A stretch of DNA of 64,000 bases from Martelella sp. NC20 (lineage in GTDB: Bacteria; Pseudomonadota; Alphaproteobacteria; Rhizobiales; Rhizobiaceae), in contig NZ_CP054861.1 in the NCBI RefSeq assembly GCF_013459645.1, positions 1,662,001-1,726,000 on the forward strand. Reading direction: 5' to 3'. A model generated the notes under the pieces. It worked only from the letters and a program-made list of their open reading frames with translations, was not told where the DNA came from and did not search any database. Position numbers and translations under genes: made by a program. Of this stretch, positions 1 through 64,000 are shown piece after piece (the first letter of the stretch is position 1; each line of letters opens with the position of its first letter).

Positions 1-567
1 GAAGCCTATGCGCGGGCGCTGCGCCCGCACCTGGCCGCCGGAGACCAGTTGTCGATCGCCACCATGGACGATCTTGCCAGCATCGATCCGCAACAGGTCG
101 ATCTCGTGATTTCGCCGCGCAGCCTTCTGGAGCCGGCGAAAGCGCATTTCACCGATACGCCCATTACCGGCGTTACCCTGATTCCCGATGAAGCCACGCG
201 GGTCGCGCTTGCCTCGCTTTCGACCGATGCGCGCGTCGTCGGCTATTCATATTTCGATACATTCGTCACTATGATGAAAGCGGGTATCCGGCGTTTCGGG
301 CCGCATATCACCGAATTGCAGATCGCGGTGCGCGGCGCGGCGGATGTGGAAGCGGCAATCGCCGCTGCCGATGTGCTGGTTTATGCGACCGGTGCGGACT
401 ATCTGCTCGAAACACTGCGTCCCGATCAGCAGGCATTTGAATATCGCCACACGCCCGATATCCACGCCGTGCGGAAGGAACTGCTTCCCACCATTGAGGC
501 GTACAGAACAAAAATCCTGAAAAAACGGAGGGGCAACGTTGAAAATTTCCGAAAGCAACTGGTTTGA
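1..567 (+). CDS. C-terminal part of a probable GntR-like transcriptional regulator (5' end outside window)
   Basis: The reading frame is open from base 1 and runs to a TGA at 565-567, so the N-terminus, and any DNA-binding domain, lies outside the window. The visible 188 residues look like an alpha/beta effector-binding domain (for example VDLVISPRSLLEPAKAHF and the following VTLIPDEATR) with a basic tail near the C-terminus (KILKKRRGN). I read this as the ligand-binding half of a GntR-type regulator, but this rests on general resemblance only. The gene overlaps the start of the creatininase-family gene by 29 bases, so it is probably co-transcribed with the downstream operon and may control it. 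It could be a regulator of another family. Confidence 0.45.
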   Translation, partial: EAYARALRPHLAAGDQLSIATMDDLASIDPQQVDLVISPRSLLEPAKAHFTDTPITGVTLIPDEATRVALASLSTDARVVGYSYFDTFVTMMKAGIRRFGPHITELQIAVRGAADVEAAIAAADVLVYATGADYLLETLRPDQQAFEYRHTPDIHAVRKELLPTIEAYRTKILKKRRGNVENFRKQLV

Positions 568-1240
568 AATCGAAGAATACCTGAAGACGGATGACCGTTG
601 CGTCCTGCCGCTGGGCAGTACCGAACAGCATGCCTGGCTCAGCCTGTCGGTCGACAGCATCCTTTCCGAAAAGGTCGCAGCCGATGCAGCCGCGCCGCTC
701 GGCGTTCCGGTTTTTCCCGCGGTCGCATACGGGCTGACGCCCTATTTCATGGCGTTTCCGGGGTCGGTAACGCTGAAGCTTTCGACCTATGCGGCGCTCC
801 TCTCCGATATCCTCGACAGTCTTTATGTCACTGGTTTTCGCCGCATTCTCATCGTCAACGGCCATGGCGGCAATACGCCGGTGCAGCCGGCGACCATGGA
901 GTGGATGGAGCGCCACGAAGGCGCGCGCTGCCGCTTTCATGACTGGTGGCGGGCGCCGAAGACGATGGCGACCGTGCGCGAGATAGACCCCGTCGCAAGC
1001 CATGCAAGCTGGATGGAAAATTTCCCCTGGACGCGGCTCCCCGGTCGCGAAATGCCAGCCGAACAGAAGCCTTATGTCGATTTCGACCGGCTGCGCGATC
1101 GCAATTCCGCCGGCGTGCGCGAACTGATCGGCGACGGCAATTATGGCGGTTTCTATCAGCGCCCTGATGAAGACATGGAGCGCATCTGGACCGTCGCTGT
1201 AGAAGAGACGCGCGCTCTGATCGAAGGCGCGTGGGCATGA
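539..1240 (+). CDS. Creatininase-family amidohydrolase
   Basis: This 233-residue protein belongs to the creatininase (creatinine amidohydrolase) family of metal-dependent cytosolic amidases. Family motifs are visible: LPLGSTEQH near residues 23-31, an Asp in SVDS at 39, and VNGHGGN around 110-117, which supply the metal ligands and active site. The start is a TTG at 539, chosen because a strong ribosome site GGAGGGG lies at 527-533; the next ATG would cut into the family domain. It overlaps the upstream regulator, and its stop overlaps the next ATG (ATGA), so it is translationally coupled in a five-enzyme operon. Family members hydrolyse creatinine, formamides and other lactam or amide bonds, so the substrate is not predictable here. 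Confidence 0.85.
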   Translation: MKISESNWFEIEEYLKTDDRCVLPLGSTEQHAWLSLSVDSILSEKVAADAAAPLGVPVFPAVAYGLTPYFMAFPGSVTLKLSTYAALLSDILDSLYVTGFRRILIVNGHGGNTPVQPATMEWMERHEGARCRFHDWWRAPKTMATVREIDPVASHASWMENFPWTRLPGREMPAEQKPYVDFDRLRDRNSAGVRELIGDGNYGGFYQRPDEDMERIWTVAVEETRALIEGAWA

Positions 1241-2256
1241 GTCATTCACCAATCCTGATCTGGGGCGCCGGCGCGATCGGCGGCGTCCTCGGCGCTTACT
1301 TCGCCCGCGCCGGCCATGATGTTCATATGGTCGATATCGTGCCGGAACATGTTGCCGCGATGCGCATAACGGGCCTTCGGATCGAAGGTCCGGTGGAAGA
1401 ATTCACGCAGGTTTTGCCGGCCAGCACGCCCGATGAACTTGAAGGACAGTTCAGCCGCGTCTTTCTGGCGGTCAAGGCGCATCATACGGCCGATGCGCTC
1501 GACATGCTGGTTCCGCATCTGGCCAAGGGCGGCTATGTCGTTTCCGCCCAGAACGGCCTCAATGAGAAGGTGATTGCCGGGAAGATCGGCGCTGAAAATA
1601 CGGTCGGCTGCTTTGTCAATTTCGGCGCCGACTGGCTGGAGCCGGGGCGCATTCTTTATGGCAATCGGGCCGCCGTCGCTGTCGGCGAACTCGATGGCAC
1701 AATGACGCCGCGTGCCGCCGAGGTTCGGAAACTGCTTGCGCTGGTCGAGCCGGACGCGGTGGCGACCGACAATATCTGGGGCTATCTCTGGGGCAAGATG
1801 GGCTACGGCTCGCTGCTGTTCTGCACCGCGTTGACGCCCGATTCCATGTCGGATGCCATGGCGCGGCCCGAACACCGCGTGGTGTATGAAAGGCTCGGCC
1901 ATGAAGTCATGACGCTTGCGGCCGCCGAAGGCGTCAGCCCGCTCGGCTTCAACGGGTTTGATCCGGTGGCCTTTCTAGCGGCTGACCCGGAAGGCATGCG
2001 CATCGCGCTCGACAGGATGGTGGCGCATAACCGCAAGACGGCCAAGACCCATTCCGGCATCTGGCGCGACCTAGCCGTGCGCAAACGCAAGACGGAAGTT
2101 GACGCGCAGATCGGCATCATGCTCCCGCTTGCGGCCTCACATGGAATTGCCGTTCCGGCTCTTTCAAAAATGGTCGGCCTTATCCACGATATCGAGGATG
2201 GAAAGCGGCCGCAATCTTCTGCGCTCGTTGACGAGATGGTGCCGCTGTGCGGCTAG
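1237..2256 (+). CDS. Ketopantoate reductase (PanE/ApbA) family oxidoreductase
   Basis: This 339-residue NAD(P)-dependent dehydrogenase has an N-terminal Rossmann fold with GAGAIGG at residues 10-16 and an acidic residue after strand 2 (MVDI). A conserved lysine sits at the domain junction (WGKMGYG), as in the ketopantoate reductase family. I chose the ATG at 1237 because it overlaps the creatininase stop as ATGA; a GTG six bases earlier is possible. Genuine PanE makes pantoate, but copies inside catabolic operons usually act on other 2-oxo or 2-hydroxy acids, and this one sits among amidase and dehydrogenase genes. I therefore infer a catabolic 2-hydroxyacid/2-oxoacid role rather than pantothenate synthesis. 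Confidence 0.8.
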   Translation: MSHSPILIWGAGAIGGVLGAYFARAGHDVHMVDIVPEHVAAMRITGLRIEGPVEEFTQVLPASTPDELEGQFSRVFLAVKAHHTADALDMLVPHLAKGGYVVSAQNGLNEKVIAGKIGAENTVGCFVNFGADWLEPGRILYGNRAAVAVGELDGTMTPRAAEVRKLLALVEPDAVATDNIWGYLWGKMGYGSLLFCTALTPDSMSDAMARPEHRVVYERLGHEVMTLAAAEGVSPLGFNGFDPVAFLAADPEGMRIALDRMVAHNRKTAKTHSGIWRDLAVRKRKTEVDAQIGIMLPLAASHGIAVPALSKMVGLIHDIEDGKRPQSSALVDEMVPLCG

Positions 2257-2999
2257 ATTTTAGCGGAAAAGTCTTTGCCGTCACCGGCGCGGCGATGGGC
2301 ATCGGCACAGCGATTGCGCGTCAGTTGAAGGCCTCGGGCGCCGAGGTTGCTGCCATCGATATCGATGGTGCCGGAATGGCGTCGTTGGAAAGGGACGGCA
2401 TCAGTCTACATCAGGGGGATCTCGGAACGCGAGACGGTGCGCATCAGGCAATCCGGTCGGTGCTTGCGCAATATGACCGGATCGACGGGCTTGTGACATC
2501 GGCCGGCGGCGTGCGCGGCCAGGCAGGCCGCCCGATCGAAGAGATCGGCGAGGATGACTGGCGCGTCATCTTTCAGGCCAATGTCGATGCCGCCATGTGG
2601 TGCGCGCAGGCCGTTGCTCCCGGCATGAAGGAGCGCGGCGCAGGCCGGATCATCACCATATCATCAGGCGCGGGCTTGCGGCCGAGCCTCACCGGTATCC
2701 AGGCCTATGCCAGCGCCAAGCATGCTCTCGTCGGCCTGACGAAACAACTGGCGCTCGAGCTCGGCCCCTTTGGCATCACGGTCAATTCCGTGGCGCCGGG
2801 TTTCATTCTTTCCAATCCGTCCACGGAAAAGCAATGGGCGGCCTTCGGGCCGGAGCGGCAGAAGGCGGTCATCAGCAGTATTCACATGCGCCGCCTTGGT
2901 CAGCCGGCCGATATTGCCAACGCCGTGACATTCCTGGCGTCGCCGCAAGCAAGCTGGATCAGCGGACAAATCCTTTCGGTCGATGGAGGCCATGCATGA
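2247..2999 (+). CDS. Short-chain dehydrogenase/reductase (SDR)
   Basis: This 250-residue classical SDR has the TGxxxGIG cofactor motif (VTGAAMGIG, about residues 13-21), an Asp after strand 2 that favours NAD(H) (AIDIDG), and the catalytic Ser and YxxxK (YASAK). It ends with the usual SGQILSVDGG. The usual NNAG loop is replaced by TSAGG, which is seen in some subfamilies. The start is a GTG at 2247 that overlaps the end of the preceding gene by ten bases, and the stop overlaps the next ATG. The protein is cytosolic. It probably oxidises an alcohol intermediate made by the other enzymes of this operon; the substrate is not known. Confidence 0.85.
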   Translation: MRLDFSGKVFAVTGAAMGIGTAIARQLKASGAEVAAIDIDGAGMASLERDGISLHQGDLGTRDGAHQAIRSVLAQYDRIDGLVTSAGGVRGQAGRPIEEIGEDDWRVIFQANVDAAMWCAQAVAPGMKERGAGRIITISSGAGLRPSLTGIQAYASAKHALVGLTKQLALELGPFGITVNSVAPGFILSNPSTEKQWAAFGPERQKAVISSIHMRRLGQPADIANAVTFLASPQASWISGQILSVDGGHA

Positions 3000-3889
3000 G
3001 CGAACCCTATGAATGGGACGAGGCGACCTGGCGGGGCCGGGTCAATCAGGTGCGCGCGGGCAAGAGCCTGCTGCCGAAAAGCTGGCCGGGCGGCGCGCGC
3101 TGCGCCGTGGCGCTGAGCTTCGACAGCGACCACGAGACCAATGAACTGCGCGATGGCGGGCAGTCGCCGGCCCGCCTCAGCTGGGGCGAATTCGGTGCCC
3201 GACGCGGCATTCCGCGTATCCGCAAAGCGCTCGATCGCTACAGCGCAAAGGCGAGCTTCTTCGTGCCCGCCGTCTCCGCCCTGCTGCATCCGGAAGAACA
3301 GCGTTCGCTTGTGGGGGACGGCCACGAGATCGCGCTTCACGGCTGGATCCACGAGCGCAATGCACAGGTGCCCGCCGACAAGGAGCGCGAGCTGATGCTG
3401 CGGTCCGCCGATACGCTGGAAAAGATCACCGGCACCCGCCCCGTCGGCATGCGCACGCCCTCATGGGACTATTCCGACGCGACGCTGAAGATCGCACGTG
3501 AACTTGGCCTTCTCTATGACAGCTCGCTCTTCGCCGACGATGATCCCTACGAGATCCTCGACAATGGCGAGGCCACCGGCATTGTCGAACTGCCGGTCGA
3601 GTGGATCCGCGATGATGCCGTCTATTTCATGATGAACCGCTTTGGCGCCCAGCGCCCCTATACGCCGCCGACCGATGTTCTCGACATCTTCCGCCGTGAA
3701 TTCGACGGGGCCTATGAGGAAGGCGGCATGTTCCTTCTGACCATGCATCCGCACATCACCGGGTATCGCTCGCGCATCTTCATCCTGGAAGAACTACTGT
3801 CCCACATCACCGCGAAGGGTGACTGCTGGATCGCCACCCATGCCGATATCGCCCGCTACTGCGCTCAGGAAGCCGGGCTGAAGGAGTAA
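2996..3889 (+). CDS. NodB-type polysaccharide deacetylase / PuuE-like amidohydrolase
   Basis: This 297-residue protein has NodB-homology motifs: an acidic pair in SFDSDHE (about residues 38-44), the metal-binding HxxxH in HGWIHERN, RTPSW, and a late MHPHITG histidine motif. The family removes N-acyl groups from sugars or opens cyclic amides, as in PuuE allantoinase. There is no signal peptide, so a cytosolic small-molecule amidohydrolase is more likely than a wall enzyme. A longer frame is open upstream, but I chose the ATG at 2996 because it forms an ATGA overlap with the SDR stop. It sits two bases before the isoaspartyl peptidase gene in the same operon. Confidence 0.8.
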   Translation: MSEPYEWDEATWRGRVNQVRAGKSLLPKSWPGGARCAVALSFDSDHETNELRDGGQSPARLSWGEFGARRGIPRIRKALDRYSAKASFFVPAVSALLHPEEQRSLVGDGHEIALHGWIHERNAQVPADKERELMLRSADTLEKITGTRPVGMRTPSWDYSDATLKIARELGLLYDSSLFADDDPYEILDNGEATGIVELPVEWIRDDAVYFMMNRFGAQRPYTPPTDVLDIFRREFDGAYEEGGMFLLTMHPHITGYRSRIFILEELLSHITAKGDCWIATHADIARYCAQEAGLKE

Positions 3890-3891
3890 AC

Positions 3892-4818
3892 ATGCGCTAT
3901 TCTCTGGCGGTCCATGGCGGGGCCGGAACCATCCTGAAATCGACGATGACGCCTGAAAAGGAAGCGGCCTATCACGCGGGCCTCCGCCGCGCGCTTGAAG
4001 CGGGAGAGGCAGTCCTGAAGGATGGCGGCAGCGCGCTCGATGCGGTCACTCAGGCCGTCTGCGCACTGGAGGACGAGCCCCTTTTCAACGCCGGACGCGG
4101 CGCCGTCTTCACCGATCACGGCGAACAGGAAATGGATGCCGCCGTCATGGACGGGCGCGACCGCAGGGCCGGCGCCGTCGCCAGCATTTTCGGGCCGAAG
4201 AATCCGGTGCGCGCTGCCCGCGCGGTGATGGAGCACACGGTTCACGTTTGTATGACCGGGCCGAATGCGCTGGAAATTGCCCGCAAGGCCGGTGTCGAAT
4301 TTGGCGACAAGGACTATTTCTTCACCGAGGCCCGCTGGAATGCGCTGCAGGAAACGCTGACAATGAAGGCGAAGGGCAAGGATGATAACGATCCGGCGCG
4401 CCGTCATGGCACGGTCGGCGCGGTTGCCTGCGACAAAGACGGCAATCTGGCAGCCGCCACCTCCACCGGCGGCTGGACCGGCAAGGCCAAGGGCCGCATT
4501 GGCGACACACCGATGATCGGCGCCGGAACCTATGCCGACAATGCCACCTGCGCGGTTTCCGGCACGGGCCACGGCGAAATCTTCATCCGCTGGACGGCAG
4601 CCTCCGAAATCGCGGCTCGCATGCGTTATGCCGGCGAAAGCCTCGAACAGGCCGCCAAACATGTGGTGATGGTCGATCTCGGAGAAAACGACGGCTCCGG
4701 CGGCGTCATCGCCGTTGATCGCGAAGGCAACATTACCCTGCCGTTCAATTCGGAAGGCATGTATCGCGGCCATGTCCGCGCCGGCGAGGAAGCTGTCACC
4801 GCGATCTATGGCGCATGA
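3892..4818 (+). CDS. iaaA: Isoaspartyl peptidase / L-asparaginase (Ntn hydrolase)
   Basis: This 308-residue protein is a plant-type L-asparaginase/isoaspartyl dipeptidase made as a self-cleaving precursor. The nucleophile is Thr174 in HGTVGAVA, preceded by the usual flexible linker. The substrate-binding stretches STGGWTGKAKGRIGD and SGTGHGE follow, and the N-terminus VHGGAGT is typical. Length and cleavage position match the Escherichia coli enzyme. It is the last gene of the plus-strand operon and is followed by a hairpin terminator. In E. coli the homologue heads the glutathione importer operon; here a gamma-glutamyltransferase and peptide importer lie convergent to it, which hints that both blocks handle peptides with unusual amide bonds. 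Confidence 0.9.
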   Translation: MRYSLAVHGGAGTILKSTMTPEKEAAYHAGLRRALEAGEAVLKDGGSALDAVTQAVCALEDEPLFNAGRGAVFTDHGEQEMDAAVMDGRDRRAGAVASIFGPKNPVRAARAVMEHTVHVCMTGPNALEIARKAGVEFGDKDYFFTEARWNALQETLTMKAKGKDDNDPARRHGTVGAVACDKDGNLAAATSTGGWTGKAKGRIGDTPMIGAGTYADNATCAVSGTGHGEIFIRWTAASEIAARMRYAGESLEQAAKHVVMVDLGENDGSGGVIAVDREGNITLPFNSEGMYRGHVRAGEEAVTAIYGA

Positions 4819-4909
4819 CCCCGCTGCGGCTCCGGGTTCTCCGGCAAGAGTGATTTCCGGATGTTGGCGACTTCTGGTGCCGTCGTGTGGACCGGACATG
4901 GGACTTATG

Positions 4910-4946
4910 CCAACGGCCATTGAAAATGGCCGTTGGTCTTCTGTTT
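4910..4946. terminator. Hairpin terminator between convergent operons
   Basis: A perfect 11-base stem (4910-4920 and 4926-4936, arms CCAACGGCCAT and ATGGCCGTTGG) with a 5-base TGAAA loop is followed by a T-rich stretch. It lies 90 bases after the isoaspartyl peptidase gene and about 150 bases beyond the end of the SBF carrier gene on the other strand. It most likely ends the plus-strand operon. The rest of the 4819-5091 gap shows no convincing gene. Confidence 0.75.
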
Positions 4947-5091
4947 GCGAGTTGCCAAGTCACCAGGACAATTGGGAAAGTAGCCAGGTTGCCTTCTGGA
5001 CATGGCGTTTGTCGGCCTCCGCTGACGAGGCAAGGACGGCGCAGAGCGTATGGCCGTAACACAGCCTGACACAAACACCTCGGGCCGATCG

Positions 5092-6066
5092 TCAGGTCTC
5101 CACCGTTTCGAAAGCGCTGCGGGCGTAGTGCTGGGCGATGACCGCGCAGATCATCAGTTGCATCTGGTGAAACAGCATCAGCGGCAGAACGATCGCGCCG
5201 ACGCTTTGTCCGGCAAAGATCGCGCCGGCCATCGGGACGCCGCTTGCAAGGCTTTTCTTCGATCCGCAGAACACGATGGCGATCTCGTCGGCACGCGAAA
5301 AGCCGAGCGCCCGGCTGCCGAACATGGTCAGCGTCAGCACCACAGCCAGCATGACCGCGTTGATGATAACGAGTTCGCCTAGATCGGCGAGCGAGAGCTG
5401 CTGCCAGAGACCCTCGGCAACAGCCGTGGAAAAGGCGAGATAGACCACCATCAGGATCGAGCCGCGATCGACCGGCGACAGGATTTTCTTGTGGCCACGC
5501 ACCCAGTCGCCGATCCACGGCATCAGGAGTTGGCCGACGATGAAGGGCACAAGCAGTTGCAGCAGGATCTGGTAGAGCGCATCGAAGGAAAACCCGCCAT
5601 GTCCGCCTGCAGACAGCATGATACCGATCAGGAGCGGGGTCGCGAACATGCCGACGATGTTGGAGGCGGTGGCCGCGCAGATCGCCGCCGGAACATTGCC
5701 GCCGGCCATCGAGGTGAAGGCGATAGAGGACTGCACCGTGGATGGCAGCACGGCGATGAACAGGATGCCGGCCAGCATGCCATCTGGCAATTCGAACGGC
5801 AAAAGATGAGCGATGCCGAATCCCAACAGCGGGAAGATGCCGAACGTCGTCACGAGAATGGCGAGGTGCAGACGCCAGTGCAAAAGACCACCGATCACCA
5901 CCTGGCGCGACAGTCTTGCGCCCTGGAGAAAAAACAGCAGCGCGATTGCGCATTTGGTGGCAATCGCGAACCAGTCCGCAGCCGTGCCGGCCACCGGCAG
6001 CAGTGAGGCCAGCGCCACGGTGGCGAGGAGGAGAAGCGTGAACTGATCGGGCAGAAAACGACGCAT
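5092..6066 (-). CDS. Bile acid:sodium symporter (SBF-like) family membrane carrier
   Basis: This 324-residue, very hydrophobic protein has about nine or ten membrane helices and the family patterns LLFFLQGARLS near residue 50 and an inner motif FIAVLPSTVQSSIAF. It matches the YfeH/SBF-like branch of bile-acid:sodium symporters, inner-membrane carriers of organic anions. The gene follows the peptide ABC permease by 33 bases on the same strand, so it is probably the last gene of the gamma-glutamyltransferase/ABC operon. It may export or import a carboxylate product of that pathway. The substrate is unknown. Confidence 0.8.
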   Translation of the reverse strand: MRRFLPDQFTLLLLATVALASLLPVAGTAADWFAIATKCAIALLFFLQGARLSRQVVIGGLLHWRLHLAILVTTFGIFPLLGFGIAHLLPFELPDGMLAGILFIAVLPSTVQSSIAFTSMAGGNVPAAICAATASNIVGMFATPLLIGIMLSAGGHGGFSFDALYQILLQLLVPFIVGQLLMPWIGDWVRGHKKILSPVDRGSILMVVYLAFSTAVAEGLWQQLSLADLGELVIINAVMLAVVLTLTMFGSRALGFSRADEIAIVFCGSKKSLASGVPMAGAIFAGQSVGAIVLPLMLFHQMQLMICAVIAQHYARSAFETVET

Positions 6067-6099
6067 ATCGGTCCTTGGGGGAATGTTTGCCTGTCAGCT

Positions 6100-6984
6100 T
6101 CAGCGCGCGCGCGGGTCAAGCGCATCGCGCAGGCCGTCGCCGAGAAGGTTGAAGGCAAGGACTGTGGAGAAAATAGCGATGCCGGGCCACATCGCCATCC
6201 ACGGCGCGCTGGAGATGTAGCGCTGCGCGGTGTTCAGCATCGAACCCCAGGAAGGGTCCGGCGGTTGCAGGCCGAGGCCGAGGAAGGACAGGCTTGCCTC
6301 CGAAATGATGGCGGACGCAATCGTCAGCGTCGCCTGTACGGTGAGTTGCGGCAGGATATTGGGCAGGATGTGGCGCACCGCGATACGCCAGCGCGGATTG
6401 CCGACAACACTGGCCGCCTCGACATATTCCTCGTTCCGGATCGACAGCACCTGTCCGCGCGACAGCCGGATGAACAGCGGCGTCGCGGTGATGCCGATGG
6501 CGATCATCGCATTGGTGAGGCTCGGCCCGAGGAACGAGGCGAGCGCGATGGCGAGGATCAGCGAGGGGCATGCGAGCAGCGCGTCGGTGAACCGGCTGAT
6601 GAAACCGTCTGTAATGCCGCCAAGAAAGCCTGCGGCAAGCCCGAGCGGCACACCGATCGCTATCGCGATCGCAACCGAGGTAAGGCCCGCCAGAAGCGAG
6701 GCTCGGGTGCCCCAGATGATGCGTGAGAGAATGTCGCGACCGACCTCGTCGGTTCCCATCCAGTGGGCAAGAGAGGGCGCTTGGCGCACCGCAGTCCAGC
6801 TTTGCGCGGTCGGATCGTAAGGGGCAAGCAGCGGCGCGAAGGCCGCGATAAAAAGCATGAACAGCACCACGAAAAGGCCGACAAGTGCGCTTTTGCGGCG
6901 GCAAAGACGCCGCCAGACGCGGCTTTGAAAAAAGCCGAGGACTGGCAGGCGTGCGGCCTTCTCTGTGTCCGGGATCGCTGACAT
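6100..6984 (-). CDS. Peptide-type ABC transporter permease (DppC/OppC family)
   Basis: This 294-residue inner-membrane permease starts with a soluble N-terminal stretch and one helix, then HWMGTDEVGRDILSRIIWG, the hallmark of DppC-type subunits. It carries the EAA-like loop YVEAASVVGNPRWRIAVRHI that contacts the ATPases. It lies two bases after the DppB-type gene in the same operon. With that partner it forms the channel for peptides, opines or nickel complexes. The neighbouring gamma-glutamyltransferase suggests gamma-glutamyl peptides, but that is inference. Confidence 0.9.
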   Translation of the reverse strand: MSAIPDTEKAARLPVLGFFQSRVWRRLCRRKSALVGLFVVLFMLFIAAFAPLLAPYDPTAQSWTAVRQAPSLAHWMGTDEVGRDILSRIIWGTRASLLAGLTSVAIAIAIGVPLGLAAGFLGGITDGFISRFTDALLACPSLILAIALASFLGPSLTNAMIAIGITATPLFIRLSRGQVLSIRNEEYVEAASVVGNPRWRIAVRHILPNILPQLTVQATLTIASAIISEASLSFLGLGLQPPDPSWGSMLNTAQRYISSAPWMAMWPGIAIFSTVLAFNLLGDGLRDALDPRAR

Positions 6985-6986
6985 GG

Positions 6987-7928
6987 TTAGCCTCGCAGTC
7001 TCGGATTGACGAGTATGTACCCGATATCCGCCAGAAGGTTGAGAAGGATGTAGAACACGGCCGTGACCAGAACCACGCCCTGCACCACCGGATAGTCGCG
7101 GGTAAACACCGCGTCGACGATCAGCTTGCCGAAGCCGGGAATTGTGAAAATCTGCTCAGTCAGCACGGCGCCGCCAAGCAGGGTGCCGAATTCGAGCGCG
7201 CCGAGCGTGATGATCGGCGTCAGCGCGTTGCGCATGGCGTGCTTGAACACGACTTTCCATTCGCTCAGGCCCTTGGCCCGGGCGGTGCGCACATAGTCGC
7301 TTTCCAGCGCCTGCAGCATGGCCGCGCGGGTGTGGCGCATGATGATGCCGGCAATCGCCGTGCCGAGCACGAAGGCCGGCATGATTGTCGTCGCCAGATT
7401 CATCCTCAAATCCTTGAACGGGCTGACATAGCCCGATGCCGGCAGCCAGCCGAGATGAACCGAGAAAAACAGGATCAGCAGTATGCCGAGCCAGAAATTC
7501 GGAACCGAGATGCCGGCGAGCGAGACGACGTTGGCGCTGTAGTCGATGGCCGTATTGGGCCGGAGCGCCGAGATCACGCCGCCGGTGATGCCGAGAACCA
7601 TCGCCACCAGGATGCCCATCAAGGCAAGCTGCAGCGTCACCGGCAGTTTCAGCAGGATCAGGTCGAGCACCGGCAGGCTATGGCGCATCGACATGCCGAG
7701 ATCGCCGGCCAGCACGCCCTTCACCCAGAACAGGTACTGGACGGGAATTGACTGGTCGAGATGGTATTGCGCTCGGATGGCGGCAATCATCTCGTCTGTC
7801 GGGTTTTCACCGGCAAGCATCAGCGCCGGGTCGCCTGGCAGGAGATGCTGCAGCGAGAAGATGATCATCGACAGGATGATCAGCGTCGGGATGAGTTGCA
7901 GCAGGCGGCGCGCAAGAAGCGATGTCAT
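6987..7928 (-). CDS. Peptide-type ABC transporter permease (DppB/OppB family)
   Basis: This 313-residue permease has six membrane helices. The N-terminal helix is followed by LLPGDPALML, typical of DppB-type subunits, and the cytoplasmic coupling loop reads YVRTARAKGLSEWKVVFKHA. The GTG/ATG region at 7928 overlaps the end of the upstream ATPase gene by four bases. It pairs with the DppC-type gene immediately downstream. Length and motifs are normal for a functional permease of the dipeptide/oligopeptide importer family. Confidence 0.9.
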   Translation of the reverse strand: MTSLLARRLLQLIPTLIILSMIIFSLQHLLPGDPALMLAGENPTDEMIAAIRAQYHLDQSIPVQYLFWVKGVLAGDLGMSMRHSLPVLDLILLKLPVTLQLALMGILVAMVLGITGGVISALRPNTAIDYSANVVSLAGISVPNFWLGILLILFFSVHLGWLPASGYVSPFKDLRMNLATTIMPAFVLGTAIAGIIMRHTRAAMLQALESDYVRTARAKGLSEWKVVFKHAMRNALTPIITLGALEFGTLLGGAVLTEQIFTIPGFGKLIVDAVFTRDYPVVQGVVLVTAVFYILLNLLADIGYILVNPRLRG

Positions 7929-9019
7929 GGCGTGGCCCTCCTTTCGGCTGCAAAGGCCTCGAAGGCGGAAAACAGCGCTTCCAGTCGCGGATCCCGGTTC
8001 TCCCGGCCGGAAAGTCCGAGATCGGCTACCGGCAGATCGCGCCAGAACGGACAGGCATTGGCATGACCGTCCTCCGTCGCCTCCAGCACCATAGGCACGG
8101 ACTTGCAGTCCTCCCGCGCATGCGGGCAGCGGGTGTGCAGCCGACAGCCGGAGGGCGGCGCGAGCGGGCTCGGCAGGTCACCCACGAGCCTTTCGGATGC
8201 CGGTGGCCGGATCGTGCGCGTCGCTGCAACCGGAATGGAAGACAGAAGTGCGCGCGTATAAGGGTGGCGCGGTGCGGCGAAAATCTGCGCCGAGGCGCCG
8301 AGTTCGACGAGCTTGCCGAGATACATCACCGCGATGCGGTCGCTGATGTGCTTCACCACGCTCAGATCATGCGAGATGAAGATGAAGGCGAGGCCGAGCC
8401 GCGCCTGCAGGTCTTTGAGAAGGTTCAGAATCTGCGACTGGATCGACACATCGAGCGCGGAAACCGCCTCGTCGCAGACGATGACCTTGGGTTCGGAGGC
8501 GAGCGCGCGGGCGATGACCACGCGCTGGCGCTGGCCGCCGGAAAATTCGTTCGGATAGCGGTTCGCCTGCTCCGGCCTGAGGCCGACGAGGCTCAGGAGT
8601 TCATCGACGCGGGCACGGCGCTTCGAAGCCGGCAGGATATTGTAGAGCTTCAGCGGCTCGGCAATCGTCTGGGCGATCGTCATGCGCGGATTGAGCGAGG
8701 CGTAGGGGTCCTGGAAGATCAGCTGGACATGGCGGCGGCGCAAGCGCAATTCATGATGTCCGAGCGCGGTGATGTCCTCGCCGTCGAGGAAGACCTTGCC
8801 GGTGGTGGGTTCGATCAGGCGCATCATCATCCGGCCGAGCGTCGACTTGCCGCAGCCGGATTCACCGACGACGGCGAGCGTCTCTCCGGGCATCAGTTTC
8901 AGTGAAACGTCGTCGACCGCCTGCACCTTGGCCTTCGGGCGGCCAAGGAGGTCACGCTTGACGACGAAATGACAACTGAGATCCTTCACTTCGAGGATCG
9001 GGGTCTGGAAGTCGGTCAA
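7925..9019 (-). CDS. Peptide ABC transporter ATP-binding protein (DppF/OppF family)
   Basis: This 364-residue ATPase has Walker A (GESGCGKST), the signature [15 protein letters not shown], Walker B ([12 protein letters not shown]) and the switch His in FISHD. A C-terminal extension of the oligopeptide type carries cysteines ([14 protein letters not shown]), which in this family may bind an Fe-S cluster. It overlaps its neighbours on both sides by four bases, consistent with stoichiometric translation. It energises the importer together with the DppD-type ATPase upstream. Confidence 0.9.
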
Positions 9020-10041
9020 GGGGCAAGCTCCTCGAGCGGGGTGCGCCAGCAGCGGCTGAAATGGCCGTCACGAACTTCGTGAAGCGGCTGGTCCTCCGCG
9101 CATTTTTCCATGCGGAACGGACAGCGCTCGGCAAAGCGGCAACCGGTGGGCGGGGCCGACATGTCCGGCACCATGCCGGTGATCGTGGCAAGCCGTTCGC
9201 GCGCCGCATCAAGCCGTGGCAGCGAGCCGAGCAGACCGACGGTGTAGGGATGCTGGGGAAAGGCGAAGAGCTGTTCGACGCTTGCCTGTTCCACCACCTG
9301 GCCGGCATACATCACGATCACATCGTCGCAGCTTTCGGCGACGACGCCGAGATCGTGGGTGATCAGGATAATGGCCGTGCCGGTCTTCTGCTGCAACTCG
9401 CGCATCAGGTCCAGCACCTGCGCCTGCACGGTCACGTCAAGCGCGGTGGTCGGCTCGTCGGCGATCAGCAGTTCCGGATCGCAGGCAAGCGCCATGGCGA
9501 TCATCACCCGCTGGCGCATGCCGCCGGAGAGATTGTGGGGATATTGGTCAAACCGGACCTCGGGCGACGGGATGCGCACTAGCCGCAGCATCTCGATTGC
9601 CCGTTCCCTGGCCTCGCGCTTGTTCATGTCGGTGTGGCGCAGGATGACTTCCATGACCTGGTCGCCGACCGTGTAGGACGGATTCAGAGAGGTCATCGGC
9701 TCCTGAAAGATCATCGCCATCCGGTTGCCGCGCAAATTGCGCATTGCACCTTCAGGTTCATGCAGCAGGTCCCGGCCACCGAAGCGGATATGGCCCGAGA
9801 TCTCGGCGCTGTGCTTTGGCAGAAGCCGCAGGATCGAAAGCGAGGTGACGCTCTTGCCGCTGCCCGACTCTCCGACGACGGCGAGCGTGCGGCCGTGCTT
9901 GACGTTAAAGCTTACACCGTCGACCGCCGTCACAGTCCGGTCGTCGCCATGGAAGACGACGCTGAGGCCATCGACCTCGAGCACATTGTCGCGGGATGCA
10001 TCGGCCACGAGGGCCGATGCAATGTTGTCTGTGTCTGTCAT
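9016..10041 (-). CDS. Peptide ABC transporter ATP-binding protein (DppD/OppD family)
   Basis: This 341-residue ATPase carries Walker [10 protein letters not shown], the signature [15 protein letters not shown], Walker [13 protein letters not shown] and the C-terminal cysteine segment [14 protein letters not shown]. The frame extends further upstream into the binding-protein gene, but the ATG at 10041 is chosen because homology begins soon after it and the preceding residues are low-complexity read-through. It begins 11 bases after the binding-protein stop and overlaps the next ATPase by four bases. Confidence 0.88.
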
Positions 10042-10052
10042 GACCGTCCGTA

Positions 10053-11567
10053 TCACTCGGCGGTCACGCCCGTCAGGCGGATGATGCCGTCCGGATAGGC
10101 CTTGAAGCCCTGGACATCCGAATCCATCGCGAAGATCCACTTCGAGTGGTAGAGATAGACGATCGGCAGGTCTTCCTGGAGGATCGAGATCACCTCGCTG
10201 TAGATCTCCTTGCGCGCTTCCGGATCCTTGAGCGCCCGGGCATCGGCAAGCAGCTTGTCCATGTCCTCGTTGCAGTAATGGGCGTCATTGCCGGCCGCAC
10301 CGCAGGAGAGCATCGGCGTGATGTTGAGATCGGGGTCGACGCGACCGCTCCAGCCAACCAGATGGGCCTGGAACTTACCCTGCCGGGCGATATCGAGAAG
10401 CGTCATCAGTTCTGTCGGCTTGATCGAGATGTTGATGCCGATTTCGCCGACCATCGCCTGGACGAGCTGCATCACCTGCTGGCGTTCCGCATCGGTCGGC
10501 ACCAGAACCTCAAGGTCGATGCTTTCGACGCCGGCTTCGGCCATCTTGGCCTTGGCGGCCTCGACATCGCGGGCGGGAACCGGGAATTCCTGATCATACC
10601 AGAAGCTCTGCGGCGGGAAGGGCTGGTTGCCGGTGGCGGCCTGGCCTTCGAACACGACCTGGTTCAGTGCATCGCGATCGATGGCGAGGCTGAAGGCCTG
10701 GCGCACCAGCGCCTTCTTGCCGGCATCGAGATTGGCGCCTTCGCCGCCGATGTCGAAGGTGATGCCGTAATAGCCGAGGCCGACGACAGGCAGCACGGAG
10801 AAGTCCGCATCCGCTTCGGTCGCGGCCACGTCGGTTGCGGCGAGGCGTTCCATCAGGTCGAGCTGGCCGGAGCGCAGGTTGAGCAGGCGAACGTTGGAAT
10901 CCGGCATGCCGCGGAACACGAGTTCATCAAATGAATAGCTGTCTGCATCGTAGTAGTCGTCGAATTTTTCGAGAACGATGCGGTCCTGGGCGATGTGTTC
11001 GACGAACTTGTACGGACCCGAGCAGACCGGAGCATTGGTGAAGTTTTCACCCAGTTCCTCGCCGGCCTTCGGGCTGATGACCATGCCGGCGCGATCGGAA
11101 AGGGCTGCGAGCAGCGGAACCGACGGGGCCGAAAGGTTGATCGTGACGGTGGTGTCGTCAACGACGTCGATCGACGAAATCGCGCTGATCTCGGACTTGC
11201 GGCGCGAGGTCGGCATGTTGAGGTCGCGTTCGAGATTGTACTTGATCGCCTCGGCATTGATCGGCGTGCCGTCATGGAACACGGCATCGTCGCGCAGGTG
11301 CAGCGTGAGCGCGGTGGAATCGTCGTTCCACTCCCAGCTGGTGGCGAGCTTCGGCGCGATCTGGCCGTCCTGGTCGATGTCGACGATCTTGTCGCAGAGC
11401 GACTGCAGCACGTGGCGGCCCACAAAACTCCAGTTGGTGGCCGGATCGAGCGTGTCGGGATCGTCCTGCAGGCCGATATTGAGCACGGACTGGGCGGCCG
11501 CGGGGCTCGCTGCCATGGCCCCAAGGGCAAGGCTTGCGAGAAGCGCAAGGTGGATTGGCGTTTTCAT
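10053..11567 (-). CDS. Peptide-type ABC transporter periplasmic binding protein (SBP family 5)
   Basis: This 504-residue protein starts with a Sec signal peptide (MKTPIHLALLASLALGAMAA, cleaved near AAAQS). It continues with the family-5 solute-binding fold: DDPDTLDPATNW, LATSWEWNDDSTALTLHLRD, then a duplicated alpha/beta lobe. It is the periplasmic receptor that sets the substrate of the importer encoded downstream. It lies 45 bases after the gamma-glutamyltransferase gene. Family members bind oligopeptides, glutathione, opines or nickel; the ligand cannot be read from sequence. Confidence 0.9.
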   Translation of the reverse strand: MKTPIHLALLASLALGAMAASPAAAQSVLNIGLQDDPDTLDPATNWSFVGRHVLQSLCDKIVDIDQDGQIAPKLATSWEWNDDSTALTLHLRDDAVFHDGTPINAEAIKYNLERDLNMPTSRRKSEISAISSIDVVDDTTVTINLSAPSVPLLAALSDRAGMVISPKAGEELGENFTNAPVCSGPYKFVEHIAQDRIVLEKFDDYYDADSYSFDELVFRGMPDSNVRLLNLRSGQLDLMERLAATDVAATEADADFSVLPVVGLGYYGITFDIGGEGANLDAGKKALVRQAFSLAIDRDALNQVVFEGQAATGNQPFPPQSFWYDQEFPVPARDVEAAKAKMAEAGVESIDLEVLVPTDAERQQVMQLVQAMVGEIGINISIKPTELMTLLDIARQGKFQAHLVGWSGRVDPDLNITPMLSCGAAGNDAHYCNEDMDKLLADARALKDPEARKEIYSEVISILQEDLPIVYLYHSKWIFAMDSDVQGFKAYPDGIIRLTGVTAE

Positions 11568-11612
11568 TTGTTTCCCTCTCTTTGGTCGAAATTCGGATTG
11601 GCCGCTAGCTGG

Positions 11613-13445
11613 CTAGCGTGCGACGGCATAACCCTGCACGCCGCGCGGGTTGGCCCCTGCCTTCAGCAACAGGGATGTGCCGTCCATTTCTCGCGCCACC
11701 GCCGAAAGCCGGCCTTCCGACCAGTCATCGCCGATGGTGAGCTTGTGGCCGCGACGGGCAAGTTCCGCGCGGGTCTCTTCGCCATAGCGTCCTTCTATGG
11801 TGACGGCGCCGAGGCTGATCTCGCGCGGCCAGAAGGAGCTTGGCAGATGGTCTGTGTGGAAGGATGGCGCATCGATCGCCTCCTGAAGGTTCATGCCGGC
11901 ATGGACATGGCGCAGGAACATGATCAGCTGCCACTGGTCCTGCTGGTCGCCGCCGGGCGTGCCGAAGGCCATGTAGGGCTTGCCGTTCCGGAACACGGTC
12001 GAAGGCGTCAGCGTGGTGCGCGGGCGGACCCCAGGCTTCAGCGATGAATTCAGCCCTTCTTCCAGCCAGAACATCTGCGCCCGCGTCGTCAGGCAGAAGC
12101 CGAGGCCGGGAATGACCGGGTTCGATTGCAGCCAGCCGCCCGATGGCGTGGCCGAGACCATGTTGCCCCAGCGGTCGACGGTCGAGACCTGTACGGTGTC
12201 GCCGCGCTGGGCGCCCTCACGGGTCAGCGTCGGCTCGCCTGCCGCATCGTTGGGGAGCTTTGCCTCCTTCGCCACCGTCGGTTCGCCGCCGCCGAGGCCG
12301 GGCTGCGCGATCGTTCCAACCTTGCGATGCGGTGGCATCGGCGGGTTGCGTCCGTCCGGCGCACCGGGGCGCACTTCGAATGAGGCTTGATCGCCGATCA
12401 GCGCGCGACGAGTGTCGGCATAGGCGTCGGAAAGCAGCGTCGCCATCGGCACATCGCCGCCATCGCCATACCAGCTTTCGCGGTCGGCCATGGCGAGCTT
12501 GGCGGCCTCGACGACGAGATGGACGAAGTCAGGTCCCATCGGGTCGAGATCGGCGATATCGGTGCCCTTCAGAATGTTCAGCATCTGCAGCAGGACCGGG
12601 CCTTGCGACCACGGACCGCATTTGAACACTTCGTAGTCGCCATAGGTCGTGGAGACCGGTGCCTCGATCCCGGCCACGAAGTTCGCCATGTCATCAGCGG
12701 TGATCAGACCGCGATGGTGACGTCCCGAGACATCCCAGACGTCCTCGGTCTCGCAGAACGCCGCGATTTTTTCGGCCACCGGTCCGCGATACCAGAAATC
12801 GAGCGCGGCCTGGATGCGGGCCTCGCGCTTGGGGGCCTTGTTCGCCTGCTTCAAAAGTTCGGTGTAGAGCGCGGCAAGCTCCGGGTTGCGGAACAGTTTT
12901 CCTGTTTCCGGGGCCTTGCCGCCGGGAAGATAGGTTGCCGCGGAGGTTGGCCAGTGGGTCTCGAACAGCGGCCGCATGGCGGCAATGGTGTTGGCGATGC
13001 GCGGCACCAGCGGATGGCCATTCTCGGCGTAGCCGATCGCAGGCGCCAGCACATCCTCGAGTTCGGCCGTGCCATAGTCGCGCAACAGCGTCAGCCACGC
13101 CCCGAAGGCGCCGGGAACGCAGGCGGCGAGCATGCCGGTGCCCGGAATGAGGTCGAGGCCAAGGCCGCGATAATGCGCGATCGTCGCCTTTGCCGGAACC
13201 GGCCCCTGGCCGGAAATCACCACAGGCTTGTCGGCGCCGGCCGGCGTCACGATGATTGGAACCTCACCACCGGGACCGTTCAGATGCGGCTCGACCACCT
13301 GAAGCACGAAGCCTGCGGCAACCGCCGCGTCGAAGGCCGTGTGGCCCTTTTCGAGGACCGACATTCCCACTGCGGCGGAAAGCCAGTGCGTGGACGAGAC
13401 GGCGCCGAAAGTGCCCCTGAGTTCGGGGCGGGTGGTGAATGCCAT
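11613..13445 (-). CDS. Gamma-glutamyltransferase-family Ntn hydrolase
   Basis: This 610-residue protein is a gamma-glutamyltransferase-family hydrolase that should self-cleave before Thr417 in GDTVQVSTVDRWGN. Family features include the early NGPGGEVP segment, RPRTTLTPS, and FGTPGGDQQDQWQL near the C-terminus. No signal peptide is visible, whereas classical bacterial GGT is periplasmic. A cytosolic enzyme acting after import by the adjacent peptide ABC system is therefore more likely. It is the first gene of the minus-strand operon and is divergent from an FCD GntR regulator. The reaction would be removal of a gamma-glutamyl or acyl group from an imported compound; many members of this branch are acylases rather than transferases. 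Confidence 0.88.
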   Translation of the reverse strand: MAFTTRPELRGTFGAVSSTHWLSAAVGMSVLEKGHTAFDAAVAAGFVLQVVEPHLNGPGGEVPIIVTPAGADKPVVISGQGPVPAKATIAHYRGLGLDLIPGTGMLAACVPGAFGAWLTLLRDYGTAELEDVLAPAIGYAENGHPLVPRIANTIAAMRPLFETHWPTSAATYLPGGKAPETGKLFRNPELAALYTELLKQANKAPKREARIQAALDFWYRGPVAEKIAAFCETEDVWDVSGRHHRGLITADDMANFVAGIEAPVSTTYGDYEVFKCGPWSQGPVLLQMLNILKGTDIADLDPMGPDFVHLVVEAAKLAMADRESWYGDGGDVPMATLLSDAYADTRRALIGDQASFEVRPGAPDGRNPPMPPHRKVGTIAQPGLGGGEPTVAKEAKLPNDAAGEPTLTREGAQRGDTVQVSTVDRWGNMVSATPSGGWLQSNPVIPGLGFCLTTRAQMFWLEEGLNSSLKPGVRPRTTLTPSTVFRNGKPYMAFGTPGGDQQDQWQLIMFLRHVHAGMNLQEAIDAPSFHTDHLPSSFWPREISLGAVTIEGRYGEETRAELARRGHKLTIGDDWSEGRLSAVAREMDGTSLLLKAGANPRGVQGYAVAR

Positions 13446-13484
13446 ATTTCAGCCTCTGGACTCGATGTCGCGCGAATGGCCTGT

Positions 13485-13494
13485 TTGTCGACAA
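13485..13494. promoter_or_regulatory. Candidate FCD-GntR operator TTGTCGACAA
   Basis: A perfect 10-base palindrome TTGTCGACAA lies 40 bases upstream of the gamma-glutamyltransferase gene, in the gap shared with the divergent GntR gene at 13676. The form T-G-T..A-C-A is what FCD-type GntR proteins usually recognise. Palindromes with the same core occur in the hydroxyproline region at 50210, 62936 and 63801. Assignment to a particular regulator is inference. Confidence 0.5.
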
Positions 13495-13504
13495 CAGGGC
13501 AAAA

Positions 13505-13527
13505 TTTCGCTTAGAATAATACAATAA
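13505..13527. promoter_or_regulatory. Upstream motif shared with the second peptide-transporter operon
   Basis: The segment beginning TTTCGCTTAGAATAATACA closely matches 58309-58330, upstream of the other dipeptide ABC operon; both hold an identical ATAATACAAT. Each lies roughly 60 to 110 bases before the annotated start of a minus-strand peptide-uptake operon. It may be a shared promoter or operator. The rest of the 13446-13675 gap holds the operator above and a loose CACAT...ATGTG dyad at 13571-13591. Confidence 0.35.
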
Positions 13528-13675
13528 CCGGGGTTCAGATCGAGGAATACCGAGCCCCCGATTATCTGTGCACATACTGTATACTAATGTGTCATATGGC
13601 AAGCGCATTGTGTAATTTATCGCCTGAAGGCTGGGGACGATCTGGTTCTCTTCGCGCCTGTTCGGATGTAAGGAA

Positions 13676-14377
13676 ATGAAAATGCTGGACAAAACATCGG
13701 CGCAGAAAATGAGCCTTGGGGACAGGATCGCGGGACAACTCGAGGAGCAGGTTATCAGCGGAGGCATTCCCGCCGGTGCCAAACTCGATGAAACCGCCAT
13801 CGCTGCCCAGTTTTCGGTGTCCCGTACGCCGGTGCGCGAGGCATTGCACATTCTCTGCGGTCGCGGACTTGCCGATCGGATTGCATACAAGGGCGTCGTG
13901 GTCACCCGCATCTCGCCGGCGCGCATCGATGAGATGTTCGAGGCGATGGCAGAGCTTGAGGCAGTCTGCGGACGGCTTGCCTGCCACCGTATGGCGATGA
14001 GCGAGCGCGCCGAACTCCAGGCGTTGCATCGCGAGATGGAAAGCCTCGCCGAGATTGCCGACAGCACCGCCTACGAGGCGTTGAATACCCGTTTCCATAC
14101 GCTGATCTTCGCGGGTTGTCACAACACCGATATCATCGCTTCGGCAGAGGCGCTGCGGTTGAAGCTCGCGCCGTTCCGCAAATACCAGCTTGGCGATGCC
14201 GGGCGGCTCAAACGGTCCTCACTCGAGCACCAGCAGATCGTAGACGCGATCCTTGACCAGAATCCCGAGGCGGCCGGGAGCGCACTGCGCCGGCATCTGA
14301 TTTCCGCGGCCCACGAGGTCGTCAGCAGGCGGCAGCGGCTTGATGGCGCCGAGATGAAAACGGGAGAGCCACAATGA
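13676..14377 (+). CDS. GntR-family transcriptional regulator (FadR/FCD type)
   Basis: This 233-residue DNA-binding protein has an N-terminal winged helix-turn-helix (about residues 12-75, with LDETAIAAQFSVSRTPVREAL) and a C-terminal all-helical FCD ligand domain with the usual Arg/His metal-site residues (NTRFHTLIF, RRHLISAA). It is divergent from the gamma-glutamyltransferase/peptide importer operon and shares a 230-base gap containing palindromes, so it probably regulates that operon. The stop overlaps the start of the SnoaL-like gene as ATGA. A second ATG two codons in is also possible as the start. Confidence 0.88.
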   Translation: MKMLDKTSAQKMSLGDRIAGQLEEQVISGGIPAGAKLDETAIAAQFSVSRTPVREALHILCGRGLADRIAYKGVVVTRISPARIDEMFEAMAELEAVCGRLACHRMAMSERAELQALHREMESLAEIADSTAYEALNTRFHTLIFAGCHNTDIIASAEALRLKLAPFRKYQLGDAGRLKRSSLEHQQIVDAILDQNPEAAGSALRRHLISAAHEVVSRRQRLDGAEMKTGEPQ

Positions 14378-14748
14378 GCGCGCAGCAAACCATCCGCGCC
14401 GTGATCGCCGAAATGGAAGCGGCATGGAATCGCGGCGATTTCATCGGCTACATGGAAGGCTTTGCAAACCCGGATGTGGTTTTCGTGTCGCGGGGGCGGA
14501 TCCAGAAGGACTGGCAGGCGACCCTCGATCACTACATCGCGGATTACGGCGGCGCGCCCGGTTCGCAAGGCTCGCTCGCGTTTTCCGACATTCGAATCGA
14601 GGTGCTCGCGGATGATGCGGCCCAGCTTGTCAGCAGCTATACACTCACCCGCAAAGCCGGCAACCAGCGGGGTATCAACACGCGCCTGATGCGCAAGCGC
14701 ATGGGTCGTTGGGTGATCGCGCTGAATCACGTCTCGGCGCAGGAATAA
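14374..14748 (+). CDS. SnoaL/NTF2-like (DUF4440-type) protein
   Basis: This 124-residue protein fits the NTF2-like cone fold of the SnoaL/DUF4440 group: helix VIAEMEAAWNRGDFIGYMEGF, then beta strands with DVVFVSRGRIQKDW and YTLTRKAG. Proteins of this type are small ligand-binding proteins or isomerases. It is translationally coupled (ATGA) to the GntR regulator upstream. No catalytic residues can be assigned with certainty. Its role is probably auxiliary to the gamma-glutamyltransferase pathway, which is inference from position only. Confidence 0.75.
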   Translation: MSAQQTIRAVIAEMEAAWNRGDFIGYMEGFANPDVVFVSRGRIQKDWQATLDHYIADYGGAPGSQGSLAFSDIRIEVLADDAAQLVSSYTLTRKAGNQRGINTRLMRKRMGRWVIALNHVSAQE

Positions 14749-14868
14749 TGCCAGAGACAGGCAACGCTCCGGCCATGATATGCGCTTCCGGTATCCATTG
14801 CGGGTTCTCAGAAGCGCGATAATAGGAGTATTTGCATCTGCACTCTTGTTATTGCGCTCCATCTCCTT

Positions 14869-15012
14869 CACCACGCACCGATCAGGCTTCGTAGCAGATT
14901 TCTTTCGCGCGCTCCGGGGGAGGTAGTCATTGCGCAGGTCGTGCTCGATGTCGGCGCGGCTGCGCGAACGCGGATCGCCGTATCCGCCGCCATTTCGAAG
15001 AACGGTTTCCAA
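14869..15012 (-). pseudogene. Remnant of the C-terminus of a hydantoinase B (HyuB) gene
   Basis: On the minus strand the frame beginning at 15012 reads NGGGYGDPRSRSRADIEHDL followed by RNDYLPRSA. This matches the conserved C-terminal glycine-rich GGGGYGDP...RD...G.VS motif of N-methylhydantoinase/5-oxoprolinase subunit B. Only about 48 residues remain, with no upstream part. The remnant abuts a truncated LysR gene on the plus strand, so the junction near 15013-15060 is probably an old recombination or deletion point. The remaining 14749-14868 stretch shows nothing recognisable. Confidence 0.6.
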
Positions 15013-15061
15013 TGTCCTGAAATAACGTCAGCGCACAAAATTCTCTACAGTCTCATCGCAG

Positions 15062-15757
15062 ATGCAGGATGCGCTCGCCGCGCTGCACTCCTCGCCAGAT
15101 GGCCGCCTGGGGCTCTCCTGTGCATTGCTGGTCGCGCAAAGCCTGCTCGTGCCCGTGCTTGCCGAGTTACGCCGCGCCCATCCGAAGCTGAAAATCGAGT
15201 TCCGTGCCGGCGATGAGCTGGTTGATCTTGCCGATGCCGGACTGGATCTGGCGATCCAGGCAAGCACCGACGGCGCCGGCAGCGGCACGGTGCGCAAACT
15301 GGCCGAGATCGAGCTTTGCCTCGTCGCGTCGCGCAGCTATCTCGACCGGGTGGGCAGGCCGAAAGCACCCGCGGACTTGCTTCCGCTTGACTACATCCAG
15401 TACCGCGACGACCCTGACGAAAACATGATCGTCTTTGCCGATGGCGGGACTGCTCCCGTCACCGTCTCCTTTGCTGCCCGGATGCCCAATCTCATTCTGC
15501 ACGCCGTTGAGAACCATCTGGGCTTTGCTAAGGCGCCCCGCTATCTCGTGGCCGACCTTCTGGCTCGCGGCGAGGCCGAAATCATTCTGGCCGAGCGCCC
15601 GCTGGTCCCCAAGCTGCTCTACCTGATCCGCGCACCTAGCCTCGCCGCCAGTCACCGTGTCAGCCTGTTCATGGATCGCTTCATCGACGAACTGGCGCGC
15701 ACGCCAAACGTCCAGTTGGCGCGCGACCTGAGGCCGGTGACGACATCGCCGGGTTGA
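15062..15757 (+). pseudogene. LysR-type regulator lacking its DNA-binding domain
   Basis: The 231-residue frame matches the linker helix and effector-binding domain of LysR regulators (LSCALLVAQSLLVPVLAELRR, then GDELVDLADAGLDLAI). The N-terminal helix-turn-helix of about 85 residues is absent. An in-frame TAA lies about 40 bases upstream of the first ATG and the upstream DNA belongs to a hydantoinase B remnant on the other strand, so this is a 5'-truncated gene. The remaining reading frame is intact, which suggests fairly recent loss or retention as a stand-alone domain. I think pseudogene is most likely. Confidence 0.7.
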
Positions 15758-15793
15758 TGAGACGATGCGCGGCCTTGGCCCGGAACCGGCGGT

Positions 15794-16093
15794 TCATTTG
15801 CGACCGCGCCTTTCCTCCGGCACCTCGTAGGTTTGAAGATCACCTTTCATCCGGTCACCCCAGCTTGTCAGGAACGCCAGCGTCTCCGCCCTTGCAAGAT
15901 GGGCTGTCAGCGCGTCCTGATCCCGCCAGCGCTCGGCAACCAGGAAGCGTCCCGTCGGCCGGTCATCCAGAGTGATGCCGTAGAACAGGCATCCTTCTTC
16001 GGCTTTCGTGCTGAGACTGATCGCCTGGACGTCGCGGACGAATGCGTCGACGTCCAGAGGATCGATGTGGATGTAACCCATGAGTATGAGCAT
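15794..16093 (-). CDS. Antibiotic biosynthesis monooxygenase (ABM) domain protein
   Basis: This protein of about 99 residues has the ABM ferredoxin-like fold: an N-terminal strand LILMGYIHIDP, EEGCLFYGITLDD in the middle, and FLVAERWRDQDALTAHL. Such proteins are dimeric quinol or small-aromatic monooxygenases without cofactor, or heme-degrading enzymes. The ATG at 16093 is preferred because a GGGGGG ribosome site precedes it; a longer frame to 16120 would overlap the upstream gene. It follows the quinone-reductase-like gene by 16 bases, so the two probably form a redox operon. Confidence 0.8.
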   Translation of the reverse strand: MLILMGYIHIDPLDVDAFVRDVQAISLSTKAEEGCLFYGITLDDRPTGRFLVAERWRDQDALTAHLARAETLAFLTSWGDRMKGDLQTYEVPEERRGRK

Positions 16094-16109
16094 GTCGGTT
16101 TCCCCCCGT

Positions 16110-17126
16110 TCATAGGCCAACGGTCAGCACGATCTTTCCCTGGATATGACCCCTGGCGGCCCGTTCATGCGCCTGGCGCGCCTCGGCAAGCGGATAGATG
16201 CTGTCGATGACCGCGCGGATCGTTCCGTCATCGAGCAAGCGGGCAAGCTCCGTCAGTTGCGCTCCGCTGGAACGGACCTGGGTCGTGGAGACTGTGATGC
16301 CCCGCTTTTCGGCTTCTCCGGCATCCGAAAAACCCAGCGGGTAGACCGGAAACAAGGCTCCGCCCGGCTTCAGGGTCTGGAGAAAGCGACCCGTCGTCGG
16401 ACCACCCACCGCATCGACGACAAGATCGAGGTCACAGGCGACGTCCTCGGGTGGGGTTTTGGTGTGGTCGATGAATTCGTCGGTGCCGAGGTCGCGCAGG
16501 GTGGCTTCATGTTTGCCCGAGGCTACGGCTATGACCCGCGCGCCTTTCAGCTTCGCCACCTGCACCGCGAAATGGCCAACACCACCCGCCGCCCCGTTCA
16601 CCAGCACGGTCTTGCCCTCAAGCGGGACCGGCTGATGCAGGAGGGGCTGCAGCGGGTTCGGTTCGCTGTGCCCGAGTTCCACCATAAACTGCCATGCGGT
16701 GAGCAACGACATGGGTGCGGCGGCGGCATGAATGTGATCTATGCCGGCGGGCTTCCTCGCGAGCTCTGACGCCGGCACGCTGACATATTCCGCATAGGCC
16801 TTGCTTTCCCCGACGCTGAAAAAGCGCACCATGGAATAGACTTCGTCGCCGACGGAAAAATCCTGAACATCCTCGGCGACAGCCTCCACAACCCCCGAAA
16901 TGTCGGTACCCAGAATGAGGGGGAAATCCACCTGCGGCCGCCATTCCGGGGGAAGCGCCCTGTAACCATCGCGCAGGTACCAGTCGGGAGGATTGATCCC
17001 GATGGCATGAACGCGAACCAGGACCTCGCCCGGCTGAAGATCGGGTTTCGGCGCATCTTCGTATTGCAGAACCTCCGGGCCGCCGAAGGCATGAATCCGG
17101 ACGGCTTTCATTGTTTCATTCGACAT
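16110..17126 (-). CDS. Zinc-free MDR-family NADPH:quinone oxidoreductase
   Basis: This 338-residue protein is a medium-chain reductase of the quinone oxidoreductase/zeta-crystallin type: an N-terminal GroES-like domain (MKAVRIHAFGGPEVLQYEDA), INPPDW, then the cofactor motif NGAAGGVGHFAVQVAKL. Zinc-ligand cysteines are absent. It reduces quinones or enones with NADPH in the cytosol. Its promoter region contains a 38-base palindrome and a decayed tetR start on the other strand. A second copy of this promoter plus a decayed 5' end of the same reductase lies at 19839-20180 next to an intact tetR, so that TetR may still control this gene. Confidence 0.88.
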   Translation of the reverse strand: MSNETMKAVRIHAFGGPEVLQYEDAPKPDLQPGEVLVRVHAIGINPPDWYLRDGYRALPPEWRPQVDFPLILGTDISGVVEAVAEDVQDFSVGDEVYSMVRFFSVGESKAYAEYVSVPASELARKPAGIDHIHAAAAPMSLLTAWQFMVELGHSEPNPLQPLLHQPVPLEGKTVLVNGAAGGVGHFAVQVAKLKGARVIAVASGKHEATLRDLGTDEFIDHTKTPPEDVACDLDLVVDAVGGPTTGRFLQTLKPGGALFPVYPLGFSDAGEAEKRGITVSTTQVRSSGAQLTELARLLDDGTIRAVIDSIYPLAEARQAHERAARGHIQGKIVLTVGL

Positions 17127-17180
17127 GGCTTTGTCCTTTCAAGGTAAGCGTGCTACAGCTGGAGCAGTGCCCCGCATTAT

Positions 17181-17218
17181 GTGGAGCGATGCCCCGTTTA
17201 AACGGAGCGCCGCTCCAC
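17181..17218. promoter_or_regulatory. 38-base TetR-type operator palindrome upstream of the reductase
   Basis: The arms GTGGAGCG (17181-17188) and CGCTCCAC (17211-17218) are concentric with a central GTTTAAAC. The two 19-base halves match at 16 positions. It sits between the reductase start and the tetR remnant. An almost identical palindrome lies in front of the intact tetR at 20034-20071. It is probably the binding site of that TetR protein. Confidence 0.65.
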
Positions 17219-17229
17219 TTGTCAAGTGA

Positions 17230-17301
17230 AAGAACTACGACCACATCCTCGCCGTCGCCCGCGACCTTCTTTCCGGGGAGGACGCCGACGCGTCGCGGGA
17301 C
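17230..17301 (+). pseudogene. Remnant of a tetR-family gene (N-terminal fragment)
   Basis: The frame reads KNYDHILAVARDLLSGEDAD, which matches the N-terminus of the intact TetR at 20087 almost residue for residue, then diverges at about 17301. The start-codon region is missing and an in-frame TGA directly precedes the fragment, so no product is made. From 17302 to 17401 there is nothing recognisable. Confidence 0.75.
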
Positions 17302-17401
17302 GCATCTGCCTTATCGACGAGAACTGGTTCCTCATTGAAGCCGGCCGCCGAGGATGACGGTCCGGACACCTGTTCGACGTCGCCCAAAGCATACGCCGCA
17401 A

Positions 17402-18340
17402 CTACGTACCGCTATGCACGAGGAAGCTCGCAGCACCACTATGTCCAGACGAACGCGCGTGATGGCGGGGCGTTGTGCCCATGACGCGTTTGAAGGCCGT
17501 TCTGAACGCGCTTTCCGATTCATAGCCGAGGGCATGGGCAATCGCGCCGATGGGCTCGCCGTGCTCCAGACTGCGCCCGGCGAGGAGCATTCGCCAGCGC
17601 GTGAGATACTCGATCGGACTTTCGCCGACCAACTGCCGAAACCGCGCCGCAAAGCTGGCGCGCGACATGCCGGCTTCAGTGGCGAGCGTTTCCACCGTCC
17701 AACGCCGCGACGGCTCCCGATGGATCGCCTTGATGGCTGCCCCCACCCGTTGATCTGACAGCGCGAACAGCCAGCCGATACCCTTGTTCTCATTGAGATA
17801 GAGACGGAGCGCCTGGATGAAGATCATTGAGGCGAGTTGCTGTGCGATGAGGATGCCGCCCGGCTTGAGTTCGGTCAGTTCCTGCCGCATCCGCTCGAAG
17901 GCCCAGCGCAGCGTCTCGCCCTCCGGCCCGCCGCGCAAATGCACGATTGGCGGCAGCATGCCGAGCAAAATCTCCGCCTGAGGACCCGCGAGCGCAAAAT
18001 GGCCGCCAAGCACCGTCACCCCGGTGCCGTCGTTGAGCTTCACCAGCGCGCCCTCTTCGGCGCCAAGAAAGTGGCGCCGCCAATCGTCCGGGGGCAGGCT
18101 CAGGTCACTGGCGATTTGAAACGGCCGGCCTCGCGGCAGCATGAAGCAATCACCCTTCTGTAGAAACACAGGCTCGCCCGCGCCTTCCACAGCGATCCAG
18201 CATGCGCCGGCGGTTACGGCGTAGCATTTGATGGCCTCATGGGCGTCAAAGCCGATCGACCAACTCCCACCGGCTTCGAAGCCGCCCACGAGATAGCTTC
18301 GCAATCGCAGGAACGAGATGATATCGGATAACGGGTCCAT
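17402..18340 (-). CDS. AraC-family transcriptional regulator with N-terminal cupin domain
   Basis: This 312-residue protein has an N-terminal cupin-type sensor (GACWIAVEGAGEPVFLQKGD and LPRGRPF) and a C-terminal double helix-turn-helix of the AraC class (WTVETLATEAGMSRASFAAR, then IGAIAHALGYESESAFRTAF). The frame is open further upstream but the ATG at 18340 (MDPLSDIISFL) is where homology begins. It is divergent from the small membrane protein and reductase genes at 18453-19821, so it probably regulates them. Related proteins respond to reactive electrophiles or aldehydes and control nearby oxidoreductases. Confidence 0.85.
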   Translation of the reverse strand: MDPLSDIISFLRLRSYLVGGFEAGGSWSIGFDAHEAIKCYAVTAGACWIAVEGAGEPVFLQKGDCFMLPRGRPFQIASDLSLPPDDWRRHFLGAEEGALVKLNDGTGVTVLGGHFALAGPQAEILLGMLPPIVHLRGGPEGETLRWAFERMRQELTELKPGGILIAQQLASMIFIQALRLYLNENKGIGWLFALSDQRVGAAIKAIHREPSRRWTVETLATEAGMSRASFAARFRQLVGESPIEYLTRWRMLLAGRSLEHGEPIGAIAHALGYESESAFRTAFKRVMGTTPRHHARSSGHSGAASFLVHSGT

Positions 18341-18452
18341 CCTGGATGATCTCCAATAAAAATAGGATTTTGGCGCATAGCTCGTCTGAAGTCGACTGCC
18401 TATAACTGGATGCTCTCGCGGTTCAGCGATCATTTGCACAAGGAGATCGGCT

Positions 18453-18821
18453 TTGACCTTCGAGATATTGGCGCTCGTCATGACAATCGCGTGCATCGTT
18501 CTCGGCGCCCGCTTCTTCTTCTTCGGCGGAACCGTGCTCAAGGAGTGGGGGCTCGAGAGCACGACTGGCGCGCTCATCCTGTTTCGCCGGATGGGCCTGA
18601 TGTATCTCGGCCTGGCCCTGATGTTTTTCCTCGGCAGAACGGCCGCCCCCTCCGAGATCCGCTCAGTGGTGTGCCTGCTCATGGGCGGAACGGCCATATT
18701 GCTTGCATGTCTTGGTCTCTACGAGTTCCTGGCTCGGCGTGTCAGTGCGGGCATTTTTCGTTCGGTCGTCGCGGAGGCGGTGCTTGGGGCAGCCTTTATC
18801 TGGGTTTGGTGGATGGGGTAA
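18453..18821 (+). CDS. Small four-helix membrane protein, function unknown
   Basis: This 122-residue protein is almost entirely hydrophobic with four predicted helices (about residues 3-25, 42-62, 72-92 and 100-121). It resembles the DUF4345-like group in size and pattern, but I do not recognise a definite family. The start follows AAGGAGA in the AraC-shared promoter region. It lies 64 bases before the reductase gene, so co-transcription is likely. It may support quinone- or electron-related redox chemistry in the inner membrane, but that is only a guess from context. Confidence 0.65.
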   Translation: MTFEILALVMTIACIVLGARFFFFGGTVLKEWGLESTTGALILFRRMGLMYLGLALMFFLGRTAAPSEIRSVVCLLMGGTAILLACLGLYEFLARRVSAGIFRSVVAEAVLGAAFIWVWWMG

Positions 18822-18885
18822 TGAACTCAGTGAGTTTCGCACTACCCGTCGATTTCGAGGCCGCACAAATCGGGAAGAAACGCTC

Positions 18886-19821
18886 ATGAAGCGCATCCAA
18901 TATTTCAAGTATGGCAACCCGGAAGAGCTTGCGCTCGTCGATGTGGATCGGCCGAAACCCGGACGCGGCCAGATTCTGGTTCAAGTCAAGGCCGCATCAG
19001 TCAACCCGATGGACTGGAAGATCCGGCGCGGAGAAATGAAAATGCTGTCCGGTTCGCAGTTTCCGCGCGGCCTGGGCCATGATTTCGCCGGCATTGTCGA
19101 AGCCGTGGGCCCCGACGTCGATCAATTCAGGCGGGGCGATGAAGTCTTCGGCGCCACCACCATCCGGCAAGCCGGCGCTTTCGCGGAATATGTCGTTGCG
19201 GACACAAACACCGTTGGGCTGAAGCCGTCCAATGTCACTTTCGAGCAGGCGGCGACCATGACCGTTGTCGGTTCAGCAGCCTGGATCGGACTTATCGCAA
19301 AGGCGAAACTGAGAGCCGGCCAATCCGTGCTCATCACCGGGTGTCTGGGAGGCGTGGGGCGCTCGGCGGTGCAGATCGCACGCATGCAAGGCGCAATCGT
19401 CACCGGCAGTTGTCGTGCATCCGGACGCGAGGACGCTCAGGCGCTGGGCGTAAGCGAGGTTATCGACTACCACGCCTTCGATATCGGGTCCTATCGACGC
19501 CGGTTCGATGTCATTTTTGATACCGCAGGCGCGCTATCGCTGCGCCAGTGTGGCGCGATGCTTAAGAAGGGCGGCATGTCACTGCACATCGTCCCCACGC
19601 CCGCCAAGATGATCGGCTGCCTGCTTTCATCGCGACATCACCTCGTGTTCGCCAATCCCACCCCCGAGAGCTTCGCGGGCATTTCCGAAGCGGCCGAGCA
19701 AGGCAATCTCGCCCCGGTGATTGGTCGTGTCGTACCGCTGTCAGAAGCGATCCCGGCCATCATTGAGCTCGAAAAGACGGGCAACCCCAAAGGAAAGCTG
19801 GTGATTGCTCCCATGGAGTAG
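18886..19821 (+). CDS. MDR-family NADP-dependent oxidoreductase
   Basis: This 311-residue medium-chain reductase begins with a GroES-like domain (NPMDWKIRRGEMK) and has the cofactor loop ITGCLGGVGRSAVQIARMQG. It lacks the zinc ligands of alcohol dehydrogenases and resembles enone/quinone reductases. A longer frame is open upstream but overlaps the membrane-protein gene; I chose the ATG at 18886. The gene is likely controlled by the divergent AraC protein. It is a different subfamily from the reductase at 16110, so it is not the duplicate partner. Confidence 0.85.
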   Translation: MKRIQYFKYGNPEELALVDVDRPKPGRGQILVQVKAASVNPMDWKIRRGEMKMLSGSQFPRGLGHDFAGIVEAVGPDVDQFRRGDEVFGATTIRQAGAFAEYVVADTNTVGLKPSNVTFEQAATMTVVGSAAWIGLIAKAKLRAGQSVLITGCLGGVGRSAVQIARMQGAIVTGSCRASGREDAQALGVSEVIDYHAFDIGSYRRRFDVIFDTAGALSLRQCGAMLKKGGMSLHIVPTPAKMIGCLLSSRHHLVFANPTPESFAGISEAAEQGNLAPVIGRVVPLSEAIPAIIELEKTGNPKGKLVIAPME

Positions 19822-19838
19822 ACCTGGTCGCCGAGGCC

Positions 19839-19979
19839 GGGAGGATTGAACCCGATAGCACGGACGCGAACCAGGGCTTTATCCGACTTCGGCATGGCTT
19901 TTAGCGCATCTTCGTATTGCAGGACTTCCGGGCTGCCGAAGGCGTGGATTCAGACAGCTCTCATTGTTTCATTCGACAT
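19839..19979 (-). pseudogene. Remnant of the 5' end of a quinone-reductase gene
   Basis: Read from 19979 on the minus strand, the frame matches the first 45 or so residues of the reductase at 16110 (IHAFGSPEVLQYEDA, LVRVRAIGFNPPG). It contains an in-frame TGA at 19950-19952 where the intact gene has an Arg codon. Homology is lost at about 19839 and no further part of the gene remains, so no enzyme can be made. Confidence 0.8.
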
Positions 19980-20033
19980 GGCTTTGTCCTTTCAAGGCAA
20001 GCGTGCTACAGCTGGAGCACTGCCCCGCATTAT

Positions 20034-20071
20034 GTGGAGCGATGCCCCGTTTAAACGGCGCGCCGCTCCAC
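20034..20071. promoter_or_regulatory. TetR operator palindrome upstream of intact tetR
   Basis: The arms GTGGAGCG (20034-20041) and CGCTCCAC (20064-20071) enclose GTTTAAAC at 20049-20056 on the same centre. The site ends 15 bases before the tetR start codon, the usual place for autoregulation. It is nearly identical to 17181-17218. Confidence 0.65.
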
Positions 20072-20086
20072 TTGTCAAGTGATATC

Positions 20087-20665
20087 ATGAGATCAGACGC
20101 CCGAAAGAACTACGACCACATCCTCGCCGTCGCCCGCGACCTTCTTTCCGGGGAGGGCGCCGACGCGTCGCTGCGGGACATTGCCCGCAAGGCCGGTGTT
20201 GGCGATGGAACGCTTCATCGCCATTTTCCCACGCGCGAAGCCTTGCTGGAGGCCTTGCTCCGCACGCGCTTCGACGCGTTGAGCGCGAGGGCCGGCGAAC
20301 TGGCACGGTGCGAACAAGCTGACGAGGCGCTGTTAAGCTGGCTGCGCGAGGCGATCGTGGTGACGCACAGCTACAAGGGTGTCATCGCGCCGATGGTGGC
20401 CGCGATCGCCGACGAAAATTCCGCCCTGCATTCCTCATGCGTCGATCTGCGCCACGCGGGAGCAACGCTTCTGCAACGGGCGCAAGCCAAGGGGCTGGCG
20501 CGGGACGATATGGATGGCAACGACCTGTTTGCACTGATCAGCGCCCTGGCATGGCTTGCGGACCAGCCTCCGCTTGTGCCGCGGGCGGATCACCTCTTCG
20601 ACATCATATCGGACGCCATTCTCTTGAGGCGGCCCGGCGGGGTTCCGGAAAACCAGCGCGTATAA
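20087..20665 (+). CDS. TetR-family transcriptional regulator
   Basis: This 192-residue repressor has an N-terminal helix-turn-helix (DASLRDIARKAGVGDGTLHR and HFPTREALLEALL, about residues 25-60) and a helical ligand domain. The frame is open further upstream across the promoter, but the ATG at 20087 lies just after the operator palindrome and is followed at once by typical TetR sequence. It was originally divergent from a reductase gene whose copy here is decayed. The intact reductase at 16110 keeps the same operator, so this protein may regulate it in trans. Confidence 0.88.
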   Translation: MRSDARKNYDHILAVARDLLSGEGADASLRDIARKAGVGDGTLHRHFPTREALLEALLRTRFDALSARAGELARCEQADEALLSWLREAIVVTHSYKGVIAPMVAAIADENSALHSSCVDLRHAGATLLQRAQAKGLARDDMDGNDLFALISALAWLADQPPLVPRADHLFDIISDAILLRRPGGVPENQRV

Positions 20666-20691
20666 GCTGCCTGAGAGGATTTGCTCGGCGT

Positions 20692-21315
20692 CTAGTCGGG
20701 CTCATGTGCGGGACTCGCAGTTCCCTGCGGAACGGCGGCGCGATAACGAAGCCCGTCAACCAGCAGCGCGACCAGCCGGCGAGCGGCAGACGGATCTCCA
20801 TCGCTTGACGGCATGCACAGGCTCGCGACCGCTCGCAAGAGATCATACGGATTTGCGTCGGGCCTTATTTCTCCGGCGGCAACGGCGGCATCGAGCAGCC
20901 TTTGCAGCGCAGGCTCGAACCGGCTGTCGAAATAGGCCGGCAACGCTTCGAACGCCGGGTCTCCCGAATGCAGGGCGGCAGCCAGTCCGCGCTTGGCAAC
21001 GATGAAGTCGACATAGCGTTGCATCCAGCGATCGAGCGCTTCGCCGGGAGGATAGGCTTCCGCGAGACTGGTCGCTGCATCCGCGCAGGCGTCGACCTCA
21101 CTGCGAAACACCGCCGCAATCAGATCGGAGCGCTGCGGAAAGTTCCGGTAGATCGTCCCGACACCGACACCTGCCTTTTCCGCGATCTCGCGCATCGGCG
21201 CCTCAACGCCTGACGTGGCGAACACGTCCCGTGCTGTCCGCACCAGTGTTTCGATGTTGCGCTGCGCATCGGCGCGCACGGTCCGTTCCGACGATCTGCC
21301 AGGCATGGATTCCAA
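20692..21315 (-). CDS. TetR-family transcriptional regulator
   Basis: This 207-residue repressor has a TetR helix-turn-helix (APMREIAEKAGVGVGTIYRN, then FPQRSDLIAAVF, about residues 38-70) and a helical C-terminal domain. The TTG at 21315 has a well-spaced GGGG site; an ATG three codons in (21306) is the alternative. It is divergent from an SDR gene and the gap holds two tandem dyads, so it most likely represses itself and the SDR/epimerase/hydrolase run at 21447-24147. Confidence 0.88.
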   Translation of the reverse strand: MESMPGRSSERTVRADAQRNIETLVRTARDVFATSGVEAPMREIAEKAGVGVGTIYRNFPQRSDLIAAVFRSEVDACADAATSLAEAYPPGEALDRWMQRYVDFIVAKRGLAAALHSGDPAFEALPAYFDSRFEPALQRLLDAAVAAGEIRPDANPYDLLRAVASLCMPSSDGDPSAARRLVALLVDGLRYRAAVPQGTASPAHEPD

Positions 21316-21336
21316 AAATTCCCCAATATGCGCTTG

Positions 21337-21384
21337 TTAAGCGGAACGTTGTTCCGTATATAGACGGAAGACTGTTCCGCTTAA
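21337..21384. promoter_or_regulatory. Tandem TetR operators between tetR and SDR gene
   Basis: Two dyads stand side by side: CGGAACGTTGTTCCG at 21342-21356 (perfect) and CGGAAGACTGTTCCG at 21365-21379 (one mismatch). Together they also form a larger inverted repeat with perfect 11-base outer arms, TTAAGCGGAAC at 21337-21347 and GTTCCGCTTAA at 21374-21384. This is a strong candidate for cooperative binding by the adjacent TetR protein. Confidence 0.75.
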
Positions 21385-21446
21385 TACGCCTTCGGGCTTC
21401 AAAAAGCCAGCATAGAAACCCAGCATAGAAACAAGGGGACTTCATC

Positions 21447-22193
21447 ATGTCGGACCAACGCGTTGCTCTCGTCACGGGAGCCACACAAGGCATAGGCCTC
21501 CAGATCGCCAAGGATCTGGCTGCAAAAGGTTTGACGGTGATTGTCGGAGCGCGCGATCTCGAAAAGGGCGAGAAGGCGGCCAAGGACATCGGAGCGGGAG
21601 CCCACACCATCCAACTCGACGTCACGGACGAAGCATCCATCGCTCAAGCGGCTGCTCTCATCCGCACCCGGTTTGGCCGCCTTGATATCCTGATGAACAA
21701 TGCCGGAATCTCGCGCGCGAGGCCGAACCAGGACTTCGCGGAGGCTGTCAGGACAAACCTGCTCACGGATGCGCCTCTTGCCGATATCCGGACGGTGTTC
21801 GAGACCAATGTGTTCGGCGTCATCGCCGTGACGCAGGCGATGCTTCCGCTTCTGCGCGAGTCGCCTGCAGGCCGCATCGTCATCACCGGCAGTTCTGGCG
21901 CATCGCTGACACTCAACTCCGATCCAGCCAATCCGCACCGGCGGATGTTCGGCAACTACTCCGCGTCAAAGGCAGCGGCGCATGCCGTGATGCTGGCATT
22001 CGCGCTGGCGCTCGAAGGCACCAATATCAAGGTCAACGCCGCTTGCCCCGGCTTTACCTCGACCGCGCTCAACAACTTCAACGGCACGCGCAGCGTGGAA
22101 GAGGGCGCGCGGGAACCGGTGCGGCTTGCCCTGATTGGCGATGACGGTCCTAACGGAACCTTCTCGGATGAAAATGGAACCGTGCCTTGGTGA
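21447..22193 (+). CDS. Short-chain dehydrogenase/reductase
   Basis: This 248-residue SDR carries TGATQGIGL (residues 10-18), an Arg after strand 2 that suggests NADP(H) (VGARDLEKG), NNAG, and the YSASK catalytic pair. It resembles carbonyl-reductase-like SDRs. The ATG follows an AGGGGA ribosome site. It is divergent from the TetR gene and separated from it by tandem operators. The likely role is reduction of reactive carbonyls, induced when the TetR ligand is present. Confidence 0.88.
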   Translation: MSDQRVALVTGATQGIGLQIAKDLAAKGLTVIVGARDLEKGEKAAKDIGAGAHTIQLDVTDEASIAQAAALIRTRFGRLDILMNNAGISRARPNQDFAEAVRTNLLTDAPLADIRTVFETNVFGVIAVTQAMLPLLRESPAGRIVITGSSGASLTLNSDPANPHRRMFGNYSASKAAAHAVMLAFALALEGTNIKVNAACPGFTSTALNNFNGTRSVEEGAREPVRLALIGDDGPNGTFSDENGTVPW

Positions 22194-22263
22194 AGACGTG
22201 CAGGATTGCGGGTTGCTCTCAGAGATGCGGCCTACTCCGACAAGGTAATCTGGAGATATTCAA

Positions 22264-23142
22264 ATGCGAATTTTTCTGACCGGCGCGACCGGGTTCATCG
22301 GTTCGGCGATCGCCGCCAACCTGCTCAACGACAAACACCAGGTGCTCGGACTTGCGCGGTCGGATACGTCTGCCGAAGTCTTGCGGCAAGCGGGCTGTGA
22401 CGTCCTGCAGGGCGATCTGCATGATCTGGAGAGCCTGCGCCGTGGCGCAGAGCAGGCCGATGCGGTCATTCATACAGCCTTCGATCATGATTTTTCCCGC
22501 ATGGCGGACAACTGCGAGATGGACCGCATCGCAATCGAGGCGATGGGCAGCGCTCTTGCCGGCTCGAACAAAAGGTTCATCGTCACGTCAGGCCTGCCGC
22601 CTTTGATGGGGCAGGTTTCCACCGAGACCGATAGTCTGCCGGCCGGCGCCCATGGCATGCCGCGCGTGTCGGAGCAGGCGGCGATGGTGCTGACCGACAG
22701 CGGCGTGCGTGTGTCTGTGATCAGGATGCCGCAGGTCCACGATCAGAACCGGCAGGGATTTGCGTCCTACCTGATGGATCATGCCCGCAAACACGGTGTC
22801 TCGGCCTATGTCGGCGATGGACAAAACCGCTGGCCGGCGGTTCATCGGCTCGACGCTGCCCGGCTTTACAGCCTCGTCCTCGACAATGGTGCGCGTGGCG
22901 AGCGCTACCATGCGGTCGGCGAGGAAGGCGTTGCGGTCCGCGACGTCGTCGAAGCGATCGGCAAACGGCTGAATGTGCCGGTGACTTCGCTTTCGGAAGA
23001 AGACTCGGCAGGCCATTTCGGCTGGCTCGATCGGATCGCGAGAATGGACGTGCCCGCGTCCAGTGCCCTGACAAGGCAAACCCTGCAATGGCAGCCGCTG
23101 CAAAAGGCCGATCTCGTCCAGGACATTCTGGAATCGGTCTGA
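22264..23142 (+). CDS. NAD-dependent epimerase/dehydratase-family (atypical SDR) protein
   Basis: This 292-residue atypical SDR starts with the Rossmann motif TGATGFIGSAIAANLL and ends with a substrate domain. The usual YxxxK pair is replaced by a region with MPRVSEQAAM, so it is closer to NAD(P)-binding reductases of the nucleoside-diphosphate-sugar epimerase superfamily than to true epimerases. The ATG at 22264 follows GGAGA. It lies 70 bases after the SDR gene on the same strand and probably shares its TetR control. Substrate unknown. Confidence 0.8.
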   Translation: MRIFLTGATGFIGSAIAANLLNDKHQVLGLARSDTSAEVLRQAGCDVLQGDLHDLESLRRGAEQADAVIHTAFDHDFSRMADNCEMDRIAIEAMGSALAGSNKRFIVTSGLPPLMGQVSTETDSLPAGAHGMPRVSEQAAMVLTDSGVRVSVIRMPQVHDQNRQGFASYLMDHARKHGVSAYVGDGQNRWPAVHRLDAARLYSLVLDNGARGERYHAVGEEGVAVRDVVEAIGKRLNVPVTSLSEEDSAGHFGWLDRIARMDVPASSALTRQTLQWQPLQKADLVQDILESV

Positions 23143-23193
23143 ACGAAGGCCTGCCCCCCTGAAGTATCATCTGCTCGAATGGAGACCAAGACC

Positions 23194-24147
23194 ATGCCTG
23201 AACCAACCGTAAAGCCGGACAGACCGCCGGTGCCGATGGCGACCCCGATCCTTTCCTTCAGCCCGGTGACGTTCGAGGTCCCGGGACGCCAGGCACCGCT
23301 TGAAATGCGGGTCGTCGTTCCCGCGACGGGCGACAAGCTGCCGGTGATCCTGCTGTCTCACGGCCACGGCTCCTCGAATTTCATTGCCTCGATGCGAGGC
23401 TATGGCCCGCTGGTCGACTTTTATGCCGCCCATGGCTTCGTGGTGATCATTCCGACGCACCAGAACTCCAAGACCCTCGGTCTCGACACGACCGGTCCCG
23501 AAGGGCCGCTGTTCTGGAAATCGCGCCCCCGGGACATGAGTTTCATCATCGATCATCTGGCGGAGATTGAATCCGCCGTTCCTGGCCTTGCGGGACGTAT
23601 CGACAGGAGCCGCATCGCCGCCGTCGGTCATTCCCTGGGTGGGCACACTGTCGCCATGCTCGCCGGCATGCGCGTCAAAGATCCCGCAAATGGAGAGGAT
23701 GTTGACTTCTCCGAGCCCCGGATAAAGGCGGCTGTGCTGTTCTCGCCGCCCGGCAGTGGCAGCGGTGCCTCCGCCAGGATCGCCGAACTCTATCCGGCGC
23801 TGGTCAACAGCGACTTCAGCAGCATGACGACACCTTGTCTGGTGATGACGGGCGACAAGGACATCAACCCGATGTTCTCCGAGCGCGCGGACTGGCGGGC
23901 CGATGCATACCGACTTGCTCCCGGCCCCAAATCGCTCCTGACCCTGAAGGATGCCGGGCACATCTTCGGCGGCATATCGGGCTATGATGCGGCAGAAACT
24001 TCGGACGAAAGCCCTGAACGCGTTGCAACTGTCCAGCGCATCACCTGGGCCTACCTCCGGACCGCGCTTTATGCCGATGACCCGGCCTGGAGCACGATAA
24101 TGAGCGAGATTGAAAATGGCTCTGAGGGGCGGATCGAGAGCAAATAG
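23194..24147 (+). CDS. Alpha/beta hydrolase (chlorophyllase / PET-hydrolase-like)
   Basis: This protein of about 317 residues has an oxyanion loop LLSHGHGSSNF and the nucleophile elbow GHSLGG with Ser147. A late Asp-His pair follows (MTGDKDIN, then KDAGHIFGG). The overall pattern resembles cytosolic dienelactone-hydrolase or chlorophyllase-like esterases. No signal peptide is visible. I prefer the ATG at 23194, which has GGAG eight bases before it, over an ATG at 23179. It is the third gene of the run started by the SDR at 21447. It probably hydrolyses a small ester. Confidence 0.8.
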   Translation: MPEPTVKPDRPPVPMATPILSFSPVTFEVPGRQAPLEMRVVVPATGDKLPVILLSHGHGSSNFIASMRGYGPLVDFYAAHGFVVIIPTHQNSKTLGLDTTGPEGPLFWKSRPRDMSFIIDHLAEIESAVPGLAGRIDRSRIAAVGHSLGGHTVAMLAGMRVKDPANGEDVDFSEPRIKAAVLFSPPGSGSGASARIAELYPALVNSDFSSMTTPCLVMTGDKDINPMFSERADWRADAYRLAPGPKSLLTLKDAGHIFGGISGYDAAETSDESPERVATVQRITWAYLRTALYADDPAWSTIMSEIENGSEGRIESK

Positions 24148-24249
24148 ACAGGCCGGAAGAGCCTCGCTCCTGGCCTTCGGGGCATCGGTAGGAACCCGCG
24201 CGACCCGCATGACTGACCATGCCACCAGGCTGTTACGGTAGGGTACAGC

Positions 24250-25158
24250 TCACTTTGCCAATCGCGCCGCCAGGTCGCTCAAAAGCCAGCGGCCCGCCGG
24301 GCCGGGCACGCGATCGGCCAGATGTGCCGCGTAAATCGTCAACGGATCTGCATTCCCTCCGGTATCGTCATCAAGCATGAGCCTGACCAACCTGCCTGCA
24401 TCCAGGTGCTCCCCAACAAGATGCTCGGGCATCCGGCACCAGCCGAAACCCGCAAGCAGGAAATCCATGCGCCGTCCAAGATCGACGAACCGCCACGGAG
24501 CCGAGCCGGTCAGTCCGTAGTTCGGCCCGTCTCGGCTTGCCGGGTCGGATAGAACCAGTTGGACATGGGTCTCCAGATCGACACGGCTCGCCGGACGGCC
24601 AAGCGTCGCCAGGGGATGATCTGCTGCAGCCACGGGCACCAGGTTGATCCGGATAAGCGGCGTCGCCATCACATCCTCCGGCACGTCGGGCAGGAGCAGG
24701 CAAAGAGCAAGCGAGACGTCGCCTGCCCGCAAACGACGGAGCGCGCCGCCAAGCCCCTCGGTCGAAAAGCTGATCTGCAATTGTGGATGGGTCTCGTGCA
24801 GCGCGCGAAGACTTCCGATCAAGGGCGCGGTGGGGACCAGCGGGTCGATGGCAAGCGCTAGTTCCGCCTCCATCCCTTGACGGGATCCTGCGGCCACGGC
24901 CTCAAAACGAGCAGCGCTCGCCAACACCATCCGCGCTTGCTGCACCAGGATCCGGCCCGTGTCCGTGAGCTGCGGGCGGTGACCGCTCCGGTCGAAGAGC
25001 GTAACCCCCTGGGTCGCTTCCAGCGTGGCGACGGTCTGGCTGATGGCGGATTGCACCCGTGTCAATTTGCGGCCGGCGGCGGAAAAACTGCCGGTATCGG
25101 CGATCGCTACCAGCACGCGCAGCTGATCAAGGCTCAGCGATGAAATCAAAACTATCAC
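24250..25158 (-). CDS. LysR-family transcriptional regulator
   Basis: This 302-residue regulator has the LysR winged helix at residues 8-65 (FSAAGRKLTRVQSAISQTVA and LFDRSGHRPQLT) and a two-lobed effector domain. The start is a GTG at 25158; an internal start a few codons in cannot be excluded. It is divergent from the azoreductase gene at 25256 with a 97-base gap, the classic arrangement for a LysR activator and its target. A TGATGTGATGGATATCATCG stretch in that gap may contain the binding site. The 24148-24249 gap shows no gene. Confidence 0.88.
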   Translation of the reverse strand: MIVLISSLSLDQLRVLVAIADTGSFSAAGRKLTRVQSAISQTVATLEATQGVTLFDRSGHRPQLTDTGRILVQQARMVLASAARFEAVAAGSRQGMEAELALAIDPLVPTAPLIGSLRALHETHPQLQISFSTEGLGGALRRLRAGDVSLALCLLLPDVPEDVMATPLIRINLVPVAAADHPLATLGRPASRVDLETHVQLVLSDPASRDGPNYGLTGSAPWRFVDLGRRMDFLLAGFGWCRMPEHLVGEHLDAGRLVRLMLDDDTGGNADPLTIYAAHLADRVPGPAGRWLLSDLAARLAK

Positions 25159-25255
25159 CTGATGTGATGGATATCATCGGATTTATATCACTCCCGCTGC
25201 ATTATCGGAAGTCCTACCTTCGTCCTCATGCTCCAATCAGGAAAAGGTAAGCAGC

Positions 25256-25873
25256 ATGACAAGACTTCTCGTTGTAGAAACCAGCCCGCGCGGCAACGCC
25301 TCGGTGTCGCGCAACATGACGCAGCGCTACCTTGCGGATTGGCAGGCGCTGAACCCGAACGGGAAGGTCGTCCGTCGTGACCTTGCCGAAGAGGCCATTC
25401 CTCACGTCACGATGCCCTGGCTTGCGGCCTATTTCACACCGCCCGATGCACAGACGTCGAAGATGAAGGCGCAATTGGCACTCTCCGACATGCTTGTGCG
25501 GGAACTTCTGGAGTGCGACGAACTTGTCATCGCCACTCCGGTCTACAACTACAACATTCCCGCCGCGCTCAAGGCGTGGATCGATCATATCGTGCGCAAA
25601 GGCCTGACCCTAGGCTTCGATGGCAGCGGCCTGGTCACCGGGAAAAAGGCCACGTTGCTGATTGCCTCGGGCGGCGAATATGGCGAGGGTTCCCCGATCA
25701 GGGACCGCGACATCGCCACGCAATATCTCAGGATGATCCTGACTGTGCTCGGGATCGAAGATATCGCGGTCGTTGCCGGCGGCGGTGCCAAGAATGTCGA
25801 CCTGGGACAAATCAGCATGGAAGACTTCGTGGGCAAACTCGACATGCGGCCTGGAGAGAAGGCCTTCGCCTGA
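25256..25873 (+). CDS. azoR: FMN-dependent NADH-azoreductase
   Basis: This 205-residue flavodoxin-like enzyme has the FMN phosphate-binding start [13 protein letters not shown] and the conserved [20 protein letters not shown] segment of AzoR-type quinone/azo reductases. It reduces quinones and azo compounds with NADH by two electrons, protecting against electrophiles. The ATG follows GGAAAAGG. It is divergent from a LysR regulator that likely controls it. Confidence 0.9.
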
Positions 25874-26264
25874 GCCAAGTGTGAACCGGTTCAGTCTGAT
25901 AACGCCGTAGCTATGTGCCCTTACGTCCGGGATATCGGCAACATCCTCCATAACAGCGACAATGTCGCCGTCATCTTGGACGGTCAGCGGACACATGGGG
26001 TCCATACGCCGGGCACCGCAGGCACTGTCGTGGCTGAGCCAGTCGGGCACCACCTCCTGCCTCCGGCAGCACCCGAAGCCACAGAGGCCGCGTCGGAGCG
26101 GACCGGCATCAACCCCGGCCGTCGCGGTCGGGCTCAGCACGCACGAACATCAACCGCTGGGGGCACGCCTTTTCACCGACATGCTCTCCATGTCTTTCTA
26201 TCCCCGTAATGCTGTTGCAATCCTGGCAGGGAAGACTTCTGATTGCATGAAACACGGAGAAGCG
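25874..26264. other. 391-base gap without a recognisable gene
   Basis: Short frames run on both strands, but none matches a known family, has a credible ribosome site or overlaps its neighbours in an operon-like way. It separates the azoreductase gene from the two-component system, so it should carry the promoter of the latter. I see no strong palindrome. Confidence 0.4.
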
Positions 26265-26936
26265 ATGAGACTCCTGCTGATTGAAGATGAACGGGAGTTG
26301 GCGAATGCGCTGTCGGCGGCGTTGAGCAAGCATGGTATTGTCACCGACCATACCTTAAATCTCGCGGATGCATTGGAGCTCACGCTTCAAAACAAATACG
26401 ACGCCATTCTCCTGGACCGGCGATTGCCGGATGGCGAGGGCCTGACGTTCATTCCGAAGTTGAGGCGGACCGGGGTTGATACACCCGTCATTGTGCTCAC
26501 GGCCAGAAACGAACCGATGGAGCGCGTCGAGGGTCTGGACCTTGGGGCGGACGATTACCTTGGAAAGCCGTTTCTCATCGAGGAACTGATGGCGCGGGTG
26601 CGAGCCCTGCTACGCCGGCCCCCAACCCTTGAGGAACAGATTATTCGGGTGGGGCGATTGCACATCGACCCGCTGCATCTCGATGTCATGGCGGGCTCCG
26701 TGCCGCTCGATCTTCCCAGGCGCGAACTTCTGGTCCTGCAGGCGCTTGCCAGGCGCAATGGAAAGACCGTTCTTCGCTCGACGCTTGAGGATGCGGTCTA
26801 CAACTACCAGGAGGAAATACAATCCAATGCTCTTGATGCGCATATTTCGAGGCTACGAAAGCGGTTGGCGGACGCCAATGCGGGGGTAACGATCCACAAT
26901 ATCCGAGGTGTCGGATATCTTCTGAGGGAGGAATGA
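26265..26936 (+). CDS. OmpR/PhoP-type two-component response regulator
   Basis: This 223-residue regulator has a receiver domain with acidic pocket E7/D8, phospho-acceptor Asp51 (ILLDRRLPD), Thr79 and Lys101. A C-terminal winged helix of the OmpR type follows (RRELLVLQALARRNGKTVLR, then SRLRKRL and RGVGYLL). A longer frame is open upstream, but the ATG at 26265 follows ACGGAGA and starts the receiver fold. It overlaps the histidine-kinase gene by four bases. Its targets may include the crotonase/peptide/ABC genes that follow, but this is inference from order. Confidence 0.92.
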   Translation: MRLLLIEDERELANALSAALSKHGIVTDHTLNLADALELTLQNKYDAILLDRRLPDGEGLTFIPKLRRTGVDTPVIVLTARNEPMERVEGLDLGADDYLGKPFLIEELMARVRALLRRPPTLEEQIIRVGRLHIDPLHLDVMAGSVPLDLPRRELLVLQALARRNGKTVLRSTLEDAVYNYQEEIQSNALDAHISRLRKRLADANAGVTIHNIRGVGYLLREE

Positions 26937-28273
26937 TGCGCGCCGGGCGTCAATCCAATCCCTCGCTGCGATGGAGATTGAGCTGGCAGCTCAGTCTCGT
27001 GATCACGGCCGTCATTGCCGTCGTTATCATCGGGCTTTCCGTCTATGCCACGATGGTTCTTTCGCCGAATATCGCCATGGAGCAAGAGGTCAAATCCGCC
27101 GTGGCGGAGGCGATTGAGCGCGATCCCCACGGCACGCTCGCGCTCAGAGAAACGCCGGCACTTCGATCGTTGATCGAGCGAAACGACGGACTCTGGTTCG
27201 TGGCTGCCACAACCGACGGGGCTTCGCTCTCCCATGGAACCGTCCCCGCAACCTATGCCGCCCTTGTTCCGCTAGTACATCTGTTTCATTCGGCCGACAT
27301 TCGCGGGGCAAGCGGTGTGCGTGAAATCGCTTCGGTCGAGGACGTCGAGACGCCGATCGGGGAAGTCAGGATTCTCTTTGGCGGTATCGCCGGCAACGGG
27401 TGGCCTGTTCTTGCGATCCTCGCCGAGGCCTATCCGATCTACCTCTCGCTGCTCGCAATTGCGCTGCCGGCCATCTTTCTCGCGGTTCCCCAAATTGTTG
27501 GGCGTGCAATCGCGCGCGTAAGCGACATCGCTGAAATGGCGTCGCAAATCGAACCCCAGCGGCGTGGGGACCGGCTTCCTGTGGCCGGCATCCCCAAAGA
27601 GGTTGCTCCTCTGGTTGCCGCATTCAACGGCGCGCTCGACCGTATTGAGAATGAGTTCAGGAAACGCCAGCGCTTTTTGATCGACGCAGCGCATGAGCTC
27701 AGGACGCCGATCGCCATCTTGCAGACGCGGATTGAGGGCATGTGCGAAGGACTGGAGCGCAGGCGGTTGCTGGATGACGTGGCGCGTTTGGCGGATATGG
27801 CCGAACAGCTTCTCGACTTTGAACGCGGCAGCCAAACGGCCGATCTCGACGAAACGGTGGATCTCATCGAGATCGCGCGCACGGCGGTGGCGGATCTCGC
27901 GCCGCTCGCGATCGCGGCAGGTTACGAGATGTCGTTTCATGGCGACGAAATCTGCGTCGAGCGCAAAGGCGACAGCTCCGCCCTTCGCCGAGCTGTCGGC
28001 AATCTCATCCGCAACGCCATCGATCACGGCGGCGGGCATGGGACAATCACGGTTTCAGCCTTGGCGGACGGCGAAATCAGCGTGAGCGACGAGGGGCCCG
28101 GCATAGCGGCAGATCATCAGGAACTGGTGTTCGAGCCATTCTATCGCGTGGTCCCGAACAGCCGGGGGGCAGGCCTTGGATTGAGCCTGGTCAAGCAAAT
28201 CGCTGAAAAACATGGCGGGTATGCCAGTATCGAAAGCGGCTCCAAAGGCACCAAAGTGACAATGCGGCTTTGA
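26933..28273 (+). CDS. Membrane sensor histidine kinase
   Basis: This 446-residue kinase has two membrane helices (about residues 18-40 and 158-185) around a periplasmic sensor region. A HAMP-like linker follows, then the H-box DAAHELRTPIAILQTRIEG, the N-box NLIRNAIDHGG, and the G-boxes DEGPGIA and GAGLGLSLVKQI. It should phosphorylate the response regulator encoded immediately upstream, with which it overlaps as ATGA. The periplasmic ligand is unknown. From 28274 to 28558 no gene is seen. Confidence 0.92.
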   Translation: MMRAGRQSNPSLRWRLSWQLSLVITAVIAVVIIGLSVYATMVLSPNIAMEQEVKSAVAEAIERDPHGTLALRETPALRSLIERNDGLWFVAATTDGASLSHGTVPATYAALVPLVHLFHSADIRGASGVREIASVEDVETPIGEVRILFGGIAGNGWPVLAILAEAYPIYLSLLAIALPAIFLAVPQIVGRAIARVSDIAEMASQIEPQRRGDRLPVAGIPKEVAPLVAAFNGALDRIENEFRKRQRFLIDAAHELRTPIAILQTRIEGMCEGLERRRLLDDVARLADMAEQLLDFERGSQTADLDETVDLIEIARTAVADLAPLAIAAGYEMSFHGDEICVERKGDSSALRRAVGNLIRNAIDHGGGHGTITVSALADGEISVSDEGPGIAADHQELVFEPFYRVVPNSRGAGLGLSLVKQIAEKHGGYASIESGSKGTKVTMRL

Positions 28274-28558
28274 GCACGAAGAGCCGTCACCGGGCGTGAA
28301 AGCCGCAAAACGCGCCCGCCTCCGGCGCTTCTCGCAACGGCCCGACATGGATCGCGCACCGTTCTCATTCCAGTGCCTGTCTCATCTGCAGGCAACAGCA
28401 AAACGGGAACTCTGGAGCAACGCGAGAATACGTCAACGAGAAGGGGCGCCTGCCGGCATTTTGGCCGGGTCCGTAATGCTCGCGCAATCCTTGCGCCTCA
28501 TCGTTCTTCGTGAACTGCCGTTGCAGCCTGCGGCGGCGTTGAAACGAGAGCAACTTCT

Positions 28559-28678
28559 ATGAAAAACGAAAATTGCACATCTTCGGCAGAACGCCAGCCG
28601 ACTTCGCTGATGGCCGAGGTCCCCGCGCACATCTCAATCGCAGCTTCTACCACCCATTCTCGGAGGCAGTGCTCATGA
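28559..28678 (+). CDS. Possible 39-residue small ORF coupled to the crotonase gene
   Basis: An ATG at 28559 opens 39 codons (beginning MKNENCTSSAERQ, ending THSRRQCS). The stop TGA overlaps the crotonase ATG as ATGA. A weak GAGAG lies upstream of the start. The peptide is polar, has two cysteines and no membrane segment, and resembles nothing I know. It could be a translational coupler or leader peptide, or a chance frame, because the crotonase has its own good ribosome site (GGAGG at 28662). Confidence 0.3.
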   Translation: MKNENCTSSAERQPTSLMAEVPAHISIAASTTHSRRQCS

Positions 28679-29523
28679 CCTGGGATCCGCGCACAGAATG
28701 GCAGGGCTATGTCGCTCCAACCTCGTTCGATGACTACGCGAAGCGTTACGAGAGCTTTTTCAAGATGCGGCGCCAGGGCGGCATCATCGAGCTTCGCATG
28801 CACACCGACGACGGTCCCTACAAACACACCCATGCCGCCCACAACGCGTGGGCCCGCGTATGGCAAGACGTCGGCAACGATCCCGAGAACCAGGTGCTGA
28901 TCCTGACCGGCACAGGGGACAAATGGATGATGGGCGATCCGAAAGGGCTCAATCCGAAACCGGCATCAGAACTGGACCCGGACCACATCTTCCAGCGGAT
29001 GATGGACGGCTGGAAGCATGTCGAGAACTTCATCTACAGCATCGACATTCCCACCATCGCCGCCGTCAACGGTCCGGGCGTCCATACGGAATTCGCGGTG
29101 CTGTCCGACGTCACCTTTTCAGCGCCGGATGCGGATTTCATGGACCCGCACTTCTGGTTGGGAAGCCCTCCGGGCGACGGGCAAGGCATGGCGCTGCAAG
29201 CTCTGATGGGGCCAAAGCGCGCTGCCTATTATATCTACGCGGCCAAGTCCATTCCGGCGCCAATGGCCGTCGAACTCGGTCTCGTCAATGAGATTTTTCC
29301 CCGTGAAGAGCTTCTCCAAAGGGCCTGGGATATGGCCCGCTACATAATGAAACGACCGCGCTATACGCGTTGGGCGACCCATAACATCCTGTCAAGACAT
29401 TGGAAGAAGGCAATCTCCGAAGACTTCGGATTTCATATGGCGCACCAAATGCTGGCAAACGTGGCGAGCAAGTCGGTTGTGCCGGATCCGGCGCTGCTGG
29501 CCGATCCCCGCAATCCCTTTTAA
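28675..29523 (+). CDS. Crotonase-family hydrolase resembling 6-oxocamphor hydrolase
   Basis: This 282-residue protein has the crotonase fold (VLILTGTG, IDIPTIAAVNGP) but lacks the usual hydratase glutamates. It instead carries His56, His137 (VNGPGVHTEF), His159 (DPHF) and Asp168 (PPGDG). These line up with His45, His122, His145 and Asp154 of Rhodococcus 6-oxocamphor hydrolase, an enzyme that breaks C-C bonds of cyclic beta-diketones. The ATG at 28675 is chosen for the GGAGG at 28662-28666. No CoA pathway genes are adjacent. A retro-Claisen-type hydrolase is the best call; the substrate is unknown. Confidence 0.75.
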   Translation: MTWDPRTEWQGYVAPTSFDDYAKRYESFFKMRRQGGIIELRMHTDDGPYKHTHAAHNAWARVWQDVGNDPENQVLILTGTGDKWMMGDPKGLNPKPASELDPDHIFQRMMDGWKHVENFIYSIDIPTIAAVNGPGVHTEFAVLSDVTFSAPDADFMDPHFWLGSPPGDGQGMALQALMGPKRAAYYIYAAKSIPAPMAVELGLVNEIFPREELLQRAWDMARYIMKRPRYTRWATHNILSRHWKKAISEDFGFHMAHQMLANVASKSVVPDPALLADPRNPF

Positions 29524-29615
29524 TCAACCATCGGGTTGTCCTGTCGAGCCCAACGGCACTGTCAAAGCTGCCCGCCTTGTCTGCCCGGCAGGGTACACCT
29601 TTTCCCGGAGTGAGC

Positions 29616-29828
29616 ATGATTGACGATCACGAAGATCCCATCGCCCAGCAAGACATGCAGAAGCGCGGGCAATTCCTGTTGAGTCGCCGGGCGCTTTTCG
29701 CTGCCTCACTGGCAACAATTGCCGCCGCCCAGGTCTCGAAAGCCTTTGGCGGTGGCGCGCGACCCGTGATGGAGCAGATCGACCCCGAATGCGCCTATGC
29801 GTATGCCTACGTCTATGTCCTGGAGTAG
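29616..29828 (+). CDS. 70-residue Tat-like secreted or precursor peptide with a (Ala/Val)-Tyr tail
   Basis: The ATG at 29616 follows a CCCGGAG ribosome site. The product has an acidic start, a twin-arginine-like SRRALF, a hydrophobic stretch (about residues 26-43), then AFGGG and a 23-residue tail ending ECAYAYAYVYVLE. It looks either like a small Tat-exported protein or like a peptide precursor whose leader ends at the glycines. It sits 92 bases after the crotonase gene and six bases before an ABC transporter gene, so co-expression is likely. I do not recognise the family, and no peptide-modifying enzyme other than the crotonase is adjacent. Confidence 0.6.
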   Translation: MIDDHEDPIAQQDMQKRGQFLLSRRALFAASLATIAAAQVSKAFGGGARPVMEQIDPECAYAYAYVYVLE

Positions 29829-29834
29829 GCGGAA

Positions 29835-30875
29835 ATGCGCATCATCAGTCAATGCCGGTCCCTGGCGCACGGAAACAGGCAAGACATCCAATCGAACGCA
29901 GTTCTTCCTATCGCAGGCGGGCAGATGCGTCTCCCTAACCAGCACGTCGACAAGGCAAGCGTAGCCGGCATTTGCGCGCATCGACTTACCAAGCGATACG
30001 GCAATAAGCTGGTGGTGAAGGATCTGTCATTCACCGCGGAACCGGGTGTCATTACCGGCTTCCTCGGTCCCAACGGTGCCGGGAAGAGCACGACCTTGCG
30101 GATGCTGCTCGGCTTGACCGGGCCGACCTCGGGCGAAATTAGCATCGTCGGTCATCACCTCACCCAGTTGAATAATCCGGCCCGGACCATCGGCGCATTG
30201 CTGGATGCACGAGCAACTCATCCGCATCGTAGCGCATTCAATCACCTGCTCGCCTTCGCACAAGCTGCTGGCCTCGGAAGGGCGCGGGTTGGCGAGGTCC
30301 TGGATCTCGTGGGCCTCACAAGTGCCGCCCATCACCGGGTGGGAACATTCTCCCTGGGGATGAGCCAACGGCTCGGCATTGCAACGGCATTGCTGGGCGA
30401 TCCAGGCATTCTCGTCCTTGACGAGCCGCTTAACGGACTCGACCCGGAAGGGATCCGCTGGATGCGGACCTTGCTGCGAGCTCTGGCGAATGAGGGACGA
30501 ACCATCCTGTTTTCGAGCCATCTGATGTCGGAAATGGAACTGACCGCGGACAGGTTGGTCGTCATTGCACAGGGCCGACTGATTGCGGAGTGCACGCTGG
30601 AGGAATTCATCCGGCTTCACACGTCGAGCGCTGTCGCGGTCCGGACCCCTTCGCGAATTCAGCTTGCGACGGCATTAAGTCGCGCGGGCATTGCTTGCGA
30701 GGACGTTTCCGCATCGAGCCTTCTCATCACTGGCGCCGATACAGTGACCATCGGTAAAATTGCCGCTCGGGAAGCGATTGTCCTCGAAGAGTTGACCCAG
30801 GTCCGAGGTTCCCTGGAAGACGTCTTCCTTCGCCTCACGCGTGATGCGCGCGACTATGAGGGCCACGTCGCATGA
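29835..30875 (+). CDS. ABC-2-type transporter ATP-binding protein
   Basis: This 346-residue ATPase has Walker A GPNGAGKST, the signature variant FSLGMSQRLGIA, Walker B ILVLDEPLNGLDPEG and the switch FSSHLMSE, followed by an extended C-terminal domain. This is the drug/peptide export or immunity type, and the style is most often seen in Actinobacteria. The first ATG at 29835 leaves about 30 extra residues; an ATG at 29925 is a possible start. It overlaps the permease gene by four bases and follows the 70-residue peptide gene by six bases. Confidence 0.88.
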   Translation: MRIISQCRSLAHGNRQDIQSNAVLPIAGGQMRLPNQHVDKASVAGICAHRLTKRYGNKLVVKDLSFTAEPGVITGFLGPNGAGKSTTLRMLLGLTGPTSGEISIVGHHLTQLNNPARTIGALLDARATHPHRSAFNHLLAFAQAAGLGRARVGEVLDLVGLTSAAHHRVGTFSLGMSQRLGIATALLGDPGILVLDEPLNGLDPEGIRWMRTLLRALANEGRTILFSSHLMSEMELTADRLVVIAQGRLIAECTLEEFIRLHTSSAVAVRTPSRIQLATALSRAGIACEDVSASSLLITGADTVTIGKIAAREAIVLEELTQVRGSLEDVFLRLTRDARDYEGHVA

Positions 30876-31630
30876 GCATCTTGTGTTCCGAATGGACAAA
30901 GCTCTCCAGCGTCAGAACCACCTGGTTGCTGGTGGTGAGCGCAATGCTCGCGAGCGTGTTGCTGGGGCTTCTCGGCGTGTCCGACCTGATCGGCGCACAG
31001 CCGTCAGACTTGCCCGATGACTGGGATCCGACGGCGACGAGCCTGAAGGGGCTCCTGTTCGCTCAACTCCTCGTCGGAATGCTCGGAGCGCTCAGCATCA
31101 CGTCCGAATATGACACCGGAATGATCGCGACCAGTCTCTCCATCGTCCCTTCGAGACCCCACCTTCTGATAGCGAAGGCGGCTGTGGTTTCTGGGATAGG
31201 GCTTGGCACCGGCATTGCCACGGCCCTGATCAGCTTCACGGCGGTACAGATGGTGCTCGGCGATGCTGGTATCCCGATCGCGAGCATAGGCGGCCCGCGT
31301 GTTGCCTGGGCGCTCGTCGGAGCCGCGATTTACCTCACGCTCGTCGCCGTTATCGGGCTTTCTGTTGGCGTTCTTGCGCGGTCGACCGCAGGCAGCCTGG
31401 CGGCACTTGTCGGCATCACTCTGCTCACGCCCGCTATCGCTCCTTCCATACCTGGTCCGATCGGCGATTGGTTTGCGGAGTATTGGCCGATTACCGCCGG
31501 CCAGAAGGCCTATACGGTCATACAGCTCGCCAATGAAGTTACACCATGGCTTGGACTGGGAATCCTTACGGCGGCAACTTTCACGCTTGGGATTGCCAGT
31601 ATCGTGGCATTCGTCCTGCGAGATGCCTGA
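30872..31630 (+). CDS. ABC-2-type transporter permease
   Basis: This 252-residue inner-membrane protein has six helices and the pattern EWTKLSSVRTTWLL, then GALSITSEYDTGMIATSL, typical of ABC-2 permeases paired with NatA-like ATPases. Such pairs export small molecules or peptides, or give immunity to them. Both this sequence and its ATPase look more like actinobacterial than alphaproteobacterial versions, which suggests acquisition by transfer. The start overlaps the ATPase stop as ATGA. The following 172 bases show no gene. Confidence 0.85.
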   Translation: MSILCSEWTKLSSVRTTWLLVVSAMLASVLLGLLGVSDLIGAQPSDLPDDWDPTATSLKGLLFAQLLVGMLGALSITSEYDTGMIATSLSIVPSRPHLLIAKAAVVSGIGLGTGIATALISFTAVQMVLGDAGIPIASIGGPRVAWALVGAAIYLTLVAVIGLSVGVLARSTAGSLAALVGITLLTPAIAPSIPGPIGDWFAEYWPITAGQKAYTVIQLANEVTPWLGLGILTAATFTLGIASIVAFVLRDA

Positions 31631-31802
31631 CTGGCCGTAGCGCACGCTTCCTGGTCGACGGTATCGCCCAAGCAAAAGTGTGCTTGAGCCTCCACCCAAC
31701 CGCGCCGACGGCCGAATCATCCGTCATTAGACCAGTGTGTAATGTTGCGGCAATCCTCCGCTCGCATCGTCCCTCCAATATTTGTGACGGAGGCTGTAAA
31801 GC

Positions 31803-32705
31803 GTGAACAACAATCCATCAATTTTCTCGTTCCGAGGATTTGCCGCTTCTCGCCGTCCTATTCCATTGAGAGACCTCGGTCTGGCCATATCGGTGATTTT
31901 TGCGGTATCCGGATGTGCCTCGGTGCCTATGAAGGAGGCTGGAACACTCACCTCCTACAGCAATCTCAGTGCGCCTAAGGGAAAGCTGTCAAAGAAGCGA
32001 ATCTACGTAGACGGCCAAGGTCTGGCCGCGGTGAAGACGGTCAGTATCGTGCCAACCACCTACGCCTTTGGCGCCGCACCCCGCGTCAAAACGCAAGCAG
32101 ACCGTTCTCTGGTCTCAAATGCACTGGATCGGGCGCTCTGCGTCGCGCTGAGCGATAAATATCAGATGGTTCCAGCCGGCCAGCCGGCGGATATCACAAT
32201 CCGATCCGTCATCGCCAACGTTGTACCAACGAACAAGATCACAGCGGGGATTGCAGCCGTTGTCACCGTGGGTGGCGGTTTTGCCATACCCGGCGATGTT
32301 CCCTTTCTCAGCGTGCCACGACTGCCCATCGGCCTGGGTGGGCTGGCTGTGGAAGCGGAGGCCGTTGATAGCGGCGGCGTCCAGCGCGCGGCGATCGTCT
32401 GGGCTCGCGGGGCAAACGCAATCCAGGACAACCCTCGCGTTTCGGAGGTGGGCGACGCCTATGGCCTCGCATCGAAGTTCGCGAGTGACTTTTCCGGAAT
32501 GCTTGTCACAGGCGAGGAGCCAAAGATGTTGGACATTTCCCTTCCATCGAAACACGGCGTGCAATCCTGGCTCGGCGGAAAACCGAAATACGCCGCGTGT
32601 GAAGCCTTTGGCCGGGCACCTGGCGTGTTTGGCGCCATCGCGGCCAATTACGGGCTGCCACCGGAATGGACCGAAAAGAAGCCCAAACCGCTCGTGACGC
32701 ACTGA
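31803..32705 (+). CDS. Lipoprotein of the DUF3313 type
   Basis: This 300-residue protein has a hydrophobic signal and a lipobox ending at Cys38 (FAVSGCAS), so it should be lipid-anchored in the cell envelope. The mature part (YVDGQGLAAVKTVSIVPT, then DKYQMVPAGQPADITIRSVI) fits the DUF3313 family of envelope lipoproteins. The start is a GTG at 31803; no ATG gives the signal peptide. It stands alone, 172 bases after the ABC permease. Function is unknown. The 189 bases that follow contain no gene. Confidence 0.75.
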   Translation: MNNNPSIFSFRGFAASRRPIPLRDLGLAISVIFAVSGCASVPMKEAGTLTSYSNLSAPKGKLSKKRIYVDGQGLAAVKTVSIVPTTYAFGAAPRVKTQADRSLVSNALDRALCVALSDKYQMVPAGQPADITIRSVIANVVPTNKITAGIAAVVTVGGGFAIPGDVPFLSVPRLPIGLGGLAVEAEAVDSGGVQRAAIVWARGANAIQDNPRVSEVGDAYGLASKFASDFSGMLVTGEEPKMLDISLPSKHGVQSWLGGKPKYAACEAFGRAPGVFGAIAANYGLPPEWTEKKPKPLVTH

Positions 32706-32894
32706 CACATTCCAGTCGCCGCGCGAACAGAGCGTTCCGGAACCTCGTATCCCCAAACACTTCACCGTTCGAGCCCGTTGCCAAGCCGAACTGGCTCTTC
32801 CGATTCTGCGACGTGCAAAACGACGGCAATTCATCCCTTTCGGTCAGTTTGAATCCCCGACCGATGCATTCAGGATAACCAGGAGATTGACCCC

Positions 32895-33359
32895 ATGCGC
32901 CAACCCGAAGCGTGGTTCCAACGAAACCCCAGCTTCCACCAGAATAACAGAACGGCGCCACATGCAGGTCATCGTTTTGTCTGGAGCCTTGAAGCCTTTG
33001 GGATTGCCGGAAAGCGATTGCGCCCGGCGATCATTGCGGCGTTGAGCCTGCTCATCTCGCTGCAGGCCGCCATGGCCGCCGCGCCATCGGCTGCGGTCAA
33101 GGAAACGTGCGGAGCGGAAATACGGTCGATCTGCCTGCGGCCATGGCGACTTACGCCTGACGCCATATCGGCCTGTGTCGAGGAGAACAGTTCGAAGCTG
33201 TCTCCCGTCTGTCAGGCTTTTTGGGGCACCGCCAGCATGTGCCAGTCAGAAATGAGGGAAATCTGCGGCGGGCTAAACCCATTCACAATCAAAAGTTGCC
33301 TGAAAAACCAGAAACACGAGTTTTCGCAACTATGCCAGGATACCCTGAACACAGAATAG
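32895..33359 (+). CDS. Secreted protein with two cysteine-rich repeats
   Basis: This 154-residue protein has an extended N-region, a hydrophobic signal (about residues 43-62, ending AAMAAAPS), and two repeats of the pattern C-x3-(I/M)-x3-C-x(9-11)-(S/A)C-x(9-10)-C: CGAEIRSIC with ISACVEENSSKLSPVC, and CQSEMREIC with IKSCLKNQKHEFSQLC. This matches the small Cys-rich repeat also seen in Golgi apparatus protein 1. It is probably periplasmic with disulfides. The ATG follows AGGAGA. Role unknown. Confidence 0.7.
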   Translation: MRQPEAWFQRNPSFHQNNRTAPHAGHRFVWSLEAFGIAGKRLRPAIIAALSLLISLQAAMAAAPSAAVKETCGAEIRSICLRPWRLTPDAISACVEENSSKLSPVCQAFWGTASMCQSEMREICGGLNPFTIKSCLKNQKHEFSQLCQDTLNTE

Positions 33360-33403
33360 GGATCTTTCTTTCACTTTATGGACGAGAAAGCGGAATTGGT
33401 TTT

Positions 33404-33736
33404 ATGCCAGACCTTGCATTTGATCTTCGCCATCTCCAATACGCGATGCCGGTCGCCGACCATGGAAGCTTTCGTCGAGCCGCTGATGTTCCGGATCTGC
33501 CTCAATCAACGATCAGCAGGCGGGTTCAATCACTTGAGCGGCGACTTGGCATTACACTTTTTGAACGCAGCAGAACCGGTGCTCATCTGACACATTCGGG
33601 GGCGGAATTCATCCGCCAGACAACGTTTGGCGCGGAGCACCTTCGCCACGCAGTGAATGATCTACGTTCGGTACAGCGCGGATATATTGGCGAACTCCGT
33701 CAGGGCATTGTGGGGTCTCTAGTGTCCCGATTCTGA
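33404..33736 (+). pseudogene. LysR-family regulator truncated by an insertion-sequence remnant
   Basis: The frame encodes an intact LysR DNA-binding domain (FRRAADVPDLPQSTISRRVQ, then ERRLGITLFERSRTG) and the start of the linker helix. It ends after about 110 residues where IS630-type DNA begins near 33725. The effector domain of about 200 residues is missing, so this is a 3'-truncated gene. The short product could still bind DNA, but it is most likely non-functional. Confidence 0.8.
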
Positions 33737-34047
33737 AGTCCGGTTCATTCTATGGATTTGCTTTGATTGTCCGGAGGCAGAAGCGTTGGTTGCTGGCGAG
33801 GATGTCGTCGGGGGACTTGGTCCAGCGGAATACGCCACGCCTGAGGGCGCGTTCGGTCAGCAGCGCGAAGAACCGTTCGACCTGGTTGATCCATGACGCC
33901 GATGTGGGCGTGAAATGCACATGCCAGCGCGGACGCTTGGCGAACCAGTTGCGGATCAGCCTGGTCTTGTGTGTGCCGTCATTGTCCATGATGACGTGAA
34001 TGTCGAGATCTGCGGGCACGTTGCGCTCGACCTCGTCGAGTATCCGC
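33725..34047 (-). mobile_element. IS630-family transposase remnant
   Basis: On the minus strand a frame reads RILDEVERNVPADLDIHVIM followed by DNDGTHKT and HFTPTSASWINQVERFF. This is the C-terminal DDE-superfamily catalytic part of IS630-type transposases. The N-terminal half is missing, so the element cannot move by itself. It sits between the truncated LysR gene and the 3' end of a sulfatase gene, and probably marks a deletion that joined two formerly separate regions. Its true ends were not resolved. Confidence 0.75.
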
Positions 34048-34056
34048 CCCGCAATC

Positions 34057-35628
34057 CTATTCTTTCGAAGACAGTATCCGCGTTGTGCTGGAAGGCTTGC
34101 GGGGTAAAGCGGTGCTGTCGTGCTCGGGCGTATCGCCGATCTCGGTCATCTTCCGATCCAGCTTCTCCACCATGAGCCTGAAAATATCCGCGTATTGCGG
34201 GTCGCCGGCGCGATTGTGCAATTCGAAGGGATCTGCGTCGCAGTCGAACAGTTCCCATTCGGGCGGTTCATCACCGGCAGTCGCCCCGATCTGATCGAGC
34301 GGCTCGTTGTACCAGTAGATCAACTTGTAGCGTTCGCCGCGAATGCCGTAATGGGCAAACGCATTGTGGATGACATCCTTGTGCATCCAGTAGCGGTGAT
34401 AGGCGACATCCTGCCAGTCTTCGCCCGCCCGGCCTTCGAACACCGGCCGCATGCTCGTTCCCTGCATGTAGGAGGGGACCGGTACGCCGGCATAGTCGAG
34501 AAAGGTCGGCGCAAAGTCGACATTCATGGCGATCTTCCCGGAAATGCCGCCCGGTTTTATCCCGTCGGGATAGCGCACCAGAAACGGCATCTGCAGCGAT
34601 TCCTCATACATGAAACGCTTGTCGAACCAGCCGTGCTCGCCCAGGAAAAATCCCTGGTCGGAGGTGTAGATCACGATCGTGTTGTCGGCCAGTCCCGCCT
34701 CGTCGAGATAGTCGAGGAGACGGCCGACATTGTCGTCGATCGACTGCACCGTTCTGAGATAGCGCTTGATGTAGCGCTGATATTTGAATTCGGCGAGTTT
34801 CCGCGGGTCGGTGAAGATGAAGTTTTCGCCGGTCTTCACATCGATCAGCGTAAGGCTTTCACCGTCCTTCAGTTCCGGCACCTTGCGCATGTGAACATTC
34901 GGATGATCGAACAGCAACTTGCCGACCTCCGAGCCGCCTTCGGGCTGAACGAGCCCGAGATCCTCATAGGTCATGTCCGAGCGCACCCGCATCCTTGCCT
35001 CCTTGGCCGCCGCGGCGCGGTTGGCGTAGTCATCGGTGAAGGTGCCGGGCAGCGGCAGGTCGTCCTCAAACAGGGTCTCATGCTTGTGATCGCAGACGAA
35101 ATGCCGGTGCGGCGCCTTGTGGTGACACATCAGGAAGAACGGCCGCTCCCTGTCGCGGGCCTTGATGAAATCGATGCTCATATCTGTGGTGATGTCGGTG
35201 ACATAGCCCGGATGCACTTTGGGACCATCGCGATCGATGAAGATCGGATCGTAATAGACGCCCTGCCCCGGAATGACCGACCAGTCGTCGAAACCTGTCG
35301 GCTCGTGGGCCTTGCCCTCACCGAGATGCCACTTTCCGAAGATCGCCGTCTGGTAGCCGGACTGCTTGAGGTGCTTGGCGACATTCGGCAACCGGTTGTC
35401 GATATGGGTATCGAGCGTCGTCACCAGGTTCACATGATTATAGGTGCCGGTCAGGATCGCGGCGCGGCTCGGCGTGCAGATCGAATTGGTGACATAGCAG
35501 CGGTCGAGCCGCATGCCCTCATCGGCCAGCCGGTCGAGATTGGGCGTGCTGTTGAGCCCGCCGCCATAGGCCGAGATTGCGCGCGCGGCATGGTCGTCGG
35601 ACATGATGAAGATGATATTGGGTCGCAT
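34057..35628 (-). CDS. Type I (Cys) sulfatase
   Basis: This 523-residue sulfatase starts with IIFIMSDDHAARAIS (metal-binding Asp pair) and carries CTPSRAAILTG, whose Cys must be oxidised to formylglycine for activity. FGKWHLGEG and HHKAPHRHF complete the active site. It hydrolyses an organic sulfate ester. No signal peptide is present, so it acts in the cytosol on an imported substrate. No formylglycine-generating enzyme is visible in the window, so maturation must rely on one elsewhere. It is next to a sugar-type ABC importer on the same strand, which suggests a sulfated sugar. The C-terminal end abuts the IS630 remnant. Confidence 0.88.
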   Translation of the reverse strand: MRPNIIFIMSDDHAARAISAYGGGLNSTPNLDRLADEGMRLDRCYVTNSICTPSRAAILTGTYNHVNLVTTLDTHIDNRLPNVAKHLKQSGYQTAIFGKWHLGEGKAHEPTGFDDWSVIPGQGVYYDPIFIDRDGPKVHPGYVTDITTDMSIDFIKARDRERPFFLMCHHKAPHRHFVCDHKHETLFEDDLPLPGTFTDDYANRAAAAKEARMRVRSDMTYEDLGLVQPEGGSEVGKLLFDHPNVHMRKVPELKDGESLTLIDVKTGENFIFTDPRKLAEFKYQRYIKRYLRTVQSIDDNVGRLLDYLDEAGLADNTIVIYTSDQGFFLGEHGWFDKRFMYEESLQMPFLVRYPDGIKPGGISGKIAMNVDFAPTFLDYAGVPVPSYMQGTSMRPVFEGRAGEDWQDVAYHRYWMHKDVIHNAFAHYGIRGERYKLIYWYNEPLDQIGATAGDEPPEWELFDCDADPFELHNRAGDPQYADIFRLMVEKLDRKMTEIGDTPEHDSTALPRKPSSTTRILSSKE

Positions 35629-35645
35629 GGATCTGCCCCTCTATG

Positions 35646-36731
35646 TCAGTTCTGGTCCGCGGCGAGCGAGATGCCGGAAAGGGACCGTCCCTCGCTGTCG
35701 AAGAAATGCGTTCGCCCGGACAATGCGATGCCGGTTTGGCTGCCGACCGGCGTATTGGAGCCGCCGGGAAGCCGCACCACCAGTTCCTGGCCCCATTCGG
35801 TGGAGACATAAACGAACTCGCTGTCGCCGAGACGTTCCACCACGCTGACCGTGCCCGTGAAATGGCCGCTGTCCGGCTCCGTGAGCGTCATCTGGTCGGC
35901 GCGCAGGCCAAGAACGGCGGTTTGCGGGGCCCCCGGACCGGCAAGCGCGACGGTGCTTTTGTCCTTGAAACGGAATGTCAGGTTTTCCCCGCCTTCGAGA
36001 TCGAGAAAGTTCATCTTCGGCGACCCGATGAAACCGGCAACGAAAAGATTGGCCGGGTTCTCGTAGAGCTCCATCGGCTCGCCGATCTGTTCGACTTTGC
36101 CCTTGCGCAGAACCACGATCTTGTCCGCCAGCGTCATTGCCTCGACCTGGTCGTGGGTCACATAGATCATCGTGGAGCCGGCCAGTTGCTGATGCAGCTT
36201 GGCCAGTTCGAGACGGGTCGCAACCCGCAACTCGGCGTCGAGGTTCGACAGCGGCTCGTCGAACAGAAAGACCTGCGGATGCCGGACAATCGCCCGGCCG
36301 ATGGCAACGCGCTGGCGCTGGCCGCCGGAAAGCTGTTTCGGCTTGCGGTCCAGAAGGTCCTCGATCTGCAGGATTTTCGCCGCCTCGCTGACGCGTCTGG
36401 CCACTTCGGCTTTCGGCGTGCCGTTCATCCTCAGCCCGAAGCCCATATTCTGGTCGACCGTCATATGCGGATAAAGCGCATAAGTCTGGAACACCATGGC
36501 GACGCCGCGGTTGGCCGGATCGACATCGTTGACCCGCTGACCGTGGATCTCAAGGTCGCCGCCGCTGATCTCCTCGAGCCCGGCGATCATCCTGAGAAGC
36601 GTGGACTTGCCGCAGCCGGACGGGCCGACGAACACAACGAACTCGCCCTTTTCAATTTCGATGTCGACGCCGTGGACGACTTCGAGACCGCCATAGGATT
36701 TCTTGATGTTCTTGAGACTGACGCCAGTCAT
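35646..36731 (-). CDS. Sugar ABC transporter ATP-binding protein (UgpC/MalK type)
   Basis: This 361-residue ATPase has Walker [25 protein letters not shown], Walker [12 protein letters not shown] and the CUT1-type C-terminal OB/TOBE domain ([10 protein letters not shown]). It drives uptake through the two permeases encoded upstream. It lies 17 bases before the sulfatase gene in the transcript and 28 bases after the second permease gene. CUT1 systems take up di- and oligosaccharides or glycerol-phosphate compounds. Confidence 0.92.
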
Positions 36732-36759
36732 GTCTGGTCTCTCCCAAATAGCTGCGCAT

Positions 36760-37623
36760 TCATCCCTTCACCGCCCCGGCGAGGCCGTCGATGAAGTAGC
36801 GCTGCAGGAACAAAAACAGGATCACCACCGGAAGGATGGAGATGGTGGACGCGGCGGTCATGCCGCCCCAGTCGATGAAGTTCTCGCCGCGAAAGGCGTA
36901 GACGCCGACCGAGAGCGTCCGGATCGAAGGATTGGCGAGCGTGACGACCAGCGGCAGAAGAAAATCGTTCCAGGCGTAGAGCGTCTGCATCACCACGACC
37001 GTCACCACAATCGGGCGGGCAAGCGGCAGCATGACGTACCAGAAGGTCTTGACGAAACTGACGCCGTCCATCTTGGCCGCTTCTTCGAGCTCGTTCGGTA
37101 TCTGGCTGAAATAGCCCGCGAACAGGAGAACGAAGATCACGAAGGATCCGCCGCAGGTGGCCAGCATCACGCCCCAGAGCGACTGGCCAAGCCCGATGCG
37201 CGTCAGCAGGTCGAAGATCGGGATGATGGTGTAGCCCTGCGGCACGAAGATCGTGAACGCGATCAGGGCGAAGATCAGCCCGCGCCCGACGAACCGCCGG
37301 CGCCCCAGCACATAGCCCATCATCGACGAGGCGATGGTGACAAGAACAACCGAACCCACCGTGACGAAAACGGTGTTGAAGAAATAGGAACCGATATTGG
37401 CCTCTTTCCACGCACGGAGATAGTTCTCGAAACTCGGCTGTCCGGGGATCAGCCCCTCATTGGCAAAAATCGCGGCATTGTCCTTCAGCGATGCCGAGAC
37501 CATCCACAGCAGCGGATAGATCCAGACGGCGCAGACCGCTGCCAGCACGACCGAGACCAGAACGCGGCGCATGCGCGGCGAGAACGCCGGCGGGCGGATT
37601 GAAGCAGCGGCATCATGCGGCAT
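36760..37623 (-). CDS. Sugar ABC transporter permease (MalG type)
   Basis: This 287-residue permease has six membrane helices and the MalG-type coupling loop [20 protein letters not shown]. It ends in a soluble tail. It overlaps the upstream MalF-type permease gene by 11 bases. Together they form the channel of the CUT1 importer. Confidence 0.92.
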
Positions 37624-38566
37624 TGGGCTTCTCCCTGTTGCGCAGATGACGAACCGCCAGCACCTGGAGAATGGTCAGCGACATGATCGCCAGCCCGAAG
37701 AACACCCCGGCCGCACTGGCATACCCAAGGCGCGGCACGGCGCCGGCCGTGGCGAAGGCGTAGCGGAAGATATAGACTTCCATCACCTCCGAGGCGAAAT
37801 AGGGTCCGCCCTGGGTCATCGACATGATCAGCGGAAACACATTGAGCGCGCTGATGGCCGAGATCAGCGCTATGACGATGGCGAAGGGCATGATCATCGG
37901 CATGATGACGTAAAGCGTGACCTGCCAGCCTTTCACGCCGTCGAGCTTGCAGGCTTCGTAGAGTTCGGCGGGAACGGTCTGCAGGGCGGCCAGCCAGTAG
38001 ACCATGGTGACGCCGACCCATTTCCAGACATAGATCGCGGCCAGCGTCCACAACACCAGGTCCGGATCACCGAGAAAATCCAGCGGCCGCTTCAGCAGGC
38101 CGATATCCAGGATGGCCATGTTGATCGGCCCGTTGAAGGGCGAAAGCATGATCGTCATCACGATGCCGATGACGGCGACCGGCGTCACCACCGGGAGGAA
38201 GATCATCGTGCGGAACAGCGCCGAAAGCTTCAACAGCTTGTTGTTGAGGATGATCGCGATGATCAGCGATATGATCATCTGCGCGGGAACTGTGCTGAGC
38301 GTGAACAGGAATGATCGGCCGAACGCATTCCAGAAGAACGGGTCCTGAAGCAGTTCGACATAGTTTGCGAACCAGACGAACTTCGCGTTGGAATCGAAGC
38401 CGGACCAGTTCAGCAGCGAGAAATATTCCGCGGCGAAGATCGGATAGAGAATGAAGGCGCCGAAGATGAGCATGCCGGGAACCAGAAACAGATAGTCGAC
38501 GCGACTGTTCCATATCCGGGCGCCCAGACGGCGCATCAGGCTGGCTGACACGGTGGAATCGGACAT
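37613..38566 (-). CDS. Sugar ABC transporter permease (MalF type)
   Basis: This 317-residue permease has six helices after a short basic N-terminus and the coupling loop YEACKLDGVKGWQVTLYVIM. The frame is open much further upstream, but the ATG at 38566 (MSDSTVSASL) has an AGGAAA ribosome site and gives a normal length. It follows the binding-protein gene by 61 bases and forms the channel with the MalG-type subunit. Confidence 0.9.
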   Translation of the reverse strand: MSDSTVSASLMRRLGARIWNSRVDYLFLVPGMLIFGAFILYPIFAAEYFSLLNWSGFDSNAKFVWFANYVELLQDPFFWNAFGRSFLFTLSTVPAQMIISLIIAIILNNKLLKLSALFRTMIFLPVVTPVAVIGIVMTIMLSPFNGPINMAILDIGLLKRPLDFLGDPDLVLWTLAAIYVWKWVGVTMVYWLAALQTVPAELYEACKLDGVKGWQVTLYVIMPMIMPFAIVIALISAISALNVFPLIMSMTQGGPYFASEVMEVYIFRYAFATAGAVPRLGYASAAGVFFGLAIMSLTILQVLAVRHLRNREKPNAA

Positions 38567-38627
38567 TGATGTTTTCCTGAAAGCGGGCCCGCCGCCGGCA
38601 GCGGGCCCTTTACACCTGTTTTCAGTC

Positions 38628-40136
38628 TCAAAGCGCCTCGTAATCCGAAGCCACGTAGTCCTTGGACGGATCCCAGTTGGGGAAGACGAGATCGTCGCGG
38701 CTGACATTCGCCCCGTTGTCCTTCGCCGTCTTGAAGGCGGCATCGAGCGCTATGTTGGTGGCGGAAACCAGCCTGGTCAGTTCTCCCTTGATGTCGGTGG
38801 TCTGGCCGGTGAACAGACCCTGAATGGTCTGGGGCGCATTCGGGGTCGGCTCCTGATAAACGCTGGCGACGGCCGCAAGCTCGGGGTTGCGCGCGAACGG
38901 GTTCGGCGAAATGCGGATGGTGTTTTCGAACATCTGCAGCGCCTTTTTCGATCGCGCCGACATCGTCGACTGTTCGATGGCCTTCGGGAAGATCGGCGGA
39001 TCGGAGGAGCCAACGACATTGCCCCACGCGATCTGGCCCTCTTCCGTGCCGAGATAATGGAAGACATCGGCGGCAATGGTCGCGTTTTTCGACTTGGAAT
39101 AGATGAACATCGTGTTCGAAGCCGATGCAAGCGAGCCGACGATGGTGTAGCCGCCCTTGCCGGGGGTCGGCGCGATGCCGAAATCGAAATTCGGGTTCTC
39201 GCGCTCCCACTGGGGGATGTTCCATGGGCCCTGAAGGATCATGCCGGCGGCGCCCTGCGGCATCATCGCGCGCGCCTGCGGCGCGTTGATGCTCATCACG
39301 CCCGGGAAGATCGAACCGTCCGCCTTCAGCGCCAGCAGAAGCTCGATGGCGCCGACGATCTCGTCGGCGTCGAAGACCACCTCGCCGGAGCGGAAATCGA
39401 CGCCATTGCCGATCGACGTATCGCCGCAGGCCAGCCCGTTGGTCTGGGCCAGCGTCCGGCAGGCATCCCACCAGCGATTGACCTGGTTGCCGCCGATGAT
39501 GAAGCCGAAAGCGCGCCCGGCGTTCATTTCGGTGACCTTCCCGGCCGCTGCGCGGAATGTATCCCAGGTCAGCGGTGTCGTCTCCGGATCAAAACCGGCA
39601 TCGTTCAGGTATTTCCGGTTATAGAGCGTGAAAGCCGAACTGACGCGGGCCGATGTATAAGGCAGGCCATAGGTCTTGCCGTTGAAGACATTCAGCCCCT
39701 CCAGAAAGGCGCCGGGCGGAAATCCCTGCTTCCAGGTCTCGATATCGGGAATGAAATCGTCATAGGCCTGCACCCAGCCCTCGTTGACGGCATAGGCCGG
39801 CGGCATGTTGAGCGGCAGGTTGAAGACGTCCTGTGCGGTATTGTTGCGGATGCCGAGCGGCAGGACCTGATTGATCTCGTTCCAGGGCAGCCCGTCATAG
39901 ACCACTTCGATATCGCGCGCCTTGGCATATTCAGGGAAAAACGCCTTGTAGAAGGTCGCCTTCTGATCGCCGCTGTCGAGCCAGCGGAAGGGTCCATCGG
40001 CGTCGATCGGCCCGATGGGTGCGGGAATATCGAATTCCTGCGCGAATGCCCGTCCGACGCCGGTCAAGGCCAGCGCGCCGAAAGCGGCGCTGCCTGCCAG
40101 GAACTGCCGGCGTTTCATCGATATAGATAAAGTCAT
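38628..40136 (-). CDS. Sugar ABC transporter periplasmic binding protein (SBP family 1)
   Basis: This 502-residue receptor begins with a twin-arginine-like signal (MKRRQFLAGSAAFGALALTG, cleaved after AFA). It has the two-lobed family-1 sugar-binding fold (for example WDTFRAAAGKVTEMN and GPWNIPQWERENPNF). The ATG at 40136 follows GGAGGAG. It is the first gene of the importer operon, divergent from a LysR regulator. With two sulfatases nearby, the ligand may be a sulfated sugar. Confidence 0.9.
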   Translation of the reverse strand: MTLSISMKRRQFLAGSAAFGALALTGVGRAFAQEFDIPAPIGPIDADGPFRWLDSGDQKATFYKAFFPEYAKARDIEVVYDGLPWNEINQVLPLGIRNNTAQDVFNLPLNMPPAYAVNEGWVQAYDDFIPDIETWKQGFPPGAFLEGLNVFNGKTYGLPYTSARVSSAFTLYNRKYLNDAGFDPETTPLTWDTFRAAAGKVTEMNAGRAFGFIIGGNQVNRWWDACRTLAQTNGLACGDTSIGNGVDFRSGEVVFDADEIVGAIELLLALKADGSIFPGVMSINAPQARAMMPQGAAGMILQGPWNIPQWERENPNFDFGIAPTPGKGGYTIVGSLASASNTMFIYSKSKNATIAADVFHYLGTEEGQIAWGNVVGSSDPPIFPKAIEQSTMSARSKKALQMFENTIRISPNPFARNPELAAVASVYQEPTPNAPQTIQGLFTGQTTDIKGELTRLVSATNIALDAAFKTAKDNGANVSRDDLVFPNWDPSKDYVASDYEAL

Positions 40137-40385
40137 AATCTCCTCCCTTGGCGCATGCCGACCGGTCTTCGGTCAGGGCTGCCCCTGATCTGCATTTATC
40201 CGTCTATCATTGCTTACGCATACTGATGTGCCAACAAACCGGATTTGAGACTTGGCGCCGGCGCTCCTCCCGCAAACGCACGCCTGCAAAACAGTGTGAT
40301 GACGGCTGCGATCTGATGGATATCAATTGAAGTTATCAAAAACAAATGCCATTCTTTACTGCAGCGATAATGGAATTTGATAGCT

Positions 40386-41300
40386 ATGCTGGACAGAATG
40401 AGCCTGCTTTTCCGGTTCCGCGCCATTGCCGAGGCGGGCAGCGTGCGCAAGGCATCGGAGGTCCTGAACGTGACCCAGCCCGCGCTTTCGCGGTCGTTGG
40501 CGCAATTGGAGGATTACTACGATGCCAGATTGCTCGAGCGCCACGCCCGCGGCGTCCGGCCGACGCCTTTCGGCGCGAAACTGCTTTCAACGATATCGCG
40601 GCTTGCCCGCGACTGGGAACTCGCCGAAGCGGAGCTGGCAGGCAATGACCCGGCCGCCGAAGGTCGGCTGCGCATTCATGCCGGGCCGTTGTGGTCCTCC
40701 GTCGTGCTGCCGACCGTAACCTCGAAACTGCATGCGCAATTTCCCAATCTGACGCTTGAAATGGCCCCCAGCGTGGCCGGATCATCGCAGGCGCTGATCG
40801 ACGGGCTGATCGATGTTTCGTTCGGCGGGCTTTACGCGGAAAGCGAACATCCCAACCTGGAGACGCGCGCCTTTTCCAAGATCTGCGACCGCCTCGTCGC
40901 CCGCGCCGATCATCCGATCCAGCAATGCCGCGCCGATGATTATGAAGCCGTGCATTGCTATCCCTGGATCATATATTCCGCCGATCCGATCTACGAGGCG
41001 GAGACGCTGCACGCCGTCATGGAACGCACCGGAAGACTGCCGCAGATCAGAGTGCGATCAAGCTCTCTTCTGGCCATTTTCCGCCTTTTGCAGGACGGCG
41101 ACTACCTCTGCATCCTGCCGGATGCCGCTGCCCTCGGCATTCCCGGTCGCCCGATCCTGACGGTGCCGATCGAGCTTGGGCGGCGCAATTCCGATACTGG
41201 CGCGGTCTACCGCAAGGCGATCAGTCACTATCCGCCGCTTCAGGCTCTGATGACGCTGTGCGCGGACTATTTCGAGACGATCGACCAGCGCGTCGCATAA
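40386..41300 (+). CDS. LysR-family transcriptional regulator
   Basis: This regulator of about 304 residues has the LysR winged helix at residues 10-65 (AGSVRKASEVLNVTQPALSR, then LLERHARGVRPT) and a full effector domain. I chose the ATG at 40386; a TTG at 40377 is possible. It is divergent from the sugar importer/sulfatase operon across a 249-base gap and convergent with the second sulfatase gene, so it very likely controls the sulfated-compound genes. The gap contains an A+T-rich promoter-like stretch and short TATC/GATA half-repeats near 40318-40338. Confidence 0.88.
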   Translation: MLDRMSLLFRFRAIAEAGSVRKASEVLNVTQPALSRSLAQLEDYYDARLLERHARGVRPTPFGAKLLSTISRLARDWELAEAELAGNDPAAEGRLRIHAGPLWSSVVLPTVTSKLHAQFPNLTLEMAPSVAGSSQALIDGLIDVSFGGLYAESEHPNLETRAFSKICDRLVARADHPIQQCRADDYEAVHCYPWIIYSADPIYEAETLHAVMERTGRLPQIRVRSSSLLAIFRLLQDGDYLCILPDAAALGIPGRPILTVPIELGRRNSDTGAVYRKAISHYPPLQALMTLCADYFETIDQRVA

Positions 41301-41305
41301 CGCCC

Positions 41306-42844
41306 TCAGGCGCCGGCAATTCGCGGCATGCGGGTGGGTTCGGATTTCATGATGCCCTGTATCATGGCGTGAAGCATCCCGGCCTTGAGGTCCTGCGAGG
41401 CGGGATCATCCCAGAGATTGCTGATCTCGCCGGGGTCATCGCGAAGGTCGAACAACTCGCCGAAACGGCCTTGACGGTAAACCGTGATCTTGTAGCGCCG
41501 GTCGACATAGGTCTCGACATGCGGCATCACCGGGTTGTGCCGGTTCTCGCATAAAATGAAATCCCGCGCTTCCGGTCCGCCCCGCCAGTTCGACCATTGC
41601 GACACGCCCTGCATTTCTCCGGGCACGGCAATGCCGGCGGCCTCCAGAAAGGTCGGCGCCAGATCGACGAGGCTCTGCAGGTCCTGCGTGACCGCGCCGG
41701 CGGCCACCTTCCCCGGCAGCCTGACGATCATCGGCAGGCGCAGCATGTCTTCATAATGGAACGGCCCTTTGGCGATGAGGCCGTGCTGGCCGAGGAAATG
41801 GCCATGATCGGTCGTGAACACCACCAGCGTATTCTCCGTCAGGCCCATATCATCAAGCCTGTCCAGGATGCGTCCGATCTCGGAATCCAGAAAGCTCATC
41901 ATTCCGAAATAGGTGGCCTTGTCCTTCTTCAGCTCCTCTTCCGGATAGAGATGGCTTTCGCACCCGTGCGCCTGAAAGGGATCGTGCCAGTCTGCGAAGT
42001 CGGGTTCTGCCTGCTGGGTCATGGCGAAATGCGGCGGGTTGCGATCATGTTCGCCGGGCGTCACCCGGTCGATATCCATATCCTCGGGATCGTACATCGA
42101 TGCCCATGGCTCGCTGACGGTATAAGGCGGATGCGGATCATGAAAGCTGGCCCACAGGAAGAACGGCTTTGCGCTGCGGCCGTGCTCATCGAGATAGGCC
42201 ATGCTGCGCTCCGCGGTCCAGGTCGTATAGTGCATGTCGGCGGGGAGAGACCAGGATCGGTCAGCCCTTGTGTAGCCGCCCTTTCCGCCGAGGCGGGGCG
42301 CGTTCCTTGCGCTTTCGCCGTGAACCGGCTGGAAATAGTCCCGCCAGTCGACAAGCCCCTTGTCCTCCATCCAGATCGCGTAGTGCTGGCCCGCATGGCT
42401 TTCATCGGCGTGATTGCGGGCAAGCTCCAGATGCTCGAACCCGTACCATGTTCTGTTGAACCCCCGCCAGAAATCCAGATCGCGAAGGACCGGCTGGCAC
42501 TCGAGAGATTCAGAGCCCGGCGCGCTCGCCAACGGTTGAAAATGCGCCTTGCCGATCAGGGCGGTACTGTAGCCTGCGGCAATCAGATGATCACCGACAG
42601 TCGGGACGTCCTCCGGCAGCTTCACCCCGATTGTCCAGGCCCCATGATGCGACGGGTACTGCCCGGTGATGATGCTTGCCCGCGATGGCGTGCACACCGG
42701 CGACGGGCAATAGGCGCGGTCAAACCGCGTCCCCTGCATGCACAACCGGTCAAGATTGGGAGTCTTGAGCTTCGCATCGCGCACCCCGAGCGCATCGTAG
42801 TGTTGCTGATCGGTGGTGATCAGCAAAATATTCGGCCTCGTCAT
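41306..42844 (-). CDS. Type I (Cys) sulfatase / phosphonate monoester hydrolase-like
   Basis: This 512-residue enzyme has the N-terminal ILLITTDQQHYDALG and the formylglycine signature CTPSRASIITGQYPSHHG. A late metal-binding FTTDHGHFLGQHGL also fits sulfatases and phosphonate monoester hydrolases. The frame extends upstream but homology starts at the ATG at 42844. No signal peptide is visible, so it is cytosolic. It is a second, distinct sulfatase next to the LysR gene and importer. It may act on a different sulfate group of the same substrate. From 42845 to 43077 no gene is seen. Confidence 0.88.
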   Translation of the reverse strand: MTRPNILLITTDQQHYDALGVRDAKLKTPNLDRLCMQGTRFDRAYCPSPVCTPSRASIITGQYPSHHGAWTIGVKLPEDVPTVGDHLIAAGYSTALIGKAHFQPLASAPGSESLECQPVLRDLDFWRGFNRTWYGFEHLELARNHADESHAGQHYAIWMEDKGLVDWRDYFQPVHGESARNAPRLGGKGGYTRADRSWSLPADMHYTTWTAERSMAYLDEHGRSAKPFFLWASFHDPHPPYTVSEPWASMYDPEDMDIDRVTPGEHDRNPPHFAMTQQAEPDFADWHDPFQAHGCESHLYPEEELKKDKATYFGMMSFLDSEIGRILDRLDDMGLTENTLVVFTTDHGHFLGQHGLIAKGPFHYEDMLRLPMIVRLPGKVAAGAVTQDLQSLVDLAPTFLEAAGIAVPGEMQGVSQWSNWRGGPEARDFILCENRHNPVMPHVETYVDRRYKITVYRQGRFGELFDLRDDPGEISNLWDDPASQDLKAGMLHAMIQGIMKSEPTRMPRIAGA

Positions 42845-43077
42845 AAACGCCTCCCGTCCAGACGCCGCACCATAGCGAAAAGAAGCGCGAGGAGCTTTCG
42901 AAAGGTATAACCGCTCCATACAACAATTTTATCGCTCGCAGGCAGAGCCGGCTCAGTCTTCGGTTTTCCCTGCCGACGGCGCCCGTCGAATAAATACTTG
43001 ACTAAAACATTCATATTTGATTTCTCGAGCGCAGGGTTTTTGCGCCTTCGGACGAAGGCCTGCCAGAGGAGTCTCGA

Positions 43078-44145
43078 ATGTCAAATCGTCGTGCAGCATG
43101 GTCAGCGGTTACGGTGTCGCTTTGCCTTTTCGTACCGGTCGCCGCCCAGGCGGAAAGCGCCTTCACCGATCATCGCGGAAAGACGATTACGTTCCAGACG
43201 CCGCCGGAGCGGGTCGTCACGATCGTCCGTTCCGCCCCGATCATCTACCGGGCGGTCGACGAGACGGCCGACCACATTGTCGGGATGAACAAGGACTCCC
43301 TCGACCGCTATTTCACCGAGGGCATCTACACCGAGATGATCCCGGAAATGTCGAAGATCAGCACAAGCGCCGCGCAGGAAGGCTTCGTGCCGAACGTCGA
43401 GGCGATCCTGGCCGAAAAGCCGGACGCCGTGATCCAGTGGACCCACGACGAGAAACTGATCGGGCCGCTTGAACGGGTTGGCCTGACCGTTGTCGGCTGG
43501 CAGTGCTGCACGGAACAGGACAGGCTCGATTACGTGACGCTGACCGGCTACATGACCGGCCGCAATGACCGGGCACAGGCCATCCTCAAGTCCCAGTCCG
43601 ATTCTCTCGGGGCGCTCAGTGAAAGGGTGTCGGTCCTTGCTGGCGCGGATATGCCGTCCGTCCTGCATATCGACCAGATCGGCGACCAGTACCGCGTCAT
43701 CGCCAACGGCTCGCAAGATCTTTCGCTCAGCGGCGTGACCAACCCGGCGGCCGACGGCAGCGGCGAGTGGTGGCGCACCGTCGACATGGAACAGCTCCTG
43801 GTCTGGAACCCGGACATCATCATCATTCCGGCCTATGCCGCCGAACTCGACCCGCAGGATTTCTTCGACGATCCGCTGCTCGCGAACATGGCGGCAGTCC
43901 AGGCCGGGCGCGTCTACAAGCAGCCGGTCTTCGCCAGAACCCCGGACGCGCCGGAAATCTTCCTGACCTCGGTCTGGCTCGCGGCCATCGCCCACGGCTC
44001 CGAATATGCGCCGGCCTTCAAGACCCAGATCACGGATGTCTACAAGCTGATCTACGGCGCCGACCTGTCCGGCGACCAGATCAAGGCCGTTCTCGAAAGC
44101 GACAGCAACGCGCCTGCATTCGATTATGCCGAACTCTTCGGCTGA
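43078..44145 (+). CDS. Iron-chelate/cobalamin-type ABC transporter periplasmic binding protein
   Basis: This 355-residue protein has a Sec signal (cleaved near AAQA-ES, about residue 25) and the helical-backbone TroA/BtuF-type fold: FTDHRGKTITFQTPPERVV, NVEAILAEKPDAVIQWTHDE, then DIIIIPAY. It binds a metal chelate such as a siderophore, heme or cobalamin and delivers it to the FecCD-type permease encoded next, with which it overlaps by 20 bases. No regulator lies in this operon. Confidence 0.88.
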   Translation: MSNRRAAWSAVTVSLCLFVPVAAQAESAFTDHRGKTITFQTPPERVVTIVRSAPIIYRAVDETADHIVGMNKDSLDRYFTEGIYTEMIPEMSKISTSAAQEGFVPNVEAILAEKPDAVIQWTHDEKLIGPLERVGLTVVGWQCCTEQDRLDYVTLTGYMTGRNDRAQAILKSQSDSLGALSERVSVLAGADMPSVLHIDQIGDQYRVIANGSQDLSLSGVTNPAADGSGEWWRTVDMEQLLVWNPDIIIIPAYAAELDPQDFFDDPLLANMAAVQAGRVYKQPVFARTPDAPEIFLTSVWLAAIAHGSEYAPAFKTQITDVYKLIYGADLSGDQIKAVLESDSNAPAFDYAELFG

Positions 44146-45202
44146 GGCAGCGCCAGAGCGCATCGGCCCGGCAGGACGGAAACTGGCGAGAGTCTCCGTC
44201 CTGCCGGGCCTTGTCGTGCTTTTGGTGATGGCAGTCCTTTATTCCGTGACGATCGGCCGCTATGATCTTTCGCTCAAAGAGGTCGCCCTGATCCTGATCG
44301 AAAACATCCATCCGCTTGCCGTGCCCTTCTGGGACCCGGTCAAGGAGGTGGTCGTCGAGCAGGTGCGCCTGCCGAGAATACTTGCCGCCGTTCTCATCGG
44401 CTTCGGGTTGTCCATTTCCGGGGCGTCGCTGCAGGGGCTGTTCCGCAATCCGCTTGTCGATCCGGGCATTATCGGCGTCACGGCCGGGGCGGGTTTCGGC
44501 GGCACGCTCGCCATTCTCCTCGGCCTCCAGGGCTATGCGCTGATGCTGACAGCCTTTCTGTTCGGCCTCGGCAGCGTGCTTCTGGTCAAGCTTCTCTCAA
44601 CGGTGCGCGGACGCACCAGCATGCTGACGCTGGTGCTGGCGGGGGTGGTCATCTCGGCGTTCTTCTCGGCGGCGATTTCGATCGCCAAGCTTTTGGCCGA
44701 CCCGTTCCAGAAACTGCCTTCAATAACGTACTGGCTGATGGGCAGCATCGCTTCCAGCAGCTATTCGGACGTGCTGCTGATCCTCCTCGCCGTCGTCCCG
44801 TCCTCCTTCGCGATCTATCTGCTGCGCTTTCAGATCAACATCATGTCGCTCGGCGAAGAGAAGGCACGCGCGCTTGGCGTCCGCGTCGTTCTCATCCAGT
44901 GGATCATCCTGCTGACCTCCGCGCTGATATCGGCCGGGGTTGTCGCGACCTCGGGCATCATCGGCTGGGTCGGCCTTGTCATTCCTCACGTCGCCCGCGC
45001 CCTCGTCGGCGCGGATCACCAGCGCATGCTGCCGGTGGCCGGCGTTCTCGGCGCAATCTATCTGCTGATGGTCGACAATCTGGCGCGCACCCTGACCACC
45101 GCCGAAATTCCGCTCGGCATCATCACCGCGCTCATCGGGGTGCCGGTGTTTGCGGTCATCCTGCGCCGCCTGCACGCCAAGGGAGGCTGGGCCGGTGATT
45201 GA
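44126..45202 (+). CDS. FecCD-family ABC transporter permease
   Basis: This 358-residue permease has about ten membrane helices and the FecCD patterns RLPRILAAVLIGFGLSISGA, FRNPLVDPGIIGVTAGAG and GFVGLVIPHVAR-like GWVGLVIPHVARALVG. It works as a homodimer in uptake of ferric siderophores, heme or cobalamin. It overlaps both neighbours. The ATG at 44126 lies inside the end of the binding-protein gene; a later start is possible but would shorten the N-terminal tail only. Confidence 0.92.
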   Translation: MPNSSAEAAPERIGPAGRKLARVSVLPGLVVLLVMAVLYSVTIGRYDLSLKEVALILIENIHPLAVPFWDPVKEVVVEQVRLPRILAAVLIGFGLSISGASLQGLFRNPLVDPGIIGVTAGAGFGGTLAILLGLQGYALMLTAFLFGLGSVLLVKLLSTVRGRTSMLTLVLAGVVISAFFSAAISIAKLLADPFQKLPSITYWLMGSIASSSYSDVLLILLAVVPSSFAIYLLRFQINIMSLGEEKARALGVRVVLIQWIILLTSALISAGVVATSGIIGWVGLVIPHVARALVGADHQRMLPVAGVLGAIYLLMVDNLARTLTTAEIPLGIITALIGVPVFAVILRRLHAKGGWAGD

Positions 45203-45953
45203 AGCCCGTGACCTGACCGTGGAAAGAGGCGGCCGGACGATCCTGGAGGGATACAATCTCCGCCTCGACAAAGGCCGCACCCTCGCCATCCTCGGGGCAA
45301 ACGGGGTTGGAAAGACGACGCTGATCAATACCCTGACGGGGCTCATCCAGCCAAAATCCGGAAGGCTCGTGGTCCGCGGACAGGTCGGGTTCGTCCCGCA
45401 GCTCTTCGAGGTGTCGTTTGCCTATTCCGCTCTGGATATCGCCCTGATGGGACGGGCGCGGCATCTCGGGCTGTTCGGCGCGCCGGGGCGCAGGGACTAC
45501 GAGATTGTCCGTCAATTCCTGTCCATGCTCGGCATCGAGGCCTTGGAGGCGCAGGCCTTCAATGCCCTGAGCGGCGGTCAGCGGCAATTGGTGATGATCG
45601 CCCAGGCGCTCGCCTCGGAATGCGATCTGCTGGTGCTGGACGAGCCCTGCGCGGCGCTGGACTACAAGAACCAGGACAAGGTTCTGGATCTCCTTCACGG
45701 GCTGCAGGCCGAGCATGGCATGACGATCGTCTTTTCCACCCACATGCCGCAGCATGCAGTCGAAATCGCCACGGACGTGTTGCTGATGACCAGCGGGAGC
45801 CGCTATGTCTGCGGCCCGACCGCGCAGGCCCTCGACGCCGGCAATCTGAGCGAACTCTACGACCTGCCGATCGCGCGGGCGGATTTCGCCGGCCTGGCAA
45901 AACACACTTATGCGCCGCTGTTCCGTCATCGGGGAGAGAAAGCCGATGTCTGA
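45195..45953 (+). CDS. Metal-chelate ABC transporter ATP-binding protein (FecE/FhuC type)
   Basis: This 252-residue ATPase has Walker A GANGVGKTT, the signature LSGGQRQLVMIAQALA, Walker B LLVLDEPCAALD and the switch STHMPQHA. The GTG at 45195 overlaps the permease stop and follows GGGAGGC. It powers the importer of the two preceding genes and overlaps the following gene by eight bases. Confidence 0.9.
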   Translation: MIEARDLTVERGGRTILEGYNLRLDKGRTLAILGANGVGKTTLINTLTGLIQPKSGRLVVRGQVGFVPQLFEVSFAYSALDIALMGRARHLGLFGAPGRRDYEIVRQFLSMLGIEALEAQAFNALSGGQRQLVMIAQALASECDLLVLDEPCAALDYKNQDKVLDLLHGLQAEHGMTIVFSTHMPQHAVEIATDVLLMTSGSRYVCGPTAQALDAGNLSELYDLPIARADFAGLAKHTYAPLFRHRGEKADV

Positions 45954-47244
45954 TCCCCACGCCCGGACGAAGGGAATTGCCTACATTCACTGGGGCAACA
46001 GCTGGCAGCTTCGCAGCTTCCGGGATTTCCGCCACCATCTCGACGATCTCATCTATATCCACGACCTGCCGAAGGTGGATCTCTCCGCCTACAAGGCCGT
46101 GGTCATGCCCGATGCGATGGATGGGCCGGCGGCCGCGGCCCATGCCGGCCAGCTCAATGCCTACCGGCACAATGGCGGCTTCCTCGTGGTATTGCTTCAG
46201 GGGCACGCGGACTGGCTGGACACTCCCGGCCTGCGGTGGACACCGGGCAATTGCCGCGACTGGCTGTGGTGGACGAAGGGCGAAAAGCTGGAGATCCGGC
46301 TGAGCGAACCGCACCATCCGATCACCGAGGCGATGCCGCTCGCGCATATGAGCTGGCATTGGGGCGGATCCTACAACGTGCCCGAGGGCGCGCGTTCGAT
46401 CCTGGAAATCGAGGACGGCGGCGGCAGCCTCTTCCTCGACTTTCCATCGCTTCCCGGCGGCGGCCGGCTGTTGCTGGCCTCCCTCGATCCGCATTCCCAC
46501 AATGGTCAACGGTTCATGCCGGCGACCACCCGGTTTCTGCAGTCCTTCTACCCGTGGCTGAACCGGGAACTCGGCATCGAGAGGCGAAGGCCGAACCGCT
46601 TCACCTATCTCCAGTGCAGCCATGTCCCGAGCGAATGGCAGCCGGACCGGCTCGGCCAAAGCCTGGCGGCGGAAGGGTTCGAAGTGAGGTTCGCGCCCCT
46701 CTACGAGCTCGGCCCCGACCTGCTGGCGGCGGCCGACACGCTCTACCTGCCGAGCAGCCACGACGAGATCTTCCTGAAGCGCAAGGCGGACGATCTCCTG
46801 GGCTTTCTTGCGCAAGGCGGCAACCTGATCATCTGCGCCGAGCCCTGCCAGCCCTGGCTTCCCTTCATGGCCCCGTTCCGGGCCGTGCCGTCCCGCCCCT
46901 TCACCAATATCAAGGTTCGGGTGCGCGACGATCGCTTCGGCATTTTCGGCGGTCTTGGCGAGGGCTTCGACGGATGGAAGGGCATCCACGGCCAATATGC
47001 GCGCGGCTGGACGGATGCGCCGCCCGGCGCGATCTGGCTGAGCGATGTGGGCACGGACCTCGACCCGAAACCCGCGGACTGGCTCTGGCAATTTCCAACA
47101 GACGACGGGCGGGGCGGCTATGTTTTCATGCATAATGGCGACAACATGACCCGCTATCCGGATCACGGGCCCAACAAGGAAGCCCTTGTCGCCAACATAG
47201 CCAAGGCTCTCCGGAGACTTTCGATCGGCGACCTGCTGATGTGA
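45946..47244 (+). CDS. Glutamine-amidotransferase-like (ThuA-type fold) protein of unknown function
   Basis: This 432-residue protein appears to have two class-I amidotransferase-like alpha/beta domains (YIHWGNSWQLRSFRDFRHHL with AVVMPDAMDG; then TLYLPSSHDEIFLKRKADDL with GGNLIICAEPCQP). The classical Cys-His-Glu triad is not evident. The ATG at 45946 follows GGGGAGAG; an ATG at 45910 is possible. It overlaps the ABC ATPase gene and ends the importer operon. It may process or sense the imported chelate, but the role is unknown. No signal peptide is present. Confidence 0.65.
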   Translation: MSDPHARTKGIAYIHWGNSWQLRSFRDFRHHLDDLIYIHDLPKVDLSAYKAVVMPDAMDGPAAAAHAGQLNAYRHNGGFLVVLLQGHADWLDTPGLRWTPGNCRDWLWWTKGEKLEIRLSEPHHPITEAMPLAHMSWHWGGSYNVPEGARSILEIEDGGGSLFLDFPSLPGGGRLLLASLDPHSHNGQRFMPATTRFLQSFYPWLNRELGIERRRPNRFTYLQCSHVPSEWQPDRLGQSLAAEGFEVRFAPLYELGPDLLAAADTLYLPSSHDEIFLKRKADDLLGFLAQGGNLIICAEPCQPWLPFMAPFRAVPSRPFTNIKVRVRDDRFGIFGGLGEGFDGWKGIHGQYARGWTDAPPGAIWLSDVGTDLDPKPADWLWQFPTDDGRGGYVFMHNGDNMTRYPDHGPNKEALVANIAKALRRLSIGDLLM

Positions 47245-47385
47245 GGAATTCGTGAGACCGGAGCTTCCGGTTGCATGAAGCCAGCCTCACGGCTCTTGGC
47301 ATCTGGCAAAGCCTCGGCTTCCAGAGCCTTTCAAGTTCAGACAATGGAGGCGATCTCCCGGGCTTTGGCTACAAGCTCAAACGCT

Positions 47386-47709
47386 TCAACTTTCTCCCTC
47401 GCGCTCGGGCCTGACGAAGAGCCAGCCTGCCCAGACGAGATACCCGAAGATCGCGATCATCAGGATTGCGCGGCCGGGATAGGGATTGATCCGGTCGTCA
47501 CGGATATTGACTTCCGGCATCAGTGCGGCGGCGCGGCGAAGGTGCGGGTCGACTGCGGCGTGGAGGCCGAGATTTCGGTTTATGGCTTCGACGCTTTTGT
47601 CCTGCAGCGGCCTTGCCGCCAGGCCGAGGTCATAAAGCGCCTGCCGCGCCACGCGGTTGACCGGCCGACATACCGATGAATTCTGGATGATGGGTTCGCC
47701 GCCGATCAT
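47386..47709 (-). CDS. Hypothetical 107-residue protein with one C-terminal membrane helix
   Basis: The frame reads MIGGEPIIQNSS... and has one membrane segment near the end (AILMIAIFGYLVWAGWLFV). I recognise no family. It lies between the amidotransferase-like gene and the repA relic, in DNA that looks decayed, so it may be part of a broken gene rather than a real one. No clear ribosome site supports the start. Confidence 0.25.
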   Translation of the reverse strand: MIGGEPIIQNSSVCRPVNRVARQALYDLGLAARPLQDKSVEAINRNLGLHAAVDPHLRRAAALMPEVNIRDDRINPYPGRAILMIAIFGYLVWAGWLFVRPEREGES

Positions 47710-47769
47710 CAGTTGTATCCGACATTCCTGCCTTTCTTCCCTTCTCGATCATGGCGGTGAAGCCTGTCG

Positions 47770-47935
47770 CGTCACCAGCGAACGCGCGGCATCGATACAC
47801 AGGACGCGATAACCCTGAAACGCCAGATGGATGGACGCCGTGGTCTTGGGATTGCCGCCCTTGAAACCGGTTTTCTGAATACAAAGTGTCGACAACTTGC
47901 AAGCGGCGACGTATGCTCAAACCCGAAGATCGCCG
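47770..47935 (-). pseudogene. Decayed repA (ParA-type ATPase) of a repABC replicon
   Basis: On the minus strand RRLQVVDTL is followed, after a frameshift, by FKGGNPKTTASIHLA and FQGYRVLCIDA. This matches the Walker A region of RepA (normally FKGGSGKTT...HLAQYLAL.GYRVL.IDLDPQASL). One Walker glycine is Pro, the frame is shifted, and a short stretch after HLA is missing. Only about 50 residues remain. It is a relic showing that a repABC plasmid or chromid region was once here or nearby. The rest of 47245-48021 shows nothing else certain. Confidence 0.65.
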
Positions 47936-48021
47936 ACTTGGTCGGATCAGGCCGGCTGAACGGATAGCATACACCACCCGCAGGATTGTGTGGAAGCCCG
48001 AGGACCGGAAAAGAGGCAGCA

Positions 48022-48735
48022 ATGGCGGCGGCAGAGGCGGCAAGAACGAAAACGCGCGGATCGGGGACCCAGAAGGTCTACGAGACGCTGCGCCGGGAAA
48101 TTCTGGCGATGGAACTGACACCGGGCAGTCCGCTGGACGAGGTCAGGCTGTCGGAACGTTTCGGCATGTCGCGCACGCCGGTGCGCGAGGCGCTGCTCAG
48201 GCTTGCAAGCGACACGCTGGTGACCACGCTGCCCAACCGCAACACCATCGTTTCCGCCATCAATTTTGCCGCGATGCCGCACTATTTCGAGGCCTTGACG
48301 CTGATGTACCGGATCAGCACCAGGGGCGCTGCCGCGCGCGGACCGCATGACCCGGCGATGATGAAAGACATCCGCGACCGGCAGGACGAGTTCGTCGCCG
48401 CGGTGGAGGCGCAGGACGCCTTCGCCATGATCGAGGCCAATCGCGAGTTTCACGTCGCCATCGCCGAACTTGCGGGCAACGCCTATTACACCGGTTTCTT
48501 CTCGCGGCTGCTCGATGAGGGGCGCCGGATCCTGCGGCTCTATTATTCCACCTTCGAAGACCAGCTTCCGCGTCAATATGTCAACGAACACGAGGATATC
48601 ATCGCGGCGATCGAAGCCGGCGAAACCGAAAGGGCCGACCGGCTGGCGATCGCCCATGCCGGGCAGATCGTGCGCCAGATACAGGAATACCTGTCCCGGG
48701 AAACCGAACAGGCGCGCGCGCTGTCACTGGACTGA
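48022..48735 (+). CDS. GntR-family regulator (FCD type), hydroxyproline region
   Basis: This 237-residue regulator has an N-terminal winged helix (LDEVRLSERFGMSRTPVREA, about residues 36-60) and an FCD ligand domain (EANREFHVAIAEL, EGRRILRLYY). It is a close paralogue of the regulator at 63003, sharing GRRILRLYY, LPRQYV.EHE and the RTPVREAL/RTPIREAL helix. I chose the ATG at 48022, which lies just before homology starts. It precedes the D-hydroxyproline dehydrogenase gene by 127 bases and probably controls the downstream genes. Confidence 0.9.
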   Translation: MAAAEAARTKTRGSGTQKVYETLRREILAMELTPGSPLDEVRLSERFGMSRTPVREALLRLASDTLVTTLPNRNTIVSAINFAAMPHYFEALTLMYRISTRGAAARGPHDPAMMKDIRDRQDEFVAAVEAQDAFAMIEANREFHVAIAELAGNAYYTGFFSRLLDEGRRILRLYYSTFEDQLPRQYVNEHEDIIAAIEAGETERADRLAIAHAGQIVRQIQEYLSRETEQARALSLD

Positions 48736-48862
48736 ACAATGGCAAAAAGGACAATATCTTGATGCTTCCGCTTCGGAAAATCCCGACGGCGGGCGAAAGG
48801 GCAGGCGGGCCGTCTTCGCCATGGCATGGCGAGATGCGGTCTCAAAACACGGGGAGTTCCCG

Positions 48863-50122
48863 ATGAAAGACGAAGCTGGCGCAGACGCCGTTGTCATTGG
48901 CGGCGGCATTATCGGATGCATGGCCGCGCGCTATCTGCTTGCCGGTGGCCGAAGAGTCACGATCCTGGAACGCAGCGCCATCGCCGCCGGAAGCAGCGCG
49001 GGCAATGCCGGCATCCTCGCTTTCCCCGAGATCGTGCCGATCCCGTCGCCGGGGATCGCATGGAAAGCGCCGGGTTGGCTGCTCGATCCGCTGGGGCCGC
49101 TGACCATCCGTCCGGCCTATGCGGCAAGGCTCGCGCCCTGGCTCTGGCATTTCTGGCGGGCGAGCTCCAGGGCAAATTTCGAACGCGGCCTCAGGGTCCA
49201 GGCAGAGCTGATGCAACTGGCGGCCGACGAATTCGAAACGATCCGCAAGGATGCGCGTCTTTCGTCCTTTATCGTCAATACCGGCACGCTCGATCTTTAC
49301 GACAGTGAAAAGAGTTTCCGCGCCGCAGCGCCCGACTGGGCGAAGAAGCGCGCGGCCGGCTTCGATTTCCATCGCGTCGGCCGCGCCGAGATCGAAGCGC
49401 TTCAGCCCGGCCTCGCGCCGCTATTCGAACATGCGATCTACAGCGATGACGGGCTGCAGGTTTCCGATCCCGCCGATTTCACCCGCGCGCTCGCCGACAG
49501 CCTGCGGCAAGACGGCGCCACGATCACGATAGCCGAAGTCTCCGCCATCGAGCCGATCGAGGCGGGCGCCCGCATCCGTCTCGCCGATGGCGGGTCGATC
49601 GAGGCCCGCACCGTCGTCGTCGCCTGCGGCGCGTGGTCGAAGCGGCTTGCTAAAAGTCTCGGCGAGGCGGTCCCGCTCGATACCGAGCGCGGCTACAACA
49701 CCACTCTGCCGGCAACAGCCTTCCCGCTGAAGCGCCAGCTTTATTTCAACGATCATTCCTTTGTCGCGACACCGCTGAAGGACGGCATCCGGATCGGCGG
49801 CGCGGTGGAATTCGGCGGTCTCGATCTGCCCGCCAACTTCAAACGCGCCGACATGCTGCTGAAACTCGCCAGGCGGTTGATGCCGGGGCTTGAAACCGCC
49901 GGCGGCAAACAGTGGATGGGCTTTCGCCCCTCCATGCCCGACTGCCTGCCGGTGATCGACCGCTCGAAGGCCGCGCCGAACGTGCTCTATGCCTTCGGCC
50001 ACGGCCATCTGGGCCTGACCCAGTCGGCGGCCACGGGGCGGCTGATCGCGGAACTGGCCGCGCAGCAGAAGCCCTCCGCCGATCTCGAAAACCTGCGCTT
50101 CGACCGGTTTTCCGGCCGGTAG
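48863..50122 (+). CDS. FAD-dependent D-amino-acid (D-hydroxyproline) dehydrogenase
   Basis: This 419-residue flavoprotein of the DadA/DAO family has the FAD motif VVIGGGIIGCMAARYLLAGG (about residues 8-27), GSSAGNAGILAFPEIVP, and the late GWRPS-like GFRPSMPDCLPVI. In this setting it should oxidise cis-4-hydroxy-D-proline to pyrroline-4-hydroxy-2-carboxylate, the second step of the hydroxyproline pathway, passing electrons to the respiratory chain. The ATG at 48863 follows GGGGAG. Epimerase and deaminase genes are at 60926-62821. Confidence 0.88.
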   Translation: MKDEAGADAVVIGGGIIGCMAARYLLAGGRRVTILERSAIAAGSSAGNAGILAFPEIVPIPSPGIAWKAPGWLLDPLGPLTIRPAYAARLAPWLWHFWRASSRANFERGLRVQAELMQLAADEFETIRKDARLSSFIVNTGTLDLYDSEKSFRAAAPDWAKKRAAGFDFHRVGRAEIEALQPGLAPLFEHAIYSDDGLQVSDPADFTRALADSLRQDGATITIAEVSAIEPIEAGARIRLADGGSIEARTVVVACGAWSKRLAKSLGEAVPLDTERGYNTTLPATAFPLKRQLYFNDHSFVATPLKDGIRIGGAVEFGGLDLPANFKRADMLLKLARRLMPGLETAGGKQWMGFRPSMPDCLPVIDRSKAAPNVLYAFGHGHLGLTQSAATGRLIAELAAQQKPSADLENLRFDRFSGR

Positions 50123-50209
50123 ACGGCATCGGTCGAAGCCTCGTAGCTCACGGCGCGTTCATGCCCTCGGATGCAATTCCTGCGATTGCGAAAAGCGTGT
50201 TGACGATAA

Positions 50210-50217
50210 TGTCGACA
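50210..50217. promoter_or_regulatory. Candidate GntR operator TGTCGACA upstream of M24 peptidase
   Basis: TGTCGACA lies 77 bases upstream of the peptidase gene, inside ATAATGTCGACAAACTGG, and a second half-site GCGACAAATG follows. Three other intergenic palindromes in the window have the same core. It suggests a separate FCD-controlled promoter for the peptidase, reductase and ALDH genes. Confidence 0.45.
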
Positions 50218-50293
50218 AACTGGCGACAAATGTGTTAGGGCCGGGTTGACGAGGAAATATCCGCGATCGCGTGAAAATGGAGAGACCGCTGCC

Positions 50294-51433
50294 ATGATGT
50301 CCGACAACCGCCCCGCACCGATCAGCGAAGACGAACGCAAGGGCCGGATCGCGCGTCTGCGCGCGGCCATGCAGGCAGCGGGTGCCGATGCCGTCTTGCT
50401 GGGATCGACCACCAGCCTTGCCTATTTCACCGGCCTTGTCTGGCATCAAAGCGAGCGTCTGGTCGGCGCCCTGATCACCGCCGACGGCCTGACCTATATC
50501 GCCCCGGCCTTCGAGGTTTCGAAGATCGAAACGCTTGAGCGGCTCGACGGCGATATCGCCAGCTGGGACGAGCATGAAAGTTCCGCCGCGCTGGCAGCGA
50601 AGCTTCTGGGCCAGGGCCGGACGCTGGCGCTGGACGACGCGCTGCCGTTTTTCGTCTATTCGGCGCTCGCCCGCCAGATTGCGCCGGAACGGCTGATCGA
50701 CGGCGGACCGATGATCTCGGCGCTCAGGGCGGTAAAATCGCCGACGGAAATCGCGCTGATGCAATATGCGATGAATGCCACGCTTGAAGTGCACCGGCGC
50801 GTCCATGCGATGATCGAGCCGGGCATCCGCGCCTCGGAGGTCGTGCGTTTCATCGACGAGACCCACCGCGCGCTGTGCGGTTCGGGCAGCACCTTCGCGA
50901 TCTGCTCCTTCGGCGCTGCGACATCGCTGCCGCACGGCGTCGATTACGATCAGACCTATGCCGAGGGCGATATCATTCTGGTCGACACCGGCACCATTGT
51001 CGGCGGCTACCAGTCGGACATGACCCGGACCTATGTGAAGGCCGAGCCCTCGGCCGAGTTCTCCCGGATCTGGGCGATCGAGCGGGAAGCGCAGCAGGCC
51101 GTTTTCGACGCCGCGAAACCGGGCGTTCCGGCTGAAACCCTCGACGATGCCGCGCGCCGCGTGATCGCCGCCCATGGCCTCGGCCCCGATTATCGTCTGC
51201 CCGGCCTGCCGCACAGGGCAGGGCACGGGCTCGGCATGGATATCCACGAAGCGCCGTATATCGTGCGCGGCAACGCCACGCCGCTTGCACCGGGCATGTG
51301 CTTTTCAAACGAACCGATGATCGTCGTTCCCGACAGGTTCGGCGTCCGGCTGGAAGACATCATCCACATGGACGAAAGCGGCCCGGTATGGTTTACCAGG
51401 CCCGGCAGGAGCCCGACCGAGCCCTTCGCCTGA
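50294..51433 (+). CDS. M24-family metallopeptidase (Xaa-Pro aminopeptidase/prolidase-like)
   Basis: This 379-residue protein has a creatinase-type N-terminal domain and a pita-bread C-terminal domain. The metal ligands are Asp (VDTGT), Asp (SDMTRTY), His (GHGLGMDIHE), Glu (NEPMI) and Glu (RLEDI), so it is an active-type M24 enzyme. It cleaves X-Pro or X-hydroxyproline bonds. Together with the dipeptide importer at 54710-60599 it could release hydroxyproline from imported collagen-type peptides. I chose the ATG at 50294 for the GGAGAG about 10 bases upstream. Confidence 0.88.
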   Translation: MMSDNRPAPISEDERKGRIARLRAAMQAAGADAVLLGSTTSLAYFTGLVWHQSERLVGALITADGLTYIAPAFEVSKIETLERLDGDIASWDEHESSAALAAKLLGQGRTLALDDALPFFVYSALARQIAPERLIDGGPMISALRAVKSPTEIALMQYAMNATLEVHRRVHAMIEPGIRASEVVRFIDETHRALCGSGSTFAICSFGAATSLPHGVDYDQTYAEGDIILVDTGTIVGGYQSDMTRTYVKAEPSAEFSRIWAIEREAQQAVFDAAKPGVPAETLDDAARRVIAAHGLGPDYRLPGLPHRAGHGLGMDIHEAPYIVRGNATPLAPGMCFSNEPMIVVPDRFGVRLEDIIHMDESGPVWFTRPGRSPTEPFA

Positions 51434-51508
51434 CGCCCGGCCCATCCTCATCCAAGAGCCAGAGTGCGACCTCGCGCTTGTGCGAAACCACGCCTGAAGG
51501 GAGACGAC

Positions 51509-52534
51509 ATGAGCGAAGACTTCGAAACCATTTCGGCCGATGAGGCGAGGGCGCTGGGCGAGGGCCTGTTGCTGGCCGCCGGCTATTCCGGGGATCATGC
51601 CCGCGCCATCACCGAGTGCGTCGTGCGCGCGCAGATCGACGAATGTCATTCGCACGGGCTTTACCGGCTGATCAGCTGCTGCGAGCTGATCGAGCGCGGC
51701 AAGGTCGATCCCGCCGCCACGCCGGTTGTCGAGGATCGCGCGCCGGCCATCGTCCGCGTCGATGCCCGCCGGGGCATTTCGCTTGTCGCCTTCGAGGCGG
51801 GGCTTCCCGTACTCACTGAAAAAGCCAGGAATTGCGGGATTGCGGCACTTGCGATCAACAATTGCTTTCATTTTTCGGCGCTCTGGCCGGAAGTCGAGAC
51901 GATTGCCGGTGAGGGGCTGGTCGCGATTGCCGTCACGGTCAGCCATGCCTGGGTCGCGCCCGCCGGCGGCAGCCGGCCGGTGTTCGGCACCAACCCGTTT
52001 GCGTTCGGCTGGCCCCGGCCCGGCAAACATCCCTTCGTGTTCGATTTCGCCACCTCGGCGATTGCGCGCGGCGATATCGAACTGCACCGCCGCGCGAAAA
52101 CGCCGCTGCCGGAAGGAACCGCGATCGATGCCGACGGCAAACCCACCACCGATCCGGATAAAGCGGTTGAAGGCGCCATGCTGACCTTCGGTGGCCACAA
52201 GGGATCGGCGCTTTCGGCGATGATCGAACTGCTCGCCGGACCGCTGATCGGCGATCTCACCAGCGCCGAATCCATCGCCTTCGACGATGGTGCCAAGGTG
52301 GCGCCGTTTCATGGCGAGCTGATCATCGCGCTCGATCCGGGATCGTTTACGGGGCAGGCGGCCCTTGACAATCTGAAGCGCGGCGAAGCGCTGTTTGACG
52401 CCGTGGAAGGGCAGGGGGCGCGCCTTCCGTCGGCAAGGCGTTACCGGGCGCGGGCGCGCAACCGCAAGGCCGGCGTCATGCCAGTGCGGAAAAACGTGCT
52501 CGATGAATTGCGCGCCCGCGCCGCGCGCACTTGA
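51509..52534 (+). CDS. Ldh/malate-dehydrogenase-family reductase (pyrroline-2-carboxylate reductase-like)
   Basis: This 341-residue protein belongs to the non-Rossmann NAD(P)H-dependent family that includes ureidoglycolate, malate and Pip2C/Pyr2C reductases. Family features are the catalytic-His segment [20 protein letters not shown] and [14 protein letters not shown]. In a hydroxyproline/proline context it most likely reduces pyrroline-2-carboxylate to L-proline, the second step in trans-3-hydroxyproline breakdown. The ATG at 51509 follows AAGGGA. It sits between the M24 peptidase and the ALDH gene, 75 and 38 bases away. Confidence 0.82.
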
Positions 52535-52572
52535 AACACGATCGATTTGAGAACCAGACTGAGGATGCACCA

Positions 52573-54102
52573 ATGAAGATTACCGGCGAATTGCTGATCG
52601 GCAACCAGACGCGCATGGGCGAAAACGGAACGCTGACGGCCGTGGAAGCGGCCACCGGAAAGGTTCTTGCCGGCGCGTTCGGCGGCGCAAGTGCTGCCGA
52701 TCTCGATGAGGCGGCGCGGCTGGCCTGGCAGGCCTTCACCGTCTATCGCGAAACGGCGCTGGAAGACCGGGCGGCGTTTCTGGAAAAGGTGGCCGCAAAT
52801 ATCCTGGCCATCGGCGATGATCTCATCGAGCGCGCCATGGCCGAAAGCGGCCTGCCGCGCGGACGCCTTGAGGGCGAACGCATGCGCACCGTCAACCAGT
52901 TGCGTCTGTTCGCAGGCGTTGTGCGCGAGGGCGCATTTCAGGATCTGCGTTTCGATCCGGCCGATGCAGCGCGCACGCCGCCGAAACCCGATCTCAGGCT
53001 GCGCAAGATCGGCCTTGGCCCGGTTGCCGTCTTCGGGGCATCGAATTTCCCGCTGGCGTTTTCGGTGGCCGGCGGCGATACCGCCTCGGCGCTGGCCTCC
53101 GGTTGCCCGGTCGTGGTCAAGGCCCATCCGGCCCATCCCGGCACGTCGGAACTGGTCGCCCGCGCGGTGCGGCAGGCGGTGATCGACTGCGGCATGCCGG
53201 AAGGCACGTTCTCGATGCTGCATGATACCGGTTACGAGATCGGCAGCGCCCTCGTCGCCCATCCGCTGATCCGCGCCGTCGGCTTCACCGGCTCGCGCAG
53301 AGGCGGCCTCGCGCTGGTCGATATCGCCGCAAAGCGCGACGTGCCGATCCCGGTTTACGCCGAAATGAGCGCGATCAACCCCGTGCTGCTCTTCCCCGAA
53401 GCGCTGAAGGCGCGCGGCGGCGAGATCGGCGCGGGTTTTGCGGCATCGTTGACGCTCGGCGCCGGCCAGTTCTGCACCAATCCGGGGCTGATTGTCGCGG
53501 TCGAAGGCGAGGGGCTCGAAGACTTCAAGGCCAGCGCCGTCGAGGCGCTGAAAGCCGTGCCGGCCCAGACCATGCTGACCCCCGGCATCTGCAAGGCTTA
53601 TCGCGACGGCGTGGCGAAGCTGATCGGCCACGGCGATGTGACGCAACTGGCGGAAGGGCAGGCGGGTGATGCCCATCACGGGCAGGCCGCTCTTTTTGAA
53701 ACGGCGGCCGCGTCCTTCCTTGGCGACAGAAGCCTGCATGACGAAGTCTTCGGCGGCGCCGGTCTGATCGTCAAATGCGCGGACCTCGATGAAGTCGAAA
53801 CCGTGATCGACGCTCTGGAAGGTCAGCTCACCTGCGCCCTGCACATTGGCGAAGGCGACCACAAGGCGGCGAAAAAGCTGATGCCGAAGCTGGAAATGCT
53901 GGCCGGCCGCCTGCTCGTCAACGGGTTTGGCACCGGCGTGGAGGTATCTCCGGCCATGGTTCATGGCGGGCCTTATCCGGCAACATCGGATGCGCGCTCG
54001 ACCTCGGTCGGCACGATGGCCATCGACCGGTTCCTGCGCCCGGTCGCCTATCAGGACATGCCGGCGGACCTGCTTCCCGAGGCCTTGCGCAAGGGGAGCT
54101 GA
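52573..54102 (+). CDS. Alpha-ketoglutarate-semialdehyde dehydrogenase (ALDH family)
   Basis: This 509-residue aldehyde dehydrogenase has the cofactor motif [11 protein letters not shown], the catalytic Glu in YAEMSAINP, and the catalytic Cys in [11 protein letters not shown]. This sequence type is found in KGSADH enzymes, which oxidise alpha-ketoglutarate semialdehyde to 2-oxoglutarate, the last step of 4-hydroxyproline degradation. The ATG at 52573 is chosen over an upstream in-frame start that overlaps the reductase gene. It is the last gene of the plus-strand catabolic run. Confidence 0.9.
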
Positions 54103-54216
54103 TCCGCTCTACCGCCGCCCGGAAATCGGACGTCCTGCCGTGATTGCGTCTGCGCCTCGCCCGGTGGGCATGATGCAGAAGCCGGCCCGAACAGATGATG
54201 TGAAAAGAGACTGCCC

Positions 54217-54708
54217 CTAACCTCGCGCAACGCTCACGCAAAGCTGGGCGGGGATGGTGAGGTGGCGGACGATGGCGGCGACGCGTTCCGGGGTATAATG
54301 ATCGGTCTCGTGCAGCATGTTGACGGTCGCGGCCAGCTCGCCGCCGAGGATGACCGGAAGATTGACCACAGACTGGCAGCCGAGCGAATCGATCAGTTCG
54401 TAATCCGGAAATACTTTCGCGATGTCCTCGATCGTGTTGGCGACGAAGGGGCGGCGTTCGATATGGACGATGTCGAACCAGTCATTGCGCTGGATCGGCT
54501 TGGTGCCGGTTGCCGGATAGGATCTGGGATCGCTGGTATAGGCGCGCCGCGCCAGCCCCGCCGCCATGTCCACCGTCATCACCGTGAAGAGCTTCACGCC
54601 GACGACCGCCTCGGTCAGGGCCTGAAGCGCGCCATAGGCGGCATCGGCGTCCGTGGGTATGGCGATCTCTGTCGCAAACCGGGCAAGCGCCGTTTCGGAA
54701 GTATCCAT
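54217..54708 (-). CDS. GAF-domain protein
   Basis: This protein of about 163 residues matches a single GAF domain (VVGVKLFTVMTVDMAAGLAR, then RPFVANTIEDIAKVFPDYEL and GCQSVVNLPVILGGELAAT). Stand-alone GAF proteins bind small ligands. The ATG at 54708 follows AAGGA and lies one base after the stop of the ABC ATPase gene, so it is the last gene of the dipeptide importer operon. No output domain is present. Its role is unknown; it may bind the transported compound or a metabolite. Confidence 0.78.
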   Translation of the reverse strand: MDTSETALARFATEIAIPTDADAAYGALQALTEAVVGVKLFTVMTVDMAAGLARRAYTSDPRSYPATGTKPIQRNDWFDIVHIERRPFVANTIEDIAKVFPDYELIDSLGCQSVVNLPVILGGELAATVNMLHETDHYTPERVAAIVRHLTIPAQLCVSVARG

Positions 54709-54709
54709 G

Positions 54710-55456
54710 TCATTGTCCTTGGGAATGGCCGCCGCTCGCCGCATAGAGCTCGCGGGCGTAGGGATGTGTCAGGGTGCCGGTCTTGAGCCTGTCGACATCG
54801 GCAATCTCGACGATCCGGCCGCGCCGCATCACCGCCAGCCGGTCGCAAAGGAAAGAAACCACCGGCAGGTTGTGGGTCACCAGCAGGAAGGTGAGGTTCT
54901 GTTCGGCGCGCAGGCGCTTCAGGAGGTTCAGGATTTCCGCCTGCACCGAGACATCGAGCGCCGAGGTCGGCTCGTCCAGCAGCAGCACTTTCGGCTCCAG
55001 CATCAAGGCGCGAGCGATCGCCACCCGCTGGCGCTGGCCGCCGGAAAGCTGGTGCGGATAGCGAAACCGGAAACGCCGGTCGAGCCCGACGGCGGTAAGC
55101 ATCGCTTCCACCCGCTCCGAACGGTTACCGATGCCGTGAACGGCGAGCGGCTCGGACAGCGTGGCGTCGATGGTCTTGCGCGGGTGCAGCGAGCCATACG
55201 GGTCCTGGAACACCATCTGGCAGATGCGGGCGAAATTCCGGTCGAGGTTCTTTCCACGCGCCTTGCCTAGTACGGAGATGTCGCCGCTCCAGTCCGGCGC
55301 GAGGCCGGCGATCGCGCGCAGAATGGTGGACTTGCCCGAGCCGCTCTCGCCGACAAGGGCGAAGCTCTCCCCCTCCGCCACGGTGAGCCCGGCGCCGAAC
55401 ACGACCTTGGTGTCGCCATAGGAAATGTCGACATTCTTGAGGGAAAGCGCGGTCAT
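54710..55456 (-). CDS. Dipeptide ABC transporter ATP-binding protein (DppF type)
   Basis: This 248-residue ATPase has Walker [10 protein letters not shown], the signature [15 protein letters not shown], Walker [13 protein letters not shown] and VTHNLPVV. It is shorter than usual DppF because it lacks the C-terminal cysteine extension, ending soon after TLTHPYAREL. The ATG at 55456 shares a base with the previous stop (TGATG). It works with the ATPase at 55456-56280. Confidence 0.9.
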   Translation of the reverse strand: MTALSLKNVDISYGDTKVVFGAGLTVAEGESFALVGESGSGKSTILRAIAGLAPDWSGDISVLGKARGKNLDRNFARICQMVFQDPYGSLHPRKTIDATLSEPLAVHGIGNRSERVEAMLTAVGLDRRFRFRYPHQLSGGQRQRVAIARALMLEPKVLLLDEPTSALDVSVQAEILNLLKRLRAEQNLTFLLVTHNLPVVSFLCDRLAVMRRGRIVEIADVDRLKTGTLTHPYARELYAASGGHSQGQ

Positions 55457-56280
55457 CACGTATCTCCCCGTTCCAGCACCGGCAGGAACTCCCGGTCCTC
55501 GTCCATGCGCGGCATCGCCGCCAGCAGTCCGCGCGTATAGGGATGGCGCGCCTTTGAAAGCTCGGACGCCACGCATTCCTCGACGATCTCGCCGGATCGC
55601 ATCACCAGGATGCGGTCGCAGTAGCGCGAGACGAGATCGAGGTCGTGGCTGATGAAGATAAGCCCCATGCCCTTGTCGCGGACCAGCCGATCCATGATGT
55701 CGAGCACCTGACCCTGCACCGAAACGTCGAGCGCGGAGGTCGGCTCGTCGGCGATCAAGAGGTCCGGTTCGGGAATCAGCATCATCGCGATCATCACCCG
55801 CTGGCCCATGCCGCCGGAAATCTCGTGCGGATAGAGGCCCATTACCCGCTCGGGATCATCGATCCTGACCGATTCCAGCATGGCGATGCTGCGCGCCCGG
55901 ATATCCCGCCGCGACAGCGAGAAATGGGCGGCGAGCGACTCGCCGATCTGGGCGCCGATTGTCAGCACCGGGTTGAGCGAGAATTTCGGGTCCTGCATCA
56001 CCATAGAGATGCGCGCGCCGCGGATTTTCCGCATGTTCCGCTGCGATTGCGACAGGATGTCGATGCCGTCGAAATCGAGACGATCGGCGGTGACGTCGCC
56101 GGGTGGCGCGATCAGCTTGAGGATCGAACGGCCGGTCATCGATTTGCCGGAGCCGGATTCCCCGACAATGCCGAGCCGCTCCCGGCCAAGGGTGAAGGAA
56201 ATGCCTTTCACCACCGCGACCCGGCCCGCGTGGGTCGGGAAGGAAACGCGGAGGTTTTCGATGTCGAGCAGCGCCGTCAT
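55456..56280 (-). CDS. Dipeptide ABC transporter ATP-binding protein (DppD type)
   Basis: This 274-residue ATPase carries Walker [10 protein letters not shown], the signature [15 protein letters not shown], Walker [13 protein letters not shown] and ISHDLDLV. The frame runs on upstream through the permease gene in another phase, but the ATG at 56280 overlaps the DppC stop by four bases and begins homology. It also lacks the usual oligopeptide-type cysteine tail. Confidence 0.9.
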
Positions 56281-57179
56281 CGTCCCGCCCCCTGTTTCGG
56301 GTCGAGCACGTCGCGCAGCCCGTCGCCGAGGAAGCAGAAACCGAGACTGACGATCAGGATCGCAAAGCCCGGCATGGTCGCCACCCACCACTGGTCGAGG
56401 ATGAAGGCGCGGCCGCGCGAGATCATCGCGCCCCATTCCGGCAGCGGCGGCTGCGCGCCGAGGCCGATGAAGCCGAGGCCCGCCGCCGTCAGGATGATGC
56501 CGGCCATGTCGAGCGTGACGCGGATGATCATCGAGGAAGTGCAGAGCGGCAGGATGTGGCGGAAGATGATCCGCGCCGGCGACGCGCCCTGCATCCTCAC
56601 CGCGTCGATGAATTCGGAGTTGCGGAAGGTCATCGTCTCGGCGCGGGCGATGCGGGCATAGGCCGGCCATGCGGTGATCGCGATCGCGATGATCGCGTTC
56701 TCGATGCCGGGGCCGAGGGCCGCGACGAAGGCGAGCGCGAGGATCAGCTTCGGCATCGACAGGAACACGTCGGTGATGCCCATCATGATCCGGTCGGTCC
56801 AGCCGCCGAAATAGGCCGAGACCGCGCCGGCAAGCAGGCCGATCGGCGCGGAGATGACGGCGACCAGAGCCACGATCATCAGCGTGATCCGCGCGCCGTA
56901 GATGACGCGGGAGAGAATGTCGCGGCCAAGCTCGTCCGTGCCCATCCAGTGTTCGAGGCTCGGCGGCTGCAGCCGTTCGCCGAGCGACTGGCCGAAAGGC
57001 GAATAGGGTGCGAGCCATGGCGCGAAGACCGCCATCACGATCAGCAGCAGCACGATCGCAAGACCGATCGCGGCAAGCGGATTGGCAAGCAGGGCGCTGC
57101 CGGCACGGTAGGATGCGCCAAGGCGCGCCTGCAGGAGCGAGGTCGGGGAATCGGCCAGAAGCCAGTTGCGTGTGATCAT
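56277..57179 (-). CDS. Dipeptide ABC transporter permease (DppC type)
   Basis: This 300-residue permease has the DppC hallmark HWMGTDELGRDILSRVIYGA after the first helix and the coupling loop FIDAVRMQGASPARIIFRHI. It overlaps the DppB gene upstream and the DppD gene downstream by four bases each. With DppB it forms the channel for the imported peptide. Confidence 0.92.
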   Translation of the reverse strand: MITRNWLLADSPTSLLQARLGASYRAGSALLANPLAAIGLAIVLLLIVMAVFAPWLAPYSPFGQSLGERLQPPSLEHWMGTDELGRDILSRVIYGARITLMIVALVAVISAPIGLLAGAVSAYFGGWTDRIMMGITDVFLSMPKLILALAFVAALGPGIENAIIAIAITAWPAYARIARAETMTFRNSEFIDAVRMQGASPARIIFRHILPLCTSSMIIRVTLDMAGIILTAAGLGFIGLGAQPPLPEWGAMISRGRAFILDQWWVATMPGFAILIVSLGFCFLGDGLRDVLDPKQGAGR

Positions 57180-58219
57180 CGGCGCGCCCTCGGATCGATG
57201 ACGCGGTAGAGCACGTCAGACAGTTTGTTGATCAGGATGAACACCGCGCCGACCACCAGCGTTGCGCCGAGCACGGCGTTCATGTCGGCATTCAGCAGTG
57301 CCGTCGTCAGGTAATTGCCGATTCCGGGCCAGGAAAACACCGTCTCGATCATCACCGAGCCTTCCAGCAGGCCGGCGAATGAGAGGCCGATCACGGTGAT
57401 CAGCGGCACGAGAATGGGCCGGAAGGCGTGACGCCAGATCACCAGCCATTCGGCAACGCCCTTGACCCGCGCGGTGGTGACGAAATCCTGGCCGAGCTGG
57501 TCGAGCATGAAGGAGCGGGTCATGCGGGCGATATAGGCGAGGCTGAAAAAGCCCAGCACCGAGGCCGGCAGGATGATATGCGAAAGCGCGTTGAAGAAGA
57601 TCGCGGTATCGCCGGCGATCAGGCTGTCGACGAGCAGCAGCCCGGTGACCGGCGGCACCAACCCGTCGTAAAAGATATCGATCCGCCCCGGTCCGCCGAC
57701 AAGGCCGAAACGGGCGTAGAACAGCGCCAGCCCGACAAGGCCGAGCCAGAAGGCCGGGACCGAATAGCCGAGCATGCCGACGACGCGGATCGTCTGGTCG
57801 ATCCAGCTTCCCCGGAAGCTTGCTGCATAGACGCCCATCGGTACGCCGAGCAGGACGCCGATGATGATGCCGAGCGTCGCCATTTCGAGCGTCGCCGGAA
57901 AGAACCGGGCGAGATCGTCGGAGACCAGCCTCCCGGTCGAGACCGAGCGGCCGAGATCGCCGGAAAGCACATTGACGACGTAATGAAAGAACTGCACCGG
58001 CAGCGGCTGGTCGAGCCCCATCTGCACCCGCGCGGCCTCATAGACCTCCGTCGTTGCCCGGTCGCCGACGACGGAGAGCACCGGATCGATCGGGATCACC
58101 CGGCCGATGAAGAAGGTGATCGCCAGAAGCCCCAGAAAGGTGAGCGCCATGGTGAAAATGACCGAGACGATGCCGCCAAGCATGCGCCCGCTTCGCCTCA
58201 CGCGCGACGGGCCGGCCAT
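57176..58219 (-). CDS. Dipeptide ABC transporter permease (DppB type)
   Basis: This protein of about 347 residues is a DppB permease: an N-terminal helix, VIPIDPVLSVVGDRAT, then six helices with the loop FVTTARVKGVAEWLVIWRHA. The frame is open to a TTG at 58327, but that would place the start over the divergent promoter; I chose the ATG at 58219. The exact start is uncertain. It is the first gene of the operon and is divergent from the XRE-cupin regulator and binding-protein genes. Confidence 0.88.
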   Translation of the reverse strand: MAGPSRVRRSGRMLGGIVSVIFTMALTFLGLLAITFFIGRVIPIDPVLSVVGDRATTEVYEAARVQMGLDQPLPVQFFHYVVNVLSGDLGRSVSTGRLVSDDLARFFPATLEMATLGIIIGVLLGVPMGVYAASFRGSWIDQTIRVVGMLGYSVPAFWLGLVGLALFYARFGLVGGPGRIDIFYDGLVPPVTGLLLVDSLIAGDTAIFFNALSHIILPASVLGFFSLAYIARMTRSFMLDQLGQDFVTTARVKGVAEWLVIWRHAFRPILVPLITVIGLSFAGLLEGSVMIETVFSWPGIGNYLTTALLNADMNAVLGATLVVGAVFILINKLSDVLYRVIDPRARR

Positions 58220-58308
58220 CGTCTCGTCTGTCGGGCCGTCGGGCTCAAAACTCACGTCGGATATTTCCCTCGTCTTCTCGGGGGGGGCGAAGCGCCGTGG
58301 CGGGATAT

Positions 58309-58330
58309 TTTCGCTTGGATAATACAATTA
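58309..58330. promoter_or_regulatory. Motif shared with the first peptide importer operon
   Basis: TTTCGCTTGGATAATACAAT here matches 13505-13527, including an identical ATAATACAAT. It lies in the gap between the DppB gene and the divergent XRE-cupin regulator, and is followed by a similar TTTTGCTTAGATC. Repeated TTxGCTT(A/G)GAT units suggest an operator, perhaps for the adjacent XRE regulator. Confidence 0.35.
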
Positions 58331-58368
58331 TTTTTGCTTAGATCAAAAAAATTATGATGAGGTGGACC

Positions 58369-59010
58369 ATGCGCGAGGCAATCGCCCCGGCGGGAGACGT
58401 ATCGCAGCAGCCGCAGGTGGGGTCGATCATCCGCGCCCGCCGGCAGCAGAAGCAGATGACGCTGACGGCGCTCAGCCAGGCATCGGGCGTGTCCGTCGGC
58501 TATCTGAGCCAGGTCGAGCGCGACCATGCCGTGCCCTCGCTCGGCACGCTGGCGCAGATCGCCCGCGCGCTCGATGTCGGCATCGACTATTTCATCGCCA
58601 CGCCGGCGCCGCGCGACGCGCTGACGCGCGAGGGCGAGCGCACCAAGTTTTCCGTCGACGGCTCCTCGGTGATCTATGAGCGCCTCGGCGCCGATTTTCC
58701 CGGCAACACGCTCTCATCCTTCCTGATGACCGTGCCGCCCGGCTACCGCTCCGAAGTGGTCAGCCATGAGGGCGAGGAGATCATCTATGTGCTGGAGGGC
58801 GAAATCTCCCAGCGCGTCGACAATGACGAAATGATCATGTCGGCGGGCGACAGCCTGCATTTCCGCGGCAGCCAGCCGCATGCATGGTCGAACCATACCG
58901 ACAGGCCGGCGAAGCTTCTATGGGCGGGTACGCTGGCCCTGTTCCGCTCCAACGCCGCCCCAAAAACCGCCGCTCTCACGGCAAAACCGAACCAATCAGA
59001 GGAGAACTGA
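58369..59010 (+). CDS. XRE-family regulator with C-terminal cupin sensor
   Basis: This 213-residue regulator has an N-terminal helix-turn-helix (TLTALSQASGVSVGYLSQVE, about residues 30-60) and a cupin domain (HEGEEIIYVLEGEISQRV, then AGDSLHFRGSQPHAW) that may bind a metal or small ligand. The ATG at 58369 follows GAGGTGG; two earlier ATGs at 58354 and 58357 lack this. It lies two bases before the binding-protein gene and is divergent from the permease/ATPase operon, so it probably controls both. Confidence 0.88.
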   Translation: MREAIAPAGDVSQQPQVGSIIRARRQQKQMTLTALSQASGVSVGYLSQVERDHAVPSLGTLAQIARALDVGIDYFIATPAPRDALTREGERTKFSVDGSSVIYERLGADFPGNTLSSFLMTVPPGYRSEVVSHEGEEIIYVLEGEISQRVDNDEMIMSAGDSLHFRGSQPHAWSNHTDRPAKLLWAGTLALFRSNAAPKTAALTAKPNQSEEN

Positions 59011-59012
59011 AG

Positions 59013-60599
59013 ATGAGACTTTTCAGAACCGCATTGCTTGCGGCAACCCTCACCCTGCCCCTGGGCGCGGGTGCGGCGGTGGCCGAAACGCCCGCCAACA
59101 TGCTGGTCGTGGCGCAGAACATCGACGACATCGTCGCCATCGATCCCGCGCAGGCCTATGAATTCACCTCCGGCGAACTCGTCACCAATACCTATGACCG
59201 ACTGGTGCAGTATGATGCTGAGGACCCGACCGTGCTTTCGCCGGGGCTTGCGGCCGAATGGACGGCCGATGACGCCGCCAAGACCATCACCTTCACGCTG
59301 CGCGACGGCGCCGTCTTCACCTCCGGCAATCCGGTGCGCGCGGAAGATGTCGTGTTCTCGCTCGCCCGCGTGATCAAGCTGAACCTGACGCCCGCCTTCA
59401 TTCTCACCCAGCTCGGCTGGACGCCTGACAATGTCGGCGAGATGGTGACCGCCGACGGCAACACTGTCACGATCAAATACACCGGCGATTTCTCCTCCGC
59501 CTTCGCCCTCAACGTGCTCGCTGCCCGTCCGGCCTCGATCGTCGACGAGGTCGAAGTGATGGCGCACGAGACCGATGGCGACATGGGCAATGCCTGGCTG
59601 AACGCGAATTCCGCCGGCTCCGGCCCCTTCAGCCTCGCCGACTATCGCCCGGCCGAACTGATCCGCCTCAACGCCAATCCCGATTACTTCAAGGGCGCGC
59701 CGGCGATGACATCGGTGATCATTCGCCACGTGGCGGAATCGGCAACGCAGCAATTGCTGCTCACTTCCGGCGATGTCGACATCGCCCGCAACCTGACGCC
59801 GGACCAGATCGCGTCCATAGAGGGCGACGGCATCAAGGTCGAGACCTTCCCGCAGGCCGCCGTCCACTTCCTGTCCTTCAACCAGAAGACCGAGGCGTTG
59901 CAGCCGGAGGCCGTGTGGGAAGCCGCGCGCTATCTGGTCAACTACGAAGGCATGGCCGACAGCTTCCTGAAGGGCCAGATGGAAATCCACCAGGCTTTCT
60001 GGCCGAAGGGTTTTCCCGGCTCCTATGACGAAACGCCTTTCACCTACGACCCTGAAAAGGCCAAGCAGATCCTGGCGGATGCCGGCGTCGAGACGCCGAT
60101 CGACGTGACGCTCGACGTCATCAATGCGGCGCCGTTCACCGACATGGCGCAGTCGCTGCAGGCAAGCTTCGCCGAGGCCGGCATCAATTTCGACATCATC
60201 CCCGGGACCGGCGCGCAGGTCATCACCAAATACCGCGACCGCACCCATGAGGCGATGCTGCTCTACTGGGGTCCGGACTTCATGGACCCGCATTCGAACG
60301 CCAAGGCCTTCGCCTATAACGCCGATAATTCCGACGGCAACTACCAGGCAACCACGACATGGCGGAACGCCTGGGCCGTGCCGGACGACATCAACACCGA
60401 AACCATGGCGGCCCTCTCGGAAGCCGATCCGGACAAGCGCCTCGACATCTATGTCGACCTGCAGAAGAAGGTGCAGGAAACCTCGCCGATCGTGATCATG
60501 TTCCAGGCCGCCTACGAAGTCGCGATGCAGGACGACGTCGACGGCTATGTCAACGGCGCGACGTCGGACTTCGTCTATTACCGGCTGGTGACGAAATAG
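59013..60599 (+). CDS. Dipeptide ABC transporter periplasmic binding protein (SBP family 5)
   Basis: This 528-residue receptor has a Sec signal peptide (MRLFRTALLAATLTLPLGAG, cleaved after AVA). It continues with family-5 features (VAIDPAQAYEFTSGELVTNT, LSPGLAAEWTADDAAKTITF). The ATG at 59013 follows GAGGAGA. It is cotranscribed with the XRE-cupin regulator and divergent from its own permease and ATPase genes. The hydroxyproline genes around it suggest binding of hydroxyproline- or proline-containing peptides. Confidence 0.9.
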   Translation: MRLFRTALLAATLTLPLGAGAAVAETPANMLVVAQNIDDIVAIDPAQAYEFTSGELVTNTYDRLVQYDAEDPTVLSPGLAAEWTADDAAKTITFTLRDGAVFTSGNPVRAEDVVFSLARVIKLNLTPAFILTQLGWTPDNVGEMVTADGNTVTIKYTGDFSSAFALNVLAARPASIVDEVEVMAHETDGDMGNAWLNANSAGSGPFSLADYRPAELIRLNANPDYFKGAPAMTSVIIRHVAESATQQLLLTSGDVDIARNLTPDQIASIEGDGIKVETFPQAAVHFLSFNQKTEALQPEAVWEAARYLVNYEGMADSFLKGQMEIHQAFWPKGFPGSYDETPFTYDPEKAKQILADAGVETPIDVTLDVINAAPFTDMAQSLQASFAEAGINFDIIPGTGAQVITKYRDRTHEAMLLYWGPDFMDPHSNAKAFAYNADNSDGNYQATTTWRNAWAVPDDINTETMAALSEADPDKRLDIYVDLQKKVQETSPIVIMFQAAYEVAMQDDVDGYVNGATSDFVYYRLVTK

Positions 60600-60629
60600 G
60601 TTTTTGGTCCGAGACCACAGCACAACACA

Positions 60630-60660
60630 GAAGGCCGCTTCCGAGAACGGGGCGGCCTTC
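60630..60660. repeat. 31-base hairpin repeat, copy 1
   Basis: A 31-base sequence with perfect 9-base arms GAAGGCCGC and GCGGCCTTC and an inner CCG/CGG pair lies 31 bases after the binding-protein stop. An identical copy occurs at 60856-60886. It probably acts as the transcription terminator, although the following run of Ts is weak. Confidence 0.65.
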
Positions 60661-60710
60661 AACCTGCCGACAAACCCCGTAAGTGAGTACGGAGTCGCCT
60701 CCCTCTCCGC

Positions 60711-60823
60711 CGTCATCCCGGACTTGATCCGGGATCCAGCAAGCGCAAGTCCTTGCGCGCAAAGACTCTTTCTTGAAATCCACCACAAGCGGCCCTGGAT
60801 GCCGGGTCGAGCCCGGCATGACG
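60711..60823. repeat. REP-like palindromic intergenic element
   Basis: About 113 bases with inverted ends (CGTCATCCCGG... and ...CCCGGCATGACG), enclosing two further hairpins (CCCGGACTTGATCCGGG at 60717-60733; GCCGGGTCGAGCCCGGC near 60801-60817). This form is widespread in intergenic DNA of Hyphomicrobiales. It sits between the two copies of the 31-base hairpin. Confidence 0.7.
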
Positions 60824-60855
60824 GAGGAGCTTGAAAAGGACTTTGTCAGCAGTCT

Positions 60856-60886
60856 GAAGGCCGCTTCCGAGAACGGGGCGGCCTTC
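60856..60886. repeat. 31-base hairpin repeat, copy 2
   Basis: Identical in all 31 bases to 60630-60660. It lies 40 bases beyond the stop of the convergent epimerase gene and may serve as its terminator. The 226-base spacing and the REP-like element in between suggest a duplication associated with that element. Confidence 0.65.
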
Positions 60887-60925
60887 GTTCCGTCTCGATG
60901 CCGCGACAGCGTTGCGCGGCGTGGA

Positions 60926-61858
60926 TCAGATGACGATGCCGTTGCGGAAGGGGTCGTCGGGGTGAAAGAGCAGTTCGGCCACCGACATGACATAGGCCTG
61001 ACCGGTGATCGACGGGATCACGCCGCCCTTTTGCCCGGCCTTGTAGGACAGCGTGTAGGTGGAGCCGATGATGCTCTCTTGCACGATCTCCCGGCCTTCG
61101 GCCAGTTGGCCCGCAGCGGCAAGGCAGGCAAGGCGCGCCGAACAGCCGGTCCCGCAGGGGGAGCGGTCATAGGCATCGTCGGGGCAAAGCACGAAATTGC
61201 GGCTGTGCGCCGCATCGTTGCCGGAAGGTCCGTAGAAGATGACATGGTCGACCGGTTCGCCGTTCTCGCCGCCGATTTTCTGGTTGTTGAGTGCGGTGCG
61301 GGTGGCGATGGCGAGATCGGTCAGCTGGCGGATATTGTCCGGCGAGACCCGCACGGGGCTCGGGTCGACCAGAAAAAACCAGTTGCCGCCATAGGCGACG
61401 TCGCCGGCAATAGTGCCGAAATCCGGCACATCGACCGTGATCCCCGCCGAAACCCGGCGGCTTTCGATATTGGTGACCGTGACCGTGCTTTCATCCTGCA
61501 CATCGACGGTGACGATGCCCGCCGGCGTTTCGATCCGGTGAAGCCCCGTGCCGATCCGGCCCATGTGATAAAGCGTGACGGCAAGGCCGATCGTGCCGTG
61601 GCCGCACATGCCCAGAACGGCCCCGACATCGAAATAGATGACGCCGGTGACGCAGGACGGGTCCACCGGCGGCACCAGCAGCGCCCCGACCATGGCGACC
61701 TGGCCGCGCGGCTCCAGCACCACGGCGCGGTAGTTGTCGTAAAAGCGGGTCGCAAGACGCGCCGCGCGCTCGGAAAGCGGGCCTGAGCCGAGATCGGGAA
61801 AGCCGTCGAGGATGACCCGCGTCGGCTCGCCTGCGGTGTGGCTGTCAATCACATGCAT
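60926..61858 (-). CDS. 4-hydroxyproline 2-epimerase (proline racemase family)
   Basis: This 310-residue enzyme has both catalytic cysteines of the family: GMCGHGTIG in the first half and SPCGTGCSAR in the second. The trans-3-hydroxyproline dehydratase subgroup has Thr in place of the second Cys, so this is an epimerase. It converts trans-4-hydroxy-L-proline to cis-4-hydroxy-D-proline in the cytosol, the first step of the pathway. It follows the deaminase gene by 30 bases on the same strand. Its product feeds the D-hydroxyproline dehydrogenase at 48863. Confidence 0.92.
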   Translation of the reverse strand: MHVIDSHTAGEPTRVILDGFPDLGSGPLSERAARLATRFYDNYRAVVLEPRGQVAMVGALLVPPVDPSCVTGVIYFDVGAVLGMCGHGTIGLAVTLYHMGRIGTGLHRIETPAGIVTVDVQDESTVTVTNIESRRVSAGITVDVPDFGTIAGDVAYGGNWFFLVDPSPVRVSPDNIRQLTDLAIATRTALNNQKIGGENGEPVDHVIFYGPSGNDAAHSRNFVLCPDDAYDRSPCGTGCSARLACLAAAGQLAEGREIVQESIIGSTYTLSYKAGQKGGVIPSITGQAYVMSVAELLFHPDDPFRNGIVI

Positions 61859-61888
61859 ACGATGCTCCCTCGCACGGCCCGGATATGA

Positions 61889-62821
61889 TCAGGCGGCCCA
61901 GTTGGCGTACCAGGTCTTGAACTGTTTGTACTGCACTTCGACGAAAGCCTTCTGCGGCGGCGTCAGGGCGTCGGTTTCGTTGAAATGCAGGCTATATTCC
62001 GCGTCGCCGTTCAGCACCATCAGATATTTGTAGAACAGCACGAGATCGACGCCCTCGTCGAATTTCGACAGCACCATCAGCGCTTCCTCAAGCTCGCGCG
62101 CCTTGAGGCGGGCTTCGCTGTCGCCCGCAGCGGCGGCCTTGCAAAGCGAAACGAGGTGCAGAACCTCTGCGGGAAGCGCGTTGCCGATGCCGGTGATCGC
62201 GCCGGTGGCGCCGCATTTCACGAAACCATGAAACACCTGGGTATCGACGCCGACCATCAAGGTCAGGTCGTCGTCGCCGGAGGTGATGTGTTCGGCGGCA
62301 TAGGAGAGAGAGGCCGCGCCGCCGAATTCCTTGAAGCCGATCAGGTTGGGATGCTCGGCGCGCAGGGCGAAAAACAGGTCGGCGCGGGTTTCAAAGCCGT
62401 AATGGGGGCTGTTGTAGATCACGGCGGGCAGGCCGTCGGCCGCCGCGAGAATGGCCGAGAAATGTGCCTTCTGCGCCGAGACCGATGTGCCGCGCGAGAG
62501 CACGCGCGGGATGACCATCAGACCCGCAGCGCCGACACGGGCGGCGTGCGCGGTGATCGCCACCGCCGATTTGGTGTTGATCGCGCCGGTCCCCACGATC
62601 ACCGGAACGCCCACTTCGACCAGCGCCTCGACGCCCTTCATCCGCGCCTCATCTGTCAGAAGCGGCCAGTCGCCCATCGATCCGCAATAAACGACGGCCG
62701 ACATGCCCGCCTCGACAAGCTCCCGGCCCTTGCGCGCGAGTGCTGCAAAATCCGGCGTGCGGTCAGCGTTGCAGGGGGTCATCAGGGCCGGAATACAGCC
62801 GGTGAAGATCGTGTCGTTCAT
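61889..62821 (-). CDS. DHDPS-family pyrroline-4-hydroxy-2-carboxylate deaminase
   Basis: This 310-residue protein is a class I aldolase of the dihydrodipicolinate synthase family. The Schiff-base Lys is in NLIGFKEFGGA, the Tyr of the catalytic relay in YNSPHYG, and the phosphate-loop-like segment in YCGSMGDWPLL. In hydroxyproline clusters this type deaminates pyrroline-4-hydroxy-2-carboxylate to alpha-ketoglutarate semialdehyde, the substrate of the ALDH at 52573. The ATG at 62821 follows AAAGGA. A perfect 14-base palindrome lies upstream at 62936. Confidence 0.88.
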   Translation of the reverse strand: MNDTIFTGCIPALMTPCNADRTPDFAALARKGRELVEAGMSAVVYCGSMGDWPLLTDEARMKGVEALVEVGVPVIVGTGAINTKSAVAITAHAARVGAAGLMVIPRVLSRGTSVSAQKAHFSAILAAADGLPAVIYNSPHYGFETRADLFFALRAEHPNLIGFKEFGGAASLSYAAEHITSGDDDLTLMVGVDTQVFHGFVKCGATGAITGIGNALPAEVLHLVSLCKAAAAGDSEARLKARELEEALMVLSKFDEGVDLVLFYKYLMVLNGDAEYSLHFNETDALTPPQKAFVEVQYKQFKTWYANWAA

Positions 62822-62935
62822 CTGGGGTCCTTTCGCATTCACAAGGAATTGAGGTCGGCGGGGCGGTTTGCGGGCAAGCGTTTGCGGCGCGGCCCGGGGC
62901 CGGTCAGTTGCAAATTCCCTAGCACCGATGATTCA

Positions 62936-62949
62936 ATTTGTCGACAAAT
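62936..62949. promoter_or_regulatory. Candidate FCD-GntR operator, perfect 14-base palindrome
   Basis: ATTTGTCGACAAAT is a perfect palindrome located 115 bases upstream of the deaminase/epimerase operon and just after the 3' end of the GntR gene at 63003. It shares the TGTCGACA core with sites at 13487, 50210 and 63804. It is a likely operator of the adjacent FCD regulators. Confidence 0.6.
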
Positions 62950-63002
62950 AAAATACTAACTGGTCGGCGCGGCCGGCCGGCGCGCCTGCGGCAAGGGTCC
63001 GC

Positions 63003-63725
63003 TCAGAGCGAAATCGAGGAAACGCTGCGCGAATCCGCCGAGATATAGGCCCGGATCTGGCGCACGATCTGGTCGGCATGCGCCATCGCGAGCCGGTCGG
63101 ATTCCTCTTCGTCCCGCGCGATCATCGCGCTGACGATGTGTTCGTGCTCGGCCACATATTGGCGCGGCAGATCGTCGTCATAGGAACGGTAATAGAGGCG
63201 CAGGATGCGACGCCCGTCATCCAGCAGGCGCCGGAACAGGTCGGTATAGTATTTGTTGCGGCCGGCCTCGGCGATGGCGATATGAAAATCGCGGTTGGCC
63301 GAGATCATGCCCAGCACGTCCCGGGCCTCGACCGCCTCGGCGAAACGGCCCTGGTGGGCGCGAATCCCGGCGAGATCGGCCTCGCTGTAATGGATCGCCG
63401 CAAGCCGCGCCGTCACGCGGTACATCAGCGTCAGGGCATCGAAGAACGCGCCAAGCTGCACGAAGTCGATGTTGGACACGATCGTGGTGCGGTTGGTCAG
63501 CGCGGTGATCAGGCCTTCGGCGGCGAGCCGCACAAGGGCCTCCCGGATCGGCGTGCGCGACATCGAAAACCGCTCCGACAGCTCCGTCTCGTCGATCGGG
63601 CAGCCCGGAGCGAGCTTGAGCTCGATGATTTCGTTGCGCAGGGTTTCATAGACGTGCGCGACGCCGCCACCGCGCCTGACCTGCTGGCTCTGGGGCGCGT
63701 GTTTTTCCGACGTTGTCTTGACCAT
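63003..63725 (-). CDS. GntR-family regulator (FCD type), hydroxyproline region
   Basis: This 240-residue regulator has a winged helix (IDETELSERFSMSRTPIREA, about residues 41-60) and an FCD domain (SANRDFHIAIAEA, DGRRILRLYYRS). It is clearly a paralogue of the protein at 48022. The ATG at 63725 follows AGGAGA; upstream in-frame residues look like promoter read-through. It lies directly upstream of the deaminase/epimerase operon on the same strand and has a perfect palindrome in its own promoter. Confidence 0.9.
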   Translation of the reverse strand: MVKTTSEKHAPQSQQVRRGGGVAHVYETLRNEIIELKLAPGCPIDETELSERFSMSRTPIREALVRLAAEGLITALTNRTTIVSNIDFVQLGAFFDALTLMYRVTARLAAIHYSEADLAGIRAHQGRFAEAVEARDVLGMISANRDFHIAIAEAGRNKYYTDLFRRLLDDGRRILRLYYRSYDDDLPRQYVAEHEHIVSAMIARDEEESDRLAMAHADQIVRQIRAYISADSRSVSSISL

Positions 63726-63800
63726 GATGTCCGGTTCTCCTGAACTTTCTGGCAATATGCTACACTCTGTGCACACAATCCATGACGCTTTTTAAATTTT

Positions 63801-63814
63801 TTCTGTCGACAGAA
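63801..63814. promoter_or_regulatory. Candidate autoregulatory operator TTCTGTCGACAGAA
   Basis: A perfect 14-base palindrome sits 76 bases upstream of the GntR gene at 63003-63725 and 70 bases before the small plus-strand ORF at 63884. It could serve both divergent promoters. It has the shared TGTCGACA core. Confidence 0.6.
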
Positions 63815-63883
63815 TGAATTTTGAGGGCTAGTGTGCCGATCTGATCAGCAACGACCGCAATCTGGACCGGACGCAGCGCCATC

Positions 63884-63994
63884 ATGAAACCCGCCAGCAC
63901 GAACGCCCCTCTGTCAGCTTTTGAAGCGATAACGCCTTCGGGCCAGGGAAGCGTTGCGGCGCGCGGCGCGCGCAACCACAAGGGGAACGGCTGA
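63884..63994 (+). CDS. Possible 36-residue leader ORF coupled to a gene starting at 63994
   Basis: The ATG at 63884 opens 36 codons (starting MKPASTNAPLSAFEAI). The stop TGA shares its last base with an ATG at 63994 (TGATG), and AGGGGA at 63981-63986 would serve that next gene, which runs out of the window. The peptide is polar with no recognisable domain. It may be a leader peptide or a chance frame. The main gene cannot be identified from seven bases. Confidence 0.35.
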   Translation: MKPASTNAPLSAFEAITPSGQGSVAARGARNHKGNG

Positions 63995-64000
63995 TGCCCT

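Follow-up and report, generated by a model that had tools for sequence, protein, structure and literature searches.

Crotonases of the 6-oxocamphor and beta-diketone hydrolase type form trimers or hexamers. Two of them, 6-oxocamphor hydrolase (OCH; 1o8u/1szo) and the beta-diketone hydrolase of Anabaena (ABDH; 2j5g/2j5s), are the closest described relatives of the enzyme considered here, and the likeness lies in the crotonase fold and a His/His/Asp set. The catalytic residues of ABDH include H43, H144, and D153 (PMC3584854). For the arrangement of the genes, the nearest described case is the Streptomyces tyrosinase, where, by the account in PMC2758597, signal-less MelC2 hitchhikes on the Tat-signal protein MelC1; Tyr98 of the caddie MelC1 is described in PMC6312201 as sitting in the tyrosinase pocket. 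The Tat hitchhikers HybOC and PaoABC are likewise presented in PMC4273604 and PMC10924467 as complexes in which only one partner bears an export signal.

The stretch of DNA analyzed here (the window) comprises 64,000 nt of Martelella sp. NC20 (NZ_CP054861.1, forward-strand positions 1,662,001 to 1,726,000), and all gene coordinates are relative to it (Table 1). Gene calls were checked by open reading frame (ORF) listing, sequence inspection, and profile scans. At the center of the locus are a crotonase gene and a gene for a 70-residue microprotein with a twin-arginine leader. This pair resembles MelC1/MelC2, as characterized in the sources above, in being a two-gene unit of a small Tat-signal protein and a signal-less enzyme. 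It differs in that there is no copper enzyme, the small gene lies downstream, and the mature part of the small protein would be about 22 to 30 residues; the two are likened by gene arrangement, and co-export is a proposal of ours. In HybOC and PaoABC the signal bearer is a whole enzyme subunit, whereas here it would be a microprotein, again with co-export as a proposal.

Table 1. Features of the locus, with positions relative to the window
Feature	Position	Strand	Remarks
OmpR-type response regulator, accessory	26265..26936	+	Pfam Response_reg, Trans_reg_C
Histidine kinase, accessory	26933..28273	+	Pfam HisKA, HATPase_c
Mini-ORF, 39 codons	28559..28678	+	TGA overlaps crotonase ATG
Crotonase-fold hydrolase, 282 aa, 6-oxocamphor/beta-diketone hydrolase-like, core gene 1	28675..29523	+	
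Microprotein, 70 aa, twin-arginine leader and C-terminal CAYAYAYVYVLE, core gene 2	29616..29828	+	
ABC ATPase, ABC-2 type exporter; not conserved	29835..30875	+	Pfam ABC_tran
ABC-2 membrane protein; not conserved	30872..31630	+	Pfam ABC2_membrane_4
DUF3313 protein, lipoprotein-like N-terminus (by eye), accessory	31803..32705	+	Pfam DUF3313, E = 3.9e-28
Cys-rich protein, signal-like N-terminal stretch (by eye), accessory	32895..33359	+	

ORF and profile scans bear out the gene content listed in an earlier note on this DNA, namely, a crotonase, a 70-residue Tat-like peptide, and an ABC-2 ATPase/permease pair, preceded by a two-component system. That note began the run at 28559; the crotonase more likely starts at the ATG at 28675, behind GGAGG. 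The ATPase and permease genes overlap by 4 nt, and the same-strand run extends past the permease into the DUF3313 gene and then the Cys-rich gene, both absent from the note.

The microprotein gene lies 69 to 93 nt downstream of the crotonase stop, on the same strand, in all ten genomes found with this crotonase group (the window strain, L006 to L013, and G006; the gap is 92 nt in the window and 81 nt in G006). Their hosts include Martelella, Breoghania, Agrobacterium, Xanthobacteraceae, Pleomorphomonas, and others, and so span several families. In the genus sample of 13 genomes, 4 have a close crotonase, and exactly these 4 have the peptide (Fisher's test, P = 0.0014, kinship ignored); in the order sample of 397 genomes, both are found in the same 2 (P = 1.3e−5, kinship ignored; 15 peptide candidates were scored per genome here and in the class sample, and a true peptide could escape). 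Among the 398 genomes of the phylum sample, only the window strain has a close crotonase; the 3.8-kb locus of one other genome, with a 42% identical crotonase relative, contains no Y.Y.Y tail. On the crotonase tree, which excludes L030 and G006, a single branch (support 96/99) separates the nine peptide-bearing crotonases from the rest, which amounts to one change on the tree. Moreover, two loci (L006 and L011) carry the crotonase and the peptide without the other cassette genes, apart from ABC fragments in L006. A signal-less enzyme beside a predicted Tat-signal protein, the two retained together in evolution, is thus what we find in 10 of 10 genomes, and the reading of crotonase plus microprotein, and these genes only, as the putative conserved functional unit is well supported by gene order and occurrence.

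The other genes of the run turn over. An intact ABC-2 pair is found in the window only (1 of 10 genomes), while fragments covering 14 to 45% of the ATPase length remain in five genomes and no trace is left within the locus in four; outside the window the membrane protein survives as an 8% remnant in G006 only. Given this distribution, the transporter looks like an older, decaying neighbor and not part of the core. The two-component genes are found in six of the ten loci, with the histidine kinase in pieces in L007, and a TetR gene occupies their place in L012 and L013. The Cys-rich gene is also present in six loci, adjoins both peptide subfamilies, and retains 55 to 61% identity in L012 and L013; a whole-genome search found it in 2 of 13 genus genomes. 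The DUF3313 gene is present in four loci. The whole cassette as a conserved unit was rejected on gene presence across the ten loci. The neighbor comparison suggested in the earlier note therefore splits: the crotonase and the peptide do stay together, and the crotonase and an intact ABC-2 pair do not. The products of the Cys-rich and lipoprotein-like neighbors look exported. A scan against an anti-phage library returned ATPase-type matches and one weak regulator match only.

The window crotonase matches Pfam ECH_1 (E = 8.6e−18), and its best PDB relative is 6-oxocamphor hydrolase 1o8u (E = 5.2e−41). Among known structures its fold is nearest to OCH and ABDH, at 27 to 32% identity. H43, H144, and D153 of ABDH align with H56, H159, and D168 of the crotonase, which are invariant in 46 aligned rows. 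The fourth catalytic residue, E243 of ABDH, is replaced by Gln258 (43 Gln, 2 Glu, and 1 Asn among the 46 rows), so that three of the four OCH/ABDH-type catalytic residues are kept. The present clade differs from OCH and ABDH in this Gln in place of the catalytic Glu and in having a partner peptide. The enzyme would probably hydrolyze C-C bonds independently of CoA, like the 6-oxocamphor and beta-diketone hydrolases. By hydropathy alone, a signal-like N-terminal stretch was seen in 1 (P0124) of the best 120 of 584 crotonase relatives. The relatives also include a 79% identical crotonase (P0041) from the gammaproteobacterium Marinobacter nanhaiticus.

Close relatives of the enzyme also occur without the peptide. 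None of 13 actinomycetotal loci whose crotonases are 68 to 77% identical (L014 to L022 and L024 to L027) carries it (up to 12.8 kb, both strands, Y.Y.Y-ending frames). The same holds for a proteobacterial metagenome-assembled genome (L023), with no Y.Y.Y-ending frame on either strand near the crotonase, for the locus of a disrupted crotonase copy in Eleftheria terrae, and for L030 to L032 (crotonases 38 to 44% identical) within about 1.5 kb. These peptide-free loci indicate that the enzyme does not need the peptide in order to function. The actinobacterial loci have a largely common set of TetR, amidohydrolase, MFS, RidA, PALP, TPP-enzyme, and aldehyde dehydrogenase genes, which reads as a catabolic cluster.

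The microprotein has 35 relatives among database proteins (E ≤ 0.01). Pfam and NCBIfam scans gave no family model of its own, and the window member matches none. Alignment A2 omits 11 of the 35 (nine Martelella-type peptides; P0025, the same as L012; and P0032, 44 aa, with a predicted start behind the RR). The twin arginine and the C-terminal Y-A-Y-x-Y are invariant in 28 of 28 aligned microproteins, at an RR-to-C-terminus distance of 43 to 50 residues, and the layout throughout is an export leader, a variable linker, and the short conserved YAYxY. The leader of the window member contains SRRALF. Of the 28 sequences, 21 fit the motif RR-x-[FGAVML]-[LITMVF], in the form quoted in PMC2758597, and 7 do not. 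Tat profiles (E ≤ 0.01) match few: NCBIfam TAT_signal_seq (TIGR01409) 3 of 28 and Pfam TAT_signal (PF10518) 1 of 28, neither of them the window member. TatC is encoded in the genome of the window strain. The reading frame is under constraint (dN/dS of 0.20 to 0.77, all 15 pairs below 1), and the stretch immediately 5′ of the gene, CGGAGTGAGC, is conserved and resembles a ribosome site. A PDB profile search gave matches to the leader part only, reaching column 58 of 71 at most.

Weak matches to the microprotein profile are more widespread. They include G042 (E = 0.0046, first relatives search), eight in the window strain's genome (E of 0.003 to 0.86), and, at E of 1.5e−6 to 1e−3, a further 77 order-sample genomes and 18 class-sample genomes. 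Many cover leader columns, and some extend to columns 62 to 69 of 71 (e.g., G253, G224, G387, and G181). None of the 40 weak-match loci checked (L005, L034 to L040, and L042 to L073) has a Y.Y.Y-tailed frame, and these 40 were rejected as true family members. Among the open-licence papers retrieved, no title described the microprotein family or a Tat-tied crotonase.

We tentatively lean, at somewhat below even confidence, toward the microprotein being the partner that targets the crotonase, itself without a signal, to Tat, much as MelC1 does for tyrosinase. The crotonase, a putative CoA-independent C-C hydrolase, would fold in the cytoplasm, and the microprotein would bind it through the tyrosine-ladder tail Y-A-Y-x-Y; guided by the twin-arginine leader, the complex would cross the Tat channel in folded form, and the leader would then be cleaved. 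In the periplasm, the crotonase might act on a beta-diketone-like compound, near the Cys-rich and lipoprotein-like proteins encoded nearby, with the two-component, TetR, and ABC genes as replaceable regulation or efflux. At about 22 to 30 residues, the mature peptide is so short that its own fold would not call for Tat, so a folded partner probably accompanies it, or it leaves once altered in the cytoplasm. Against such an escort we count the peptide-free close crotonases, the few Tat-profile matches, the 7 of 28 members outside the Tat motif, the low-confidence peptide in two AlphaFold2 fusion models (described below), the large Tat load that a trimer or hexamer would be, and the changed catalytic residue. 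More doubtful still is the fuller proposal of a two-gene export unit in which a microprotein, hardly more than a Tat leader plus a tyrosine-ladder tail, delivers the crotonase to the periplasm. Such a unit, gained a single time and with no loss seen in the clade, might contain the smallest Tat escort in nature and also the first one serving a crotonase-superfamily enzyme.

A peptide that needs a change in the cytoplasm before export could instead be the precursor of a RiPP-like product, its Tat leader preceding a tyrosine-rich core that the crotonase or another cytoplasmic enzyme alters, and with the exported product serving as a signal, metal ligand, or inhibitor. The short conserved YAYxY core, variable linker, export leader, and constant adjacency to one enzyme agree with such a precursor, and the Tat route would suit it. 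However, the Pfam-scanned neighbors include no radical-SAM, YcaO, lanthipeptide, P450, or peptidase family (although that role might fall to the crotonase), and Actinomycetota have close crotonases without the peptide; we consider a modified peptide quite unlikely. We know of no crotonase that acts on ribosomal peptides. A rather less unlikely possibility is that the microprotein acts on its own in the periplasm, for example as a sensor ligand or a protective or envelope peptide, and is only co-regulated with a detoxifying or catabolic crotonase that it never contacts. In line with this, a sensor kinase and an exporter are encoded nearby, along with lipoprotein-like proteins and a Cys-rich protein with a signal-like stretch. 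In addition, AlphaFold2 models of two read-through fusions (L008 and L012) placed the peptide with no confidence: as single chains and with three fusion rows in the alignment, pLDDT was below 50 for all peptide residues in L008 and all but two in L012 (peptide-only rows were left out of the alignment, the mixed version being misaligned). Yet the sensor kinase is missing from 4 of the 10 peptide-bearing loci (the loci only were considered), and the adjacency of crotonase and peptide outlasts the turnover of other genes, as in L006 and L011.

That turnover also weighs on the system proposed in the earlier note, in which the two-component genes, crotonase, peptide, and ABC-2 pair together sense and resist, or make and export, a compound. 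The genes share a strand with short gaps in the window, and the ATPase fragments at the same place in five other genomes suggest an old order in the clade; with the ABC pair intact in one genome of ten and the two-component genes missing from four loci, the whole set does not hold as one conserved system, and we regard this reading as improbable. Chance adjacency or a spurious small ORF, which the mere 70 codons and the lack of a Pfam or NCBIfam match for the window member might suggest, is hardly credible against the database relatives, the unvarying residues close to each end, dN/dS values that stay under 1 throughout, the conserved ribosome-site-like stretch, and the matching occurrence of crotonase and peptide in the genus and order samples. 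These counts refute it unless the protein is never made.

If the Tat escort is true, about 25 residues of tail would be enough for binding a folded enzyme and exporting it. This would have implications for the minimal Tat partner and might offer a short export tag; a beta-diketone-cleaving enzyme would also be located outside the cytoplasm. A modified peptide would instead link crotonases to ribosomal peptides.

Simple scans found no promoter-like match in 28000 to 33500 and no terminator-like match in the gap between the crotonase and peptide genes. Translation of the mini-ORF upstream may possibly be coupled to that of the crotonase. It gave no tblastn match at E ≤ 1e−3 in L006 or L011 to L013, and it is 49 to 59% identical in L008, L009, L010, and G006 and 53% identical over 87% of its length in L007, a similarity that plain DNA conservation could explain.

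The crotonase and the Tat-like peptide are almost certainly paired. Among 13 genomes of the genus (the window's own included), a crotonase of at least 93% identity is present in 4, and the peptide is found in those same 4; in a sample of 397 from the order, 2 have a crotonase of at least 77% identity, and the same 2 carry a full-length peptide match (Fisher P = 0.0014 and 1.3e-5, respectively; both values ignore kinship). In a scan of fetched loci for open frames ending in Y.Y.Y, every locus from L006 to L013 gave exactly one, and L014-L027 and L030-L033 gave none; the tyrosine tail was absent from all 40 loci fetched for weaker peptide matches. In a 25-row crotonase tree (root not fixed, L023 a long branch, genome G006 left out), the nine peptide-bearing rows fall on one side of a branch with 96/99 support, with one state change. 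For four further database clusters of peptide and crotonase, the longest contigs match in size (16221, 4890, 2466, and 948 bases), which suggests that the two genes sit on the same contig. Two Pseudomonadota cases without the peptide count against the pairing: a MAG (L023; crotonase 73% identical) and an Eleftheria terrae plasmid (NZ_CP106953.1; disrupted crotonase 71% identical). About 120 extra bases interrupt the plasmid gene (L033:8001-8953), which carries the annotation of a shortened gene. Marinobacter nanhaiticus also has a crotonase relative (79% identical).

The comparison of neighborhoods supports a conserved two-gene unit of crotonase and peptide. A crotonase scan with one genome per species yielded 22 loci (L006-L027, window's own genome excluded), whose gene content was compared by tblastn and all-against-all BLAST. 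The peptide-bearing set comprises 10 distinct genomes: the window's, L006-L013 (L006, L010, and L013 being taken as genomes G001, G009, and G259, each counted once), and G006 (L004/L076). Neighbors were counted at ≥40% identity within about 6 kb on each side of the crotonase, or less where the locus was shorter. Crotonase and peptide are both present in 10 of 10 genomes, the response regulator and histidine kinase in 6 (in L007 in pieces, apparently frameshifted), the Cys-rich gene in 6, and DUF3313 in 4. The ABC ATPase, which the earlier note had placed in one cassette with the pair, is complete in the window alone; partial copies (14 to 45%) occur in L006, L007, L008, L010, and G006, and tblastn over the same distance gave no match in L009 or L011-L013. 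Of the cassette genes, L011 has kept the crotonase and peptide alone, and L006 these two plus ABC fragments. When whole genomes were searched, 2 of the 13 from the genus had the Cys-rich gene. L012 and L013 carry a TetR gene upstream of the pair, with a Cys-rich gene and then a lipoprotein-like gene (464 to 477 codons) downstream; the L012 lipoprotein-like protein has no Pfam match at E 0.001.

Positions of the cassette genes and of the lipoprotein-like genes
Feature	Sequence	Positions
Response regulator	window	26265-26936
Histidine kinase	window	26933-28273
Crotonase	window	28675-29523
Tat-like peptide	window	29616-29828
ABC ATPase	window	29835-30875
ABC-2 permease	window	30872-31630
DUF3313	window	31803-32705
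Cys-rich gene	window	32895-33359
Lipoprotein-like gene behind Cys-rich gene	L012	7580-9013
Lipoprotein-like gene behind Cys-rich gene	L013	7630-9024

The crotonase probably starts at the ATG at 28675; the start given in the earlier note, 28559, belongs to a mini-ORF of 39 codons, and the stop codon of this mini-ORF overlaps that ATG.

In the database, 20 proteins are related to the window peptide, with identities of 70-91%. A diverged form ending in WEYAYVYAY[ER] lies behind the crotonase in L011-L013, and a profile built from both forms matches 35 database proteins, including those 20. In 28 aligned peptides, M1, R24, R25, Y63, A64, Y65, and Y67 are invariant, and 43-50 residues separate the twin arginine from the C-terminus. 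The predicted mature peptide is mostly 22-30 residues after an AxA-like cut (pattern only, with several possible sites per member). Peptide dN/dS is 0.20-0.77 (15 pairs, Martelella-type clade), compared with 0.05-0.12 for the crotonase; the peptide is therefore constrained, with a loose middle part. The other clade contributes three pairs, two with a value of 0.36 and a third that is saturated. The family has no model of its own in Pfam or NCBIfam; 3 of the 28 peptides match NCBIfam's generic Tat-signal model, 1 the Pfam Tat signal, and 1 the NCBIfam PaoA model.

These data support an invariant twin arginine in the peptide's N-terminal leader, strong constraint on its tail, and the absence of a leader on the crotonase itself. 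We propose, at somewhat below an even chance, that the peptide carries the crotonase out through Tat: the tail would bind the crotonase, and the pair would exit together. Tat is described as a route for proteins that are already folded, including complexes in which a single partner bears the signal (PMC10924467). Co-export is inferred because Tat carries such cargo and the mature peptide by itself looks too short to be one. Sequence context leans toward crotonase export: the Cys-rich and lipoprotein-like neighbors look exported (by eye), and P0124 (320 aa, a 53% identical crotonase) has a signal-peptide-like N-terminal stretch, the sole case among the 120 best relatives. In single-chain AlphaFold2 models of two read-through fusions, the crotonases are well formed and the peptide part has pLDDT <50 except at two residues; the models give docking no support, yet are no fair test of a trimer.

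Hitchhiker export by Tat is already known. The closest known arrangement is MelC1/MelC2, in which the tyrosinase has no signal and hitchhikes on a helper with a Tat signal (PMC2758597). Searches of open-licence papers turned up neither a microprotein escort of this kind nor a crotonase as Tat cargo.

The 6.1-Mb genome around the window encodes a second crotonase of this kind (L081, G000:C1:5489884-5490609; 33% identical); the 3 kb of sequence examined there contains no peptide with a tyrosine tail. Upstream of the cassette (22264-25873) lie epimerase, alpha/beta hydrolase, LysR-like (by eye), and azoreductase-like genes, which have counterparts of 75-94% identity beside the cassette in some of L007, L008, L009, and L010 and are unmatched in others. 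Directly behind the Cys-rich gene is a LysR-type regulator fragment (33221-33736, by eye), followed on the minus strand by an 89-codon piece resembling an IS630-type transposase end (33750-34019, by eye); a mobile element seems to have disturbed the downstream edge of the cassette. In Actinomycetota (L014-L022, L024-L027), the same crotonase lies in a well-conserved, catabolic-looking cluster (TetR, amidohydrolase, MFS, RidA, PALP, split TPP enzyme, and aldehyde dehydrogenase), whose pathway could reveal the crotonase substrate.
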